Shown here: positions 1 through 64,000 of the stretch, piece after piece
Layout of the letters: each line of letters opens with the position of its first letter
Numbering within the stretch: position 1 is the stretch's first letter
Assembly: GCF_001660705.2 (NCBI RefSeq)
Contig: NZ_LYBV02000021.1
Location: 1-64,000 of the forward strand
Reading direction: 5' to 3'
DNA length: 64,000 bases
Source: Saccharicrinis aurantiacus
Lineage (GTDB): Bacteria > Bacteroidota > Bacteroidia > Bacteroidales > Marinilabiliaceae
The notes under the pieces: model-generated
What the model saw: the letters and a program-made list of their open reading frames with translations, nothing else
Databases searched by the model: none
Told to the model about the DNA's origin: nothing
Position numbers and translations under genes: made by a program

Positions 1-7
1 GTACCCT

Positions 8-50
8 TTGCGCCTCGTCATTCCGAGGCACGAAGGAATCTCAAGGCAAG
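8..50 (+). repeat. REP-like dispersed repeat, copy A
   Basis: This 43-base stretch reads like TGCGCCTCGTCATTCCGAGG followed by a CACGAAGGAATCTCAAGGCA tail. Related copies occur at 1117-1160, 6455-6500, 6645-6672 (inverted) and 49209-49301 (inverted pair). A fragment of the tail (ATCTCAAGGCAAGTTGTAA) recurs at 93-111. The shared core is a CGTCATnnCGAGG-type half followed by CTCAAGGC. All copies are intergenic. Confidence 0.7.
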
Positions 51-144
51 CATTAAAGCAAATAAATTTTCAATGAATAAAATAACTTGGTTATCTCAAG
101 GCAAGTTGTAACAACAAATTAAATATCTACTAAAACCACACAAA

Positions 145-1101
145 ATGACAGCACTAAGCAAAATAGAAAACCACAACTACAACTTATCAGATAGCGATAT
201 ACTAGAACTATTAAACATTGATGCCACAAGCCCAGAGTTTTACCGACTCATTGCCGTATCAAATGCCATAACCCGACAGAAAAGCAATAACAAAGGCTAT
301 GTGTTTACGCAAATTGGTATTAATGCACAGCCGTGTTCTATCGATTGTAAGTTTTGTTCCTTGGCTTCGAGCCATTACTCCCTAAGCGAGAAGTGGGAGA
401 AGAGCATTGATGATGTGGAACTTGAGCTAAAGGGTTTAATGCAATATCATTTCGACGATTTCTTTTTGATGGCTACGGCCGATTACCCCGTTGGTAAGTT
501 TCTGGAAATGGCAAAGGCGCTGAAACCATTACTACGTCCCGATCAGAAATTTGTAGCCAATGTAGGCGATTTTGATACACAAACTGCACAAGACTTGGTA
601 GAAGCGGGTATTACTGGTATTTACCACATCAACCGCCTCCGCGAAGGTATAGATACCAAAGCCCAACCCCAACAAAGAGAAGCCACCATAGAGGCCGCCC
701 GAAAAGCTGGTTTAGAAATATATTACTGCATAGAGCCCATTGGCCCAGAGCACAGCTACGAAGAAATTCTGACAGAGATAAAGCGCGCACGCGATTTGAA
801 TATTTCTGTTATGGCAGCCATGCGACGCACTCCTGTTAAGGGAACTCCGCTTGCAGACAAAGGCATGTTAAGTACCCTTGAAATGACAAAAATTGCAGCA
901 GTCACCAATATTGTGGTAAACCCCTCCCGCTCAATGAATGTACACGAACCCTCGCAAATGACCTTATTGGCAGGCATAAACCAACTTTATGCCGAGTTGG
1001 GTGCCAACCCACGCGATACCGATTGCCACACCGAAAACAACCGTGGCTTTACTCCTGAAAAAGCTTGGGAAATGCTTTGCGAAGCAGGGTACGAGAGGTA
1101 A
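145..1101 (+). CDS. Biotin-synthase-like radical SAM protein
   Basis: A 318-residue radical SAM enzyme. The cluster-binding motif CX3CX2C is C64, C68, C71 (CSIDCKFC), which would hold the 4Fe-4S cluster that cleaves S-adenosylmethionine. The middle segment (GIYHINRLREG, then IYYCIEPIGPEHSYEEI) is laid out as in BioB/HydE/PylB-type TIM barrels. It is probably cytoplasmic. It differs from true BioB in lacking the obvious set of BioB arginine and cysteine ligands for a second 2Fe-2S cluster, and no biotin genes are nearby, so the substrate is unknown. It stands alone on the plus strand, with REP-like repeats on both sides and a convergent gene downstream. The family call is firm and the reaction is not known. 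Confidence 0.85.
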   Translation: MTALSKIENHNYNLSDSDILELLNIDATSPEFYRLIAVSNAITRQKSNNKGYVFTQIGINAQPCSIDCKFCSLASSHYSLSEKWEKSIDDVELELKGLMQYHFDDFFLMATADYPVGKFLEMAKALKPLLRPDQKFVANVGDFDTQTAQDLVEAGITGIYHINRLREGIDTKAQPQQREATIEAARKAGLEIYYCIEPIGPEHSYEEILTEIKRARDLNISVMAAMRRTPVKGTPLADKGMLSTLEMTKIAAVTNIVVNPSRSMNVHEPSQMTLLAGINQLYAELGANPRDTDCHTENNRGFTPEKAWEMLCEAGYER

Positions 1102-1116
1102 TTGTTAATCTGCTTT

Positions 1117-1160
1117 ATTACGCCTTTCCGAGGAATGAAGGAACCTCAAGGCAAAATGTA
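1117..1160 (+). repeat. REP-like dispersed repeat, copy B
   Basis: The segment TTACGCCTTTCCGAGG.. AAGGAACCTCAAGGCAAAAT lies 16 bases past the stop of the radical SAM gene. It is a slightly decayed copy of the repeat at 8-50, lacking the CGTCA portion. With copy A it brackets the radical SAM gene in the same orientation. Confidence 0.6.
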
Positions 1161-1177
1161 AAGCCAACAAAACAAAA

Positions 1178-1205
1178 AAGCTGCACCTATTGCTAAGTGC
1201 AGCTT
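1178..1205 (-). terminator. Rho-independent terminator of the minus-strand gene ending at 1230
   Basis: AAGCTGCAC (1178-1186) pairs perfectly with GTGCAGCTT (1197-1205), a 9-bp stem with a 10-base loop. On the minus strand it is followed by a run of T (complement of the A-run at 1174-1179). It lies 25 bases past the T9SS gene's stop. Confidence 0.8.
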
Positions 1206-1229
1206 ATTAATTGAGACTATAAACCTATA

Positions 1230-2450
1230 CTATTTAACTACTTTATGGCGGTGTACTTTGCCATCGCTATCTGTAATTATTAAAAAGTATATACCGCTTG
1301 GTAAATCACCCGTGTTTAATTGATAATCACCTTCAGTAGTACCTTGTTGTACAGTGCTTCCATTAATACTTAGTAATTGGTAGCTATACGTAGTATCAAA
1401 ACTATTTGGTTTAATGTTTAAGATAGTTTTGAAAGGGTTAGGGTAGATATTAAAACCAATTTCTTCATTTAAGTGTAGATTCGCGTCTAATGGGTTTATG
1501 TTAATTTCCTCACTCATTATTGAATCACTTGTAATTGCATCTGAACTAGCATTTTTTAATGTGCTAAAGCTATCACTAATTTTAATTGTTAGATTTGATT
1601 TTGAGTTCGAAGAGTATGCAAATCCGGGCTTTAATGTTATGCTACTTTTAGCTTCAATATACTTTGAACTGGCGACATCCTCAAAAGGATATATCTTTAA
1701 CTGCAAGTGATTTTCGATAGATGCACTACATGAGACCCACGAAGTATAAGCTCCATACTGTGTACCGATATCATGGAAATTATATGTTGGATTTGCTATA
1801 GCTTTGTATATTCGATTATCAATTTTATCCTCAAACCTGATGAATTCTATGTCTTTATCATATACAGATTTGCTATCTCTTACACTCGTTTTTGAATCTT
1901 CTATTTGACATCTAGTTGACTTTAAATCATAATAGTATGTAGGTCTACTCCATTGTGCAAGAATCAATGTTGGCCCAATCCTTTGCAAGGAAAGATCTGT
2001 AATTTTATAATTACCATGCTTATAAAATTCGTACTCACCATTTCCGTCACCATTATCACCATCTCCAGTATCTTCTTTTGTATAAGTAATAGTTATTTCT
2101 TTAGAAAATTCCACAATATCGTCAGCATTATAAACAACCATGGTTACAGTTCCATCAGCATATTTGTCGAGCATGCCAGAGATAGTTACTGTAAATGTTG
2201 TGTTTTCAGCAATGATTATGTTTACAAGATTTGATTCGCAGCTTGTTACACCATTTTGAAAATCTTCAAAACCAACTCTAAAATTCGTTTTTGTTGAGGA
2301 ACTATTTTTTAATGTAATATCACCGCTAAAATCTCTACTTTCTTTGTCGGACTTAATTGTAAACTCTTCTGTTTTGGGCCCTGAAATAGAGCCAGCTATT
2401 ATTGCACTTGTATATATCAATAAGGATAATACGATTATTATCTTCTTCAT
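1230..2450 (-). CDS. Secreted protein with T9SS type A C-terminal sorting domain
   Basis: A 406-residue exported protein of unknown activity. It starts with a typical signal peptide (MKKIIIVLSLLIYTSAIIAG). The last ~75 residues are a type IX secretion sorting domain: IYPNPFKTILNIKP, then GIYFLIITDSDGKVHRHKVVK-like ending, the pattern that directs cargo through the Por/T9SS pore to the cell surface or medium. The N-terminal half carries a beta-rich region (LKNSSSTKTNFRVGFEDF) and a short G/D/N spacer near residue 130. It is the last gene of a minus-strand cluster, 2 bases after the tail-fibre-like gene at 2453. A terminator follows. No enzymatic motif is visible. Confidence 0.85.
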   Translation of the reverse strand: MKKIIIVLSLLIYTSAIIAGSISGPKTEEFTIKSDKESRDFSGDITLKNSSSTKTNFRVGFEDFQNGVTSCESNLVNIIIAENTTFTVTISGMLDKYADGTVTMVVYNADDIVEFSKEITITYTKEDTGDGDNGDGNGEYEFYKHGNYKITDLSLQRIGPTLILAQWSRPTYYYDLKSTRCQIEDSKTSVRDSKSVYDKDIEFIRFEDKIDNRIYKAIANPTYNFHDIGTQYGAYTSWVSCSASIENHLQLKIYPFEDVASSKYIEAKSSITLKPGFAYSSNSKSNLTIKISDSFSTLKNASSDAITSDSIMSEEININPLDANLHLNEEIGFNIYPNPFKTILNIKPNSFDTTYSYQLLSINGSTVQQGTTEGDYQLNTGDLPSGIYFLIITDSDGKVHRHKVVK

Positions 2451-2452
2451 AT

Positions 2453-3472
2453 CTATTTATTTAGTAGGGTTTCAATAGTTTGTAATCTTTTATTAAGGTC
2501 TTTTACCTCTTTGTCTTTTTGTATGGCATACAAGGTAAGCTCCTCAACTTTTTGTAGTAATATTTTATTCATTTCTCCTAGTTCAATGCCTTCGTTTTCA
2601 ACAACTGCAGCGCTTGGTACGTCGGGTAGGTGGCTATTTTCAGTAATAAAGGCTTCTACCTCGCATAATGGTTTAAGTGCATAATCATCGGCAAATACGT
2701 AATCGGCCCAATTTGAGGCTTCTACTTTTATTTCTTTTGCTCGGATGGTACCGTTTACAGAAAGTTTTTCCGTCGGTTTTGTTGTTCCAATACCAACTCT
2801 TCCTGATTTGTCAATATATAATCTAGTATTACTAAAATTAGGATCGTTTGTGCCCGTTTGTAATGCAATACTATGGCCATGGAAGAGTGCTAAACGTTTA
2901 TACTGGTGGTCATCACCTACAATACCACCTGCATATCCCAGTTTCTCAGGGAATCTGATTTCATCATATTCTGATCCCATAACAATATCACCATGTATAT
3001 TCATCGTACCTCTGAAGATATGCCCATTGTCGGGTAGTTTATCATACACATAGATACTGCCTCCGTTATGGCTTATGCTTGATTTAGTAGATCTATTAGT
3101 TAAATCGAATACACGAGAACTCTCTGTAATAGTAAATTTACCAGTTTGCACACCATTGTTCGCTCTAACCCATAGTTCAGAATAAGTACCAGTGTTAATT
3201 ATAGCAAACATTGGTTGATTCCATGCACTATATCCCATAGTATGATGGTTTTGTATTGCGCCATTTTTAGCATTGATAAATATAAACTCGCCCGTAGCTA
3301 AAGAAGGATTATTGCTAGTATATTGTGCATAGGTGTATTTTAAATGTGCATGTCCACCAGTTGCTTTACCTACGCGATGCCATTTTCCATCTCCTGGTAA
3401 ATCAAAACTTGTTTGAGCATATGTGCTTATGGCCATTATACCCAATAGGGCAATCAATAATAATTTTTTCAT
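2453..3472 (-). CDS. Exported tail-fibre-like protein, paralogue 1
   Basis: A 339-residue protein with a signal peptide (MKKLLLIALLGIMAISTYAQ). The central region is variable and beta-rich. It ends in VGIGTTKPTEKLSVNGTI, then DYVFADDYALKPLCEVEAFI, then HLPDVPSAA and LGEMNKILLQKVEELTLY, and a short coiled coil. This C-terminal block is common in Bacteroidota proteins annotated as tail-fibre-domain proteins and resembles the stalk before intramolecular chaperone domains. Its role is not known; surface or extracellular fibres are a guess. The next gene upstream (3491-4294) has about 94% the same DNA over the C-terminal ~300 bases, judged by eye, while the N-terminal halves differ. No T9SS sorting domain is seen. 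Confidence 0.75.
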   Translation of the reverse strand: MKKLLLIALLGIMAISTYAQTSFDLPGDGKWHRVGKATGGHAHLKYTYAQYTSNNPSLATGEFIFINAKNGAIQNHHTMGYSAWNQPMFAIINTGTYSELWVRANNGVQTGKFTITESSRVFDLTNRSTKSSISHNGGSIYVYDKLPDNGHIFRGTMNIHGDIVMGSEYDEIRFPEKLGYAGGIVGDDHQYKRLALFHGHSIALQTGTNDPNFSNTRLYIDKSGRVGIGTTKPTEKLSVNGTIRAKEIKVEASNWADYVFADDYALKPLCEVEAFITENSHLPDVPSAAVVENEGIELGEMNKILLQKVEELTLYAIQKDKEVKDLNKRLQTIETLLNK

Positions 3473-3490
3473 CTTGTTAAAAGTTTAAGT

Positions 3491-4294
3491 TTATTTATTT
3501 TTCAATTCGTTTATTTCCTTTTGTTGTTGTATTACGTATAAGGTAAGCTCCTCAATTTTTTGTAGTAATATTTTATTCATTTCGCCTAGCTCAATGCCTT
3601 TGTTTTCAACAACTGCAGCGCTTGGTACATCGGGTAGGTGGCTATTTTCAGTAATAAAGGCTTCTACCTCGCATAATGGTTTAAGGGCATAATCATCGGC
3701 AAATACGTAATCGGCCCAATTTGTGGCTTCAACTTTTATTTCTTTTGCTCGGATGGTACCGTTTACCGAAAGTTTTTCCGTTGGGTTTGTAGTTCCGATA
3801 CCAACTTTCCCCCCATATGCAGAAATTGTGACTAGCCCATTATCAGAATATCCAACACCTGTACCAATATGTAACTTATTTCCACTAGAAGCATCTGGAC
3901 TGATCCAAAACATAGAGTTATTTGTTGCATGGTTACTCCCAAATATTATACCTGCGCGTGCATTGGCATTACCTCTTATATCATATCCTAAACCTGGGTT
4001 TTGTATTGCAATACCTCCACGGACATGAAGTTTAGCATCTGGAGCAGTTGTTCCAATACCTACATTACCACTATTTTCAACGGTTACCTTGATGTTTTTA
4101 TTAGCTTCTGCAGTTCCACTTGATAACCTAAGGATGGGATGTACATTATCTACTTGATTAATATATACTACAGATTCACCACCAGTTCTTACAAAGTGGT
4201 TGTAGTCTCGATTATTTGCAGCATTCCTATAAACCTGCCCCCAAACAGAAGTACTCATTACAGCTATTATAGCTAGTGAAATTAATTTTCTCAT
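3491..4294 (-). CDS. Exported tail-fibre-like protein, paralogue 2
   Basis: A 267-residue protein with a signal peptide (MRKLISLAIIAVMSTSVWGQ). It contains two VGIGTT-P-KL units, one near residue 75 (GNVGIGTTAPDAKLHVRG) and one near residue 165 (GKVGIGTTNPTEKLSVNG). The C-terminal block DYVFADDYALKPLCEVEAFI, HLPDVPSAA and LGEMNKILLQKIEELTLY is shared with both neighbours. The gene sits 18 bases from paralogue 1 and 2 bases from paralogue 3, so the three are probably one transcript. Its N-terminal signal peptide is closest to paralogue 3 and its C-terminus is closest to paralogue 1, which suggests recombination among the copies. The function is unknown. Confidence 0.75.
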   Translation of the reverse strand: MRKLISLAIIAVMSTSVWGQVYRNAANNRDYNHFVRTGGESVVYINQVDNVHPILRLSSGTAEANKNIKVTVENSGNVGIGTTAPDAKLHVRGGIAIQNPGLGYDIRGNANARAGIIFGSNHATNNSMFWISPDASSGNKLHIGTGVGYSDNGLVTISAYGGKVGIGTTNPTEKLSVNGTIRAKEIKVEATNWADYVFADDYALKPLCEVEAFITENSHLPDVPSAAVVENKGIELGEMNKILLQKIEELTLYVIQQQKEINELKNK

Positions 4295-4296
4295 AA

Positions 4297-5331
4297 TTAT
4301 TTATTTTTAAGTAATTGATTTATCTGATTTTGTTGTTTTGTAAGTTTCTTCTCTTGCTCAATGGTATAAAGCATTAGCTCCTCCACCTTTTGCAATAGCA
4401 GTTTGTTCATCTCGGCAAGGTTTACGCCTTCTTCTTCCATGGTGGCTGCGCTGGGTACGTCGGGTAGGTGTTTGTTGGTGGTAATGAAGTTTTCTACTTC
4501 TGAGAGTTCACGTAGGTTATAGTCATCAGCAAAAACAAAATCGGCAGTATTGCCGTTGGCGTTAATCGTAATTTTATCGGCAGATAAAGTTCCACTAATA
4601 TTTGTGGAGTTGGCTGCTATTAGCTCAACCTTAATTTCCGAAGCCGCAATGGTTCCACGCACATCAAGTTTAGCTGTTGGTGCATTAGTGCCAATGCCAA
4701 CCCTTCCGTTTGATCTTAAAACCAGATTATCTCTCCATTTCCAAGTAGAACCAGCTAAATATCGAGTTTGTAAATACATCCTTCCACATGCATTTGCATT
4801 CGTTGTATTATCAGGCGTAACAAGTATTCTACCTTGCTGCCAAGGATTCGATCCGTTCGAATTTGCAGGAACAATAAAGCCTAAAGCCGCGCCATTACTC
4901 GTTGTTCTTGAATTACTAGTGCCTTCAATAATCATATTTGCATCGTGTTGATTTGTAGAACTGAGTGCTACATTATTGGATTTTACATGTAATGTAGCAT
5001 ATGGATTAGATGTTCCTACACCTAACATTGCTCTTAAATAACCAACACCTTTACCAGATACATTAAAATTTGTAGTCCAAGAATTCGCTGAATAACCTTC
5101 ATATCCAACTTGAAAATCAGAAGTATTTTCGTCACCCATTTGAATCCTCAATTTAGCTCGATCTTGAACTTCATCAGCACGATAAATATAAACTGGATCA
5201 TAATTATTGATAGGATCAGCAAATCCATTATTAGATTCACATAGGACTTTAATTTTCTTATATGTGCCGGTTTGCCCCCACACAGAAGTACTCATTACTG
5301 TAATTACAGCAATTGCTATTAACTTTCTCAT
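4297..5331 (-). CDS. Exported tail-fibre-like protein, paralogue 3
   Basis: A 344-residue protein with a signal peptide (MRKLIAIAVITVMSTSVWGQ) nearly the same as that of paralogue 2. It has VGIGTNAPTAKLDVRGTI near residue 210. The C-terminal block is a more diverged version of the shared one: DFVFADDYNLRELSEVENFI, HLPDVPSAATMEEEG, LAEMNKLLLQKVEELMLY, then a Q/K-rich coiled coil. It is the first and most diverged of the three tandem copies. Nothing catalytic is visible. The conserved end is likely a trimerisation or attachment module and the variable front the working part; that is inference. Confidence 0.75.
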   Translation of the reverse strand: MRKLIAIAVITVMSTSVWGQTGTYKKIKVLCESNNGFADPINNYDPVYIYRADEVQDRAKLRIQMGDENTSDFQVGYEGYSANSWTTNFNVSGKGVGYLRAMLGVGTSNPYATLHVKSNNVALSSTNQHDANMIIEGTSNSRTTSNGAALGFIVPANSNGSNPWQQGRILVTPDNTTNANACGRMYLQTRYLAGSTWKWRDNLVLRSNGRVGIGTNAPTAKLDVRGTIAASEIKVELIAANSTNISGTLSADKITINANGNTADFVFADDYNLRELSEVENFITTNKHLPDVPSAATMEEEGVNLAEMNKLLLQKVEELMLYTIEQEKKLTKQQNQINQLLKNK

Positions 5332-5380
5332 TTTAATTAAGTTTTAGCCCCCTCAAATATTGAGCGGGCTTATTACATAT

Positions 5381-5863
5381 TTATCTATTTATTATTTCGC
5401 GCGATGCTTTGTATTGGTTATACAATTCGGGGTAAGTGTTTTGCGATAGTTCCATTAACAAATCTAGCTTGCCTTTTAGTATATCATTGGCTTCATCTAT
5501 ATGTGCTTCTATCTGTTCGCCAGCATCTCGGCGGTTTACAATGGCACTGCGCACTGTTGTCTGCTTTTCCTTAAAGGTATCAATGGCGTTTTGTAATGCT
5601 ACGGCTCTGTCAACGGTTAATCCTAATGCTTCTGCTGTTGGCTGTATGGCATTGGCATGCTCCATCATTTTGCTGGCACGCACTATTAAAAGCTGCTCTG
5701 ATGAACGGCGTAACTGTGATGCTGTAAAATCAATTTCGTTTAGCAGAATGCCTTGTAATAGCCGCAAAGTGCTTTGTAAACCCTGCAGGATGCTTTGCAA
5801 GCATCGCAGAACAAATTGTAAGCTTTGCAGCAGGCATTGCAGGTATTGCGGAAGGCCTTGTAA
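5381..5863 (-). pseudogene. Small helical protein gene with repeat-expanded 5' end and no clear start codon
   Basis: The frame is open from a stop at 5870-5872 to the stop at 5381, but has no ATG until about 43 residues after the TTG at 5800. Using TTG5800 gives 139 residues: a leucine/glutamine-rich start, a helical middle with TASQLRRSSEQLLIVRASKM, and an end LLMELSQNTYPELYNQYKAS reminiscent of small helical Bacteroidota proteins of unknown function. Upstream of and through TTG5800 the frame is made of six heptads (LQGLPQY, LQCLLQS, LQFVLRC, LQSILQG, LQSTLRL, LQGILLN) encoded by 21-bp repeats. No ribosome site is evident. It is either a gene using a rare start or one whose true start was lost when the repeats arose. 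It precedes the tail-fibre genes on the same strand. Confidence 0.45.
5738..5863 (-). repeat. Six degenerate 21-bp repeats (locus 1)
   Basis: On the minus strand six consecutive 21-base units begin at 5863: TTACAAGGCCTTCCGCAATA(C), CTGCAATGCCTGCTGCAAAG(C), TTACAATTTGTTCTGCGATG(C), TTGCAAAGCATCCTGCAGGG(T), TTACAAAGCACTTTGCGGCT(A), TTACAAGGCATTCTGCTAAA(C). Units 1-5 alternate TTACAA with YTGCAA, giving a 42-bp super-period. Within each unit a TnCAA-like motif recurs about every 10-11 bases. The spacing stays exactly 21, so the reading frame stays open. Confidence 0.8.
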
Positions 5864-5954
5864 ACACAGTTAGTATAATGTGTTATAATTAGTACAGAGA
5901 TTTATGCAAGTAGTACCTTGTTAACATTACCTAGCCACTTAATATGCAAGTGAA

Positions 5955-6116
5955 TTAAGTCGTACAGCAAATTCCTTCTGTAAAAGTATGTTTATAGTGG
6001 ATAATATCTGAACGGGTTAAACCACCAATACGGAGTTGGGTGTTAGTTTGATGCATGTCCTGACGTGTTTTAATTACACACAAAGGGGTGTTAATTTGGG
6101 TAAAATTAAGTTTCAT
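5955..6116 (-). CDS. Possible 53-residue small protein
   Basis: An ATG at 6116 opens 53 codons ending in TAA at 5955-5957. It starts MKLNFTQINTPLCVIKTRQD and ends HYKHTFTEGICCTT. A perfect TAnnTTTG -7 element lies about 60 bases upstream at 6176-6183 in the right orientation. No family is recognised, no clear ribosome site is present, and it could be a leader segment or chance. It would be the first ORF of the minus-strand cluster holding the tail-fibre-like genes. Confidence 0.25.
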   Translation of the reverse strand: MKLNFTQINTPLCVIKTRQDMHQTNTQLRIGGLTRSDIIHYKHTFTEGICCTT

Positions 6117-6175
6117 TGTTTAGGCTATTTGTGCAAATTAACAATTGAATGTTAATTCGGATTTGTTTGATGGCA

Positions 6176-6183
6176 CAAATGTA
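6176..6183 (-). promoter_or_regulatory. Bacteroidota -7 element for the tail-fibre-like cluster
   Basis: The minus strand reads TACATTTG, a perfect match to the TAnnTTTG -7 element bound by the Bacteroidota primary sigma factor. A clean TTTG -33 element was not found. It would start transcription near 6169, ahead of the 53-codon ORF and the genes to 1230. Confidence 0.4.
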
Positions 6184-6454
6184 TATAAATATTAATTTTC
6201 ATCTCATTTTGGGCGTGAAAAGGTATGATAGAATTTTGAGTTTTTGATTAACATATAATTATTTGGGCTGTATGTAGGTTTTGATGATTTAAGATTGTGT
6301 TTTGGTTAAAATATTTTGCGGTTATTTAGCCGAAATTCAGTAAGAATTGGGAATGTTTATGAGATGTGCTTTATTGCGATGGGATTGTGGTTAGTGTTTT
6401 AAGTTGCTGATATTGAGTAGTTGTGTTCTGGGGGGTAAGCCTTGGTTTACCATG

Positions 6455-6500
6455 TTGCGTCATTGCTAAGCACGAAGGGAACTCAAGGTGAAATGTAAGC
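6455..6500 (+). repeat. REP-like dispersed repeat, copy C
   Basis: The segment starts TTGCGTCATTGCTAAGCACG and continues AAGGGAACTCAAGGTGAAAT. It matches the plus arm at 49209-49252 and copy A closely enough to be the same family. An inverted, weaker copy lies at 6645-6672. Confidence 0.65.
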
Positions 6501-6644
6501 TGCTTGATATTATCAATAGTACTGTATCTATGTGGTAAGGTCAGAAAAGCTGTACTGATATTATTTATTATTGCTAAGTTTTAGTTTATTATATTTACTA
6601 GTTGGTGCTGAGGTGTAGTAGCGAATTAAGGATAGATCTAACAC

Positions 6645-6672
6645 TGCCTTGAGATCGCATTCAGCCTCATGA
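6645..6672 (-). repeat. REP-like dispersed repeat, inverted partial copy
   Basis: On the minus strand this reads TCATGAGGCTGAATGCGATC then TCAAGGCA, matching the 3' half of the family (GCGATCTCAAGGC is identical to the plus arm at 49209-49252). It lies about 145 bases from copy C in opposite orientation. Confidence 0.5.
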
Positions 6673-6942
6673 TTATTCAATATTCTTAATGCGATTTACC
6701 ATTAAACAAGCTGTAAATTCTTCTTATCGCATTATTACGAAAGCTTACCACAGTTAAAAATGGTCATAAAGGATTAATTACAGTGTATATTTCGATTGAC
6801 CTATAATTCAGCACAGCGATATTAAAACCCTAAACAATAAGCATCGGGTTCTCCATGTGCTTTGAGTTTGAGTGGTAAATAAACCATTATACCATTGCCT
6901 CAAATAAAGAAATCTCAATCTGAAATGCAAACTTACTCGCAA

Positions 6943-9087
6943 CTACAGCCAACCCAATACATCGTGCGCAATGCACCAACGTTTTTCTTTAATTTCGGCA
7001 CCCTGACCTTCAACCCAGTGTTTGAAAAGTTTATCGATGGTACCATCTTTCGATTTTAGCTCAATCCATGTATCCACATATTCTTTCCAGCTTGAATCGT
7101 TTTGAGGTATGGGATATGCGTTGGGAATTGTTACAATATTGGGCTGTGGCACCACTACCTGATAATACGGGTAAATTAAAGTCCATGCAGCTCCAGCTTC
7201 AGCTGAAAATAGTAGGGCATCTGCATCGGGGTGATTGCCTTTAAAAAACTGACGTGGACTGGCAACGTTGAGTACCTCGCCATTAGGCATTGCCGTACTA
7301 AGTTTTGCTGTTAAATATGGATTGGCACTCACTATTTTTAATGAGTCTTTCTTGTTTAAAGATTCACTGTTGCCAAATAACTTTCTGTTGTAATCGGGTA
7401 CTATAAATGCTAAGGTTTGGTTGAGGTAAGTTATACTAAAGTCGTTCGTCTCAAGCATGTCAATGGTTTTTGAAACGCCCGACATAATAATGTTGATGTT
7501 TCCTTTAGCCAAATGCAAGGGCATGTTCTCATAGCTAACTCTATAAAACTCGGGTTTAACCCCTAATTCTTCAGCCAATAAATGCGCCATTTCCACATCA
7601 AAACCAACCAATTCCCCTTCGTTGTTTCGGTATGCATAGGGCAAATGATCTGAGATGTATCCTACGCGTAGTACACCTCTTTCTCTAATATCGCGTAAGT
7701 TATTTCGTCTAAACTTAATAATGCTATCATTGGCGTAGTTGCCATCGGTAATAACTTTGGCCTTTTGGTGTGGAGTTCTGAATTCCATTTGAACGAATTC
7801 TTCGTACTGATTGGATTCTAACAAGGTTTCCTTTAGGTAATAACGAGCGCCAATAAATAACCCAACTGTTAATACAGAGCCAATTATTACTCCTTTAATC
7901 AATTTACCAAAGTCTATTCCGGCTTTGCCAATGGTCCATTTTACAGTTATTATGGTTAGGGCTATTAAATGAATGGTACCTAAAACCACACGTATTCTAT
8001 CGGTATAAACACTGGATATCACAAATAATTGAAACATATCCTGCGGTAATTTAAATAGGTCGAGCAAAAAAGGAATACCAGTAACCGGAGCCACAAAACT
8101 ACTAAGAGTAGTAGCAAATACGAATGCTATGTTCTCAAACAATCCGAATGAACTTCCCATGTACCAAGCCACAAACGGAACAAATACAAAAACCACAAAG
8201 GTTCCAATGTTTGGGAAAGGGTAAGAAAGTGGTACTAATAACTCAATTTTAGATTCCTCGTCCTCCGTTAAGCCGTGCTTACTTTCTTTAATCAACTGTT
8301 TAATATCATCAATTAACTGCGGAAGTACTATTATTATTTTACTTGTTGCAAAAATGGTAAGCATGGTGGTTTTTGTTACTGCAAACAAGCGCGAGGGTTT
8401 AATGCCTGTGGTCACATTAATAAGCATTGGTAGCCAGTAACCTCCTAGCAGTATTACTGCAAGGCTATACATAATAATGTAGGAGTGCAAGCGCTGCATT
8501 TCTTCAACCGTCATTGTGCCTGCGTTGTAGGCTCCAATGGCAAATACTCCAATAGGAGTAATTCTTACCACCATTTTATTAATCTCGTTAAGGGCATCAC
8601 CCAGTATATCAAGATTGTCTAATAACTTTTCCTTATTCTTAATGCCGGTAAGGCCTATACCTAAAAATATACTAAACAGAACAACCGCAGGCACCACATT
8701 ATTGGCCATCGAACTAAAAGGGTTAGATGGAATGTACAGATCAATAAAGTTCAAGGGTTCTTCAATGGCAATTACCGCGGGGTTGAAAAAAGAGCCTGAA
8801 GTCCACTCGGGTAATATAAGCGGCAAGAATAGTAAGGTTACCACCCCAATGCCAAGAATTGAAGCCAAAACAATAACGCCTTTTAGTAGCATGTCTTTAC
8901 CATCAACCAACGACATTCGACCTAAGTTAGCAATGATGCCTACCATAATATAAGGTAAAACCGTCATCTGCATTAGGCCAATAAAACCATCGCCAATGTA
9001 ATGTAAAGGTTCACAGAGTTCTCCAAAAAACAGACCTACTCCAATACCTAATAATAACCCTAATAATATCTTTGTTGATAACTTCAT
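6943..9087 (-). CDS. Dicarboxylate/amino-acid:cation symporter fused to a periplasmic solute-binding domain
   Basis: Starting at the ATG at 9087 (an upstream in-frame ATG at 9108 is also open) gives 714 residues. The first ~430 form an SDF-type (GltP/DctA) membrane carrier: MKLSTKILLGLLLGIGVG, repeated hydrophobic segments, and a hairpin-like TSKIIIVLPQL. The last ~240 form a family-3 solute-binding domain (RERGVLRVGYISDHLPYAYR, LVGFDVEMAHLLAEELGV), the type that binds polar amino acids for ABC importers. The usual SDF ligand motif with D, R, T and N near the last helix is altered here (SSVYTDRIRVVLGTIHLIAL). The binding domain would be periplasmic and could hand ligand to the carrier. It is monocistronic or paired with the exporter gene upstream. 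Confidence 0.85.
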   Translation of the reverse strand: MKLSTKILLGLLLGIGVGLFFGELCEPLHYIGDGFIGLMQMTVLPYIMVGIIANLGRMSLVDGKDMLLKGVIVLASILGIGVVTLLFLPLILPEWTSGSFFNPAVIAIEEPLNFIDLYIPSNPFSSMANNVVPAVVLFSIFLGIGLTGIKNKEKLLDNLDILGDALNEINKMVVRITPIGVFAIGAYNAGTMTVEEMQRLHSYIIMYSLAVILLGGYWLPMLINVTTGIKPSRLFAVTKTTMLTIFATSKIIIVLPQLIDDIKQLIKESKHGLTEDEESKIELLVPLSYPFPNIGTFVVFVFVPFVAWYMGSSFGLFENIAFVFATTLSSFVAPVTGIPFLLDLFKLPQDMFQLFVISSVYTDRIRVVLGTIHLIALTIITVKWTIGKAGIDFGKLIKGVIIGSVLTVGLFIGARYYLKETLLESNQYEEFVQMEFRTPHQKAKVITDGNYANDSIIKFRRNNLRDIRERGVLRVGYISDHLPYAYRNNEGELVGFDVEMAHLLAEELGVKPEFYRVSYENMPLHLAKGNINIIMSGVSKTIDMLETNDFSITYLNQTLAFIVPDYNRKLFGNSESLNKKDSLKIVSANPYLTAKLSTAMPNGEVLNVASPRQFFKGNHPDADALLFSAEAGAAWTLIYPYYQVVVPQPNIVTIPNAYPIPQNDSSWKEYVDTWIELKSKDGTIDKLFKHWVEGQGAEIKEKRWCIAHDVLGWL

Positions 9088-9207
9088 GTGCAAACAATTA
9101 TAACTCATATGCAGGGTATTAAACCCTATATGAATTGAAAGGCAAAAAATAAGGAATTTTTTGCAATACTACAGCTTCAAAAAAGTACAATAAGTATTAA
9201 ACTTCAT

Positions 9208-10413
9208 TTATTTATTGGCTTCGCGGAGTGCTTTAGCATACAGAATGTTTGCAATTAAGGCACAAGCAAACATTGCGCTCCCGATAGGAATCAGATTTTC
9301 GGCCTTAAATAAGGAGATTACACTACCTATTATAAAGCTCAGTAAAAAACGGCTAATGCCGATGGTTGCATTGGCAGAGCTACTTACTTTGGGGTTGATG
9401 TTTAATATAACTGCCGTTCCATTTCCGAATACCAAACCCAAACTACCTATGAATAATACAATGCCTGAAAACACCCACCAAAGTTCAGGTTCTGCTTGGG
9501 ATACGGATACTAGAATAATGATTCCTGCAATAAGTTCAAGCAATAAACCTGCTCGTAAAATATAGCGTGGGCGATAACGCTTCAGTAGAAAAGTATTTAA
9601 GAATGATAATAAAATATTGAGTAAAATATTGGCTCCAAATAAGTATGGAAATAGACTTCTGTCGATACCGAAATATTCAATGTAGATAAAAGATGAACTG
9701 GTAAGGAAAATGTATAAGCCCGACATTGAAAAACTTATGGCAAATAGCAGAATAACCGATAGTCTATCAGAGAAAAACTCTCGGTATTTATCTAAAATCT
9801 GGTTTCGAGTAACTTTTTTTGTAATCAATTCTTTACTTCTCGATTCGGGTACAATAATAAAGAAGGCAGAAAATAACACTACCGCAAATATAAATAGGAA
9901 GTGAAATACGGCTTGCCACCCCTTAAAGTCAATTAATAAAGACCCAATAACCGGAGCAAATAACGGAGCAAGCATCATCATTAAACTAACAATGGTTACC
10001 ATCTTAGCTACCTGTTTCCCTTCGTACCAGTCTCTAATAAAAACGTTAGCTGTAACTGTGGCAAATCCTCCGCCAAAAGCTTGGAATACGCGAAGCACAA
10101 GTATATATTCTATTTCTTTACAAAAGGATATGCCTAGTGCGGATAATCCATATAAGGCAATACCGAACAGTGCAATTCTACGTCGGCCAAATGAATCGGA
10201 TAAAGGGCCTCCGAAAAAATTACCGAGGGCGAATCCTAGAAAATATAAAGTTATGGTAAGTTCAACAACGCTAATGTGTACCCCAAAAACATCCGACATT
10301 ATTGGCATAGCTGCCAAATAGGTGTCAATGGCTAAGGGTGAAAGGGTTGCTAAGGCTGCTAACATTACAGTTAACAAGGGTATGGCTTTGTGTTGAATAT
10401 TTTTAATGGGCAT
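9208..10413 (-). CDS. Bcr/CflA-type multidrug efflux MFS transporter
   Basis: A 401-residue, twelve-helix major facilitator protein. The N-terminal motif LSPLAIDTYLAAMPIMSDVF is the signature of the Bcr/CflA drug-resistance branch, and GGPLSDSFGRRRIALFGIAL is the loop 2-3 motif of proton antiporters. It probably exports drugs or metabolites by proton exchange in the inner membrane. The ATG at 10413 is chosen over the upstream open start at 10458 because a perfect -7 element sits at 10429-10436, downstream of that position. The gene is divergent from the propeller regulator at 10557. Confidence 0.88.
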   Translation of the reverse strand: MPIKNIQHKAIPLLTVMLAALATLSPLAIDTYLAAMPIMSDVFGVHISVVELTITLYFLGFALGNFFGGPLSDSFGRRRIALFGIALYGLSALGISFCKEIEYILVLRVFQAFGGGFATVTANVFIRDWYEGKQVAKMVTIVSLMMMLAPLFAPVIGSLLIDFKGWQAVFHFLFIFAVVLFSAFFIIVPESRSKELITKKVTRNQILDKYREFFSDRLSVILLFAISFSMSGLYIFLTSSSFIYIEYFGIDRSLFPYLFGANILLNILLSFLNTFLLKRYRPRYILRAGLLLELIAGIIILVSVSQAEPELWWVFSGIVLFIGSLGLVFGNGTAVILNINPKVSSSANATIGISRFLLSFIIGSVISLFKAENLIPIGSAMFACALIANILYAKALREANK

Positions 10414-10428
10414 AAAATAATTTTGATA

Positions 10429-10436
10429 CAAATATA
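10429..10436 (-). promoter_or_regulatory. -7 element of the Bcr/CflA gene
   Basis: The minus strand reads TATATTTG (TAnnTTTG). It lies 16 bases upstream of the ATG at 10413, so transcription would start just before that codon, which decides the start of the transporter. Confidence 0.5.
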
Positions 10437-10556
10437 GCCTATAACGGCTTGTCAACAACTAACGTTACCGAAAAATGTTAAATCACCCCTTAAAGAATTG
10501 TTTGAATCAATCGACTTTGTATATTCACACTACAAACACTAATAGTTGGCAAGGGT

Positions 10557-13454
10557 ATGAATTATAATCTCTTTAAATATATCATCGCATTAATTGTAGT
10601 GCATATAGGTGTGGTCTCATATGCGCAAATTAAAAAGATAGGCTTGGCTGAGGTGGAAGTTTTTAATAGGCGACAGTATAATGGAGCTACTCAAAACTGG
10701 AAGATTACTCAATCAGAATACAATTATATATATGCTGCTAATAACGATGGTTTACTTGAATTTGATGGGGAGACTTGGCGAAAATACATAAATACTGGTA
10801 ACACTATTGTTAGAAGTACTTATGCAACTCATAATCGAATATACGTTGGGGCTATTAGCGAGTTGGGTTACTACTCATATAATGAGAACGAGAGCCTAGT
10901 ATATCATTCATACAGTAATTTAGGGAACTTAAATACATTAGGCGATTATTGGACTATACTTGAGATTAAGGATCAAATAATATTTCATTCACAACAAGGG
11001 CTCGCTATTATTAAAGATGATAAGTTGCTTAAAACTATTGCGGCCCCTAGTATATTAATATCCTGTTTTAAGGTGAACAATACCATACTTGTTCAAGATG
11101 AGGAAGAAGGTCTCATGGAGCTACGAGGATTCGAATTATATCCCATATCAGGTGGGCATAGGTTTAAGGGACAAGTCATCGGTTCCATGATGTCACTCTC
11201 CAATAGCGAAGTACTTATTGGTACCATGAAAGAGGGGCTTTTTGTTTGGGATATGACTACAATAAAACCATGGGACAGTCCTACAAACAAGATGTTAGAT
11301 AAAGCCAATGTATTTTGTGGTACGGTTCATTCCAATGAGCTTTTAGTGTTTGGAACCATACAGAGTGGAATTATAATTACCGATAAAAAAGGCAAGCTAG
11401 TAATGCATATCGATAAGGATAAGGGGCTTAAGAATAATACTGTTCTGGGTGTTTTTGTTGATATTGAAGGAAACATATGGTGCGGACTTGATAATGGTAT
11501 TGCTCGAATAGCTTTAAATGCACCTGTCACTTTTATTAGTTCGTATTTTGATTTAGGTACAGGATATACCTCTAGTAAAATTGGTGATGATTGGTATTTT
11601 GGTACCAACCAAGGCTTATTTACCATTAACAATAAGAGCCTGGTTAATCCGGAAAAAACACATTCTGATTTTAAAAAGATTGAGGGGACCGATGGTCAGG
11701 TGTGGTCAATATATAATAATGGCACAAATCCGCTTTGTGGCCATAACTTAGGTGTTTTCGAAATAGATGGGAATCGATCTAAACTAATTACTCCTTCATC
11801 CATCAGAGGGGTTTGGAATTTTAAACCCGTCCCTAATAATCCCAATCTATTAATGTGTGGTACATATAGCGGGTTAATTCTATTGAGGTGGAATGGTGCC
11901 AATTGGGTTTTTCATAAGAAACTAAATGATTTTGATGTTTCATCACGATTTATCGAATGGGATGCCTTAAGTAATTTATGGGTATCACATGGTTCAATTG
12001 GAGTATATAAAATAAGTTTCAATAGTGCCCTAGATGAGATTGACAAGGTTGAGTTATTTAGTACAGATTATTTTTCTGAGAATAGCAGCGTAGTGGTTTC
12101 ATCTGTGGCCGGAGAAACCATTTTATCATGTTCTGATAAGGTGTTTTATATCAATCAATACGGTAAGATTGCTGATTATACACAATTAAATAAGTACTTT
12201 CCTTCAAAAGAATTTCCTTTAAGTTATCAACAAGATAAATATGGTAATATTTGGTACTTCTTCGAAAATCATACGGGTGTATTAAGACTTTTAGAAGATG
12301 GCAATTACATAAGGATAGAAAACCCTTTTACAAACCTTAAACAGAAATTAGTTTCAAGTTTTGAAAATGTATTTGTTGCCGATCAGGCAAATGCCGTTTT
12401 TGGTATTGAAGATGGCTTTGCCCATTACTCAACTCAGGATAACAACAACTTTAGGTTACCACTATACGTGCACATGCGCTATTTTAAAAGTGAAAATGAT
12501 ACCATGGTGGTTGCACTAAACCAAAAGAAAGTGCAAACACAGCAAGCTATACCTCAAATTAATTTTGCTGATAATACTATTGAAATCGCTTATGCGAGCC
12601 CGTATTTCGATGATCAGGAGGTTTTGTATCAATCAAAATTGCACGGCGTTGATGCTCACGAAACAGAATGGACCCGCAATACAACACGTATATTTACGCA
12701 GTTGCACGAAGGGAAATATCAATTTGATGTTAAAGCAAAAAATAGTTACGGCACGGTATCAGAAACCCTTAGTTATAAGTTTGTTATTAAACCGCCTTGG
12801 CATAGAAGCAACACAGCCAAAATCATTTACCTTATACTGATATTGTTAACGGCATCTCTGCTCGGATTTATTTTTAACAAAAGGGTAGAAGTAAGTAGAG
12901 CCCGCGAAAAACTGAAACAACAAGAGCGCTTTAAACGAAGAGAAGAGAAATTAAAGAATGAAGCTTTGCGCAACGAAAAGGAGCTAATTAAAATGCGTAA
13001 TGATAAATTACGTACCGATGTATTGCATAAGGAAAAAGAGTTAGCCAATTCAACTATGAACATTATTCATAAAAATGATTTTTTAGTATCTATAAAGGAG
13101 AGCTTGAAACAAATTAAGAAAGTAACAGATGTAAGCCAATTGCAACAAAAGGTAAATAAGCTTATTAAAAACATTGATAAGGATATTGATAGCGAAAGTT
13201 ACTGGGAAATATTTGAAGTGCACCTTGAGCATATTCACGAAGACTTTTTGAAGCGCTTATTAGAACGTCATCCCGACCTTAATTCTAAAGAGAAAAAGCT
13301 GTGTGCCTATATTAGGATGGGGATGAGTTCAAAAGATATCGCATCGCTTATGAATATTTCTGCTCCAACAGTTGATAACAATAGATACAAACTACGTCAG
13401 AAATTAAATATTGAGCAGGGTACAAACCTTAATAAGTATATTACAGATATGTAA
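10557..13454 (+). CDS. Membrane-spanning beta-propeller sensor with Y_Y_Y and LuxR-like HTH domains
   Basis: A 965-residue one-protein regulator. It has a signal peptide (residues 1-23, ending SYAQ) and a long periplasmic propeller of two-component-regulator type repeats (GNIWCGLDNGIARIAL, GNIWYFFENHTGVLRL). A triple-tyrosine (Y_Y_Y) domain lies near 670-745 (LHGVDAHETEWTRN, HEGKYQFDVKAKNSYG) and one membrane helix near 755-775. A basic coiled coil (about 785-850) follows, then a C-terminal helix-turn-helix (LNSKEKKLCAYIRMGMSSKD, ISAPTVDNNRYKLRQKL). There is no histidine kinase or receiver domain. It probably senses a glycan in the periplasm and activates the SusC/SusD locus starting 295 bases downstream. 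Confidence 0.88.
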   Translation: MNYNLFKYIIALIVVHIGVVSYAQIKKIGLAEVEVFNRRQYNGATQNWKITQSEYNYIYAANNDGLLEFDGETWRKYINTGNTIVRSTYATHNRIYVGAISELGYYSYNENESLVYHSYSNLGNLNTLGDYWTILEIKDQIIFHSQQGLAIIKDDKLLKTIAAPSILISCFKVNNTILVQDEEEGLMELRGFELYPISGGHRFKGQVIGSMMSLSNSEVLIGTMKEGLFVWDMTTIKPWDSPTNKMLDKANVFCGTVHSNELLVFGTIQSGIIITDKKGKLVMHIDKDKGLKNNTVLGVFVDIEGNIWCGLDNGIARIALNAPVTFISSYFDLGTGYTSSKIGDDWYFGTNQGLFTINNKSLVNPEKTHSDFKKIEGTDGQVWSIYNNGTNPLCGHNLGVFEIDGNRSKLITPSSIRGVWNFKPVPNNPNLLMCGTYSGLILLRWNGANWVFHKKLNDFDVSSRFIEWDALSNLWVSHGSIGVYKISFNSALDEIDKVELFSTDYFSENSSVVVSSVAGETILSCSDKVFYINQYGKIADYTQLNKYFPSKEFPLSYQQDKYGNIWYFFENHTGVLRLLEDGNYIRIENPFTNLKQKLVSSFENVFVADQANAVFGIEDGFAHYSTQDNNNFRLPLYVHMRYFKSENDTMVVALNQKKVQTQQAIPQINFADNTIEIAYASPYFDDQEVLYQSKLHGVDAHETEWTRNTTRIFTQLHEGKYQFDVKAKNSYGTVSETLSYKFVIKPPWHRSNTAKIIYLILILLTASLLGFIFNKRVEVSRAREKLKQQERFKRREEKLKNEALRNEKELIKMRNDKLRTDVLHKEKELANSTMNIIHKNDFLVSIKESLKQIKKVTDVSQLQQKVNKLIKNIDKDIDSESYWEIFEVHLEHIHEDFLKRLLERHPDLNSKEKKLCAYIRMGMSSKDIASLMNISAPTVDNNRYKLRQKLNIEQGTNLNKYITDM

Positions 13455-13749
13455 TTTAGTTCCATAATTTAGGATAAATTGAAATAATTCATTTCGGATA
13501 ACATTACAACTAATCCAATTTTTGTTAACGAATGCAAATTTGTAATTGTGAGGTAAGTGAATATTATATATTAATACTATGATGAACATTAAATAGCTTT
13601 ATATTAAATATTTGGTAATTTTAAAATGAGAAAAAAGTGAGAAGTAATATGTAGTATAATGAGATTTAAGTGACTTGATAAATTACCATTTATTAACAAT
13701 TGAGAGCAATATTTGCATAAAATCAATTGTCACTTAAAATCCAATTATT

Positions 13750-16700
13750 ATGAAACATGTCTTAGGGATTTTTCTCTTTTTATTGGCTATAACAAGTCAA
13801 GCACAAAATTTAACAGTAACAGGAACAGTTACTGGTGAATCAGATGGACTTCCCATACCAGGTGTAAGTGTACTTATCAAAGGTACAACTAATGGTACTA
13901 TTACCAACATTGATGGTAAATATTCAATTCAAGCCGTAACAGGTGAAACGCTTCAGGTTTCTTTCATCGGAATGCAAACACAAGAAATAATCGTCAACTC
14001 ATCTACAATAAATGTAACATTAGGTGCTGATGTTACAGATATAGATGAGGTCGTGGTTGTTGGTTATGGTGTACAGAAAAAGAGTGTAGTAACTGCTGCT
14101 ATAAGTAGCGTTTCTGCCGAGGATCTTGATCTTACAAACCCAGCCAGGGTTGAGGATGTTCTAAAAGGTAGAGTATCTGGTGTGCAGATAACTCAAAGTT
14201 CTGGTCAACCTGGTGCAGATTCAAAAGTTAGAATCCGTGGTGTTGGTACTATTAATAATAGCGAACCTCTATATATTGTAGATGGTATGGCTGTTGGTGG
14301 AGGTATCAATTACCTTAACCCTTCAGATATCGAATCTGTTGAAATCCTTAAAGATGCTGCTTCTGCTGCAATTTACGGTGCTCGTGCTGCAAATGGTGTA
14401 GTGTTAGTAACTACAAAGTCAGGTAAAAAAGGTAAAGCAACTATTAGCTACGACTTTTCTTACGGTATGCAGAATCCATGGAATAAACGTGATGTATTAA
14501 ACTCAAAAGAATACATGACGATTATGAATGAAACTGCTTTAAATGATGGCAACAGCCCTATGTTTTCTACAGAAGAGATTGCAGCGGCTGGTGAAGGAAC
14601 AAATTGGCAGGATGAAACATTTAATAAAAATGCTCCAATTCAAAACCACCAAGTAAGTATTAGTGGAGCTAGTGATAAAGCCAGTTATTTCTTGTCTTTT
14701 GGTTATTTTAATCAAGAGGGTATCATAGGTGGTGATTATGGTAGATCAAACTACGAACGCTATAGTATCAGAACAAATAATACTTATGATGTTTTTGAAG
14801 AAGATCGTAAGCTTTTAAAGAAATTTAGAGTTGGTGTAAACCTTGGATATTCTAGAGTTGAGTCAACAGCCATTGAAACAAACTCAGAGTTTGGTTCTGT
14901 TTTGGGTAGTGCTGTAGCATTTAGTCCTTTGGTTCCAGTATATGCCGAAGATCCTGATGCTGTATTAGCACAGTATCCAACTGCTGTTACTGATAAAGAT
15001 GGTCGTGTTTTCTCAACACCACCAAGTGGATTTCAAGAAATTGCCAACCCAGTAGCAATGTTGAATGCGCCAACAAATACATTTGATAATTCAGATAAAA
15101 TTGTGGCAACCTTTTGGGGAGAACTAGATATTATCGATAATCTTAAGTTCAAAACAAGTTATGGTGCTGATTTAGCATTTTGGGGTTCGGATGGTTATAC
15201 CTTCCCTCACTTTTTAGCTTCTCAAGGTAAAGATATTACTCGTAGTGATGTTCGTTCATCAATGAACAGAGGTTACACTTGGCAGTTAGAGAATACATTA
15301 AGCTATGTGAAAACATTTAATGAGAAACATAACTTTTCTGCATTACTTGGTCAATCAGCACAAAAGTATACCTACCGTACTTTATCAGGAAATGATTTTG
15401 ACTTGTTAGAGTATGATCCTAACAAGGCCAATATTGATTATGGTACTGCTGATAGAGATGATGAAAGAGTTTCTGGTGGTACTGGCGGATATTCTGCAAA
15501 AACATTAGCTTCTTACTTTGGTAGATTAGATTATAATTACGACGAAAGATACATGTTACAAGCAACCGTTCGTCGTGATGGTTCTTCAAACTTCGGACCG
15601 GATAATAAATGGGCAGTATTTCCATCTTTCTCAGCCGGTTGGAATATTACTAATGAAGCTTTTATGGAAGATGCACCACAATGGTTAAACTATTTAAAGT
15701 TACGTGCTAGTTGGGGTAGAAATGGTAACGAAAATATTGGAGCCTTTAGCTACACAAGTTTAATGAGTGGGCAACAAAATTATTATTTCGGAGCTGGAGA
15801 TAGCCAAAGCTTAGCCTACGGTGCTAGTCAGGCGCGTATTGCAAACCCAAATGTTCTTTGGGAAGAATCAGAGCAATTAGATATTGGTTTTGACGCACGC
15901 TTTTTCGATAGCGCTTTAACTTTCGGATTTGATTATTTTGTAAAAAATACAAACGGAATGTTAATGGAACTACCAATCCCAGGATATGTTGGATTAGGAG
16001 CTCCTACGGCGAATGTTGGTGATATGGAAAACCGAGGTATTGAATTTGAGATTTCATACAAAAACAATATTGGCGACTTTATTTACAGCATTGGAGCCAA
16101 CGCTTCATTAATTAGAAATAAACTAATTGAATTAGGAAACGAGTCAGGAGAAATAGTTTATAGTAGCAATGGTACTGCTGGTATTGGCGACTATGTAAAA
16201 GGAGAGAATGGTGAAGTATTCCCTTATTTTTATGGTTATAAAACAGATGGTATTCTTCAAAACCAAACACAAGCTGATGAGTACAATTCAATGTACGGGC
16301 AGTCAGCTCAACCAGGTGATGTGATTTTCCAAGATGTTAATGGCGATGGCGTTATTGATGATGAGGATCGTACTAAAATTGGGCAAGGAATGCCAGATTG
16401 GACTTTCGGTATTAATCTTGGTGCTGAGTATAAGAACTTCGATTTAAATATGTTTTTCCAAGGGAGTGTAGGAAATGATATTTTTGATTTCTCACAACGT
16501 GGAGATATTCCAAACATGAATAGACCAACTTGGGTACTTGACCGTTGGACAGGAGAAGGAACTTCTAATAAAATTCCTCGAATGACTTCTGCTGATTATA
16601 ATTACAACTGGAAGTCTTCAGATTTATATATTAAAGATGGTTCATTTGTTCGTCTTAAGAATATTCAACTGGGGTATTCATTACCAAAAAATGTTCTTCA

Positions 16701-16878
16701 AAGCATCGCCATACAACGATTGAGACTGTATGTGGCAGCTGAAAACCTATTAACATTTACAAATTACGATGGGTTCGAACCTGAAATTGCTTCAGGCGAT
16801 TATATGAGTATTGGTGTGGATAAGGGGATTTACCCACAAGCAAGAACTTTCTCAGTTGGAGCTAACATTACTTTCTAA
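13750..16878 (+). CDS. SusC-type TonB-dependent outer-membrane glycan transporter
   Basis: A 1042-residue SusC-family receptor. It has a signal peptide (ends SQAQ) and a carboxypeptidase-regulatory-like domain at ~25-95 (VTGTVTGESDGLPIPGVSVL). The TonB-box-like segment DIDEVVVVGYGVQKK is followed by the plug domain with VRIRGVGTINNSEPLYIVDG and SAAIYGARAANGVVLVTTKS, then a barrel ending in FSVGANITF. It imports oligosaccharides across the outer membrane with the SusD partner encoded 18 bases downstream. The 5' region from 13455 is AT-rich with a near-consensus -7 (AATATTTG at 13708-13715). Within the locus it is the first structural gene, and the enzymes suggest beta-1,3-glucan fragments as cargo. 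Confidence 0.93.
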   Translation: MKHVLGIFLFLLAITSQAQNLTVTGTVTGESDGLPIPGVSVLIKGTTNGTITNIDGKYSIQAVTGETLQVSFIGMQTQEIIVNSSTINVTLGADVTDIDEVVVVGYGVQKKSVVTAAISSVSAEDLDLTNPARVEDVLKGRVSGVQITQSSGQPGADSKVRIRGVGTINNSEPLYIVDGMAVGGGINYLNPSDIESVEILKDAASAAIYGARAANGVVLVTTKSGKKGKATISYDFSYGMQNPWNKRDVLNSKEYMTIMNETALNDGNSPMFSTEEIAAAGEGTNWQDETFNKNAPIQNHQVSISGASDKASYFLSFGYFNQEGIIGGDYGRSNYERYSIRTNNTYDVFEEDRKLLKKFRVGVNLGYSRVESTAIETNSEFGSVLGSAVAFSPLVPVYAEDPDAVLAQYPTAVTDKDGRVFSTPPSGFQEIANPVAMLNAPTNTFDNSDKIVATFWGELDIIDNLKFKTSYGADLAFWGSDGYTFPHFLASQGKDITRSDVRSSMNRGYTWQLENTLSYVKTFNEKHNFSALLGQSAQKYTYRTLSGNDFDLLEYDPNKANIDYGTADRDDERVSGGTGGYSAKTLASYFGRLDYNYDERYMLQATVRRDGSSNFGPDNKWAVFPSFSAGWNITNEAFMEDAPQWLNYLKLRASWGRNGNENIGAFSYTSLMSGQQNYYFGAGDSQSLAYGASQARIANPNVLWEESEQLDIGFDARFFDSALTFGFDYFVKNTNGMLMELPIPGYVGLGAPTANVGDMENRGIEFEISYKNNIGDFIYSIGANASLIRNKLIELGNESGEIVYSSNGTAGIGDYVKGENGEVFPYFYGYKTDGILQNQTQADEYNSMYGQSAQPGDVIFQDVNGDGVIDDEDRTKIGQGMPDWTFGINLGAEYKNFDLNMFFQGSVGNDIFDFSQRGDIPNMNRPTWVLDRWTGEGTSNKIPRMTSADYNYNWKSSDLYIKDGSFVRLKNIQLGYSLPKNVLQSIAIQRLRLYVAAENLLTFTNYDGFEPEIASGDYMSIGVDKGIYPQARTFSVGANITF

Positions 16879-16896
16879 CTCAAAAAAGATACAATT

Positions 16897-18417
16897 ATGA
16901 ATAATTATATAAAAACAATATTTCTAGCAGCTGTTATTGCTTTTACATCGTGTAGCGATGATTTCTTAACAGTTACACCAACAGCTGATCAAGAAGCTGG
17001 CGGCCCTGCAACCGAAGGGGCAATAATGTCGAATCTTACTGCGTGTTATCAAATTTTATTATTTGATAGTTATGCTGATTTTCAATACAACAGCGTTACC
17101 CTATTATCTGATTTAAGATCAGATGACATTTATAAAGGTGGCGGTAATGCGGGCGATCAGGCTGTTTTATACAGAGTATCTCAGTTAAATCCTACTGCAA
17201 ACGAAACACCACAAGGACTTTGGAATATTTATTTTGCAGGATTAAGTAGGGCCAATGGTGCAATAATTTCTTGCGAGAATGCTGTTGACGTTAATGAAGA
17301 AACATTAAATCGTTTTAAAGCAGAAGCGCATTTCATGAGAGCCTATTATGTGCACTGGTTATGGAAATTCTGGGGTAATATTCCTTATTTCACAGGTAAC
17401 CTAGATGCTCCTTACATGGCTCCTCAATATTCGGCAGATGAAATTTATGCTGAACTAATAAAGGATATTGATTTTGCTATAGCAGATGATAAATTACCTA
17501 TTACTACTACCGGTGCAGAAGCTGGAAGAGCTAGTAAAGCTGCTGCAATGATGCTAAAAGCGCGTATTGTAATGCACCAAAAAGATGAAAGTAAGTACGC
17601 TGAAGTTTTAGCTGATATGCAAACTATAGTTAGCGAAGGTGGTTTTGTATTAGCTGACTATGCTGACATATGGGGCCGTGATGGTCAATTCGGAAGTGAG
17701 TCTATTTTTGAAGCAAATCATGAAGCTGATGGAAAAAGTTGGGGTGGAGCCTGGTCTGGTTTCGGAACAAACTATCCAGCCTTTATTTCTCCGAATGAAC
17801 TTACGGGTACTGATTTATTAAGCGGTAGTGAAGAATATACTGGCGGTTGGGGTTTTGGCCCTGTGAGATCTGAAACAGTTGCTATTTTCGAAGAAGGAGA
17901 TGAAAGATTAGCTGCTTCTATTAATCAATTTGAAGCTGGTACATATACCGAGCGTTTTCAAAATACAGGTTATTTCATGGCTAAATATGCTGCGCGTGAA
18001 GGTTATAATGATGCTGCTTACGATCAAGATTTGAACTACGAAAACAATGTAAGAATTTTCAGATATGCCGAAACATTGTTAAATATTGCTGATTTAATAA
18101 CAATACAAGGTGTTGCTGCAACTGGCAGTATGACCGCTCAAGATGCATTAGATGCCATAAGAATGAGAGCTGGTTTAGATCCTATTTCTGCTACAGTAGA
18201 AAATGTTAAGTTAGAACGCAGAAGAGAATTTGTAGGTGAAGGAGTTAGATTTTGGGACTTATTAAGATGGGGTGATACCAATTTAATTACTGAGAATATT
18301 CCTGATTTTTCTTCAGAAAGAACATGGGATGATACTCGCAAGTGGTTTCCAATTCCACAACCTGAAATTGATAAAACTGAAGGAGAATTTAAATTGGTTC
18401 AAAACGACGGTTATTAA
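16897..18417 (+). CDS. SusD-family glycan-binding lipoprotein
   Basis: A 506-residue RagB/SusD protein. The lipobox ends at C19 (AFTSC), so the mature protein is a surface lipoprotein that caps the SusC barrel. Helical TPR-like repeats run through the N-terminal half (FKAEAHFMRAYYVHWLWKFW). The C-terminal signature is intact (LERRREFVGEGVRFWDLLRW, then WFPIPQPEIDKTEGEF). It lies 18 bases after SusC, so the two are co-transcribed. A perfect 13-bp hairpin follows the stop. Confidence 0.93.
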   Translation: MNNYIKTIFLAAVIAFTSCSDDFLTVTPTADQEAGGPATEGAIMSNLTACYQILLFDSYADFQYNSVTLLSDLRSDDIYKGGGNAGDQAVLYRVSQLNPTANETPQGLWNIYFAGLSRANGAIISCENAVDVNEETLNRFKAEAHFMRAYYVHWLWKFWGNIPYFTGNLDAPYMAPQYSADEIYAELIKDIDFAIADDKLPITTTGAEAGRASKAAAMMLKARIVMHQKDESKYAEVLADMQTIVSEGGFVLADYADIWGRDGQFGSESIFEANHEADGKSWGGAWSGFGTNYPAFISPNELTGTDLLSGSEEYTGGWGFGPVRSETVAIFEEGDERLAASINQFEAGTYTERFQNTGYFMAKYAAREGYNDAAYDQDLNYENNVRIFRYAETLLNIADLITIQGVAATGSMTAQDALDAIRMRAGLDPISATVENVKLERRREFVGEGVRFWDLLRWGDTNLITENIPDFSSERTWDDTRKWFPIPQPEIDKTEGEFKLVQNDGY

Positions 18418-18433
18418 GAAGGTATAATATGAA

Positions 18434-18463
18434 ATTAACTGAGAAGTTAGCTTCTCAGTTAAT
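18434..18463 (+). other. Perfect 13-bp hairpin between SusD and the glycan-binding gene
   Basis: ATTAACTGAGAAG (18434-18446) and CTTCTCAGTTAAT (18451-18463) pair over 13 bp with a four-base loop. No U-run follows, so it is more likely a processing or stability element, or a partial attenuator, than a full terminator. It would set SusC/SusD mRNA levels apart from the downstream genes. Confidence 0.65.
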
Positions 18464-18573
18464 CACTAAATTATAAAAACATGAAACGAGCGATGAGCAG
18501 CGTTTCCCACACAGGTAAACCATGTATAAGCGAGTTCCATCGAATACCTTTTAAAATATAAAAATATAATGAG

Positions 18574-20322
18574 ATGAAAAATATAATTAAGTCAAGCATA
18601 ATATTAGTGTTATCTACTATATTTTTTATGTCCTGTGAGGACAAGGAATATACATTAGGTGCCAATGAGGCACCTACGGATGAACAAATGGATTTCACCA
18701 TTACACCTGGCGATGATGCCTTTCACTTTGTAATTACAAACAACACTCCAGTTGATGGAATTCATACTGTAAACTGGGATTTAGGCAATGGAGCTAGCGA
18801 CAAGGGAAATGAGATAATTGCATATTACCCGCTACCAGGTGAATTTGAAGTTACGCTAACAATAACAACCAATAACGGACAATCTAATTCAAAGATTGGT
18901 AATGTTGAGCAAACTGAAACGGATTATTCATTTCTTGAAAGTCCTATACTTACCTACTTAACAGGAGGTGTAGAAAATACTGAGGGAAAAACATGGGTAG
19001 TGGATAGCTTAGCAAGTGGACATTTTGGAATAGGACCAACTGACGGAGTTGGTTTAGAATGGTGGGCAGCAACGCCACTTCAAAAAACAATGTCAGGAGC
19101 TTACGATGATGAATTCAATTTCAAATTAGTTGATTTCGTATTTACTTACGAAAATTACGGAGACTCATATGTTAAAGATTCGCGTATAAGTGATTCTAAC
19201 TATTCTAATCCTGTAGAAGTAGATGGAACAGATGCACGTGTACAATATACTATTACAGAAAGTGCTTCTTGGACGTTGACAGAGCGAGATGGGATAAATT
19301 ACCTTATTCTTTCCTCAGGACAGCCAATGTTCCTAGGTTTTGATTATGGTGGTACTTATGAGTATCGTATTGATGAAATTGATGAAACCAATATCAGTTT
19401 AAGTACAATTGGTGGCGATGGAAACAGATGGTATAATAAGTTAATTTTAAAAGGCTACGAAAAACCAACAGTTACTTTTACGACTGATATTGCCGAGGCT
19501 GCAGATGAAAATACATGGGCAGTATCGCTTCAAGATGTTGAGATACCAGAAGGAGTAAGTGTAAATGGCTTTACTGTTGATTTTGGCGATGGTTCTGAAG
19601 TGTATTCTTCCGATGATTACAATGCAACAATAGAGCATACTTATATGCGTAAGGGTACTTATCCAGTAACCATTACAGTTAGAGCATCAAATGAAGATAC
19701 TGAAGACATGCAGTCTATTACGATTGATAACTATCACTCAGAGTATGAGGTGTTCCTATTGGATTACATGGTAATGTATGTTGATAATAGTGAGGTTGAA
19801 ATGGCTCCAATGCAAGGAGAAGATTGTGCACTTACTCTTGTTGAAAATCCTGAGCGTATTTATCCTAACAAAGGCGTTAATGTGCTTCATTATAGTAAAG
19901 ATGGACAAGAGTGGGCGAATGCTAACATGAAACTTCCTGCTGGATATCGCTTTAATTTAACTAAGACTTCTGTTTTTAAAGTTATGGTTAGAGGAAAAGC
20001 AGGACAAGCTGTATTGTTAAAATTAGAAAACACCGATAGAGGTGGTAATGCTTGGCAAACAGGTGCAGAATTATCATATACTATTCAGGCAGACGACACA
20101 TGGGAAGTTGCTGAATACGATTTTGCAGGTGTTGGTGCAGGATGGGATTGGACAGGCGATATATTTACTTCGGATATCACCACAGATCCTAACTTTAATG
20201 ATGGATTCTACAATATTGTAAGAATTATGCTTAATCCAGGAAATGGAGAAGGAGCTCACGAGTTTTATATTGACGACTTAGCTGGGCCTCACGTTGAGGG
20301 TTTAAAATCAGCGTCTGAATAA
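18574..20322 (+). CDS. PKD-domain surface glycan-binding lipoprotein
   Basis: A 582-residue lipoprotein (lipobox ending C21, IFFMSC). It has a PKD-like domain at ~40-108 (VNWDLGNGASDKG) and a middle beta-rich part. A second PKD domain lies at ~318-385 (FTVDFGDGSEVY, HTYMRKGTYPVTITV). A C-terminal beta-sandwich at ~390-575 ends in FYNIVRIMLNPG, EFYIDDLAG, like carbohydrate-binding modules. No catalytic motif is seen. Its place after SusD and before the GH16 gene is that of a surface glycan-binding protein, and PKD lipoproteins are common in laminarin loci of marine Bacteroidota. The substrate is inferred from neighbours. Confidence 0.8.
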   Translation: MKNIIKSSIILVLSTIFFMSCEDKEYTLGANEAPTDEQMDFTITPGDDAFHFVITNNTPVDGIHTVNWDLGNGASDKGNEIIAYYPLPGEFEVTLTITTNNGQSNSKIGNVEQTETDYSFLESPILTYLTGGVENTEGKTWVVDSLASGHFGIGPTDGVGLEWWAATPLQKTMSGAYDDEFNFKLVDFVFTYENYGDSYVKDSRISDSNYSNPVEVDGTDARVQYTITESASWTLTERDGINYLILSSGQPMFLGFDYGGTYEYRIDEIDETNISLSTIGGDGNRWYNKLILKGYEKPTVTFTTDIAEAADENTWAVSLQDVEIPEGVSVNGFTVDFGDGSEVYSSDDYNATIEHTYMRKGTYPVTITVRASNEDTEDMQSITIDNYHSEYEVFLLDYMVMYVDNSEVEMAPMQGEDCALTLVENPERIYPNKGVNVLHYSKDGQEWANANMKLPAGYRFNLTKTSVFKVMVRGKAGQAVLLKLENTDRGGNAWQTGAELSYTIQADDTWEVAEYDFAGVGAGWDWTGDIFTSDITTDPNFNDGFYNIVRIMLNPGNGEGAHEFYIDDLAGPHVEGLKSASE

Positions 20323-20336
20323 TAACATGTAGATTG

Positions 20337-20386
20337 ATGAGTACTCAATAATATGCTTAACCATTAGCAAACCATTGAGTACTCAT
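20337..20386 (+). other. Perfect 13-bp inverted repeat before the GH16 gene
   Basis: ATGAGTACTCAAT (20337-20349) pairs with ATTGAGTACTCAT (20374-20386) across a 24-base loop. It is the second perfect 13-bp dyad between genes of this locus, with a different sequence from that at 18434. No U-run follows. The arms each contain the palindrome GAGTACTC, so a protein-binding site is also possible. Confidence 0.55.
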
Positions 20387-20407
20387 TATTAAATAAAACT
20401 TCACAAT

Positions 20408-21499
20408 ATGAAACGCCCAATGTTTGTATCTATTCTTACCTCAATATTAGCTATCTGGAGTTTTATCTCTTGCGATAAATCCGATGATAATGCATCCTCA
20501 ATAGACCCAAAATTCTCTTGGGAGGAATCAGCCAGTAATCCAAACGAAATTATATTTAAGAACCTTAGTGAAGGAGATTATTTATATGTAGAGTGGGATT
20601 TTGGTAATGGTAAAACCATTAGTAAAACTACCGATAAGCTTCAGGAACCCTCAGTTCATTATCCTGTAAAAGGAGAATACTCTGTAACACTTACTTTATG
20701 GGGGCAAACTAACCAAGCCAGCGATACTAAAACAACTATACAAACCATAACTATTTTAAACGATGACGAAAATTACGAACCCATTGAAGGACTAATTTGG
20801 TCTGATGAGTTTGATGGATCTTCAGTTAATATGAACAACTGGAAATTTGAAACCGGTGATGGGGGCTGGGGAAATCAAGAACTTCAAAACTATACCAATG
20901 GCGATAATGCGCACATTGAAGATGGGAAATTAATTATAACGGCTAAAAAGGTTAACGATAATCAGGTAGCAGGTTCATACACTTCAACGCGCATGGTTAC
21001 TTGGGGTAAGCAAGAGTTTACCTGCGGACGAATTGAAATTAGAGCAAAATTACCATCAGGTAGAGGAATGTGGCCCGCAATTTGGATGCTAGGTAGCAAT
21101 ATTGGTGACGCCGGATGGCCAGCCTGTGGCGAAATAGATATAATGGAGTATGTAGGTTTCGAGCCAAATCAGGTACATGGTTCAATACATTGCCCAGCAA
21201 GTTATGGTGCTACAGAATTTACAAAAACGCTTCCGCTCGAGAATTGTGAAGAAGAATTTAATAATTACGGTATTATATGGACCGAAGAAAGTATACAATA
21301 TTATGTGAACGATCCTGAAAATCCATTTTATACCTATGCTCCAAGTAATAAAAATGCTGACAATTGGCCATTTAATAAACCGCACTTTATTATTTTAAAT
21401 GCTGCTGTTGGTGGTACCTGGGGTGGTGCACAAGGTATTGATAACTCTATTTTCCCACAAACAATGGAAGTGGATTATGTGAGGGTATACGAACTCTAA
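20408..21499 (+). CDS. GH16 beta-1,3-glucanase (laminarinase-like) lipoprotein with PKD domain
   Basis: A 363-residue surface endo-glucanase. The lipobox ends at C22 (SFISC). A PKD-like domain spans ~35-118 (VEWDFGNGKTISK). The GH16 domain runs ~128-363, beginning LIWSDEFDGSSVNMNNW. The catalytic signature GEIDIMEYVG places the nucleophile at E242, helper D244 and acid/base E247, the spacing ExDxxE with the extra M of the laminarinase branch (EIDIME). It should cut internal beta-1,3 bonds in laminarin or mixed-linkage glucan on the cell surface before import by SusC/SusD. A separate possibility is a carrageenase or agarase-like GH16, but WPAIWMLG and the active-site spacing favour laminarinase. 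Confidence 0.88.
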   Translation: MKRPMFVSILTSILAIWSFISCDKSDDNASSIDPKFSWEESASNPNEIIFKNLSEGDYLYVEWDFGNGKTISKTTDKLQEPSVHYPVKGEYSVTLTLWGQTNQASDTKTTIQTITILNDDENYEPIEGLIWSDEFDGSSVNMNNWKFETGDGGWGNQELQNYTNGDNAHIEDGKLIITAKKVNDNQVAGSYTSTRMVTWGKQEFTCGRIEIRAKLPSGRGMWPAIWMLGSNIGDAGWPACGEIDIMEYVGFEPNQVHGSIHCPASYGATEFTKTLPLENCEEEFNNYGIIWTEESIQYYVNDPENPFYTYAPSNKNADNWPFNKPHFIILNAAVGGTWGGAQGIDNSIFPQTMEVDYVRVYEL

Positions 21500-21545
21500 C
21501 CTCCCTAATCTATAACCAAATTGCACAAACTTTAAATTAAATAAG

Positions 21546-23372
21546 ATGAGATTAATTGTTTCCTCCTTTCTGGTATTTATGATGGCCACTAGTTTATTGG
21601 CCTCCGATGCATTGCTGCAAAATAATTACCTGCGCAAAGGTTTAACCCTTAACGGTAAATGGAATTATATTGTTGATGTATATGAAACGGGTTACTATAA
21701 CTATCGTTGGGAACCCCATGATGGTTCTACAAACCCTGGTTCTGGTGCATTCTTTTTAAATGAGAAGCCACAAAATAAGAGAGAAATTATTGAATACGAT
21801 TTCGATATGGCTCCTACGCTATTGGTACCTGGCGACTGGAACTCACAAAAGGAAAAGTTATTTTATTACGAAGGAACCTTGTGGTACAAAAAGTCGTTTG
21901 ACATTGAAAACTTCGATGCCAATAAAAGATACTACCTACACTTTGGTGCTGTTAACTATAGAGCAGATGTTTATGTAAACGGAAAAAAGTTAGGTGTGCA
22001 CAAAGGTGGTTTTACACCATTCAACTTCGAGATGACTCACCTAGTGAATGCCAAAGATAACTTTGTTGTGGTACGTGTGGATAACAAAAGAGCTGCCGAT
22101 GAAGTACCAACCTTAAATACTGATTGGTGGAATTATGGCGGTATCACTCGCGATGTGACTGTTTACGAATTGGAGCAAACTTTCATCGAAGATTATTCTC
22201 TTCAGTTAGATAAAGAAAACAATAAATTATTGAATGGATATATCCAGCTGAATGGTGATACAAAAGCCAATGCAAAAGTAACAGTAAATATTCCTGAGCT
22301 TAAGCTGAATAAAGAATTTACTACCGATGCCAACGGGCATGTGAAATTCTCCATACCAACAAAAAAGTTAAACCTTTGGAGTTGCGATAATCCTAAACTT
22401 TACGATGTAAGCTTTGCATCGGGCGATGATATCATAAGCGATAAAATTGGTTTTCGCCAGATAAGCACACGTGGTTCTGATATTCTTTTAAATGATGAAG
22501 TAGTCTTTTTAAAAGGGATCTGTATTCACGAGGAAAACGCCATGCGTGGTGGCAGAGCTTATTCTATGGAGGATGCAGTAACGCATCTAAACTGGGCCAA
22601 AGAGTTGGGATGTAACTTTGTGCGCTTGGCACATTATCCGCACAACGAAAATATGGTACGCTTGGCCGATGAAATGGGGATGTTAGTTTGGGAAGAAAGC
22701 CCCGTGTATTGGACAATACAATGGGAAAACCCCGAAACTTATAAAAAAGCAGAGCAGCAATTAACCGAGGTGGTGTACCGCGATAAAAATAGAGCATCGG
22801 TTATTATATGGTCTATGGCAAATGAAACGCCACAATCAGAACCGCGATTAGAATTCTTATCGAATTTAGCCAAGAAAACACGTTCGCTCGATGACACTCG
22901 CTTGGTTAGTGCGGCTTTAGAAGTGCACAGTACAGTTCCTGGAGGCAATACCATGGTTATTGAAGATGAGTTTGCCGATGTGGTAGATATACTAAGCTTC
23001 AACCAATATTACGGTTGGTATTGGGGCGATATCGAAAATATCAAGAACCTTAAATGGGAGATTGATATCGATAAGCCTGTTGTGATTTCAGAATTTGGAG
23101 CTGGTGCTTTACAGGGTTATCATGGCGATAGCCTTACGGCTTGGAGCGAAGAATTTCAGGAGCTTTTATACGAAAAAACATTACCGGTATTAAATGCTAT
23201 TCCTCAAATTAGCGGAATTACACCATGGATTATTTCTGATTTCCGCTCGCCACGTCGCGTACTTATTCCTTATCAGGATGGATGGAACCGCAAGGGGTTA
23301 ATATCTGAAACTGGTAATAAAAAGAAAGCGTTTTACACGCTACAAAACTTTTACAAGAACATCAACAAATAA
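21546..23372 (+). CDS. GH2 beta-glycosidase
   Basis: A 608-residue GH2 enzyme of beta-glucuronidase/beta-galactosidase length. It has a signal peptide (MRLIVSSFLVFMMATSLLAS), an N-terminal sugar-binding sandwich (~60-205) and an Ig-like linker. A TIM barrel starts near residue 315 (VVFLKGICIHEENAMRGGRA). The acid/base is E427 (IIWSMANETP) and the nucleophile E516 (PVVISEFGAGAL). It is probably periplasmic and removes terminal residues from imported oligosaccharides. The specificity cannot be read from sequence. A GH2 is not a usual member of simple laminarin loci, so the target glycan may carry another sugar. It lies 46 bases after GH16 and 7 before GH3. Confidence 0.88.
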   Translation: MRLIVSSFLVFMMATSLLASDALLQNNYLRKGLTLNGKWNYIVDVYETGYYNYRWEPHDGSTNPGSGAFFLNEKPQNKREIIEYDFDMAPTLLVPGDWNSQKEKLFYYEGTLWYKKSFDIENFDANKRYYLHFGAVNYRADVYVNGKKLGVHKGGFTPFNFEMTHLVNAKDNFVVVRVDNKRAADEVPTLNTDWWNYGGITRDVTVYELEQTFIEDYSLQLDKENNKLLNGYIQLNGDTKANAKVTVNIPELKLNKEFTTDANGHVKFSIPTKKLNLWSCDNPKLYDVSFASGDDIISDKIGFRQISTRGSDILLNDEVVFLKGICIHEENAMRGGRAYSMEDAVTHLNWAKELGCNFVRLAHYPHNENMVRLADEMGMLVWEESPVYWTIQWENPETYKKAEQQLTEVVYRDKNRASVIIWSMANETPQSEPRLEFLSNLAKKTRSLDDTRLVSAALEVHSTVPGGNTMVIEDEFADVVDILSFNQYYGWYWGDIENIKNLKWEIDIDKPVVISEFGAGALQGYHGDSLTAWSEEFQELLYEKTLPVLNAIPQISGITPWIISDFRSPRRVLIPYQDGWNRKGLISETGNKKKAFYTLQNFYKNINK

Positions 23373-23379
23373 GATACAT

Positions 23380-25650
23380 ATGAACTTTAAATCGCTAATA
23401 AATGTAGGACTGATTGCAACCACTCTTTTAGGAGTGGGTTGTACATCGAGTGCAAATAATCGTGGGTACAGCAAAGATGCTGAGATTAACACTAAAGTAG
23501 AGATGCTACTTTCTAAAATGACCTTAGAGGAAAAGGTAGGTCAAATGAATCAGTACAATGGTTTTTACGATGCTACTGGTCCCGCACCTTCTGATGGTGA
23601 TGCTAAAAATAAATACGAGCATCTGCGCAACGGATGGGTAGGTTCAATGCTTAATGTACGTGGCGCTAAAGAAGTACGTGCCATGCAAAAAATGGCCGTT
23701 GAAGAATCGCGTTTGGGTATTCCTATGATTTTTGGTTTAGATGTAATTCATGGTCATAAAACATTGGCTCCTATTTCATTGGGCGAATCGGCTAGTTGGG
23801 ATTTAGAGGCCATTAAAAAATCGGCTCAGGTAGCTGCCACTGAAGCTGCTGCTGAGGGTATCAACTGGACTTTTGCTCCTATGGTTGACATTTCGCGCGA
23901 TGCCCGTTGGGGACGCGTTATGGAAGGTGCTGGTGAGGATACTTACCTAGGCTCAAAAATCGGAGTAGCACGTATTCAAGGTTTTCAGGGAGATGATTTA
24001 TCAGCAAATAACACCATTGCAGCTTGTGCCAAACACTTTGCAGGATATGGTTTTGCTGAGGCGGGTAGAGATTACAACACCGTTGATGTGGGTACTTCTA
24101 CCTTATACAATGTAATTTTCCCTCCATTCCAGGCTGCGCTTGATGCGGATGTAAAAACAGTGATGAACTCGTTTAATATTTTAAATGGCGTACCAGCCAC
24201 AGGAAACAAGTGGTTACAGCGCGACCTTTTAAAAGGGAAATGGGGCTTTAATGGTTTTGTAATTTCCGATTGGGGAAGTTGTATGGAAATGATGGCGCAT
24301 GGTTTTGCCGCTGATTTAAAAGAAGCTGCCGAATTAGCTGCCAATGCAGGATCGGATATGGATATGGAATCGTATGCTTACGTAAAACATCTATCCACTC
24401 TAGTGAAAGAAGGAAAAGTTAACGAAGCAGATATTGATGATGCGGTACGCAGAATATTAACCGTAAAATATGAGTTAGGCTTATTCGATGATCCTTATAA
24501 ATATTGCGATGAGCAACGCGAACAAGAATTGATCTATCACGAAGATCATAAGGCTGCTGTTTTAGATATGGCGCTTAAATCAGTTGTGTTGCTTAAAAAT
24601 GACAAGCAAGTTTTACCGCTTGATAAATCACAAAAGAAGATTGCTGTAATTGGTGCTTTGGCCAATGATAAAACCAGCCCGCTTGGTAGCTGGCGTGTGG
24701 CTTCTGACGATAATACTGCAGTTTCTGTTTTAGAAGGATTAAAAAATCACAATATAAAATATACTTATGCCAAAGGTGCTGATGTATCGGTAGGTGATGT
24801 TGGTTTTCAAATTCCGGTTACCATCAACAATACCGATAAAAGCGAATTTGCCGAAGCCATTGCTTTAGCTCGTAAATCAGAGGTGGTTGTAATGGTATTG
24901 GGTGAGCATGGTTACCAAAGTGGAGAAGGGCGTAGTCGTACCAACATTGGTTTACCAGGCGTTCAGCAAGAATTATTAGAGGAAGTTTATAAAGTAAATC
25001 AGAATATTGTTTTGGTATTAATGAATGGTCGTCCTTTGGCTTTACCATGGGCCGATGCACACATACCAGCAATACTTGAAACTTGGCAATTGGGCACAGA
25101 AAGTGGTAACGCAATTGCGAAAACTTTATTTGGCGATAACAATCCATCGGGTAAATTACCAATGACTTTCCCACGCAACGTAGCTCAATGCCCTATCTAT
25201 TATAATCACTATAATACAGGTCGTCCAACAGGAGGAAACGGAGTATTCTGGTCGCATTATATCGATGAGTCAAACGATCCATTGTATCCATTTGGTTTTG
25301 GATTAAGCTATACAAGCTTTGAGTATTCAAACCTTAAGGCGAAAGTTGATGGCGATGTGGTTAAAGTAAGCATCACGGTTAAAAATACCGGTAAAGTGGC
25401 CGGACAAGAAGTGGCTCAATTATATATTCACGATAAAGCTGCAAGCGTAGCACGTCCGATTAAAGAATTAAAAGGATTTGAGAAGTTTGAGTTAGCGCCA
25501 AACGATTCAAAGCTTGTGGAATTTGAATTGACTTCGAAAGAATTAGGTTTTTATAATAACGAAGGCGAGTTTGTGGTTGAAGCAGGTGATTTCGACATCA
25601 TGGTTGGAACCGATTCACAAAATGTTTCTATTACTTCAGTTACACTATAA
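23380..25650 (+). CDS. bglX: GH3 beta-glucosidase (BglX-like) lipoprotein
   Basis: A 756-residue GH3 exo-beta-glucosidase. The lipobox ends at C21 (LLGVGC). The N-terminal barrel holds GLDVIHGHKTLAPISLGESA and the nucleophile D297 in FVISDWGS. The C-terminal alpha/beta sandwich follows (VVLLKNDKQVLPLDKSQKK, then VMVLGEHGYQSGEGRSRTNI, where the acid/base Glu is expected), and a fibronectin III-like domain ends the protein. It matches the E. coli BglX layout and length. It should release glucose from beta-1,3-gluco-oligosaccharides in the periplasm or on the inner face of the outer membrane. It closes the locus and a strong terminator follows 34 bases after the stop. Confidence 0.9.
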   Translation: MNFKSLINVGLIATTLLGVGCTSSANNRGYSKDAEINTKVEMLLSKMTLEEKVGQMNQYNGFYDATGPAPSDGDAKNKYEHLRNGWVGSMLNVRGAKEVRAMQKMAVEESRLGIPMIFGLDVIHGHKTLAPISLGESASWDLEAIKKSAQVAATEAAAEGINWTFAPMVDISRDARWGRVMEGAGEDTYLGSKIGVARIQGFQGDDLSANNTIAACAKHFAGYGFAEAGRDYNTVDVGTSTLYNVIFPPFQAALDADVKTVMNSFNILNGVPATGNKWLQRDLLKGKWGFNGFVISDWGSCMEMMAHGFAADLKEAAELAANAGSDMDMESYAYVKHLSTLVKEGKVNEADIDDAVRRILTVKYELGLFDDPYKYCDEQREQELIYHEDHKAAVLDMALKSVVLLKNDKQVLPLDKSQKKIAVIGALANDKTSPLGSWRVASDDNTAVSVLEGLKNHNIKYTYAKGADVSVGDVGFQIPVTINNTDKSEFAEAIALARKSEVVVMVLGEHGYQSGEGRSRTNIGLPGVQQELLEEVYKVNQNIVLVLMNGRPLALPWADAHIPAILETWQLGTESGNAIAKTLFGDNNPSGKLPMTFPRNVAQCPIYYNHYNTGRPTGGNGVFWSHYIDESNDPLYPFGFGLSYTSFEYSNLKAKVDGDVVKVSITVKNTGKVAGQEVAQLYIHDKAASVARPIKELKGFEKFELAPNDSKLVEFELTSKELGFYNNEGEFVVEAGDFDIMVGTDSQNVSITSVTL

Positions 25651-25683
25651 TATCAATCATTCTAATATCAAAAAACTACCATT

Positions 25684-25710
25684 AAGGGTGTTCACTTGTT
25701 GAGCACCCTT
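25684..25710 (+). terminator. Rho-independent terminator of the glycan locus
   Basis: AAGGGTG (25684-25690) pairs with CACCCTT (25704-25710), extended inward by a T-G wobble and three more pairs to give an 11-bp stem with a five-base loop, followed by TTTT. It lies 34 bases past the GH3 stop. Confidence 0.85.
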
Positions 25711-25767
25711 TTTTACTTTTTACTTTTTACTTATCCTGATAAGTGGAATTTTCAATGCTAATGCCGT

Positions 25768-25988
25768 CCGCACTAAGTTTGAAATTTTCCGTACCAATTG
25801 TTGACCGTCCGTACTAATGGTGAACCCAATTGGAACCAAGGTGGAGTTGTCCGTACTAAAGGTTGAGGCATTTGAACACAAGGTTGGACTATCCGTACCA
25901 AAGTGAAGTCGTTTGAACCTAAGGTGGAGTCGTCCGTACCATACTTTACCCGTCCGTACCAATAGTAAGCCGTCCGTACGCGGCTTAC
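25768..25988 (+). repeat. Degenerate ~21-bp repeat array with terminal hairpin (locus 2)
   Basis: A CCGTAC-like motif recurs at 25768, 25789, 25809, 25831 (TGGAAC), 25851, 25872 (TTGAAC), 25893, 25913 (TTGAAC), 25934, 25954 and 25974, spacings 20-22. In the middle, CCGTAC units alternate with TnGAAC units, giving a 41-42 bp super-period (25809, 25851, 25893, 25934). A second word, AAGGTGGA or similar, recurs about 10 bases into many units. The array ends in a hairpin with perfect arms GTAAGCCG (25965-25972) and CGGCTTAC (25981-25988). Units are not identical, unlike a CRISPR array. Confidence 0.85.
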
Positions 25989-26028
25989 AGAAGGTTTTTA
26001 TAGGAATAGGCGATGAGGTAAAACTAAA

Positions 26029-26060
26029 AAGAGGCTGCACCATTTAAGGTACAGCCTCTT
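26029..26060 (-). terminator. Rho-independent terminator of the M16 peptidase genes
   Basis: AAGAGGCTG (26029-26037) and CAGCCTCTT (26052-26060) form a 9-bp stem. On the minus strand it is followed by TTTTTAGTTT. It lies 28 bases past the stop of the peptidase gene at 26088. Confidence 0.85.
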
Positions 26061-26087
26061 GTATATTATTTATTGTTTGAGTACTAA

Positions 26088-28142
26088 TTACTCAAAAATC
26101 TTATCCTCAATTCCTTTGTTTATGATAACCTCAGTAATATTTACATCTATCATTTGAGGTCCCATTGATTGAGTTAGTTTAGTTGGGTACTTGATCCCTT
26201 CAAACTCTTTATACTCACCAAATGTAGTTGTTGATGATCCCATTTCGCTTACACTAACTTCTTTAACTTTTAAGCCTGTTTTAGCATCAAAGTACATTGT
26301 AGTTGCATTTTCAATTGGGTTTGTAACAATTACCTTGTAGGCATCATTACCATCTACTTTATCAACACCAGTAATTTCTAAAGTATATCCTTGCTCAGTA
26401 TAGCTTAATTCAGGAAATAAAATAGCCTGATATTTCATGGTTTCAAGCATCTTACCTTCTAATACTTGCTCCTGACCTTGTGCAGTCATTTTACCAACAG
26501 ATCCATTATAAACTTGCTTGCTTAATAGGTTCTCGCCCATTTTGGTTTCAACACAAATTTTATTAGGTGCTTTTTGGTAAGTATTCATGCTTAATTCCAT
26601 GCCTTGAACTGCTAAGGTGGCGTGTACAGCAACATCATTAACTGTGGCTAGAATCTCTTCTCCACCAATACTCTTAATATGGTTAGCCACTACCTTTTCG
26701 GCAGTTAATCCTACAGGTACGCCTGAACGAACTACTTTATTTGCGTAATAATCATATTCAGTTACCTCAGCACCATTCGCTAATTTTTCCATTAACGGCT
26801 TGGTTACTGAAACATCGCCTACAGCTAAATAAACCGCGTTATCAGGCTTTAAATATTTAGCAGCCATTGCTTGAATATCATCAACCGTAATTGCCTCAAG
26901 ACGCTCCATGTATGTTTCGTAGTAATCAGCAGGTAAGTTGTATTTATCGATATTTACTGCAAAGCTAGCAATGGTAGAGGCGCTTTCTAAAGCACGACCA
27001 AATGAACCGGCTGTAGAATTCTTTACCAATTGTAAAGTTTCTTCGCTTACTTGTTCATCAATCATACGATTCATTTCATAAGCAATCTCTACAAAAGCGC
27101 TATCCGTAATGGTTCCTCTTACATTAGAACTTGCTTTGAAAGTACCTAAATGCTCATCGCTTCTAACTGAAGAATAGGCTCCGTAAGTCCAGGCTTTATC
27201 TTCACGTAAGTTTTGAAATAAACGCGCGCTAAAACTTCCTCCTCCTAAAATAGAGTTCATAACACTTACCTTTAAAGCATCCGGAGTACCCGGTTTTAAA
27301 TCGATAGGGTAGGATACTGAAATAGTGGATTGTGTAGACGCATCTTTATGGGCAATAGCATAAACTGGCTTGTCGATTGATTTTGGCTCAACAAAAGCAT
27401 GTGTAGGAACATCTTTGGCTTCCCATTTAGCAAAGTTCTTTTTGGCTATTTTCTTAGCTTCTTTAACTGTAATATCACCTATAATAACTAGGTAGGCAAC
27501 ATTAGGACGGAAGTAAGTATCGTAATAATTTTTGCAGTCCTCTATGGTGATGTTTTCAATAGTTTCTTCTGAAGTTCCCTCGCCATAAGCAGTCTCCTTG
27601 CCAAACATTAAAGCTTGCGACACATTTCTGCTAATTGATTTTGGGTTGTCTTTATCGCTTTTAATACCTGTTAAAGTTTGCTTCACCATTTTATCAAGCT
27701 CTTCCTCAGGAAAAGAAGGATTGTAAAGTATATCCGTCATTAAAGCCAATGTTTCTTCAGAGTGCTTCTTTAACGAGCTTGCATAAATTCCATTTCCACT
27801 AGTACTTATTGATGCACCAATGAAATCAATTTTCTCGTCAATCTGATCTTTACTTAAAGTTGTAGTACCTGTACCTAATAAATCTCCAGCAAAGCCAATA
27901 TATCCGGCCTTATCACCTTCGTAAATCGGATCGATATCTAAGGATAAAGTATAAGAAACAACCGGTAGTTTATGGTTTTCAACCACAATTACCTTCAGTC
28001 CGTTTTTTAACTCAAACTTGGTGTACTCACCTAAGTTTAATTTAGTAGCTACTCCTGCTTTGGGAGCACTTGTTCTATCTATTTGTGCTTGAATTGAAAT
28101 TACTGACAAAAGCGCCAATAATAATATGCTTAATTTTTTCAT
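26088..28142 (-). CDS. M16 peptidase-like protein, non-catalytic subunit with an extra C-terminal domain
   Basis: A 684-residue exported protein (signal peptide ends SIQA). Two M16 halves cover residues ~30-460 (YTKFELKNGLKVIVVENHKL, then VMNSILGGGSFSARLFQNLR), but the zinc motif HxxEH is absent where expected (GYIGFAGDLLGTGTTT). The residual ~210 residues (from VANHIKSIGGEEILATVNDV) are beta-rich and look like a LolA/outer-membrane lipoprotein sorting-type fold, ending FEGIKYPTKLTQSMGPQM; that fold call is a guess. It is 30 bases downstream of the catalytic subunit gene, so the two probably form a heterodimer that degrades peptides in the periplasm. Confidence 0.82.
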   Translation of the reverse strand: MKKLSILLLALLSVISIQAQIDRTSAPKAGVATKLNLGEYTKFELKNGLKVIVVENHKLPVVSYTLSLDIDPIYEGDKAGYIGFAGDLLGTGTTTLSKDQIDEKIDFIGASISTSGNGIYASSLKKHSEETLALMTDILYNPSFPEEELDKMVKQTLTGIKSDKDNPKSISRNVSQALMFGKETAYGEGTSEETIENITIEDCKNYYDTYFRPNVAYLVIIGDITVKEAKKIAKKNFAKWEAKDVPTHAFVEPKSIDKPVYAIAHKDASTQSTISVSYPIDLKPGTPDALKVSVMNSILGGGSFSARLFQNLREDKAWTYGAYSSVRSDEHLGTFKASSNVRGTITDSAFVEIAYEMNRMIDEQVSEETLQLVKNSTAGSFGRALESASTIASFAVNIDKYNLPADYYETYMERLEAITVDDIQAMAAKYLKPDNAVYLAVGDVSVTKPLMEKLANGAEVTEYDYYANKVVRSGVPVGLTAEKVVANHIKSIGGEEILATVNDVAVHATLAVQGMELSMNTYQKAPNKICVETKMGENLLSKQVYNGSVGKMTAQGQEQVLEGKMLETMKYQAILFPELSYTEQGYTLEITGVDKVDGNDAYKVIVTNPIENATTMYFDAKTGLKVKEVSVSEMGSSTTTFGEYKEFEGIKYPTKLTQSMGPQMIDVNITEVIINKGIEDKIFE

Positions 28143-28172
28143 TATCTATCTTTTCTTTAGTTAAGGATATAA

Positions 28173-29507
28173 TTAATTGACTTCTTTTGCAGAGTTTGGT
28201 AGATAGTAAAGTACCACTCTGTTCTCTTTGGTAAAATACTTTTTCGCTACTCGTTGTATATCCTCTCGGCTAACAGACATATATTTATCTAACTTTTCGT
28301 TAACTAGGTTGGTATTGTTGTAATACACATAGTTACGAGCTAGGTTATTGGCAACCGTTTCCATTTGACTATTGCTGCGCACAATATCATTCTCAAATTG
28401 ATTTCGTAGTTTCTGAAATTCTTGTTCTGAGATTAATTCATCTCTTGCTTCAGCAACAATGGCATCCATGGCATCTTCTAAGTCTTTATTCTCGATACCG
28501 CTATTGGGTAATGCATAAATTAAAGCCAAACCAGGATCTTGTAATCCTAAGTTAAACGATGTAGCTTCTAATGCAATTTGTTGTTTGTCAACCAATGATT
28601 TGTATAAACGCGAGCTTTGTCCGCCCGATAATAATTGATTAAGCATGTCTATAGCATAATAATCATCCGTTCCGTCTCCAGGTATATGGTAAGCTTGTAA
28701 TAATAGTGGTAATTGAACTGCTCCAAATACAGTATCTCTTACTTCAGCTGTTTGTGGCGCATCAAATTCAGTAGGACGATACATTTCTCTAGTGCCTCTC
28801 GGTATATCACCAAAATAATCGTTTACCATTTTAGTGGCCTCTTCTTTATTGATATCTCCAGCAATAACTAAACAAGCATTGTTAGGTACATAATAGGTTT
28901 TGTAAAAGTCAACGAAATCCTGATCCTTAGCATCCATTAATTTTACCACATCACCAATGGCAGTCCATCTATAAGGATGTTTATCGTATGCTAAATCCAT
29001 TACATTCATTAATAAATCACCGTATGGAGAATTATCGTAACGCTGCTTTTTTTCTTCAGCCACTACACGTTTTTGAGTAGCAATACCTATTGAATCAACA
29101 ACTGCGTGTAACAATCTTTCAGACTCAAGCCATAAACCTAACTCTAATTGGTTCGATGGTAATATTTCGTAATAATAAGTTCTATCTTGGTTGGTGTTGG
29201 CGTTTAGAGTACCACCTGCTTTTTCAACATACTTAGAATATTCTCCTCTTTCAATATTCTCGGTTCCTTCAAACATCAGGTGTTCGAAAAAGTGTGCAAA
29301 TCCTGTTAATTCAGGATCTTCGTTTTTAGAACCAACATCATACATGATTGAAACGGTTACAATAGGCGTAGAGTTATCTTGATGTAAAATAACATGTAAT
29401 CCATTGTCTAAATCAAATTCTGTAAATTCAATTTTTTGGGCTTTCGATTGAATGCATACACCTAATAAAAATAAGGTCAGTATGCTTAAGTACTTACTGT
29501 TTAACAT
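28173..29507 (-). CDS. M16 zinc metallopeptidase, catalytic subunit
   Basis: A 444-residue exported insulinase-family (pitrilysin) peptidase. The signal peptide ends SKAQ. The inverted zinc motif HFFEH is residues 72-76 (H72, H76 ligands, E75 base). A conserved acidic run downstream (LGLWLESERLLHAVV) should supply the third ligand. The C-terminal half is the non-catalytic M16 domain (GGQSSRLYKSLVDKQQIALE). It begins the two-gene minus-strand operon with the inactive partner, as in other bacterial M16B pairs. Confidence 0.88.
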   Translation of the reverse strand: MLNSKYLSILTLFLLGVCIQSKAQKIEFTEFDLDNGLHVILHQDNSTPIVTVSIMYDVGSKNEDPELTGFAHFFEHLMFEGTENIERGEYSKYVEKAGGTLNANTNQDRTYYYEILPSNQLELGLWLESERLLHAVVDSIGIATQKRVVAEEKKQRYDNSPYGDLLMNVMDLAYDKHPYRWTAIGDVVKLMDAKDQDFVDFYKTYYVPNNACLVIAGDINKEEATKMVNDYFGDIPRGTREMYRPTEFDAPQTAEVRDTVFGAVQLPLLLQAYHIPGDGTDDYYAIDMLNQLLSGGQSSRLYKSLVDKQQIALEATSFNLGLQDPGLALIYALPNSGIENKDLEDAMDAIVAEARDELISEQEFQKLRNQFENDIVRSNSQMETVANNLARNYVYYNNTNLVNEKLDKYMSVSREDIQRVAKKYFTKENRVVLYYLPNSAKEVN

Positions 29508-29891
29508 TTAAATTGCTTTTGATTGTTGAATTATTAAGTAATAACGGCTTGAATTTATAGTGTGTTGATAATGTTTTATGACTGATTTATAATATACTGC
29601 AAATATAAGTAAAGTCAAATGTGAATATCCATGATAATTATTACTTAGACACGTAAAACTATAAAAGTGTTACATCGAGATTTCTTTTTTTTGGAATTCT
29701 CTATTAGGGTTAAAATCGCACTTATACATATTTCTATAAGGTATACTAAAAAATGGTTCAATAGAGTAGTTAAGGTACAGCAGGTCAGTAGTTGTGGTTT
29801 GCTTCTCTTAGGTACTTTGCAACTAAGCAAAATAAAACGGTTAATTACTATATTAGGCTCCTAATTGGTAAACAAATAAAATTGTAAAATT
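29508..29891. other. Divergent intergenic region
   Basis: This 384-base AT-rich spacer separates the minus-strand M16 operon from the plus-strand GH3 gene. It holds a minus-strand -7 element at 29600-29607. No clear plus-strand promoter is seen; GTTTGCTTCTCTTAGGTACT near 29796 contains partial elements. Open frames here on both strands are short and lack coding character. Confidence 0.5.
29600..29607 (-). promoter_or_regulatory. -7 element of the M16 peptidase operon
   Basis: The minus strand reads TATATTTG, a perfect TAnnTTTG, 93 bases upstream of the ATG at 29507. A TTTG lies just upstream but at the wrong spacing, so the -33 element is not assigned. Confidence 0.4.
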
Positions 29892-32069
29892 ATGAAACAG
29901 TTATTCCTTGTTTTGGTTCTGATGCTTTCAGCGAATGTAAGCTTTATTTTTGCTCAGGAAGAAGCGGTAGAAAAGCAAATTGATCAGATTATTGATCAAT
30001 TAAGCCTTGAGGAGAAAGTAAAAATGTGCCATGCACAATCAAAGTTTAGTTCGCCCGGTGTTGAGAGATTAGGAATTCCTGAAATATGGATGTCGGATGG
30101 TCCGCATGGCGTAAGAGCAGAAATTGAATGGGATAGCTGGTCATATGCAGGATGGACGAATGATTCGTGTACTGCTTTTCCGGCATTAACGGCTTTGGCA
30201 TCTACCTTTAATCCTGCTTTGGCACATAAGTATGGCGTTGCAGTGGGCGAAGAAGCACGCTATCGTAAAAAGGATATTTTATTGGGGCCTGGGGTTAATA
30301 TTTATCGTACACCTTTAAATGGTCGTAACTTCGAGTATATGGGCGAAGATCCATACTTAGCTTCAATTATGTCGGTTCCTTATATCCAAGGTGTTCAAAC
30401 CAATGGGGTTGCCGCCTGTGTTAAGCATTATGTGCTAAATAATCAAGAAATTTGGCGTTCTCATATCAATGTGCAATTAAGCGATAGAGCCTTACACGAA
30501 ATTTATTTACCTGCTTTTAAAGCAGCTGTTGAAGAAGGTGATGTGTGGTCAGTAATGGGCGCATACAATAAATACAATGGGCAGCACACAAGCCATCATG
30601 AAGTATTAATAAAACAAATTTTAAAAGGAGATTGGGGATTTGATGGTGTTGTAGTAACCGATTGGGGTAGTGCTCATGATACCAAAGAAGCCGCTTTAAA
30701 CGGATTGGATATTGAAATGGGTACAGGTACCGACGGACTTACCACCTCAAAAGAAAATGCTTACGATTACTACTATCTGGCAAAACCATTTTTAGAAATG
30801 ATAAAAAATGGAGAGATAGATGAAAGTGTTGTTGATGATAAGGTACGTCGTATTTTACGATTGATGTACCGTACCAATATGGATAAAACACGTCCGTTTG
30901 GTAAAAAAGCCAATGCAGAGCATTTTCAAGTAGCGCGTGAGGTGGCACAAGAAGGTATCATCCTGTTAAAGAATAGTAAATCATTCTTACCAATTAATCC
31001 TGAAACTAAGCAAACCATTGCAGTTATTGGAGAAAATGCTACTCGCATGATGACAGTAGGAGGAGGATCTTCGGAGCTAAAAACAGTGCATGAAATATCT
31101 CCGCTTCAAGGTATCGAGGAACGCTTTACCAATGCCAATGTGGTGCACGCCATGGGTTATGCCTCTGGACCATCAGTTTATGATAATGTAATTCCATCAG
31201 GTTTAGATGCTGACTCATTACAGCAAGCTGCTGTTGATGTAGCAAAGAATGCGGATATCGTTTTGTTCGTAGGAGGACTAAATAAAAGTCATGAGCAAGA
31301 TTGTGAAAATGGAGACCGTAAAGGATTAAATCTGCCATTTGGGCAAGATGAATTACTAGCTGATATAATGGCTGTAAATAAAAATGTGGCTGTGGTTTTA
31401 GTAAGTGGTAATGCGGTAGCTATGCCTTGGCAATCAAAAGCCAAAGCCATTGTTCAGGCTTGGTACTTAGGCAGTGAGGCTGGTTATGCTTTAGCTGATG
31501 TACTTTCGGGTGATGTTAATCCATCGGGTAAATTACCTTTCTCATTTCCTGTTAAGTTAGAAGATAATGGTGCGCATGCCTTCGACGAATTATCTTATCC
31601 TGGCGATGGTACAGATCAGGTGTATAAAGAAGATATATTAGTAGGTTACCGTTGGCACGATACAAAGAATATTAAACCTCTATACGCCTTTGGTCATGGT
31701 TTGTCTTATACGAGTTTTAAGGTGAACAATGCTGCTGTAGCAATAACCAACTATAAAAAAGGAGATAGCATTCAACTATCCGTAGAGATTACAAATACCG
31801 GAAAAGTTGATGGTGCGGAGGTAATTCAGATTTATGTGCACGATAAAGAATCATCAGTAATGCGACCAATAAAGGAGTTAAAGTCTTTTGAAAAGGTGGG
31901 CTTAAATGCAGGTCAATCTAAAAAAGTAGATTTTAATATTGATGTAAACGCATTTGCCTTCTATGATGAAACACAACGTGACTGGAATCTCGAAAGCGGT
32001 GCATATCAATTATTGATTGGTACAGCTTCTGATAAAATTATAAAAACTATAAATATTCAGGTTGAGTAA
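29892..32069 (+). CDS. GH3 beta-glucosidase, second copy
   Basis: A 725-residue exported GH3 enzyme of a different branch from the one at 23380. It has a signal peptide (ends FIFAQ) rather than a lipobox, and GVERLGIPEIWMSDGPHGVR in place of the VIHGH segment. The nucleophile is D257 (GVVVTDWGS). The alpha/beta sandwich (GIILLKNSKSFLPINPETK) and a fibronectin III-like C-terminus follow. It is probably a periplasmic beta-glucosidase that could finish the oligosaccharides from the upstream locus, although the M16 operon separates them. It has its own terminator at 32091-32121. Confidence 0.9.
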   Translation: MKQLFLVLVLMLSANVSFIFAQEEAVEKQIDQIIDQLSLEEKVKMCHAQSKFSSPGVERLGIPEIWMSDGPHGVRAEIEWDSWSYAGWTNDSCTAFPALTALASTFNPALAHKYGVAVGEEARYRKKDILLGPGVNIYRTPLNGRNFEYMGEDPYLASIMSVPYIQGVQTNGVAACVKHYVLNNQEIWRSHINVQLSDRALHEIYLPAFKAAVEEGDVWSVMGAYNKYNGQHTSHHEVLIKQILKGDWGFDGVVVTDWGSAHDTKEAALNGLDIEMGTGTDGLTTSKENAYDYYYLAKPFLEMIKNGEIDESVVDDKVRRILRLMYRTNMDKTRPFGKKANAEHFQVAREVAQEGIILLKNSKSFLPINPETKQTIAVIGENATRMMTVGGGSSELKTVHEISPLQGIEERFTNANVVHAMGYASGPSVYDNVIPSGLDADSLQQAAVDVAKNADIVLFVGGLNKSHEQDCENGDRKGLNLPFGQDELLADIMAVNKNVAVVLVSGNAVAMPWQSKAKAIVQAWYLGSEAGYALADVLSGDVNPSGKLPFSFPVKLEDNGAHAFDELSYPGDGTDQVYKEDILVGYRWHDTKNIKPLYAFGHGLSYTSFKVNNAAVAITNYKKGDSIQLSVEITNTGKVDGAEVIQIYVHDKESSVMRPIKELKSFEKVGLNAGQSKKVDFNIDVNAFAFYDETQRDWNLESGAYQLLIGTASDKIIKTINIQVE

Positions 32070-32090
32070 CTTTTAAATACAACAATAAAT

Positions 32091-32121
32091 AAAAGCCAGT
32101 TACCTTAGGTAATTGGCTTTT
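32091..32121 (+). terminator. Rho-independent terminator after the second GH3 gene
   Basis: AAAAGCCAGTTACC (32091-32104) pairs with GGTAATTGGCTTTT (32108-32121), 14 bp with one G-T wobble and a three-base loop, ending in TTTT. It is 22 bases past the stop. Confidence 0.85.
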
Positions 32122-32199
32122 GTTATATAAAATCAGCTTGTTTTTTATCAATTATATTAAAATAATTAGACTTGAGGCTGTAATTCTAAGTTTAGGGTT

Positions 32200-32207
32200 T
32201 ATTTTTG
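32200..32207 (+). promoter_or_regulatory. -7 element of the DUF6452/DUF6048 pair
   Basis: TATTTTTG fits TAnnTTTG and would give a leader of about 95 bases before the ATG at 32309. A good -33 element is not evident. Confidence 0.35.
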
Positions 32208-32308
32208 TAGAAATTATTAATAATTAGCCTTCATATTTATGTTATCAGGTTTACTTTGTAAAAAGTAATGAGCCGCAGAATATATGGCGAATTAATTAAG
32301 TTATTATC

Positions 32309-32773
32309 ATGAAATTCAACGTTATTAGTATAATTATAGTTGTCTTAGTTTTACTGGGAGTAGGCTGTACTGGGAGTGATGATATTTGCTTATCGGGCCA
32401 AATGTCTGCTACAACAGGATTTTATTTGGATAGTACCTCAACGCAAACTACAATTAACATGCGGGTTGAAGGTAGATATCCTAGGATTGATTCTAGCCGT
32501 GCTGAGACTAGTACGAATAGTATATTTTTGCCACTTTCAATGGAAACTGATTCAACAGTGTTTGAATTGTTTAAAGATGGTATAGGAGAAACAGTGACTT
32601 TCCATCATACAAAAGAATTGGCCTATGTTTCAGAAGAATGTGGTTTTATCTTTCACTTTACTATTGAGAGTGTTGATTTTACCAATACAAAATATATTGC
32701 CGAAGTTGAGGTAGCAGATAAAGAGGTTAGTTACAATAAAGGAACAGAAAATGTTAAGATATATATTGATTAG
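32309..32773 (+). CDS. DUF6452 family lipoprotein
   Basis: A 154-residue lipoprotein (lipobox LLGVGC, C20). The mature part begins GSDDICLSGQMSATTGFYLD and is predicted beta-rich. It matches the small DUF6452 lipoproteins that are found beside DUF6048 genes in Bacteroidota. The function is unknown. Its last 23 bases overlap the start of the next gene, which argues for translational coupling and a joint role in the outer envelope. Confidence 0.75.
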   Translation: MKFNVISIIIVVLVLLGVGCTGSDDICLSGQMSATTGFYLDSTSTQTTINMRVEGRYPRIDSSRAETSTNSIFLPLSMETDSTVFELFKDGIGETVTFHHTKELAYVSEECGFIFHFTIESVDFTNTKYIAEVEVADKEVSYNKGTENVKIYID

Positions 32774-33554
32774 TATTTTTTATATAACAACTTCTAATCT
32801 TCTTTTTGCGCAAGATTACACGGGTGATAGAACAGAGCAAACCACTGAGCGCATGATGCAAAATGAGGAGGAAGGAACTCCTCGTGAACCAAAAGAAAAA
32901 AAGATTTATCCGCATAAGCGAAGAGGTACTGCCATTAATATGGATATCTCAAGGTTTCTGATGCCAGCAATTGATCCGGGAACTCTGGGGGCAGAAATAG
33001 GAGTGAGAACCAACTTTAAAAAACGTATGTTTATTGTTGGCGAACTTGGATATGAGAACGTGAGTTTTGATAATAATTTAGCGGATATAAATGATCCAAA
33101 TAAGGGATTTGAGGATAAACCATATTCATATAACTCTAGCGGTTTCTATGCCAGAGTAGGGTTTGATTACGATATTTTTATAGTAGATGAACCCGGAAAC
33201 AACGACAACATACTATTTGGGTTGAGTTATGGTTATGCTTTTCAGAACCACGAAAGTCCTTCTGTAATTATCAGAGATGATTATTGGGGGCACTATGAAA
33301 CCTCATTTTCAAAGTATGGTGTAAGCACGCATTGGTTAGAGTTTACCTTTGGTTTACGAACTCAAATTGTAAATAACTTTTATATGAGTTGGTTTATTCG
33401 TGTAAGAGGAAAGGTTTACACTGATAACGAAGAATTACTAGTACCATACAGAGTACCTGGATACGGTAAAGGGTCTAATGCGGTTAATCTAGGATTCTCT
33501 TATAAATTAGAATATCTGATTCCGTGGGGCAATAAAGATAAAGGACATTTATAA
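32751..33554 (+). CDS. DUF6048 family outer-membrane-like protein
   Basis: A 267-residue protein with a signal peptide (ends LLFAQ), a charged segment (RMMQNEEEGTPREPKEKK), then an amphipathic beta-strand-rich region (RRGTAINMDISRFLMPAID, GFYARVGFDYDIFIVDEPG) like a small outer-membrane barrel. It ends LEYLIPWGNKDKGHL. It overlaps DUF6452 by 23 bases and converges on the L,D-transpeptidase gene with only 4 bases between stops. The biochemical role is not known. Confidence 0.75.
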   Translation: MLRYILISIFYITTSNLLFAQDYTGDRTEQTTERMMQNEEEGTPREPKEKKIYPHKRRGTAINMDISRFLMPAIDPGTLGAEIGVRTNFKKRMFIVGELGYENVSFDNNLADINDPNKGFEDKPYSYNSSGFYARVGFDYDIFIVDEPGNNDNILFGLSYGYAFQNHESPSVIIRDDYWGHYETSFSKYGVSTHWLEFTFGLRTQIVNNFYMSWFIRVRGKVYTDNEELLVPYRVPGYGKGSNAVNLGFSYKLEYLIPWGNKDKGHL

Positions 33555-33558
33555 GCTT

Positions 33559-35157
33559 TTAAAAATCTAAATTAAGATCCCGGATTATCTTATAATCTTT
33601 ACCATAAATATCTTTGTAATATTTTAGTTGTTTATCACTTTCATCATACCAGCAAGTAAAATAAACTAGATTAAGCATCAATCTATTTTTAAGATGCACC
33701 TTTACAGGGAATCCTTTTTTGTAGTAATAACTATGTGGTACAGTCTGTCCATCAATATCAAATAAAAGCTCTTCCGCCATTTGTTTGGCATTCTGCACTC
33801 TTACACATCCATGACTAAAAGCGCGAATATCTCTGCTAAATAGTCTTTTGCTCGGTGTATCGTGTAAATAAACCGAATAGTTATTGTGAAACATAAATTT
33901 AACAGCACCTAAAGCATTGTTAACATCTGTCCGTTGAAATATGGTGAATGGGAAGTTTGTGCTATTATACTGATTAAAGTCTACACTATCTGCCATAACT
34001 TCTTTACCTCCTTGCGAGATAAACATATTATGCTTTTGCAGATATAAGCTATCCTTTTTTAAACGCGGTAGCATGCTCTTGGATGCTATTGAGTACGGAA
34101 CGGTCCAACACGGATTAAATACGATATAAGATAATCTGGATCTTAAAATAGGAGTCTGGTTATTGTATTTTCCAACCACAACACGTCTGGTCGAGAATAA
34201 ACTATCTGCCCTATAGATATTTAATTGCATTGAGGGGATGTTTACCACAACGCCATCGTCCAATTGTTGAGCAGGTATCCACCTGAGTTTTTCCTGATTA
34301 GCCAATAATATTTCAATATGTTTTTGTTTATCCCAATTGAGGTAATAGTAGGTGTTTTTACCAATAATGCCATCTGCCGTTAAACCATGTTTTTGCTGAA
34401 ATAAAACAACAGCATTGTGTAGTTCAGCATCAAAGGCCATAAGGTACTTACTCGTATCTATATTTAATAAACGTTGTTTTATGGGTAAAACATAACGGTT
34501 AGAATCTCCTTGGCGGAGTGTAAATTTAGGATCAACAATCTGGATGGTTTCCCCTTCTGGTTGATTCAATAAATCCTTTAGTTCAGCGTATATGTGATGA
34601 TACAATTTATGCTTGGGCGAAAAAAACAGATTCAGTTCTGAAGTCTTGTTATTAACAACCAAATCAATCCATGTTGAATCAGAATAACTCTCGGGTTTAT
34701 TGAAATTCCAGGATTTATAATATGCTTCGGCATTTAGTTTTCCGTAGCGGATATCTCTTCCTAAACTCTGAACGGCAGTGGTTAAGCTATAATCGAAAGA
34801 AGCACGATTAACTATAAAATTGCTATCGCTTAGTTCAAGTTTGTTCCAAATATTGTGTAAGGAATCTAATTGATACTCTTGCGCATTGAGCCCATGATAA
34901 CGAGCTTCTGAAATCCATTTTAAAGCATGCTCAACCGAGGAGTCGTTTTTCCAAATAAACTGATTATTGCTATATCGATATAACTGAATGAAGTTGCTAT
35001 CCGTGCTTACTTGAAGCGTTGAATCAATAAAATGGTTGATTCCTTCTTTAGGAAAAGTAGGTGCTTTGATCTGGGGCACCACTTGTACTATTTCCTTCTT
35101 TGATTTACAAGAAAGGACGATCAGTACTAATATTATATAGAATAGCGTTTTTTTCAT
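33559..35157 (-). CDS. L,D-transpeptidase (YcbB-like) lipoprotein
   Basis: A 532-residue cell-wall enzyme. The lipobox ends at C17 (LIVLSC). The order is an N-terminal scaffold, a peptidoglycan-binding segment near 240-275 (VVLFQQKHGLTADGIIGKNT), then a YkuD catalytic domain from ~300. The active-site motif is HDTPSKRLF then SHGCVRV with nucleophile C451. It should form 3-3 crosslinks in peptidoglycan or attach proteins to it, in the periplasm, resistant to most beta-lactams. Length and layout fit the YcbB/LdtD branch. It is a single gene, convergent with DUF6048. Confidence 0.9.
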   Translation of the reverse strand: MKKTLFYIILVLIVLSCKSKKEIVQVVPQIKAPTFPKEGINHFIDSTLQVSTDSNFIQLYRYSNNQFIWKNDSSVEHALKWISEARYHGLNAQEYQLDSLHNIWNKLELSDSNFIVNRASFDYSLTTAVQSLGRDIRYGKLNAEAYYKSWNFNKPESYSDSTWIDLVVNNKTSELNLFFSPKHKLYHHIYAELKDLLNQPEGETIQIVDPKFTLRQGDSNRYVLPIKQRLLNIDTSKYLMAFDAELHNAVVLFQQKHGLTADGIIGKNTYYYLNWDKQKHIEILLANQEKLRWIPAQQLDDGVVVNIPSMQLNIYRADSLFSTRRVVVGKYNNQTPILRSRLSYIVFNPCWTVPYSIASKSMLPRLKKDSLYLQKHNMFISQGGKEVMADSVDFNQYNSTNFPFTIFQRTDVNNALGAVKFMFHNNYSVYLHDTPSKRLFSRDIRAFSHGCVRVQNAKQMAEELLFDIDGQTVPHSYYYKKGFPVKVHLKNRLMLNLVYFTCWYDESDKQLKYYKDIYGKDYKIIRDLNLDF

Positions 35158-35245
35158 TTAACTGTGATGAATCTATAATACTCAGATTATGTCATAAAGT
35201 TCTATGAAAAGACTATTTAATTGATGATTCAAGCAATTTATTTGA

Positions 35246-35281
35246 TTGCAGAAATACAATTAAGAAACTGTATTTCTGCAA
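35246..35281 (-). terminator. Hairpin after the serine dehydratase gene
   Basis: TTGCAGAAATACA (35246-35258) and TGTATTTCTGCAA (35269-35281) are a perfect 13-bp inverted repeat with a 10-base loop. It lies 9 bases past the sdaA stop. The minus-strand downstream run is T-poor (ATCAAATAAATT), so termination may be weak. Confidence 0.6.
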
Positions 35282-35289
35282 TGTTATTT

Positions 35290-36498
35290 TTATTTGCGTA
35301 GTACAAAGCTATCAAGAGTAGCCAATCCCCCTAACGAAGTTTCTTTGTAGGTGTTTGGTAAGGCTTTCCCCGTTTTCATCATTGTTTCGGTAACCTCATC
35401 AAAACTAATGCGATGGCGGCCATCACTCATTAAGGCAAAGGCATTATGATTTAAGGCTCGAGCTGCTGCAAAAACATTGCGCTCAATACATGGTATCTGA
35501 ACCAATCCTAAAATTGGGTCACAGGTTAAGCCCAAGTGGTGCTCTAATCCCATTTCTGCCGAATATTCAACCTGATAAATAGTTCCTCCGTGTAGTTGAG
35601 TTGATGCACCTGAAGCCATTGCACAAGCAACACCAACCTCTCCCTGACAACCCACTTCAGCACCTGAGATAGAGGCATTGGTTTTTACCACATTGCCTAT
35701 TAGACCAGCAGTGGCTAGAGCGTGCAAAATATCTTCTTTACTGTATTTGTATATTTTTTTATGATGGTACAAAATTGCAGGTAAAACACCACATGCACCG
35801 CAAGTTGGGGCTGTAACTACAATGCCACCTCCCGCATTTTCTTCAGAAACAGCTAATGCGTAGGCGTATAACATCGCACGTTTTTTAATGGGGCCCGAAT
35901 ATGTCTTCGCCTTTAGCATATACTTTTTGGCCTTACGCTCTAGGTCAAGACCTCCAGGCAAAACACCTCCTGTTTTAATGCCTTGTTTGATGGCGTTTTT
36001 CATTACACTCCAAACTTCAGCTAAGAAATCCCAAATCTCAGGTCCCTCAGAATACTCTACATATTCCCACAGTTCTTTCTTGTTATCTTCGCACCATTGC
36101 AAAATATCATCCATGGTGCTTAGTTCATAAACTTTTGGAGTTGATGTTTCATTCGAATCATCAATAATAGTCCCACCGCCTACGCTATAGGCAACCCAAT
36201 TTTCAAGTACATTCAGGTCATCATCATAGGCTATAATGCGCATAGCATTTGGGTGCTTGGGTAAAAACTCCTCAGGTTTCCATATCAATTCCATGTTTTT
36301 ATCCTTAAAAACACGCTCAATGGTTACACCTGTTAGGTGACCTTTACCTGTGGCTGCCAAACTACCATACAGGGTAATTTCATATTTAGCTGCATTGGGG
36401 TGACGCTCTAAAAAAGCATTCGAGGCGTTGTGTGGCCCCATTGTGTGACTGCTTGATGGGCCCAAGCCAATTTTATATAATTCCTTTAAGGATTCCAT
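35290..36498 (-). CDS. sdaA: L-serine ammonia-lyase, iron-sulfur dependent
   Basis: A 402-residue L-serine dehydratase that turns L-serine into pyruvate and ammonia with a 4Fe-4S cluster. The beta-domain opens with GLGPSSSHTMGPHNASN. The alpha-domain carries APTCGACGVLPA and downstream cysteines (GAEVGCQGEVGVACAMASGA, LTCDPILGLVQIPCIER) that include the cluster ligands. Alpha and beta parts are joined in one chain as in E. coli SdaA, but the protein is about 50 residues shorter. The enzyme is cytoplasmic and oxygen-sensitive. It stands alone with a -7 element at 36522-36529. Confidence 0.92.
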   Translation of the reverse strand: MESLKELYKIGLGPSSSHTMGPHNASNAFLERHPNAAKYEITLYGSLAATGKGHLTGVTIERVFKDKNMELIWKPEEFLPKHPNAMRIIAYDDDLNVLENWVAYSVGGGTIIDDSNETSTPKVYELSTMDDILQWCEDNKKELWEYVEYSEGPEIWDFLAEVWSVMKNAIKQGIKTGGVLPGGLDLERKAKKYMLKAKTYSGPIKKRAMLYAYALAVSEENAGGGIVVTAPTCGACGVLPAILYHHKKIYKYSKEDILHALATAGLIGNVVKTNASISGAEVGCQGEVGVACAMASGASTQLHGGTIYQVEYSAEMGLEHHLGLTCDPILGLVQIPCIERNVFAAARALNHNAFALMSDGRHRISFDEVTETMMKTGKALPNTYKETSLGGLATLDSFVLRK

Positions 36499-36521
36499 TC
36501 AGTATTCGTATTAATGCGGGG

Positions 36522-36529
36522 CAAAAATA
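36522..36529 (-). promoter_or_regulatory. -7 element of sdaA
   Basis: The minus strand reads TATTTTTG (TAnnTTTG), 24 bases upstream of the ATG at 36498. A -33 TTTG was not found at the usual spacing. Confidence 0.4.
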
Positions 36530-36727
36530 AGAGCTTCCTTTTGCTTAGATTATGACTTTTATCGCTTTTACTCACGGTTTGAGTGACTTATGTGAGAATT
36601 GTGTTAGAATTTTGTAAGAGAATAATCCTTAACGATGCTAAAAATAAAAGTTGCAGTAGATGAAGATGGAGGGGGATGGTGTAAATCAATGTACTTGCCT
36701 AAAGATTTAGTCGAGTAATGTTTATGG

Positions 36728-36828
36728 TTGGCTCGTATTAAACACAAGTTAAACTCAGACCAAACTCACGTTAACGTGAGTTTGGTCTGAGTTTAATCTG
36801 TAATAGATATGGCTTAAATGCGAGCCAA
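36728..36828. repeat. 48-bp perfect palindrome with outer inverted arms
   Basis: The inner part, 36749-36796, is a perfect palindrome centred on GTT|AAC: arm TTAAACTCAGACCAAACTCA followed by CGTT, then its exact complement. Outer arms TTGGCTCGTATTAA (36728-36741) and TTAAATGCGAGCCAA (36814-36828) are also complementary with one mismatch and one indel, separated from the core by 7 and 17 bases. No transposase or target-site duplication is seen. It lies between the starts of divergent-distance genes sdaA (start 36498) and the end of the gene at 36911, both on the minus strand, so it is in the leader of neither. Confidence 0.85.
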
Positions 36829-36910
36829 TACCAAAGCCTTTACCTAGAAAAGGTGCAAAGTGTATAAATAAGGACTAAGGTTTAGCCCATTTTAGCCAAC
36901 TTTTTTGTGA

Positions 36911-37681
36911 CTAGCTTTTTACTTGAGAAAAGGCATAAAACATTTCTGTCGCAATTTGTTGACATCTCTCGTCGTAACGAGATTCTTCGGCTGGTGTATT
37001 GTCAGCTTCCTTAGGATCAACGTAAGTTACCGCAATTCTGTCGTCGGCGCCAAGTACCACTGGGCAAGATTCATCAGCATGTGAGCAAGTCATAACCGCA
37101 ATAAAATTAGAGCTTGGGTTCATTTTATCGTCGTATTTTTTGCTGAAAGCCTTAATAGGATTTGCAGTTTTAGCATAGCTGGCTAAATACAATGGGTTTG
37201 TATTTTCGTCAGTCTGCTCAATATGCATTCCAGCTTTACGCATTGCTTTAATAGCTCTTGGGTTAAATGCTGTTGCCTCTGTACCTCCTGAGTAACAATT
37301 CACATTTTCGATTCCATAATAAGCAGCTGCAGTTTGTGCCCATAATTGACTCATATGACTTCGGCGTGAATTATGTGTACAGATGAATGTAAGGTTAGCA
37401 GCTTCAGGGTTTTCAGTAATTTTAGCAGCTAACTGCTTTAAAGTTTCTTTGCGCTCTTCGCTAATTTTATCAAAATCAGCTACAATAGTATTGATATAAC
37501 TTTCAATTTCAGGGTAAAAGGCCACTTTGTCAGATGAGCAATAAGTATCTTTTTCCTTTTTACAACAAGCGGTTTCTTCCTTTTTACAGCATTTGTCACT
37601 CGCTTTTTTATTACTTGATGAGTTGCATGAGGCTAATAAGCTGATGCATATAACTGCATATGCAATAACTAGAGTTTTCAT
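36911..37681 (-). CDS. Lipoprotein with arsenate-reductase/low-molecular-weight phosphatase domain
   Basis: From the ATG at 37681 (upstream in-frame ATGs at 37699 and 37732 are also open) the protein has 256 residues and a lipobox at C19 (SLLASC). A Cys/Lys-rich linker follows (CCKKEETACCKKEKDTYC). The domain is a low-molecular-weight phosphatase/thioredoxin-type ArsC fold: phosphate loop CTHNSRRS (CX5R) with the nucleophile at C101, and a second pair CSHADESCP further on that resembles the redox cysteines of ArsC. It would act outside the cytoplasm, which is odd for a reductase that needs thioredoxin. No arsenic genes (arsB, acr3, arsR) are adjacent. Confidence 0.75.
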   Translation of the reverse strand: MKTLVIAYAVICISLLASCNSSSNKKASDKCCKKEETACCKKEKDTYCSSDKVAFYPEIESYINTIVADFDKISEERKETLKQLAAKITENPEAANLTFICTHNSRRSHMSQLWAQTAAAYYGIENVNCYSGGTEATAFNPRAIKAMRKAGMHIEQTDENTNPLYLASYAKTANPIKAFSKKYDDKMNPSSNFIAVMTCSHADESCPVVLGADDRIAVTYVDPKEADNTPAEESRYDERCQQIATEMFYAFSQVKS

Positions 37682-37782
37682 ATTATTTATGTTTTTCATT
37701 GAAGCAGCGAAAATAGAAAAGTATTTCAACACAGTATATTAATTAAAAGTTAAGCTTTATTAATTCGGCAAGATATTACCGA

Positions 37783-37812
37783 ATTGTACATTGTGTTTTA
37801 TGTATATCTTTG
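37783..37812 (+). promoter_or_regulatory. Promoter of the MFS gene
   Basis: ATTG (37783-37786) and the perfect -7 element TATCTTTG (37805-37812) are 18 bases apart, close to the Bacteroidota TTTG-N19-TAnnTTTG promoter. A GTG at 37814 lies only 2 bases past the -7, too close to be translated, so the ATG at 37838 is the likely start. Confidence 0.55.
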
Positions 37813-37837
37813 AGTGCTTGAAATAAAGAAACTTAAG

Positions 37838-39109
37838 ATGAAGAACAATAAATCTACCTTTTTCTACGGAATTGTCATAGTGATTATGGGTACGCTCGGT
37901 ATTTGGGCAAGTATACCAGGCCAAACCATGGGAGTGAGCACTTTTACCGATCCCGTTAAGGATGCACTTGGCTTAACTCGAAATCAGTTTAGTTGGGCCT
38001 ATACAATTGGAACTATCTTGAGTTCATTTTTACTAGGATATGCAGGTAAATGGTTCGATAAGTATGGTGCACGAAGGGTAGCCTTTGGTGCTGCCATGGG
38101 TTTGTCTGTAGCCTTGTTTTTAAGTTCTAAGTCGGCGGTAATAAGTAGTAGCTTGCAAGGAAGCGAGGCCACTTGGATAGTGCCATTTGCGGTTATTTTA
38201 TTTTGTTTCTTTTTACTCCGGTTTACAGGCCAAGGAATTCTAACTATGGCTTCGCGTAACATGATTATGCTTTGGTTTGATCAGTATAGAGGAAGAGTTA
38301 ATGCCATAAGTGCAGTGGCTGTTTCTTTGGGATTTTCTATTTCTCCCTTATGGATTAATATGCTAATTGAACATGGTGGGTGGCAGCAAGCGTGGTCTAA
38401 TATGAGTATATTACTTTTTGTTATGGCCATTTTAATTGCGATTTTCTACAGAGATTCACCGGAATCAATGGGTTTAAAACCCGATGGGAATTGGCTCAAG
38501 AAGAGTAATGCTGATGGAGCAAACAAGCTTACTGTTGATTTTACGAAAAAGGAAGCACTTAAAACACGTGCATTTTGGGTGTATAGTTTAATGTTATCAT
38601 TTAATGGTTATTTCATAACGGGCTTAACTTTTCATATTGTTTCTATTTTTAAAAGTGCTGGCTTAACAAAAGTTGAAGCACTCTCTATTTTCGTTCCCAT
38701 ATCAATACTTTCTGTTGTTACATCAATCATTTTTAATGCCCTGAGTGATGTAATTAAATTGAAGAAACTATTGTTTTTAATGATCATTGCCGGAATTGTT
38801 ACCTCAGTTGGCGTTGGTATTTTAAATACCTCACTAGGATATTATATGTTAGTATTGGGAGCCGGATTAATGGGTGGTGTGTTTGCTGTACTTACTGCAG
38901 TTACTTGGCCGCGTTTTTATGGCCGTAAGCATTTAGGTGCTATTTCTGGCGTATATATGCAAATGATTGTTTTTTCAAGTGCTCTTGGTCCCTTATTATT
39001 TAGTTATTCATTTAAACTATTTAATACTTATTCAGTAATAGCATTATTAGGTTTAGTTGCTTTAGGAGTTCTATTGTTTGCGGCGCGTAAAGCAGATAAT
39101 CCGCAATAG
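37838..39109 (+). CDS. MFS transporter
   Basis: A 423-residue, twelve-helix major facilitator. The N-terminus (TFFYGIVIVIMGTLGIWASI) and the loop GYAGKWFDKYGARRVAFGAA fit the oxalate/formate antiporter-like and related MFS branches. SKDxxGxR-type loop features lie near TRAFWVYSLMLSFNGYFITG. Direction and substrate are unknown. It starts at ATG 37838, for the promoter reason given above. The next gene at 39174 has its own -7 element. Confidence 0.82.
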   Translation: MKNNKSTFFYGIVIVIMGTLGIWASIPGQTMGVSTFTDPVKDALGLTRNQFSWAYTIGTILSSFLLGYAGKWFDKYGARRVAFGAAMGLSVALFLSSKSAVISSSLQGSEATWIVPFAVILFCFFLLRFTGQGILTMASRNMIMLWFDQYRGRVNAISAVAVSLGFSISPLWINMLIEHGGWQQAWSNMSILLFVMAILIAIFYRDSPESMGLKPDGNWLKKSNADGANKLTVDFTKKEALKTRAFWVYSLMLSFNGYFITGLTFHIVSIFKSAGLTKVEALSIFVPISILSVVTSIIFNALSDVIKLKKLLFLMIIAGIVTSVGVGILNTSLGYYMLVLGAGLMGGVFAVLTAVTWPRFYGRKHLGAISGVYMQMIVFSSALGPLLFSYSFKLFNTYSVIALLGLVALGVLLFAARKADNPQ

Positions 39110-39133
39110 TTGAATGGCTTAATCAATAATTCC

Positions 39134-39141
39134 TATTTTTG
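39134..39141 (+). promoter_or_regulatory. -7 element of the DUF2157-like gene
   Basis: TATTTTTG fits TAnnTTTG and lies 32 bases before the ATG at 39174. GTTG at 39109-39112 is a possible -33 at slightly long spacing (21 bases). Confidence 0.4.
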
Positions 39142-39173
39142 TTCATCAACCTATAATCACTCAATTCTGATTT

Positions 39174-40235
39174 ATGAAAGTACAGCTTAATAAAAATCAG
39201 GGCAAACTAATAGCTCAACTAATTGACAATTGGCACACGCATAATTTAATCGATGAAAAAACTAAAGGACAACTCAGTGATACGCTAGAGGTAAAATCGT
39301 TTAATTGGAAAAAGTTAGCTGGATATTCCTTTTTAATATCCATTATTTGCATAGTTATTTCAATTAGCTCCGTTTTTGCCGATAGTTTTCTACTTAAATT
39401 CATTGAGCAATTATTTAAAGCATCAGATTTAGCGTTTAGTATCTTTTTTGCGTTTGCTGCACTTGGCTTTTATGCTTGGGCATATAAGGTACGACTAAAA
39501 AATCCACATAAGATTTTTAGCAATGAGTTTGTAATTATGTTAGCGGTTTTATCAACTGCAACTGCAATTACATTTTTAGGAAATGCATTAGATAATGGTA
39601 GTGGTCATTTTTCAATTCTATTTTTACTAGGCACCACTATATATGCAATAATCGGAGTTAGTTTTCCTTCCAATCTTGTTTGGATTTTTTCTCTATTATC
39701 CCTAGGAGCTTGGTTTGGCACAGAAACAGGATACGTCTCAGAATGGGGCGCTTACTATTTGGGTATGAATTATCCTTTAAGGTTTGTGATTTTTGGTTTA
39801 GTCTTAGCATCGTTAAGTTATCTGTTCAACTATTCCAAATTGTTAAAGCCTCTAAAAAAGGATACTTATACAATCGGCTTATCTTACTTTTTTATATCCT
39901 TATGGATCTTATCTATCTTTGGAAATACGCCTGATATAGAAAGTTGGCATCAGATAAAACAAATAGAATTGTTATCGTGGGCTGTAATATTTGGTATTTC
40001 AAGTATTGCTGCCATTCTAATTGGTTTAAAAAATGGCGATGTTTTAACTCGGAGCTTCGGAATAACTTTTCTATTGATTAATTTATATACACGTTATTTT
40101 GAATATTTCTGGGATCTCACCCATAAATCAATCTTTTTCATCATACTTGCCTTATCTTTCTGGGTAATTGGTAGAAATGCAGAAAGAATATGGAATGTAA
40201 ATCTAATTGATAAAATGATTAGAAATCAATCATAA
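39174..40235 (+). CDS. DUF2157-like polytopic membrane protein
   Basis: A 353-residue protein with a soluble head of about 50 residues (LIDNWHTHNLIDEKTKGQLS), then about ten hydrophobic segments. The head plus first segment pattern (Q-x2-L-x6-G-x4-E, then KLAGYSFLISIICIVI) resembles DUF2157 inner-membrane proteins. No catalytic residues are apparent. It is followed 55 bases downstream by the LPG-synthase-TM-like gene. The function is unknown. Confidence 0.6.
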   Translation: MKVQLNKNQGKLIAQLIDNWHTHNLIDEKTKGQLSDTLEVKSFNWKKLAGYSFLISIICIVISISSVFADSFLLKFIEQLFKASDLAFSIFFAFAALGFYAWAYKVRLKNPHKIFSNEFVIMLAVLSTATAITFLGNALDNGSGHFSILFLLGTTIYAIIGVSFPSNLVWIFSLLSLGAWFGTETGYVSEWGAYYLGMNYPLRFVIFGLVLASLSYLFNYSKLLKPLKKDTYTIGLSYFFISLWILSIFGNTPDIESWHQIKQIELLSWAVIFGISSIAAILIGLKNGDVLTRSFGITFLLINLYTRYFEYFWDLTHKSIFFIILALSFWVIGRNAERIWNVNLIDKMIRNQS

Positions 40236-40290
40236 GTTTATATCAGTATTATTTCATAGATTTATAAACCAAAGTGCGATCCAGTAATCC

Positions 40291-41367
40291 ATGAAAGATA
40301 AAGACAATTCAGCAAAAATAATTCGTAGCATACGACCCTCAAGAGTCATTTGGCCCATCTTAATAGGTCTTTGTATTTCTGCTTACATGCTGTATCAAGA
40401 GTATGAACCAGGTAGTTTAAGCGCCATTAAGGTTACCAGTAGTACATTCCTATGGGTTTTTATCTCTATTTTATTGATGGTGGTTCGCGATTTTGGATAT
40501 ATTATTCGTATCCGACTTTTATCAGGAGGTCTTTTAAATTGGCGTAAATCATTTCAAATTATAATGCTTTGGGAGTTTACTTCCGCAATCACACCATCCG
40601 CCATTGGTGGTACTAGTGTTGCTATATTCTTTTTGAACAAAGCAGGCATTAAGTTGGGCAGGAGTACAGGCATTGTTATGGTGACTTCTTTTTTGGATGA
40701 ACTATTTTTCGTATTAGCCTTTCCAATGGTAATATTATTTATAGGTAGAAGTGATATTTTTGCCTTTGGTGCTTCAGAGGTCAGCAGCATAGTATGGTAT
40801 AAAAATCAGTTTCTACTATTCTCATTAACGGGCTATGGTTTAAAGGTACTCTATACTTTATTTATTGCTTACGGATTATTCTTAAATCCGCGAGGACTAA
40901 AGTCATTTTTGCTTTGGGTGTTTAAACTTCCAATTATTCGTAAGTGGCGCCCTGAAGCCAATAATGTTGGCAATGAGTTAATCCTAACGTCTACAGAGTT
41001 TAAAAAGTGGCCATTAAAAGAATGGTTAAAAGCGTTTATGGCTACCTCAATAAGTTGGGTGTCGCGTTACTGGATTGTAAATACACTCATTATTGCTGTT
41101 TTCGGTATAAAGTACCTCGATTTATCCAACCATATTCTTGTATTTGGTAAGCAACTAATTATGTGGATAATGATGTTAGTTAGCCCAACGCCAGGAGGTA
41201 GCGGTTTTGCCGAGTATGTATTTAAAGAATTCTTACAAGGTTATATTCCAGACGGAACAGGAACTGCAATGGCTTTTCTGTGGCGTACTATTAGTTACTA
41301 TCCATATTTATTGATTGGCGCCATCATTGTTCCCCCATGGGTTCGTAAATACCTACTTAAAGGGTAA
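40291..41367 (+). CDS. Flippase-like membrane protein (lysylphosphatidylglycerol synthase TM domain)
   Basis: A 358-residue protein with about eight membrane segments of the UPF0104/LPG_synthase_TM family. The signatures are FTSAITPSAIGGTSVAIFFL and SPTPGGSGFAEYVFKEFL. In aminoacyl-phosphatidylglycerol synthases this domain flips the modified lipid. Here the cytoplasmic synthase domain is missing, so the protein may flip another lipid or glycolipid. It may share a transcript with the upstream membrane gene. Confidence is good for the family and low for the cargo. Confidence 0.78.
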   Translation: MKDKDNSAKIIRSIRPSRVIWPILIGLCISAYMLYQEYEPGSLSAIKVTSSTFLWVFISILLMVVRDFGYIIRIRLLSGGLLNWRKSFQIIMLWEFTSAITPSAIGGTSVAIFFLNKAGIKLGRSTGIVMVTSFLDELFFVLAFPMVILFIGRSDIFAFGASEVSSIVWYKNQFLLFSLTGYGLKVLYTLFIAYGLFLNPRGLKSFLLWVFKLPIIRKWRPEANNVGNELILTSTEFKKWPLKEWLKAFMATSISWVSRYWIVNTLIIAVFGIKYLDLSNHILVFGKQLIMWIMMLVSPTPGGSGFAEYVFKEFLQGYIPDGTGTAMAFLWRTISYYPYLLIGAIIVPPWVRKYLLKG

Positions 41368-41484
41368 TTGTATTTGATTAATGGTAGGTTTATAATGATA
41401 AAATCTGTGTTCTTCTGCTCATTTCTGTCGTAACTTGCATTTGATTATGTAGTTAATTTAACTGCAATAGTAAAATGTAAGCTT

Positions 41485-42285
41485 GTGAGATATATAACCG
41501 GCATAGTTGTCGTACTTTTATTTACAATTCATTGTAAAAGAATTAGCAAAGAACAATCAGTTTCTGATGAACCAGAGGAGTTGTTGATCTATTGCGAAAA
41601 TTCTATGGTGCAACCTTTATTGGAACTTAAAAGTGAATTTGAAGACATCTGGAATTGCGAAATAATTATTCATAATGACTGTTCTCAAAATCTGATTAGT
41701 TTAATTCAATATTCCCTTAAAGGAGATTTATATATGCCAGGATCTAAAAATGGTTTTACAGCTTTAAGAGAAAAACATAATATTTTAATTACCGACTCTG
41801 TATTTATTGGCTATAATCCTATTGTTTTAATGGTGGAGAGGCATAACCCTAATCAATATAGTGGCGATTTAAAGTCTTTAATAGCTAATAATAGAGCTAT
41901 AATTATCGCAAACCCTGAAACAAGCTCATTGGGTTACGAAACACAAAAAATACTGAATAACGAGGACGTTTATAATAACCTTTTAGATAATGTAGTTTCC
42001 TTATCAGTTGATTCAAGAGGGCTTATTAAAAGTGTTTACGATAAACAAGCACAAGTGGCTATTAGCTGGAGAAGCGATATTTATAGCAATATTTATGCAT
42101 CAGAACTAGATATTATAGCAATACCTAAAAGTGATGAATCGCCACCGGAGGTTTATGTAGGTCTTTTATCGTCTGTTAAGAATATTCATCTTGCCGAAGT
42201 TTTCCTTAACTATATAGCAGGAGAAAGAGCTAGAATAATTTTTAAAAAATATGGCGTTACTCAACAGAAGTCGATTGTTTTTTAA
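41485..42285 (+). CDS. ModA-like solute-binding lipoprotein
   Basis: A 266-residue protein beginning at GTG. A hydrophobic stretch ends at C17 (FTIHC), an atypical lipobox with His before Cys. The remainder is a class II periplasmic binding fold of the molybdate/sulfate type: ELLIYCENSMVQPLLELKSE, DLYMPGSKNGFTALRE, IVLMVERHNPNQ, ANPETSSLGYETQKIL, IAISWRSD-like segment (AQVAISWRSDIYS) and EVFLNYIAGERARIIFKKYG. There are no ABC permease or ATPase genes nearby. Instead a hybrid histidine kinase starts 60 bases downstream, so the likely role is presenting a ligand to that sensor. Oxyanion binding is a family-based guess. Confidence 0.72.
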   Translation: MRYITGIVVVLLFTIHCKRISKEQSVSDEPEELLIYCENSMVQPLLELKSEFEDIWNCEIIIHNDCSQNLISLIQYSLKGDLYMPGSKNGFTALREKHNILITDSVFIGYNPIVLMVERHNPNQYSGDLKSLIANNRAIIIANPETSSLGYETQKILNNEDVYNNLLDNVVSLSVDSRGLIKSVYDKQAQVAISWRSDIYSNIYASELDIIAIPKSDESPPEVYVGLLSSVKNIHLAEVFLNYIAGERARIIFKKYGVTQQKSIVF

Positions 42286-42345
42286 TGCTTAATTAGTTAA
42301 ATTATATTAATATTGAGCTAGTAAAAGCCTTATAAAAAACAAACT

Positions 42346-45300
42346 GTGATAAATCCATTTAAAGCTAAAAAAAATAAGAAAATTTTTGGAGAACCTATTG
42401 TCTTAAAGCTATATATGCTTTTAGGGATCTTCTTGCTTACCATTATCACTATTATTGTTGTTGAGTCATATTTTGATAAAACGTATATTGATACCTACAG
42501 AAATGTAATTCAGAATCAAAAGCAAAAACAACAAATTGAGCGTGTCTTAAATAAGAATATATTGTTGCTAAATCTTCATTTTAAAGATTTTGCAAGTATC
42601 AAACATCCTCAAAAACTAACCAACACACAAAACTCTATTCAAAAGCTTATCCACGAGTGTTATAATATTATTGATATTCTTGACGAAGGAGGAACCTTGA
42701 TAACAGAAATCCCCGTTAATTTACAAGAGCAAGAGAATATTACTATCATATCAGAGCATAACGAAGATGAATTCCTAGGAACCATATCTGAGATTAGAGA
42801 ATTATTACCTAAACTACGAGATATAAAACTTCTTTCGAATAAAATAGGAGCCCTTATAGAACCTAATCTTATTGAGCTAACAATGGAAATTGATGAGTAT
42901 CATCAAACGGTTGAATTTTATGTAAAGCAATCTGAAAGTTTATTTCAACGTATTAGTGAAATAGAAAATAAAATATCTTACGATATAAGTAAAAATGTAC
43001 TGGAGTTAAGTAATACCTTTATTGAAAAAGAGAAAAGGTATACAAAAATAAAATACCTGAGTTTATTTATATTTTCTCTTGCAGCGATACTGTTAACTTA
43101 TTTACTTATTATCCAAATTAAAAAAGTTATCATAAACCGAAGAAAGGCAGAAGAAAGTAACAATAAGTTGCTTCAAGCGGTGGAACAAAGTCCCATAAGT
43201 ATAATGATTACTGATACTAAAGGTAATGTTGAGTATGTGAATAAGGGCTTTGAAGAAATAACTGGGTATTTTAAAGATGAAGTATATTCAGGTAGAATTG
43301 ATTTTATTTCAAATGGCTCAGATGTTATGCCTCCTCATGTGTGGCAAACTATACAAGAAGGAAATATTTGGGTTGGAGAGATCAATAATAAACGCAAAGA
43401 TGGAGCCTCATATTGGGAGAAAGTATTGATTTCTCCGGTAATGAATCAGCGTAATACAATCTCAAGTTTTATTGCCATAAAAGAAGATATAACTGAAAAA
43501 AGAAACCTTACGGAATCCTTAGAGGAATCGATAGATTCAATGAAAACAATTATCGATAACTTACCTGTAGGGATATTAATTGTTAATAAGGATAGGTCTA
43601 TTATTCAAGCTAATGATACCGCTGCCTCAATAATGGGGTATAGTAATCAAGAGGAAGTTATTGAAGGTATGAAAGATTCCAACTATTCAGAAGTCTTTAT
43701 TACCCAAAAAGAAGAATTGGTTTCTAATCCATCTACGCATGTAGTAATTTCTGTTTTAGAAGAAACCATTCATGTAAAAGAGAATAATGTTTCTAGGTCG
43801 ATTCTTAAGAATATTATACCGATAAAGCTTAATAATGATGAGGTTTACCTTGAGGCATTTATGGATATAAGTGCTCAAAAGGAGGTACAACAAAAAGAGG
43901 CAGAAGCCAACAAAGCAAAATCAGAATTCTTGGCTAACATGAGTCACGAAATTCGTACTCCAATGAATGGCATGATTGGAGCAACTGAATTACTTGCTGT
44001 TACGCCTTTAACTGGGGAACAGAGTAATATTATAAATATCATTAGTCGCTCGTGTGAGAATCTTCTGAATATTATTAATGATATTTTAGATTTCTCGAAA
44101 ATCGAAGCTGGTAAAATGAATATTGAGCCATTTCCGTTTAATATTCGTTCTACAATTGACTATTTAATCGATCAAATTTCCTTTAAAACCAATGAAAAAG
44201 GTATTGAGTTAATTAGTTCTGTTGAGCAAACCATTCCAAATATTTTAATTGGTGATGAGAGTCGTATTATACAAGTCCTTATTAATTTATTAAGCAATTC
44301 AGTTAAATTTACTGCCGGAGGAGAAGTGGTTCTTAAGGTTGAAATGCAACAACAAATTGAATCAGAAGTTACCTTACACTTCTCAGTTGAAGATTCAGGT
44401 ATTGGAATTCCAAAGGAGAAACTCGAAAAGATATTTGAATCGTTTACCCAAGCCGATGGCTCAACTACACGTAAGTTTGGTGGAACAGGACTAGGAACAA
44501 GTATTTCAAAGATGCTTATTGAATTAATGGGTGGTCAGATTTGGGCGGAGAGTCCAAATCCTAATTTTGCTTTGAGTTCAGAAAATCCAGGATCTATATT
44601 TCACTTTACATTGCCATTCGCAATCGAAAAAAATCAGGATGGAGAAGAGCAATACCTCAATAGATTTAATAACATTAATGCCTTGGTTGTTGATAATCAT
44701 AAAACCAATGTGTTGCTGTTGGTTAAGGCATTAAACAATTGGGGATTATCATCGGATATTTGCAGTGATGAAGAATCTGCTCTTGAAACAATAAAGACCA
44801 ATAAATATAATTTGGTACTTATTGATGCGCATGTGTTTAGCAATGATGGTGATGTATTTTTAAGTAACCTGAATGCTAATTATCCTAAACTAAAAATTAT
44901 AATATTTAGTTCTGATAATAATTGGAAAACAGTTTGGGAAGAAAAAAGGATAGATAAACTAATAAAGAAACCATTGAAACACACTATGTTATTCAACTCA
45001 ATTGATGATTTGTTTAGAAATGAAGTAAGTACTGAATCGCTTGATAAAGTATCATTTGAAGAGAGGGTAAAAGATAAAAAAGTATTATTAATTGAGGATA
45101 ACTTGATTAATCAAAAAATTGCTCAAAAGATGCTATCAAAGTTGGATTTGAGAATTTCAATTGCCAATAATGGTAAAGAGGGTGTAGATATGGTTTGCGA
45201 TGGTGATAATGACTACGACCTATTACTTATGGATATTCAAATGCCAATAATGAATGGACTTGATGCTACAAAAGAGTTGCGTAAGCGAGGGGTGAAAACT

Positions 45301-45432
45301 CCAATAATTGCAATGACAGCCAATGCTATGAAAGGAGACCGAGAAATTTGTATTAATGCAGGAATGGATGATTACATTGGTAAACCTGTTAAAATGGAAC
45401 TCCTCTCTAGCTTGCTCGACAAATGGTTATAA
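42346..45432 (+). CDS. Hybrid sensor histidine kinase with two PAS and two receiver domains
   Basis: A 1028-residue inner-membrane kinase that begins at GTG. Two membrane helices (~20-42 and ~237-258) flank a helical periplasmic sensor of about 190 residues. Then come PAS1 (~273-385), PAS2 (~396-515), HisKA with H534 ([13 protein letters not shown]), and HATPase ([18 protein letters not shown]). Receiver 1 (~778-890) has D827 but a single acidic residue in its VVDNHK loop, so it may be weak. Receiver 2 (~911-1028) is intact (E917, D918, D963, K near 1014). No output domain or response regulator is next to it. The upstream ModA-like lipoprotein is the likely ligand sensor. Confidence 0.88.
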
Positions 45433-45470
45433 AACATACTAAGCTGTAGTTTTTACACTATATTATTTTC

Positions 45471-45478
45471 TATATTTG
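45471..45478 (+). promoter_or_regulatory. -7 element of the thiamine operon
   Basis: TATATTTG is a perfect TAnnTTTG. It sits 11 bases before the riboswitch, so the transcript would begin just ahead of the aptamer. Confidence 0.55.
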
Positions 45479-45488
45479 TCATCGATTT

Positions 45489-45562
45489 TAACGGGGTGCC
45501 TTAATAAAACGGGCTGAGATTATACCCATAGAACCTGCGCAGGTAATGCTGCGAAGGGATTA
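45489..45562 (+). promoter_or_regulatory. TPP riboswitch (THI element)
   Basis: The leader of the thiamine operon carries the thi-box landmarks in order: ACGGGGTGCC, GGGCTGAGATTATACCC, GAACCTG, a short CGCAGG arm with its partner, then AATGCTGCGAAGGGA. These form the P1-P5 helices of the TPP aptamer. Binding of thiamine pyrophosphate should reduce expression of thiS-thiC-thiD-thiG-thiH-thiF. There is no classic terminator before thiS, so control may be at translation initiation. Confidence 0.93.
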
Positions 45563-45613
45563 TGATTTACTCAGATATTTTTTGCGGGTACCATATATTT
45601 TAAATAAAGTATT

Positions 45614-45814
45614 ATGGTAATTTTTATTAACGATGAAAAGAATAATGTTTCTGATGGAGCATTACTTTCGGATGTTATCACTACGCTCAATCTCCAAACT
45701 AAAGGATTGGCTATTGCTGTAAATAACGCAATTGTGCAGCAACAAAATTGGCAATCAACATCTCTTAAAGAGAACGATGAAGTTCTGATTATTTCTGCCA
45801 CTAAAGGTGGATAA
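45614..45814 (+). CDS. thiS: Sulfur carrier protein ThiS
   Basis: A 66-residue ubiquitin-like protein of normal ThiS length. It ends in GG (ISATKGG), the tail that ThiF adenylates and that carries the sulfur as thiocarboxylate to ThiG. The middle has LQTKGLAIAVNNAIVQQQNW, typical of the family. It is the first gene after the TPP riboswitch. Confidence 0.93.
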   Translation: MVIFINDEKNNVSDGALLSDVITTLNLQTKGLAIAVNNAIVQQQNWQSTSLKENDEVLIISATKGG

Positions 45815-45864
45815 TTCAATAGTCCTCCACTACAGACTTCTGACTAAAAACTAACCACTATTAA

Positions 45865-47646
<1,782 letters not shown>

Positions 47647-47649
47647 GCA

Positions 47650-48378
47650 TTGAAAAATAATAACATAACATATGTACTAAGTATTGCTGGGCACGATCCA
47701 TCGGCTGGAGCCGGATTAACAAGTGATATTAAAACTTTTGAACAGTGCGGAGTTTATGGATTGTCAGTAGTCTCGGCTATTACAATTCAAAATGATGCAA
47801 GCTTTAAGGCGGTTACTTGGGTGGATGTTGATCAGATTAAAGCACAGATAAATGTACTGTTTGGTGCTTACAATATTGAGTGTGTAAAAATTGGTTTGAT
47901 AGAGAATATTGATGTCTTGAATGAAATAGTTAGACTGATCAAAAAACATAATAGGGATACCAAAATTATTTGGGATCCCATATTAAAAAGTAGTTCAGGA
48001 TTCCCCTTTCATCAAATACAAAAGCAAGATATTCAATCGCTCTTAAATCAATTGTATTTAATCACACCCAATCAGCCCGAGTTTGATGCCATTGGCTTAT
48101 CAAGTAATGATGAGTATGCTTGTAGCTACCTATTAAAAGGCGGGCATCATCAAAACCCAGGGACTGATATTTTGTATAGCGAAGGCTTAGTATTTGTATT
48201 TAAGGGAGAGTCGTTCGGCGGGGCAAGTAAGCACGGTACAGGCTGTGTATTATCTGCGGCAATTGCTGCAAATGTTGCACTAGGTAACTCCTTAGAAATA
48301 GCCTGTAAGAAAGGGAAAAGTTATGTTGAAAAATTCATTTTAAGTACTGATATAAATATTGGTTGGCACAAGCATTAG
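47650..48378 (+). CDS. thiD: Hydroxymethylpyrimidine (phosphate) kinase ThiD
   Basis: A 242-residue ribokinase-like enzyme that phosphorylates HMP and HMP-phosphate. It has [20 protein letters not shown] at the start and [13 protein letters not shown] as the catalytic end motif. It is 15-25 residues shorter than typical ThiD. The frame opens with TTG 3 bases after thiC, with no in-frame ATG before the conserved core, so TTG is the probable start with coupling to thiC. A linker or ThiE domain is not fused to it. Confidence 0.88.
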
Positions 48379-48403
48379 GTTAGGCCTTATAAAAAATATT
48401 ACG

Positions 48404-49177
48404 ATGGATAAACTTACAATAGCAGACAAAACATTTACATCGCGCCTTTTTACAGGCTCGGGTAAATTTGCATCAAATCAAACCATGCAAGATACTATTA
48501 CAGCTTCAGGGTCGGAGTTGGTAACAGTGGCTTTAAAGCGAGTAGATGTTAAAACTGGAGTAGATGATATGCTGCAGCATTTAAATATTCCGGGTGTGCA
48601 TTTATTGCCAAATACTAGTGGAGTGCGCAATGCTAAGGAAGCCGTTTTTGCAGCACAATTAGCACGCGAGGCTTTGGGAACCAACTGGCTTAAACTTGAG
48701 ATTCATCCCGATCCAAAATATTTATTACCTGATGGTGAAGAAACCCTTAAGGCTTGTACCGAATTGGCAAAGTTGGGCTTTGTGGTGTTGCCTTATATTC
48801 ATGCCGATCCGGTTTTATGTAAAAAACTTGAAGATGTAGGAGCGGCAGCAGTAATGCCATTGGGCTCTCCAATAGGGAGTAACCAAGGCATTAAAACAAG
48901 GGAGTTCATCCAAATAATTGTGGAACAAAGTAATGTGCCCGTAATTGTAGATGCAGGTATTGGTGTGCCTTCGCATGCGGCTGAAGCCATGGAATTAGGT
49001 GCTGATGCGGTTTTGGTTAACACTGCAATTGCTGTTGCTGATGATCCAATTCAGATGGGACGTGCCTTTAAAATGGCCGTTGAAGCCGGACGAATGGCTC
49101 GCCTTTCAGGACCTGGCGCAGTGCGTGTTAAAGCAGAGGCCAGCAGTCCGCTTACTAGCTTTTTAAATGAAATGTAA
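48404..49177 (+). CDS. thiG: Thiazole synthase ThiG
   Basis: A 257-residue TIM-barrel enzyme that joins DXP, the ThiS thiocarboxylate and dehydroglycine to the thiazole. The ATG at 48404 ([16 protein letters not shown]) is used because it gives the family's usual start, although the frame is open 45 bases further upstream into thiD. It contains [10 protein letters not shown], the [17 protein letters not shown] loop with the imine-forming Lys, and [24 protein letters not shown]-like inverted pair follows before thiH. Confidence 0.94.
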
Positions 49178-49208
49178 GCTTCAATATGAACAGCTATTTC
49201 ATAAAATA

Positions 49209-49301
49209 TTGCGTCATCGCGATGAAAGAAGCGATCTCAAGGCGAGATGTAAAATAGGGCGCCTTGAGATGGCCACGTTCCTCACCATGACGAGGCGCAA
49301 A
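49209..49301. repeat. REP-like inverted repeat pair, copy D
   Basis: The plus arm, 49209-49252, begins TTGCGTCATCGCGATGAAAG and includes GCGATCTCAAGGCG. The minus arm, 49259-49301, read on the other strand begins TTGCGCCTCGTCATGGTGAG and also ends CATCTCAAGGCGCC. Its first 14 bases equal copy A at the window start. The two face each other across ~6 bases and could form a long hairpin inside the thi transcript, between thiG and thiH. Confidence 0.7.
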
Positions 49302-49352
49302 GCGTAATGCTGCAATGAAATAGTTAAAGAACCATTATTCAAAACCAAAAAG

Positions 49353-50465
49353 ATGTCGTTTAAACAAGTACATCAACAATATAACTGGGACGAAGTACAA
49401 AACTCTATCCTACAAAAAAACTCAAGCGATGTGGAGCGTGCCTTACAAAGCGCAGCTCCTACGCTGGAGGATTTTAAGGCGCTTATATCGCCTGCTGCCG
49501 AACCATATTTAGAACAGATGGCTCAAAAAAGTCATCAGCTCACGCTGAAGCGTTTTGGTAAAACCATGCAAATGTATATTCCGCTATACCTCTCAAACGA
49601 GTGTGCCAACGGATGTATTTACTGTGGATTTAACTGTAAAAATAAGATTAACCGGGTTACCCTTAGTAAAGAGGAGATTTTGCAAGAGGCTGCCATTATT
49701 AAAGAGATGGGGTTTGAGCATGTTCTTTTGGTAACAGGAGAACATCCGAAGGCCTGTGGTATTGATTATATTAGCGAGGTGGTTGATTTATTGCGCGATT
49801 CTTTTGCCAATATTTCGGTTGAAATTGCGCCTATGGATGTGCCCGATTACGAGAGAATGCAGCAAAAAGGCCTAAATACCGTTTATATTTATCAAGAGAC
49901 CTATAATAAAGCACGCTATCCTATTTATCATCCTAAAGGGAAAAAATCTGATTTTAATTATAGATTAGAAACGCCTGATCGATTGGGAGAAGCAGAGATC
50001 CATAGAATTGGGGTAGGTTGTTTGCTAGGTCTAGAAGATTGGCGTACCGATACCTTTTTTACTGCGCTACATTTAAATTATCTAGAGCAAAAATATTGGA
50101 AAACTAAATACAGTATTTCGTTTCCACGATTGCGCCCACATGCCGGAAGTTTTGAGCCCAATAGTATTGTTAACGATAAACAGTTGGTGCAACTCATTTG
50201 TGCCTATCGTATATTTAATCAGGAATTAGAGATTTCGTTAAGTACGCGCGAGAATCCGGTTTTCAGAAACAATATGGTTAAACTAGGCGTTACTAGCATG
50301 AGTGCTGGCAGTAAAACTGAGCCAGGAGGTTATGCCAATCCTGATAAGGAATTAAAGCAATTTGAAGTATCAGATTCACGCTCATCAGCGGAGGTGTCTC
50401 AAATGATTATAGCTCAGGGCTACGAAGCTGTTTGGAAAGATTGGGATGCTTGTTTTACTGTTTAG
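49353..50465 (+). CDS. thiH: 2-iminoacetate synthase ThiH
   Basis: A 370-residue radical SAM enzyme that cleaves tyrosine to dehydroglycine for the thiazole. The cluster motif is C84, C88, C91 (CANGCIYC). Other typical parts are VLLVTGEHPKACGIDYISE, YIYQETYNKARYPIYHPKGK and GCLLGLEDWRTDTFF. It is oxygen-sensitive, unlike the ThiO route, so the thiamine pathway suits low oxygen. Confidence 0.95.
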   Translation: MSFKQVHQQYNWDEVQNSILQKNSSDVERALQSAAPTLEDFKALISPAAEPYLEQMAQKSHQLTLKRFGKTMQMYIPLYLSNECANGCIYCGFNCKNKINRVTLSKEEILQEAAIIKEMGFEHVLLVTGEHPKACGIDYISEVVDLLRDSFANISVEIAPMDVPDYERMQQKGLNTVYIYQETYNKARYPIYHPKGKKSDFNYRLETPDRLGEAEIHRIGVGCLLGLEDWRTDTFFTALHLNYLEQKYWKTKYSISFPRLRPHAGSFEPNSIVNDKQLVQLICAYRIFNQELEISLSTRENPVFRNNMVKLGVTSMSAGSKTEPGGYANPDKELKQFEVSDSRSSAEVSQMIIAQGYEAVWKDWDACFTV

Positions 50466-50486
50466 TTCATCATTAACAATTTACAC

Positions 50487-50525
50487 CTGTCTGCCAACAG
50501 GCAGGATTTACCATTAACAATTACC
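50487..50525 (+). repeat. Short hairpin with flanking direct repeat between thiH and thiF
   Basis: CTGCCAACAGGCAG can fold on a five-base-pair stem. It is flanked by near-identical ATTAACAATTTAC-like words (about 50474 and 50512). It may be a small mobile hairpin or an mRNA element. Confidence 0.4.
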
Positions 50526-50528
50526 GCC

Positions 50529-51230
50529 ATGCTTACAGAACAACAAAAGGAACGCTATAACAGACAAATATTACTGCCTAATTTTGGCGAAGCTGCTCAA
50601 GAAAAGCTTTTAAAAGCAAATGTATTGGTTGTAGGAGCCGGAGGATTAGGCTGTCCCGTTTTGCAATATATTGTGGGTGCAGGCATAGGAAATGTTGGTA
50701 TTATTGATGCTGATGTGGTGAGCTTATCTAACCTGCAACGCCAAATTTTATATACTGAAGCTGAGATTGGACAATATAAAGCCGAATTGGCTGCGAAAAA
50801 AATGGCTGCGCTAAATAGCGATGTAAGCTTTGAGGTATATACCGAGTTTTTGAGCGAGGAAAATGCGAAAGCGATTATAGCTAAGTATGATATGGTGGTT
50901 GGTGCCACCGATAATTTTAAATCGCGTTACCTTATAGATAAGTACACCAAAGAACTCGGACTACCTTTTGTTCATGGTTCCATTGGTGAGTACGAAGGTC
51001 AGTATACCGTTTTTAATTACAAAGGTAGTATGGCTTACGCCGATTTGTTTCCAAACAGTAATGCCGATGGCGGAAAAGTACTAGGCGTAATGGGGGCTTT
51101 ACCCGGTGTAATTGGCAGTTATATGGGCTGGGAAGTCATAAAAATTGCTTCTGAAGTGGGCGAGGTAGCAGCTAACAAATTGTTTATTTATAATGGCTTA
51201 AATAATAAGATACACCAGTTAAAGTATTGA
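50529..51230 (+). CDS. thiF: ThiF/MoeB-type adenylyltransferase
   Basis: A 233-residue E1-like enzyme that adenylates the ThiS C-terminus. It has the ATP motif VVGAGGLGCPVL (G36-G41), the NLQRQILY arginine finger region, DNFKSRYLI, and VLGVMGALPGVIGSYMGWEV. The cysteine that usually precedes this last motif and the CxxC zinc ligands are absent. Such zinc-free members occur, but the family usually keeps them. It is the last gene of the riboswitch operon. A MoeB role instead is possible, but context favours ThiF. Confidence 0.9.
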   Translation: MLTEQQKERYNRQILLPNFGEAAQEKLLKANVLVVGAGGLGCPVLQYIVGAGIGNVGIIDADVVSLSNLQRQILYTEAEIGQYKAELAAKKMAALNSDVSFEVYTEFLSEENAKAIIAKYDMVVGATDNFKSRYLIDKYTKELGLPFVHGSIGEYEGQYTVFNYKGSMAYADLFPNSNADGGKVLGVMGALPGVIGSYMGWEVIKIASEVGEVAANKLFIYNGLNNKIHQLKY

Positions 51231-51884
51231 TGATGTTTCAGTAACTGAACTTACCTTTTATTGTAAGGTAGTGTTTGGGATGGTATTATATAGTTCTATA
51301 TATGGGCCAAATTCTTGCCAGAAGTCATATATAGTACTGTTTATTGCCCTAATTTCAGGCAGAAGCCAATATATAGAATTATGTATGGGCTAAATTCTTG
51401 CCCCATGGCCTATACAGTACTATGTATAGGTCAAATTCTTGCCATAAGCGTTTTTATAGTTTTATGTAGCCTTCCCTTTTGCGCCGCTTACAAAATATAG
51501 TACTATGTAAGCCGCAAAATGAGATGGGTATTTAAAACTAGTTGTGTAATAACAACTCTTTTAATACGAAACATTAATCTATAACGATGGTGATTGTTAT
51601 ATTTTTCATCACACCATTAATAGAAAGAACTAAAGGATGGGGTGAGCTCTAAGCCTTTATGCCAAATACCTTTTATTTGTTGTGTTCCCATTTGAAATTA
51701 AAACACTTGTCTTGAAGTAAATATATTTATCTCGAAAATTACACCAATTTTATTAATCATTGTATTTGCTATTCCTACTGATTAATAATAAGTTTACTAG
51801 TAGCTAACGATATATTACATCATATTTTAAATTGATAAGTAATCCCTTATTGATCATTTATGTTAATGCTTAAACCCCTACATC
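51231..51884. other. Intergenic region with the 41-42-bp repeat array
   Basis: The 654 bases hold a repeat array (51289-51515) and an AT-rich tail to 51884. AGTTGTGTAATAACAACT at 51540-51557 is a 6-bp hairpin followed by CTTTTAAT and may terminate upstream transcription. No gene is called; a 61-codon plus-strand frame at 51315-51500 follows the array only. Confidence 0.7.
51289..51515 (+). repeat. Degenerate 41-42-bp repeat array (locus 3)
   Basis: A TATAGTACTAT-like word recurs at 51291, 51332, 51374, 51415, 51457 and 51498 (spacings 41, 42, 41, 42, 41). Each double unit is followed by a word like GGGCCAAATTCTTGCC and then AGAAGCC. The period equals twice the 20-21-bp unit of the array at 25768. 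The last unit is bounded by CCGCTTACA (51484-51492) and TGTAAGCCGC (51506-51515), nearly complementary. The same GCTTAC/GTAAGC word bounds locus 2. Confidence 0.85.
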
Positions 51885-53321
51885 ATGAAAAAGATTCAAT
51901 TAATTCTATCGCTATCTCTCCTTATTCAATTAGCCATTGCTCAAGATGGGCATTATTGGACCGAGCAGTTTGGTACAAAATCTATGTTACTTAGTAACTC
52001 TGTAGTAGGAGTGGTTGAAGATTTAGGAGCAGTTTATTATAACCCGGCACGTTTAGCTCTTATTGATAATGCCGCTTTTGTAATTAGTGGTAAAGTATAT
52101 GAACTGAATAAACTCAATGTTGCCAATGCAACCGGAGATAATGCAGGGGCATCGCAAAATAGTAGCGATTTTGGAGGAGCGCCAAGTTTGGTTGCCGGTA
52201 CATTTTCTATCAAAGGATGGGATAACCATAATTTTGCATATGCTTTTTTAACACGTAGGCGTATGAATATGAACTTAAATGGGATGTCTGATGCCTACGG
52301 AAGTTTAATTGACCCCTTGCCTGGCGATGAATATTTTAGTGGAGAGCTAGGTATTAGTAAACAGTTTACCGAAGAGTGGATAGGAGGAACTTGGTCTTAT
52401 AGTAAAAATAAAAGGTATAGTGTTGGCGTAACAGGTTTTGTAACCATACGTAATCAGGAATCTAAGAGCACATCTCAACTTCAGGCCTACAATAATGAAG
52501 ATGTTGCTACTTATTATAACCGTAAAAGCTACAGCTTTAGTAATTATGGATTGTTGTTTAAAATTGCAGGTGCAGCAAAGTATGAGAAACTTGATATAGG
52601 CATTACTTTTACAACGCCCACCATGGGCTTGTCAGGAAGTGGAAGTTTTAGATACGAGCAATACTTTTCAGCGATTCCTGGGAGTGATGAAATTTACGTT
52701 CGAAATCTTCAGAAAGGTGTTCAAAGTACTTTTAAAACCCCTATGTCTGTAGCTGTTGGTTTCGGTTATAAGTTATTTGGTGGTACACTTATGGCAAGTG
52801 CCGAATATTATACGAGCATAGACCAATATAATTTAATGCAAGGCACTGAGTTTATTGGACAAAGTAACAATTTGAGCTATACGCCTGTATTGTACGATCA
52901 CTTAGAATCTGTTACTAATTTCGGGATAGGTTATAATTTTGTGTTCAGCGAACGTGTTAATGGCTATATAAGTTACTCAACCGACTATTCAGCATCCACT
53001 GAGGAAAATCAGAATCTGGATGATAATAGTATGTACCTTAAGGCTTCAACGTTTACTTCAGATATTAACCATTTTGGTGGTGGTATAGTACTTAACTTAA
53101 AGAAAGCAGATATAACCTTAGGGGCTACTTTAGCTACATCGAGCTACAAGATGGAGCGTCCAATCGACTTCCCGGATGGAAATGGAGGGTCGATAGTAGA
53201 TCCCGATGAATATTCTAAAGTTAATTGGAACAGGTGGCGTTTTATTGTGGGTATTTCTGTTCCTTTTGTTAACGATATTGCCAAAAAATGGGAAAATAAA
53301 TTAACCGGAGAGGATAAATAA
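51885..53321 (+). CDS. FadL/OmpP1-like outer-membrane transport protein
   Basis: A 478-residue outer-membrane barrel with a signal peptide (ends LAIAQ). The early segment VEDLGAVYYNPARLALIDN matches the NPA signature of the FadL/toluene-transporter family. Alternating hydrophobic strands run to the C-terminus, which ends FIVGISVPFVNDIAKKWEN, not in an aromatic residue. It probably lets hydrophobic compounds pass the outer membrane. It is a single gene between the repeat array and the U32 gene. Confidence 0.78.
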   Translation: MKKIQLILSLSLLIQLAIAQDGHYWTEQFGTKSMLLSNSVVGVVEDLGAVYYNPARLALIDNAAFVISGKVYELNKLNVANATGDNAGASQNSSDFGGAPSLVAGTFSIKGWDNHNFAYAFLTRRRMNMNLNGMSDAYGSLIDPLPGDEYFSGELGISKQFTEEWIGGTWSYSKNKRYSVGVTGFVTIRNQESKSTSQLQAYNNEDVATYYNRKSYSFSNYGLLFKIAGAAKYEKLDIGITFTTPTMGLSGSGSFRYEQYFSAIPGSDEIYVRNLQKGVQSTFKTPMSVAVGFGYKLFGGTLMASAEYYTSIDQYNLMQGTEFIGQSNNLSYTPVLYDHLESVTNFGIGYNFVFSERVNGYISYSTDYSASTEENQNLDDNSMYLKASTFTSDINHFGGGIVLNLKKADITLGATLATSSYKMERPIDFPDGNGGSIVDPDEYSKVNWNRWRFIVGISVPFVNDIAKKWENKLTGEDK

Positions 53322-53419
53322 TTGGCTTATCCTTACGTATTTTCTTCTTTCGTAGCTTATGAGTTAAGGTTAATACTAACTAATGTTGTTTCTTTGCACG
53401 GAATTAATACGATAAGTGC

Positions 53420-55633
53420 GTGAGAAATGTTGAGTTGTTAGCCCCTGGTGGTGATAAAGATGCCATAAAAGCAGCAATACTTGCTGGTGCCGATGCTGTT
53501 TATTGTGGACTAGATAAGTTTAATGCCCGCAATAGAGCAGCCAATATTTCTATTGATGATTTACATGGTATCCTTCGAGTAGCACATCAAAATAATTGTC
53601 AAGTCTTTATCACTCTTAATATATTATTGCTCGATGGGGAATTACCTTCGTTGTTTATCCTATTAAACAAGTTATATCGCATGCCAATTGACGGATTAAT
53701 TATTCAAGACATTGGTTTGGCTTATATCTTAAATAAATACTTCCCAAATTTTGATATTCATGCATCAACACAATTAACCACACATAACGAGGGGCAAATC
53801 AGTTTTCTGAAAAACTTAAAAGTAAGTAGGATTAATTTATCCCGTGAGTTAAGTTTACCCGAAATAAAAGAGATGTGCGAAAGTGCACACTCGCAGAGTA
53901 TTTTAACTGAAATATTTGTACATGGTTCTCAATGCATTTCTTTTTCGGGTGCATGTTATTTTAGTTCTGTTTATGGCGGAAACTCAGGTAACAGAGGAAA
54001 GTGTAGTCAGCCCTGTCGGAGTAAATACCAATTAAATAGTAATACGCAATCTTATATATTCAATTTAAAAGACAATGCAGCTATTCATCATATAGATGGG
54101 TTGATAGATGCTGGTGCCGATTCGTTAAAAATTGAAGGCCGTATTAAAAAAGCCGATTATGTTTATACTGTTGTAGATACCTACAGGAAACGTATGGCAA
54201 ATAAAATAAGCTCACAAAATGGTGAGGAGAATTTGTACAAGGTTTTTAATAGAGATTTTACAACAGGCTTTTTATCAGGCAAAATGGGGGAGCAGATGTT
54301 TATTAGTAATCCGCGAGATTATTCAATTAAGCATTTACATAAAGGACTTCGTGATGCTACTAAAAGTGAGGTAGAACAAGCCGAGCTTAGGTTTTACAAT
54401 AATAAGGATGCGGCAAAAAATAAAATTGCAAAAGAGATTAGTAGTCTCTCTTTTGATAAATTACCCATTAGCATAAAACTACTAGGGAAGGTAGGGGAGT
54501 GTTTGCAGTTTATTTGTAAAACACCTAACGGTTTATTTCAGTTTAAGAGTGCGTCTTTATTATTGAAAGAGGGTAAGGAAGTAGTATCAGAACACCTTCT
54601 TCGTGGGCGCTTAAAAGGTATTGAAGAAACAGAATACAAGCTTACTGAAATTGATGATACGGAGTTAGAGAATGGGGTATATATTCCTTTTAAAGAAATA
54701 AATGCCTTTAAAAAGTTTTTACTGAATAAGCTTATAAACAATTCGGCTACACTTCCTAATATAGAACTTCCTACGCTTGAGAAGCATCAAGCTATAAATA
54801 AAAATAAAACACTATCGGTTTTAATTAATGATATCAGCAATTTTGTTCCTATCCCGGGAGTAGTGTATTATTTCGATATGCCAAGTGCCATGAAAAGTGG
54901 GCTAAAGAATTTATGCGATGTATTTATAAAGTATGATCAACTAATCCCATATTTCCCATCCATTTTAATTGGAGAAGATTTTACGGCAGCTAAAGAATTC
55001 TTATCAGTTGTAAAACCCAATGTGCTTGTAACAAATAACTCAGGTATTGCAAGTATAGCAATGGAGCAGGGAATTGATTGGATAGCCGGACCTTATTTTA
55101 ACTTAAGTAATTCATTTAGCTTAAAGGCGCTTAGCGAAATGAGTGGCTGTAAAGGCGCATTCTTATCTAATGAAATGAATCGACAGCAATTACGAAAAAT
55201 CCGCAAGCCTGATGATTTTCAACTATCATTCAGTATTTATCACCCCATATTGCTTATGACTAGCCGTCAGTGTTTAATACATGAGGCCAGTGCTTGCCGT
55301 TTAACCGAAATGAACGAACAGTGCTTACCAACGTGTAATAGAAAAGCAAGGGTAAAGAACGAGAAAAAGGAGCTTATTCATATTATCAAATCTAAAGGGC
55401 ATCATCATCGTGTTTTTTCTAATACACGTTATTTGAATTTTGATGTGCTCAAGGATTGTAATGGTCTGTTCGATAATTATATGATTGATCTAACTCAACT
55501 CGAACCTAATGAAAATATGCAGTCCATTATCGAAAGTTTTAAAGGCTTAGTTACTGATGGATTAATGGAGGATCAGTTGTTAGCAGCATATTCTAGAAAC
55601 ACCACAGACCATCAATATAGGGTTGGTTTGTAG
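53420..55633 (+). CDS. U32 peptidase-family protein (RlhA/YhbU-like)
   Basis: A 737-residue protein beginning at GTG. The first ~330 residues are a U32 domain (LLAPGGDKDAIKAAILAGAD, FVHGSQCISFSGACYFSS, NRGKCSQPCRSKYQ), the conserved Cys set that in RlhA-type members binds an iron-sulfur cluster for tRNA or rRNA hydroxylation. The C-terminal half is a DUF3656-like partner with further cysteines (CLIHEASACRL, CLPTCN). Peptidase activity has been claimed for the family, but RNA modification is better supported. A -7-like TTTCTTTG lies at 53389-53396, leaving a short leader. Confidence 0.85.
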   Translation: MRNVELLAPGGDKDAIKAAILAGADAVYCGLDKFNARNRAANISIDDLHGILRVAHQNNCQVFITLNILLLDGELPSLFILLNKLYRMPIDGLIIQDIGLAYILNKYFPNFDIHASTQLTTHNEGQISFLKNLKVSRINLSRELSLPEIKEMCESAHSQSILTEIFVHGSQCISFSGACYFSSVYGGNSGNRGKCSQPCRSKYQLNSNTQSYIFNLKDNAAIHHIDGLIDAGADSLKIEGRIKKADYVYTVVDTYRKRMANKISSQNGEENLYKVFNRDFTTGFLSGKMGEQMFISNPRDYSIKHLHKGLRDATKSEVEQAELRFYNNKDAAKNKIAKEISSLSFDKLPISIKLLGKVGECLQFICKTPNGLFQFKSASLLLKEGKEVVSEHLLRGRLKGIEETEYKLTEIDDTELENGVYIPFKEINAFKKFLLNKLINNSATLPNIELPTLEKHQAINKNKTLSVLINDISNFVPIPGVVYYFDMPSAMKSGLKNLCDVFIKYDQLIPYFPSILIGEDFTAAKEFLSVVKPNVLVTNNSGIASIAMEQGIDWIAGPYFNLSNSFSLKALSEMSGCKGAFLSNEMNRQQLRKIRKPDDFQLSFSIYHPILLMTSRQCLIHEASACRLTEMNEQCLPTCNRKARVKNEKKELIHIIKSKGHHHRVFSNTRYLNFDVLKDCNGLFDNYMIDLTQLEPNENMQSIIESFKGLVTDGLMEDQLLAAYSRNTTDHQYRVGL

Positions 55634-56123
55634 GATTACAATAATATGAGTTAATAAATTATAGTTGTATTATTATTAAGTAGTTTGTTGTTCGGTTTTT
55701 TAGGGGGTATTTTATATTTAAGAGGCTATTATTTTGTGTAAGTGGTGTAATTAAGGGGGTGTAATTAAAATAGATGATTTTTTAACATTTTCAATTTGAT
55801 TTAAATAGTTATATTTGGCGAGCTAATTAAAGATAATAATAAGCACACATACTCCTTATGCTTGTAAACAGAAAACATAATCATACCGCAAGCTTTCATC
55901 ACTCCAAGATGAAAACAGGATTCACATCGGATTTTATTATTGGCTATAAGAATATTCCAGTTCCAGAAGATTAATACTTTTAATATCGACTATTTTATAT
56001 AGTAATCTCTTGAGCAACTATTCGTCATTTATTAAGCATTCAATTAATTAATCACCATTTAATTGCTTTTGTATTGAAATAATAGTTTTTTGTATTCTTG
56101 TATCTGTATTAATAATCCGAAGG
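55634..56123. other. AT-rich intergenic region upstream of the sigma factor gene
   Basis: The 490 bases have no convincing gene. A 38-residue plus-strand ORF at 55858-55974 (MLVNRKHNHTASFHHSKM, ending KNIPVPED) is the only item of note. TTTG at 56068-56071 and TATTCTTG at 56093-56100 make a rough promoter for the sigma factor. G-rich words (GGGGGTGTAATTAA) occur near 55756. Confidence 0.45.
55858..55974 (+). CDS. Possible 38-residue small protein
   Basis: An ATG at 55858 opens 38 codons ending in TAA at 55972-55974. The sequence contains TASFHHSKMKTGFTSDF and ends YKNIPVPED. There is no clear ribosome site and no recognised family. It is listed because it lies directly upstream of the ECF sigma gene in an otherwise empty spacer. 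Confidence 0.2.
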   Translation: MLVNRKHNHTASFHHSKMKTGFTSDFIIGYKNIPVPED

Positions 56124-56678
56124 GTGAAAAGTATAAATCATAAGCGCATATTTGAAGGTTCTACTTACGAGGATGTTTTCCATAAATACTATGGGGCTTT
56201 GGTGAGTTATGCCGTTCGGTTTGTGTCTGATGATCAAGCTTCTGAAGATTTGGTGCAGGATGTATTCTTAAGGTTATTAAATAAAATACGCAATAACGAA
56301 GAACTTAATGATGTAAGATCTTATTTGTATCGATCGGTAAAGAATCAATGTATTAATTATAATAAGCACATGTTGGTTCGTGATAAATACGAAGCTGATA
56401 ATGCTGATGGTATAGATAATGAAGACAACTATATTGATGCAGCTATTAGAACAGAGGTTTACCGACAATTAAATGAAGCGTTAAAAAAGCTACCTCCTCA
56501 AACGCAAAAAATATTTCGTTTGGTGTTAGATGGTCTTACATCAAAAGAGATTGCAGAGGATCTTCAATTGTCTGTTGAAACTGTTAAAACGCAGCGTAAG
56601 AGAGCGAAAATGATGCTTAAGCAGCATTTGGGTAATGTTACATATGTGCTCGCAATACTGTTCAACTATATACCCTGA
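56124..56678 (+). CDS. ECF RNA polymerase sigma factor (FecI-like)
   Basis: A 184-residue extracytoplasmic-function sigma factor, beginning at GTG. Region 2 is VFHKYYGALVSYAVRFVSDD then EDLVQDVFLRLLNKI; region 4 is LKKLPPQTQKIFRLVLDGLT then EIAEDLQLSVETVKTQRKRA. It should be held by the FecR protein encoded next and released when the SusC outer-membrane protein signals, as in Fec-type trans-envelope control. It heads a five-gene uptake locus running to the window end. Confidence 0.92.
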   Translation: MKSINHKRIFEGSTYEDVFHKYYGALVSYAVRFVSDDQASEDLVQDVFLRLLNKIRNNEELNDVRSYLYRSVKNQCINYNKHMLVRDKYEADNADGIDNEDNYIDAAIRTEVYRQLNEALKKLPPQTQKIFRLVLDGLTSKEIAEDLQLSVETVKTQRKRAKMMLKQHLGNVTYVLAILFNYIP

Positions 56679-56852
56679 TATTAATCGCTTTTTCTATCTG
56701 ATAACGGTCATTTTATTGGCTTTCTGACTTCAAATTGCTTCTTGATTGTAATTAAAAGTCATTTTTTTACGATAAAATGAAATTATTTGTACCCACTTTT
56801 TTATAAACGCATGTCTTAACTATAGAAGCGCCTAAAAACCTATTGTTGATTT

Positions 56853-58019
56853 ATGAAAGAACAATTTAAAATAGCCGATATTATTACAAAGTGTATTCAG
56901 GAGAAAGAGCTGAGTGCAGATGAGATGCAGTATATAGGCAATTGGCGTAAGCAGTCTAACAATAATAATACCTACAAAGAATTGCTGAATGGAAATGGCT
57001 TGGAAGTATTTCAGCAAGGAATAAAGAAATACGATTCCAACGCTGCATTACAAAATGTATTGCGAAAGAGCAGTGCTTCGCGATTTAATAGAGTTCGTTT
57101 AAGTTTTCAAAAGATTGCCGCAGTAGTAATACCTGCCATCATTATTTTGGGTGCATCTTTTTTATTGTGGGATAGCACGCCCGAGCAAACAACAATTGCA
57201 AAATCAGAAGAAATTAAGCCAGTTTCTAATAAAGCAATATTACTTCTTGATAATGGTCAGTCGGTTCAATTAGGTGATATAGAGCAGGGCGTTATCAGTG
57301 AATCAGATGGTACGCTTATTAGCAACGATAAAGGTTTGATAAAATATGATCAATCTAATAAAATTGCTCAAAAAACGATTTATAATACGATTAAAGTACC
57401 TCGTGGCGGAGAGTATCAATTGGTTTTAGCTGATGGTACTAAGGTGTGGTTAAACTCTGACTCAGAAATAAAATATCCAGTTCAGTTTACAGGTAATACA
57501 AGAGAAGTATGGATTAGCGGAGAGTTGTATTTTGATGTTCATCCTGATAAAAATAAACCATTTAAAATATCTGCCAATGGTGTTGGTATAGAAGTTTTAG
57601 GTACTGAGTTTAATGTAGAAGCTTATAAAGAAGACCAAGATATAATTACCACATTAATAGAGGGAAGCGTTAAGGTAACTACCGAATCCAACAAAGGTTT
57701 AATTATGAAACCAAATGATCAGGTAGTCTTTAATAGAACAGATCAATCTATAGAAATTAATCAGGTAAATGCCAGAAATATGAGTTTATGGAAAGATGGT
57801 GTTTTCTATGCCGATGCAGAACCACTTTCTGAGATAATGGAACGTTTGGCACGTTGGTATAATGTAGATGTAAGTTATGATTCGCCAATGTTAAAAACAA
57901 AACGTTTTAGTATTGAGGTGAAAAGATATGAAGATATATCAAAGGTGTTACACATTTTAGCTGCAACACAAAAGGTTGATTTTGATGTGGAAGGAAATAA
58001 AGTAATTGTAATGAAATAA
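56853..58019 (+). CDS. FecR-type anti-sigma factor
   Basis: A 388-residue single-pass inner-membrane protein. An N-terminal cytoplasmic anti-sigma part (~1-90) precedes a membrane helix (AAVVIPAIIILGASFLLW). The periplasmic FecR domain contains VPRGGEYQLVLADGTKVWLN, REVWISGELYFDVHPDKNKP and a DUF4974-like end (DAEPLSEIMERLARWYNVDV). It should bind the sigma factor encoded upstream and sense the STN domain of the SusC protein encoded downstream. A terminator at 58029-58050 follows, so SusC has its own level of expression. Confidence 0.92.
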   Translation: MKEQFKIADIITKCIQEKELSADEMQYIGNWRKQSNNNNTYKELLNGNGLEVFQQGIKKYDSNAALQNVLRKSSASRFNRVRLSFQKIAAVVIPAIIILGASFLLWDSTPEQTTIAKSEEIKPVSNKAILLLDNGQSVQLGDIEQGVISESDGTLISNDKGLIKYDQSNKIAQKTIYNTIKVPRGGEYQLVLADGTKVWLNSDSEIKYPVQFTGNTREVWISGELYFDVHPDKNKPFKISANGVGIEVLGTEFNVEAYKEDQDIITTLIEGSVKVTTESNKGLIMKPNDQVVFNRTDQSIEINQVNARNMSLWKDGVFYADAEPLSEIMERLARWYNVDVSYDSPMLKTKRFSIEVKRYEDISKVLHILAATQKVDFDVEGNKVIVMK

Positions 58020-58028
58020 AAATAAAGC

Positions 58029-58050
58029 AAAAGTTGCGCCAACAACTTTT
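58029..58050 (+). terminator. Terminator-like hairpin after FecR
   Basis: AAAAGTTG (58029-58036) pairs with CAACTTTT (58043-58050), 8 bp with a six-base loop and a TTTT end. It lies 9 bases after the FecR stop. Confidence 0.6.
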
Positions 58051-58068
58051 GCCCATTTAATTAATTCA

Positions 58069-58091
58069 ATAGTTCCCGAGCGGGGAACTAT
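58069..58091 (+). other. Perfect 9-bp hairpin before SusC
   Basis: ATAGTTCCC (58069-58077) and GGGAACTAT (58083-58091) are separated by GAGCG. It is 22 bases before the SusC start, in a place where it could affect SusC translation or mark an operator. Confidence 0.5.
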
Positions 58092-58113
58092 AATGTAAAC
58101 CTTATACAAATTT

Positions 58114-61100
58114 ATGTTATTATTTAAACAAAAAAACTTTTATAAAAGAAAGTTTCGATTGGCAACACCTGCTTTTGTAGTGCATTTGCTGCTATTGTTT
58201 ATGTGCTCTGTCTCCGTAAACGCTAGTGTTTACTCCGAAAATTATATGCTTAGTGTAAAAGGCAAGGATAAACTTTTAACCGAAGTATTTAAAGAAATTC
58301 GAAATACAAGTGAATTTACTTTTGTATACGATCACTCCGATGTAGTTGGTATTGTTATCGATGAGGTTTCTTTTGAAGAAGTTAGTGTAGAAGATATATT
58401 AGACAACTGTTTGGTTAATACAGGTCTGGTATATGAAGTGATTGACAATGTAATAGTATTAAAAAGACTTGCAGTTAATACATCGCTTAACCAGCAAAGC
58501 AAAAAAAGAACCATTACCGGTATTGTAAAAGATGATAAAACTGGTGAATTAATGCCAGGTGTAGCAGTTGTTGAAAAAGGAACTGCTAATGGAACTGTTA
58601 CAAGCTTCGATGGCGATTACTCTATTGAGGTTAGTACAGAGGGCGCTATTTTGCAATTCTCTTTTATAGGTATGGATATTCAAGAAATTCCTGTCACTTC
58701 AGCAATTATTAACTGTGACTTAAAAGAGGAATCGGTGATGATGGATGAGTTGGTAGTAGTGGGAATGCACAAAGTAGATAGACGATTTTTTACTGGGGCT
58801 ACCGATAAAGTTAAAGTTGAAGATGCTCGTTTGGATGGTATGCCCGATGTTAGTAGAATGCTTGAAGGGCGTTCTGCAGGGGTATCAGTTCAAAATACGT
58901 CAGGTACTTTTGGTGCAGCGCCTAAAATTAGAGTAAGGGGTGCCTCTTCAATTTATGGTAATCAAAAACCTTTATGGGTAGTTGATGGTGTTATCCTTGA
59001 GGATATAGTTAATGTTGGGGCAGATGAGCTTTCATCAGGAGATCCTGCAACATTAATTAGTTCCGCAATTGCCGGATTAAATGCCAACGATATTGAAAGT
59101 TTCCAAATTTTGAAAGATGGATCTGCAACTTCTATATATGGTGCGCGTGCTATGAATGGTGTTATTGTAATTACCACTAAGCGAGGTAGTGCAGGTATGA
59201 CAACCTTCAATTATTCGGGTGAATTTACCACTCGTATGACACCCAATTACGCCGATTTCAATATTATGAATTCTCAAGATCAGATGGATGTATATGTTGA
59301 GCTAGAGCGTAAAGGTTGGCTAGGGCATGCTGAAATATCGAGAGCTCAAAATGGAGGTGTTTATAATAAAATGTATAACGAAATAAACACCTATAATCCA
59401 GTTACTGGTTCTTTTATGTTGGAAAATACTCCTGAATCAAGAGCCCGTTTTCTGAATCAATATGAAATGGCAAATACAGATTGGTTTAATGAGTTATTTA
59501 GTGCTAAACCAATGCAAACGCACTCAATAAGTATGTCAAGCGGAACCGATAAAGCACGAACATACGCTTCTATTAGTTATTTTGGCGATCCAGGTTGGAC
59601 ACCAGTTTCAGAAGTTCAGCGCTTTACGGCAAATATGAATGTGGCTTATGATATAAATGAAAAGTTAACTCTTACATTTTTAACTAATAATTCATTCCGT
59701 AATCAATTTGCGCCAGGTACACTTAATCAACAAGTAGATGTAGTAGCAGGACAACTCTCGCGCGATTTTGATATTAACCCTTTTAGTTATGCTTTAAATA
59801 CATCGCGAGCCATGACGCTTTACGATGCTGAGACAGGCCAAAGAGAGTTCTTTAGAAGAAATTATACAGAGTTTAATATTCTTCATGAGTTGGAGAACAA
59901 CTTTATGGAGTACAATGTGGCAGATCTTAAATATCAAGGAGAAATTGACTATAAAGTTACACCAAAACTCCAAGCCAAAGCTTTAGGATCATTTCGTTAC
60001 TCATCAACTAAGCGTGAGCATAGTATCAAAGAAAATTCAAATCAAGCAAATGCTTATCGTGCGGCTGGTAATCAATTTGTTATTGATAGTAACCGTTATT
60101 TGTATTCAGATCCAGATGACCCTAACGGTCAGCCAATGGTTGTTTTACCAGTAGGGGGTATTTACGATACTCAAAACTATTCTATGAGATCATATGATTT
60201 ACGTGGAACTCTGAATTATAACAATACCTTTTCTGCTGTACATAGTCTTAACTTATTTGGTGGTGCAGAGCTTAGGGCTTCAGATAGAACAAACACGTGG
60301 TTTCGTGGGTGGGGTTATCAATTCGATCAGGGAGGAATCCCTTTTGTTGATCCCAATTTAATGAAACAGCAAATCGAAGGGAATAACGATTATTATAGCC
60401 ATGCTTTACTACATGATAGAAGTACTGCATTTTTTGCAACAAGTACCTATGCTTATAAAGGTAAATATTCTTTAAACCTGACTGGTAGATATGAAGGTTC
60501 TAATCAAATGGGGAAATCTCGTTCATCACGTTGGTTACCTACTTGGAATATTGCAACCGCATGGAATATGCATGAAGAAAGGTTTTTTAAATATCTTAAG
60601 CCTGTAATGAGTCATTTAACCACAAGGGTTTCTTATAGTTTAACTGCCGAACGTGGTCCTGCTAGTAATGCAGCTGCTTTCTTTCGTAACCAAACAACAT
60701 ATCGCCCTTTAGTTAGTGATAAGGAAAGTAGTATTTTGCTTGTTGACCTTGAGAATAGCGAATTAACTTGGGAAAAGAAGCATGAGTTCAATGTAGGTTT
60801 AGATGCTGGTTTTATAGCCAACAGAATTAATTTATCAGGAGATTATTACGTTAGAAATAACTTTGATTTAATTGGTTTAATCAGAACCTCAGGAGTTGGA
60901 GGTCAGGTAAGTAAGTTAGCTAACTATGCCGATATGAAATCTAGTGGTGTTGAACTTTCATTAACTACTACCAATATAAAAAGTGAGCGCTTTTCCTGGA
61001 CAACGAACTTTACTTACTCCTATGCTCAAAACGAAATTACAAAGTTAGACAATACACCTAATATGATGGATTTGGTTTCGGGTAACGGAACTGCCATTGA

Positions 61101-61776
61101 GGGATATCCGGTAAGAGCATTATTCTCACTGCCTTTTGAAGGATTAAATGGAGAAGGCTTACCAACTTTTGGTACGCATGATGGTGGTACAACCATAACC
61201 GATCATAACTTTCAGGAAACCATCGATCTAGATCATTTAGTATATGAGGGGCCGGTAGATCCAACTGTAACAGGTGGTTTTGGGAATGCATTTAGTTATA
61301 AGAATTTTAAATTAAATGTATTTGCAACCTATTCTTTTGGAAACGTTATTCGTTTAGACCCGTATTTCTCATCTTCTTATTCCGATTTAGATGCATCACC
61401 AAAGGAATTTAAAAATAGGTGGGTAGTTGCTGGAGACGAGAAGTATACAGATATACCTGTAATACCTTCTAAAAGACAAGATGCAGAAATAGCTGATTTA
61501 AATGTAGCCTATAATGCATATAACTTTTCAACGGTGCGTATTGCTGATGGTGGTTTTATTCGTATGAAAGAAATATCGTTGAACTACGATTTATCAAAAG
61601 AAGTTATTGAGAAGTTAGGCTTAGCATCAGCCTCAGTGCGTTTTCAGGCACTGAACCCATTCTTAATTTATGCCGATAAAGATTTACAAGGACAAGATCC
61701 CGAGTTTGTACGTTCAGGAGGTGTAGCTATGCCTGTGCCTAAGCAATTTACATTAACCCTACGTGTTGGATTATAA
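58114..61776 (+). CDS. SusC-type TonB-dependent receptor with STN signalling domain
   Basis: A 1220-residue SusC protein with an N-terminal extension. After a signal peptide come an STN (secretin/TonB N-terminal) domain at ~50-115 (EFTFVYDHSDVVGIVIDEVS) and a carboxypeptidase-regulatory-like domain at ~130-205 (GIVKDDKTGELMPGVAVVEK). The plug (MMDELVVVGMHKVDRRFFTG, VRGASSIYGNQKPLWVVDGV) and the barrel follow. The STN domain is what contacts FecR in the periplasm, matching the sigma/FecR pair upstream. The substrate is unknown. It overlaps the ORF of SusD by 14 bases only if SusD starts early; with ATG 61790 there are 13 bases between genes. Confidence 0.93.
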   Translation: MLLFKQKNFYKRKFRLATPAFVVHLLLLFMCSVSVNASVYSENYMLSVKGKDKLLTEVFKEIRNTSEFTFVYDHSDVVGIVIDEVSFEEVSVEDILDNCLVNTGLVYEVIDNVIVLKRLAVNTSLNQQSKKRTITGIVKDDKTGELMPGVAVVEKGTANGTVTSFDGDYSIEVSTEGAILQFSFIGMDIQEIPVTSAIINCDLKEESVMMDELVVVGMHKVDRRFFTGATDKVKVEDARLDGMPDVSRMLEGRSAGVSVQNTSGTFGAAPKIRVRGASSIYGNQKPLWVVDGVILEDIVNVGADELSSGDPATLISSAIAGLNANDIESFQILKDGSATSIYGARAMNGVIVITTKRGSAGMTTFNYSGEFTTRMTPNYADFNIMNSQDQMDVYVELERKGWLGHAEISRAQNGGVYNKMYNEINTYNPVTGSFMLENTPESRARFLNQYEMANTDWFNELFSAKPMQTHSISMSSGTDKARTYASISYFGDPGWTPVSEVQRFTANMNVAYDINEKLTLTFLTNNSFRNQFAPGTLNQQVDVVAGQLSRDFDINPFSYALNTSRAMTLYDAETGQREFFRRNYTEFNILHELENNFMEYNVADLKYQGEIDYKVTPKLQAKALGSFRYSSTKREHSIKENSNQANAYRAAGNQFVIDSNRYLYSDPDDPNGQPMVVLPVGGIYDTQNYSMRSYDLRGTLNYNNTFSAVHSLNLFGGAELRASDRTNTWFRGWGYQFDQGGIPFVDPNLMKQQIEGNNDYYSHALLHDRSTAFFATSTYAYKGKYSLNLTGRYEGSNQMGKSRSSRWLPTWNIATAWNMHEERFFKYLKPVMSHLTTRVSYSLTAERGPASNAAAFFRNQTTYRPLVSDKESSILLVDLENSELTWEKKHEFNVGLDAGFIANRINLSGDYYVRNNFDLIGLIRTSGVGGQVSKLANYADMKSSGVELSLTTTNIKSERFSWTTNFTYSYAQNEITKLDNTPNMMDLVSGNGTAIEGYPVRALFSLPFEGLNGEGLPTFGTHDGGTTITDHNFQETIDLDHLVYEGPVDPTVTGGFGNAFSYKNFKLNVFATYSFGNVIRLDPYFSSSYSDLDASPKEFKNRWVVAGDEKYTDIPVIPSKRQDAEIADLNVAYNAYNFSTVRIADGGFIRMKEISLNYDLSKEVIEKLGLASASVRFQALNPFLIYADKDLQGQDPEFVRSGGVAMPVPKQFTLTLRVGL

Positions 61777-61789
61777 AATAGAATCGAAG

Positions 61790-63379
61790 ATGAGAAAAAA
61801 CTTAATACATAATATTAAGACTATAAGCCTTGTTTTTTGGCTAGGTTTTAACATGGTTGCTTGTAACGACTTTTTAGATCAACAACCAGATAATAGAACT
61901 GAAATTGATAATGTAGAAACCGTTGCCAAACTTTTAGTAACCGCTTATCCCAATAGTTCACATATTGAGATGGCTGAATTAATGAGTGATAATGTAACGG
62001 ATCTTGGACCGGCCTATACTTCAATGCAAGTTTGGAATAAAGATATTTACAAATGGGAGCCTGTTATAGATCTAAATCAAGATACACCAGCTGCATTTTG
62101 GGCAGCTTGCTATTCTGCTATCGCAGCTGCCAATCATGCATTGGAAGCTATTGATGAATTAGGAAGTACTGATGAACTTTTACCTTATAAAGGAGAAGCT
62201 TTACTATGTCGCGCATACAGTCACTTTATGTTGGTAAATATATTCTCGCAACACTATAATGCCAACACTGCAGAAAGTGATTTAGGTGTTCCTTATGCCA
62301 CAGATCCTGAGGTAACAGTTTTAGCGGATTACAAACGTGAGTCAGTTGCCAAGGTTTATGAGTTAATAGAAAATGACCTTACCGAGGGTTTAAGTATGCT
62401 TTCAAATACTGCCTATACAGTACCCAAGTATCATTTTACTATTCAGGCTGCGAATGTATTTGCCTCAAGGTTTTATTTATATAAAGGCGAGTGGGAAAAG
62501 TGTATTGAACACGCCAATATTGCTTTGGGTGATAATCCTTTGGTATATATGAGAGACTGGGAAACTTACGACACCTATACGCCGAATGAGTTTCTTGAAA
62601 TGTACACACGTTCCACTGATAATGCTAATTTACTTATGATGGGATCAGCATCATGGTGGGCCCGTGCATATACAAGAAACCAATATGGAGTAACCGTTCA
62701 AAAGCGCGATTATTTTTATGGTTATTACAGTGGTTTGCACCCTTGGGGTGGTGGTCAAGAAGTAGGTTCCGGAACATATATTAATACAGGAACCTATGCC
62801 ATGAAAAATATTTACAACATGGGAGCTGATATTTGGTTTACGCCAAAATGGGATGAAAAATTTAAATACTCCTATCCTGGTGCGAATACAGGAATTGGTT
62901 ATATAATGCAACCTATCTTCACAGGCGAAGAGGTTTTACTAAATCGTGCAGAGGCTTTAATTATGGCTGGTAAAACAAGCGAAGGTATTGCCGATTTAAA
63001 CTTATGGGTAGATTCACATTGTCCATATCCTGGTTCTATACCAGAGTATTTAGAAACCTATTATGGTTATAGGCCTCATGCCGATCTAAACCCAGGTTTT
63101 AATATCCCTGAAGAGAATAAGTTGTTAATTCAATCGGTACTAGATATCCGACACAGAGAATTTCTTCATGATGGTTTGCGATGGTTCGATATTAAACGCT
63201 ATAACTTCCAAATAGAGCACGAAATATTCGGTGGCGTTAGTTTAGTATTGCCACCTAACGATCCACGACGAGCCGTTCAAATACCACAGGACGCGCTTAA
63301 TAATGGTATAGAGCCCAACCCCCGTGAACCACTGAATTATTCAGACAATGATTACATAACAGCAACCTATGACTTGTAA
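61790..63379 (+). CDS. SusD-family binding lipoprotein
   Basis: A 529-residue RagB/SusD protein from the ATG at 61790, chosen because it gives a normal signal peptide and lipobox ending C25 (NMVAC); an upstream start at 61763 would add nine hydrophilic residues. It has SusD helical repeats (YKGEALLCRAYSHFMLVNIF) and the C-terminal part FLHDGLRWFDIKRYNF then VQIPQDALNNGIEPNPRE. It works with the SusC protein encoded just upstream. Its closest kind is the SusD of sigma/FecR loci rather than of starch-type loci. Confidence 0.9.
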   Translation: MRKNLIHNIKTISLVFWLGFNMVACNDFLDQQPDNRTEIDNVETVAKLLVTAYPNSSHIEMAELMSDNVTDLGPAYTSMQVWNKDIYKWEPVIDLNQDTPAAFWAACYSAIAAANHALEAIDELGSTDELLPYKGEALLCRAYSHFMLVNIFSQHYNANTAESDLGVPYATDPEVTVLADYKRESVAKVYELIENDLTEGLSMLSNTAYTVPKYHFTIQAANVFASRFYLYKGEWEKCIEHANIALGDNPLVYMRDWETYDTYTPNEFLEMYTRSTDNANLLMMGSASWWARAYTRNQYGVTVQKRDYFYGYYSGLHPWGGGQEVGSGTYINTGTYAMKNIYNMGADIWFTPKWDEKFKYSYPGANTGIGYIMQPIFTGEEVLLNRAEALIMAGKTSEGIADLNLWVDSHCPYPGSIPEYLETYYGYRPHADLNPGFNIPEENKLLIQSVLDIRHREFLHDGLRWFDIKRYNFQIEHEIFGGVSLVLPPNDPRRAVQIPQDALNNGIEPNPREPLNYSDNDYITATYDL

Positions 63380-63395
63380 AATAGATATGATTAAG

Positions 63396-64000
63396 ATGAA
63401 GAATTTACTATTTGTATTTATAGCCTTAACTGTACTATTAACGGGCTGTAATAAAGAAGAAGATCTTGGGGAAAGTAGATTAGATACTACAACACCTCCT
63501 TTAAGCGAATTAGATCAATGGTTACGCAATACCTTTTTGCCATATAACCTAGAGGTAAAATATAAGTGGGATGATTTTGAGGGTGATATGAAAAAAAACC
63601 TTATTCCAACAGAAGAAGATAAGGTAAAGCCCTTAATGGATGTGATGGATAAGGTTTGGATTAAATGCTACGAAGAAGAAGGGGGTGACGATTTTATAAA
63701 ATCATACATTCCAAAGCTTATTTATCTACTTGGTGGCGCAGGAGTTAATCCTGAAGGAACAATTACCCAAGGTACTGCTGAAGCAGGACGTAAAATTGTG
63801 TTGTATGAAGTAAATAAATTTGATGCTACAGAGGCTGCTCGTATCAATCGATTCTTTCATGTTATGCACCATGAGTTTGCCCATATCTTGCACCAAACTA
63901 CACTTTATGAAGTGATTGGTTACGAGGCAATTTCAAAGGGTAAATACAGAAGTGATTGGAGTAATGTAAGAGAAGCTAATGTGGAAGAATATTTAGGCGA
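63396..64000 (+). CDS. Putative zinc-binding metallopeptidase lipoprotein (partial, runs past the window)
   Basis: An open frame starting at ATG 63396 (an in-frame ATG at 63387 is also possible) runs without stop to the window end, 201 full codons. The lipobox ends at C18 (TVLLTGC). The zinc motif HEFAH is residues 159-163 (MHHEFAHILHQT), so H159, H163 and E160 are set; the third ligand lies beyond the window. The layout fits the Mx1-type putative metallopeptidases that accompany SusC/SusD pairs. It is probably a surface or periplasmic protease of this locus. It starts 16 bases after the SusD stop. Confidence 0.82.
   Translation, partial: MKNLLFVFIALTVLLTGCNKEEDLGESRLDTTTPPLSELDQWLRNTFLPYNLEVKYKWDDFEGDMKKNLIPTEEDKVKPLMDVMDKVWIKCYEEEGGDDFIKSYIPKLIYLLGGAGVNPEGTITQGTAEAGRKIVLYEVNKFDATEAARINRFFHVMHHEFAHILHQTTLYEVIGYEAISKGKYRSDWSNVREANVEEYLG

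Follow-up and report, generated by a model that had tools for sequence, protein, structure and literature searches.

A worn intergenic array of 20–22-bp units in Saccharicrinis aurantiacus and the preference of other tandem arrays for similar periods

The spacer between two convergent genes of Saccharicrinis aurantiacus contains a degenerate array of eleven related units of 20–22 bp, which alternate in the middle of the array and give a super-period of 41–42 bp. It was found in a window of 64,000 nucleotides (assembly GCF_001660705.2, contig NZ_LYBV02000021.1, positions 1 to 64,000). Seen by itself, the array looks like any worn minisatellite; what is unusual is that arrays of other sequence in the same genome have its period in common. 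Within the 28% of this genome that was read, noncoding DNA holds a population of tandem arrays with a preference for base periods close to those of the window array. The preferred reading, to which we give an even chance, is that the array is a DNA-level minisatellite with fast turnover, the copy length of which is fixed by increments of about 20.5 bp.

Structure of the array and its surroundings

The eleven units start at positions 25767, 25788, 25808, 25830, 25850, 25872, 25892, 25913, 25933, 25953, and 25973, with spacings of 21, 20, 22, 20, 22, 20, 21, 20, 20, and 20 bp (mean 20.6). Seven of them carry TCCGTAC, one carries TCCGCAC, and three are of the TnGAAC type, with the alternation of A and B types restricted to units 3–9. 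TRF gives a period of 42 at 25807–25939 (score 132) and, at the end of the array, a period of 20 at 25931–25979 (score 61). Banded self-alignment of the gap reached 38.6 at offset 40, whereas 1000 dinucleotide shuffles averaged 9.0 and never exceeded 16.2; the array itself scored 16.4 at offsets 19–23, where the best of 1000 shuffles scored 11.6. The similarity of half-periods has a z of 5.3 in the window array and of −1.1 to 2.9 in 13 other arrays of 41–83 bp (pooled value 3.9, window array included), which makes it the clearest case showing both scales.

Table 1. Features of the array and of the gap that contains it
Feature	Position	Strand	Evidence
Degenerate array, eleven 20–22-bp units, A-type TCCGTAC... 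and B-type TTGAAC...	25767..25992	no strand	sequence, TRF, unit list, self-alignment
A/B-alternating units 3–9, 41–42-bp super-period	25808..25952	no strand	TRF and unit list
Terminal perfect inverted repeat GTAAGCCG / CGGCTTAC, 8+8 bp	25965..25988	no strand	sequence
Small inverted repeat CTTATC-CT-GATAAG, near the opposite array edge	25730..25743	no strand	sequence
Glycoside hydrolase family 3 (GH3) gene, flanking	23380..25650	+	Pfam PF00933/PF01915
M16 peptidase gene, flanking, convergent	26088..28142	-	Pfam PF05193/PF00675
Terminator-like site after the GH3 gene, ahead of the array, 25684–25710 with T-run	25684..25716	+	consensus scan
Terminator-like site after the M16 gene, opposite strand	26029..26060	-	consensus scan

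The TCCGTAC core has a single mismatch over the eight A units, against 45 in all 20 unit columns together, and its conservation has a p of 0.0018 with the B units added, although the register of the A units was set on this very motif and is thus biased toward finding it conserved. The kept core suggests, short of proof, that something still reads the units. The array is closed by a perfect hairpin, which has the core of the last unit as its 8-nt loop and pairs, fully or partly, in folds of both strands. RNA folding of the array was no better than that of shuffles (z −0.29 on the plus strand and +1.50 on the minus strand).

The spacing had been taken by the earlier note to suggest a role on one face of the helix. 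At 10.5 bp per turn this applies to the first eight units (R 0.96), whereas the last three drift out of phase, by 137 degrees at the end, and R for all eleven units is 0.75. The best fit over all eleven lies at 10.3–10.4 bp per turn. By geometry, arrays with units of 22–23 bp would not stay on one helix face.

The stops of the GH3 gene (25650) and the M16 gene (26088) enclose a gap of 437 bp. Since the array is located between two opposing terminator-like sites, neither gene should transcribe its DNA, and transcription would stop before the array is reached. Pfam assigns the six genes around the array to GH16, GH2, GH3, M16, M16, and GH3. A 107-aa open reading frame (25720–26043, minus strand) crosses the array and is probably not a gene, since Pfam finds nothing in it and its phase is broken by the 20- and 22-bp steps. 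A low-complexity inverted pair of 20 nt at 80% (25716–25735/26012–26031) surrounds the array, and a second, similar pair overlaps it. The layout described in the earlier note was borne out: the eleven units 20–22 bp apart with their 41–42-bp super-period agree with the unit list, TRF, and self-alignment above shuffles, and the alternation in the middle, the perfect terminal hairpin, and the convergent gap of 437 bases were all recovered. Its view that the array is not coding stands as probable.

Uniqueness of the locus and its absence in relatives

The flanks of the window array are near-unique. When the whole genome was searched with a 451-bp query spanning the array, one other place fell below E 0.05, and this match lies inside the array only. 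It covers 68 bp at 73% (G000:C67:115784-115851, where G000 is the S. aurantiacus genome), with an E of 0.027 for the 451-bp query and of 0.0155 in another search. The matched segment sits between two open reading frames and includes the units CATCCGTACTATGTTGGAAC and CGTCCGTACCGAGGGTGAGC; it is probably a second, short set of units with the same core. The pattern CCGTAC-gap-CNGNAC is not enriched in the genome, with 7 occurrences compared with 13 for the reversed control.

Homologues of the M16 gene were inspected at 17 loci (L193–L209, which include the genomes G003, G004, and G007). None of the 17, several of which end at contig ends, has a TRF array of period 20–22 or 41–42; TRF repeats of 11–15 bp only were present, at four loci. 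At E 1e-80, an M16 match was absent in four of eight sister genomes. The nearest named M16 relatives are those of Labilibacter sediminis (70%) and Plebeiobacterium sediminum (63%), and neither species has such an array beside M16. BLAST of the array against 149 genomes gave, outside its own genome, matches of about 18–33 bases, and among 29 loci from this and the own-genome search that were inspected by eye, repeated units were seen in L002 only. The array is therefore not conserved beside the M16 homologues examined, and a conserved operator at the orthologous place is rejected on the same 17 loci.

Tandem arrays in the S. aurantiacus genome

The scan of the own genome covered 1.64 Mb read in stretches, or 28% of the genome with the window included. 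Noncoding DNA was searched by banded self-alignment with open reading frames of at least 150 aa masked and a score cut-off of 18, and 35 tandem arrays were found in 246 kb of noncoding DNA. The shuffle control comes from an earlier pass, in which the mask began at 90 aa and segments were a little shorter; one of its 1337 shuffled segments reached 18. That pass missed the window array, which was hidden by the 107-aa open reading frame. Applied to 1.396 Mb of coding DNA, the scan yielded 10 arrays, 20-fold fewer per base than in noncoding DNA. Among the nine coding arrays with a period of 17 or more, seven periods are multiples of 3 and one falls within the period bins. The noncoding arrays were found in long gaps. 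Of 24 arrays considered for the orientation of their neighbours, three could not be placed, and six of the 21 placed (window array included) lie in convergent gaps, an enrichment too weak to build on (p about 0.05).

Repeated 8-mers in the noncoding part of the first 0.86 Mb recur most widely at a lag of 21 (12 loci), followed by lags of 14 (10 loci), 41 and 42 (nine loci each), and 83 (eight loci); most other lags were seen at 1–5 loci. The raw best offset falls in 20–22 or 40–43 for 13 of the 35 arrays, and higher-order units occur at 82, 124, and 126 bp, all multiples of 41–42. The signal at 20–22 and 41–42 bp that the earlier note proposed to look for in intergenic DNA was thus present in the part of the genome read.

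For the period test, four arrays with a period of 16 or less and the window array itself were excluded, as were L147 (crossed by an open frame), L103 (which BLAST placed with a heptamer repeat), and window 5743–5860 (21-bp steps that keep the frame). Four pairs of related copies were merged, leaving 23 sequence families. Eight families have a base period of 41–42 (L090, L078, L134/L167, L152, L095, window 51287, L098, and L097), seven have a base period of 21–23 (L135, L084/L102, L153, L155, L170/L099, L132, and L105), and the remaining eight have periods of 83, 83, 115, 18, 92, 68, 31, and 97–99. Base periods of 19–23 or 39–44, bins wider than the 20–22 and 41–42 of the earlier note, account for 15 of the 23 families (uniform p 1.3e-10, log-uniform p 1.2e-6), and the strict bins of 20–22 or 40–43 for 13 of 23 (log-uniform p 2.5e-7). 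These counts include harmonics assigned by hand from sub-scores, post hoc, with 82, 83 (window 51287), 124, and 126–128 taken to 41–42 and 69 (L099) taken to 23. Without hand assignment, raw best offsets in the strict bins leave nine of 23 families (log-uniform p 6.7e-4). Merging L095 with window 51287, which look alike by eye, gives 14 of 22 families (p 4.1e-6).

The arrays differ in the symmetry of their units. Inverted matches exceed all 30 base shuffles in L084, L102, L153, L155, L170, L099, and L132, seven arrays of 22–23-bp units, several of which are related to each other, and likewise in L174 (21 bp), so the units of these arrays occur in both orientations or are palindromic. Among the 41–42-bp arrays, L098 and the 41-bp array of sister genome G004 are above shuffles. 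No such excess over all 30 base shuffles is seen in L135 (21 bp) or in the 22-bp array of G004, and L090, L078, L134, L152, L095, window 51287, L173, and the window array stay within the shuffles. Over 25 arrays, dyad symmetry is above column-permuted controls that do not keep dinucleotides (Stouffer 5.6). The window array has no dyad excess (z −0.23), and its inverted match is 8.4 against a shuffle mean of 9.8.

Several further repeats were recorded. A second intergenic array of the window (51287–51468) has a best offset of 83, a 42-bp sub-period, and units like TATAGTACTATGTATGGGCCAAATTCTTGCCAGAAG; the segment it resembles by eye is L095 3619–3793. The 21-bp repeats at window 5743–5860, which lack frame shifts, are possibly a heptad-repeat coding stretch. 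At window 49195–49301, about 110 bp are 81% like sequence beside the L090 array, and L144 has a stretch like it; this is a dispersed repeat. Another dispersed repeat of 75 bp (L152 12850–12923, GGGTCGTGCTTTTCGCTATATC...) has nine further copies of 67–75 nt within the sequence read, and in four of the 10 copies a 22- or 41-bp array follows 42–141 bp downstream in the same orientation; L084 and L102 among the four are related loci, and the L145 copy shows only 153 bp of downstream sequence. L134 13450–14100 and L167 7400–8050, which are 92.6% alike over 635 bp, are two dispersed copies of a region where 42-bp units build up a 126-bp higher-order repeat. Heptamer repeats (CTTGATA and look-alikes) recur at L134 5257, L135 17221, L170 935, L103 10863, and L102 12708, and L090 14485–14584 consists of TACCTAC repeated 14 times without mismatch, about 140–150 bp from the 41-bp array there.

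Arrays in other genomes

The comparison DNA comprised 160 kb of sister genome G004, 240 kb of sister genome G003, and 200 kb of G013 from the same family, and in addition 200 kb of G072, which belongs to another family, and 180 kb of three other Bacteroidia. Controls were 450 kb of a Vibrio chromid in nine 50-kb stretches and 50 kb of E. coli K-12. G004 was reached through a CCGTAC pair pattern and contains a pair of intergenic arrays separated by about 3 kb, one with the 22-bp unit TCTGAAAACTCCGTACGCCCGT (6.3 copies) and one with a 41-bp unit (3.6 copies). Noncoding arrays scoring 18 or more number four in G004, three in G003, five in G072, four in G013, and one in the other Bacteroidia, with none in Vibrio (63 kb noncoding) or E. 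coli (6 kb noncoding). The raw best offset is 20–22 or 40–43 in three of four arrays of G004, one of three of G003, one of five of G072, none of four of G013, and not in the one array of the other Bacteroidia. In G072, two of the five arrays have periods of 42 and 63, the latter with a sub-score at 21. Fifty further loci of relatives (263 kb, of which 27 kb noncoding) contained no array at score 18, and G003 lacks 8-mer lag peaks like those of G000. The trait is patchy across genomes. G003 also has a 384-bp tandem repeat at L131 2590–4210 (4.2 copies, 98% alike), outside open reading frames of at least 120 aa.

Comparison with known repeat systems

Porphyromonas gingivalis belongs to the same bacterial class as S. 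aurantiacus. One paper on this species reports 41-, 23-, and 22-nt tandem direct repeats in strain W83, with a 23-nt intergenic minisatellite in the MITE BrickBuilt and a 41-nt repeat in MITE464/PgRS, and describes the 23- and 41-nt repeats as sharing no homology (PMC4596501). According to the same paper, BrickBuilt is always intergenic, 10 of its 19 copies have predicted flanking terminators and/or polyadenylation sites, and both kinds of repeat belong to dispersed MITEs whose terminal repeats are IS5-like (PMC4596501). The window array resembles BrickBuilt and PgRS, as far as they are described there, in its imperfect intergenic tandem direct repeats and 41–42-bp super-period. In contrast to BrickBuilt it has no 23-bp unit, and in contrast to both MITEs its flanks are near-unique and its ends show no clear terminal repeats. 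Because the P. gingivalis repeats of 22, 23, and 41 nt match the lengths found here, the kind is partly known, and the statement of the earlier note that no named family has this layout was too strong. A MITE is nevertheless rejected for the window array, since its flanks are near-unique and the whole-genome search found no dispersed copies with common ends. On the shared period of unrelated arrays, the only relevant literature obtained was PMC4596501 and PMC3733652, from a search with most subscription journals outside its reach.

REP and BIME elements, as PMC3733652 describes them, are small repeats outside genes that often separate unidirectional or convergent genes; REPs are palindromes with stems of 5–13 bp, and CGTC-tagged REPs are reported in Bacteroidetes. 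Judged by that description, the window array is likewise small, extragenic, and between convergent genes, but its units are direct and not palindromic. REP-like palindromes hold for several of the other arrays and are rejected for the window array on its dyad score and inverted match. Four Y1_Tnp matches exist in the genome, and comparison of their surroundings with the array regions gave short BLAST matches (best E 5e-4).

Plasmid iterons and operator arrays are direct repeats of about 20–22 bp placed about two helical turns apart. The window array shares this unit length and spacing with iterons; unlike them, it has no replication initiator among the six surrounding genes tested with Pfam. 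CRISPR arrays are regularly spaced and combine a constant repeat with unrelated spacers. The window array is also regularly spaced, but CRISPR is rejected, as the earlier note had held, because there is no constant repeat with unrelated spacers, the unit length varies between 20 and 22, and all units are mutually related. TIGR arrays are linked to Nop-domain Tas proteins, and no Nop (PF01798) match was found in the genome, so this type is rejected. A known structured RNA is rejected because none of the six Rfam matches to 25400–26300 (E up to 1) reached its gathering score. A phage or plasmid origin is likewise rejected, as comparison with phages and plasmids gave short matches only, at E 0.2 or worse. 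A coding repeat is rejected because spacings of 20, 21, and 22 shift the frame and the crossing open reading frame has no Pfam match, and an RNA hairpin array because it has no fold signal.

Alternative explanations

Two alternatives, both unlikely, are the main rivals of the preferred reading. In one, a sequence-specific protein would bind the TCCGTAC cores about every two turns and form a filament or boundary between the convergent genes, with spacing and core kept by selection at the locus. The well-kept core beside drifting unit remainders, the phasing of the first eight units, and the short second set with the same core (E 0.0155) are consistent with it. However, the phase is lost in the last three units, the core pair pattern is rarer in the genome than its reversed control, no TRF array of such a period adjoins the 17 M16 homologues, several of them at contig ends, and a single sequence-specific protein cannot explain a period common to arrays unrelated in sequence. 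The other, of similarly low probability, is neutral slippage with no ruler and no function, the common period being a sampling accident or the product of a few dispersed families. The degenerate units, the location of arrays in long gaps, the M16 homologues without an adjoining array, and the few arrays within the bins in most other genomes sampled agree with such an origin. Against it, two narrow period bands hold most of the 23 families and nine of them even by raw best offset, the same bands occur in G004 and G072, and repeats of 22, 23, and 41 nt are reported in P. gingivalis (PMC4596501).

A remnant of a mobile element, either a MITE with an internal minisatellite of the BrickBuilt/PgRS type or a REP/BIME cluster spread by RAYT, is distinctly improbable. 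P. gingivalis MITEs do contain 23- and 41-nt arrays (PMC4596501), some other arrays of this genome are dispersed with their flanks (L134/L167) or adjoin the 75-bp repeat, and four Y1_Tnp matches, candidates for a RAYT, are present. For the window array, though, the 451-bp query found below E 0.05 only the 68 bp inside the array, the inverted pairs around it are of low complexity, and the units lack palindromic symmetry. Hairpins of RNA or single-stranded DNA acting on mRNA ends are the least probable reading, one with hardly any likelihood left: the perfect terminal hairpin and the palindromic or inverted units of L174, L132, L153, and L170 would fit it, but folding is unremarkable on both strands, the window array has no dyad excess, and the terminator-like site of each gene comes before it. 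The earlier note had also raised the prospect of a single local oddity, and here the answer is divided, since the locus is without counterpart in the relatives examined while arrays of the same period recur.

Proposed origin and significance

In the preferred reading of a fast-turnover minisatellite, the window array would be an old member of a population of intergenic tandem arrays, the unit sequences of which are mostly unrelated and the unit lengths of which favour about 20–23 bp and 41–42 bp. It most likely arose and grew through tandem duplications of about 20.5 bp at a time, and of the 41-bp dimer, in a spacer that neither neighbouring gene should transcribe, and would then have decayed unit by unit. 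The best account of the length step would be a ruler that does not depend on sequence and spans about two helical turns, as the period statistics suggest. Such a ruler could lie in the geometry of strand exchange or slippage, or it could be a protein that binds at intervals of two turns and limits which duplications survive.

Minisatellite unit lengths are usually regarded as arbitrary. If unrelated arrays keep returning to 20–23 and 41–42 bp, something other than sequence would set their length; candidates are the physics of duplication itself and proteins that pack DNA, or bridge it, at intervals of two turns. It is a tentative proposal, held with less confidence than the reading of the window array itself, that some Bacteroidota build intergenic satellites on a length quantum of roughly two helical turns (20–23 bp, with dimers of 41–42) that does not depend on sequence and is common to arrays without common sequence and to separate families. 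If true, the P. gingivalis repeats of 22, 23, and 41 nt reported in PMC4596501 would join a wider pattern, and a ruler, dedicated or architectural, would have to act in duplication or DNA packaging.
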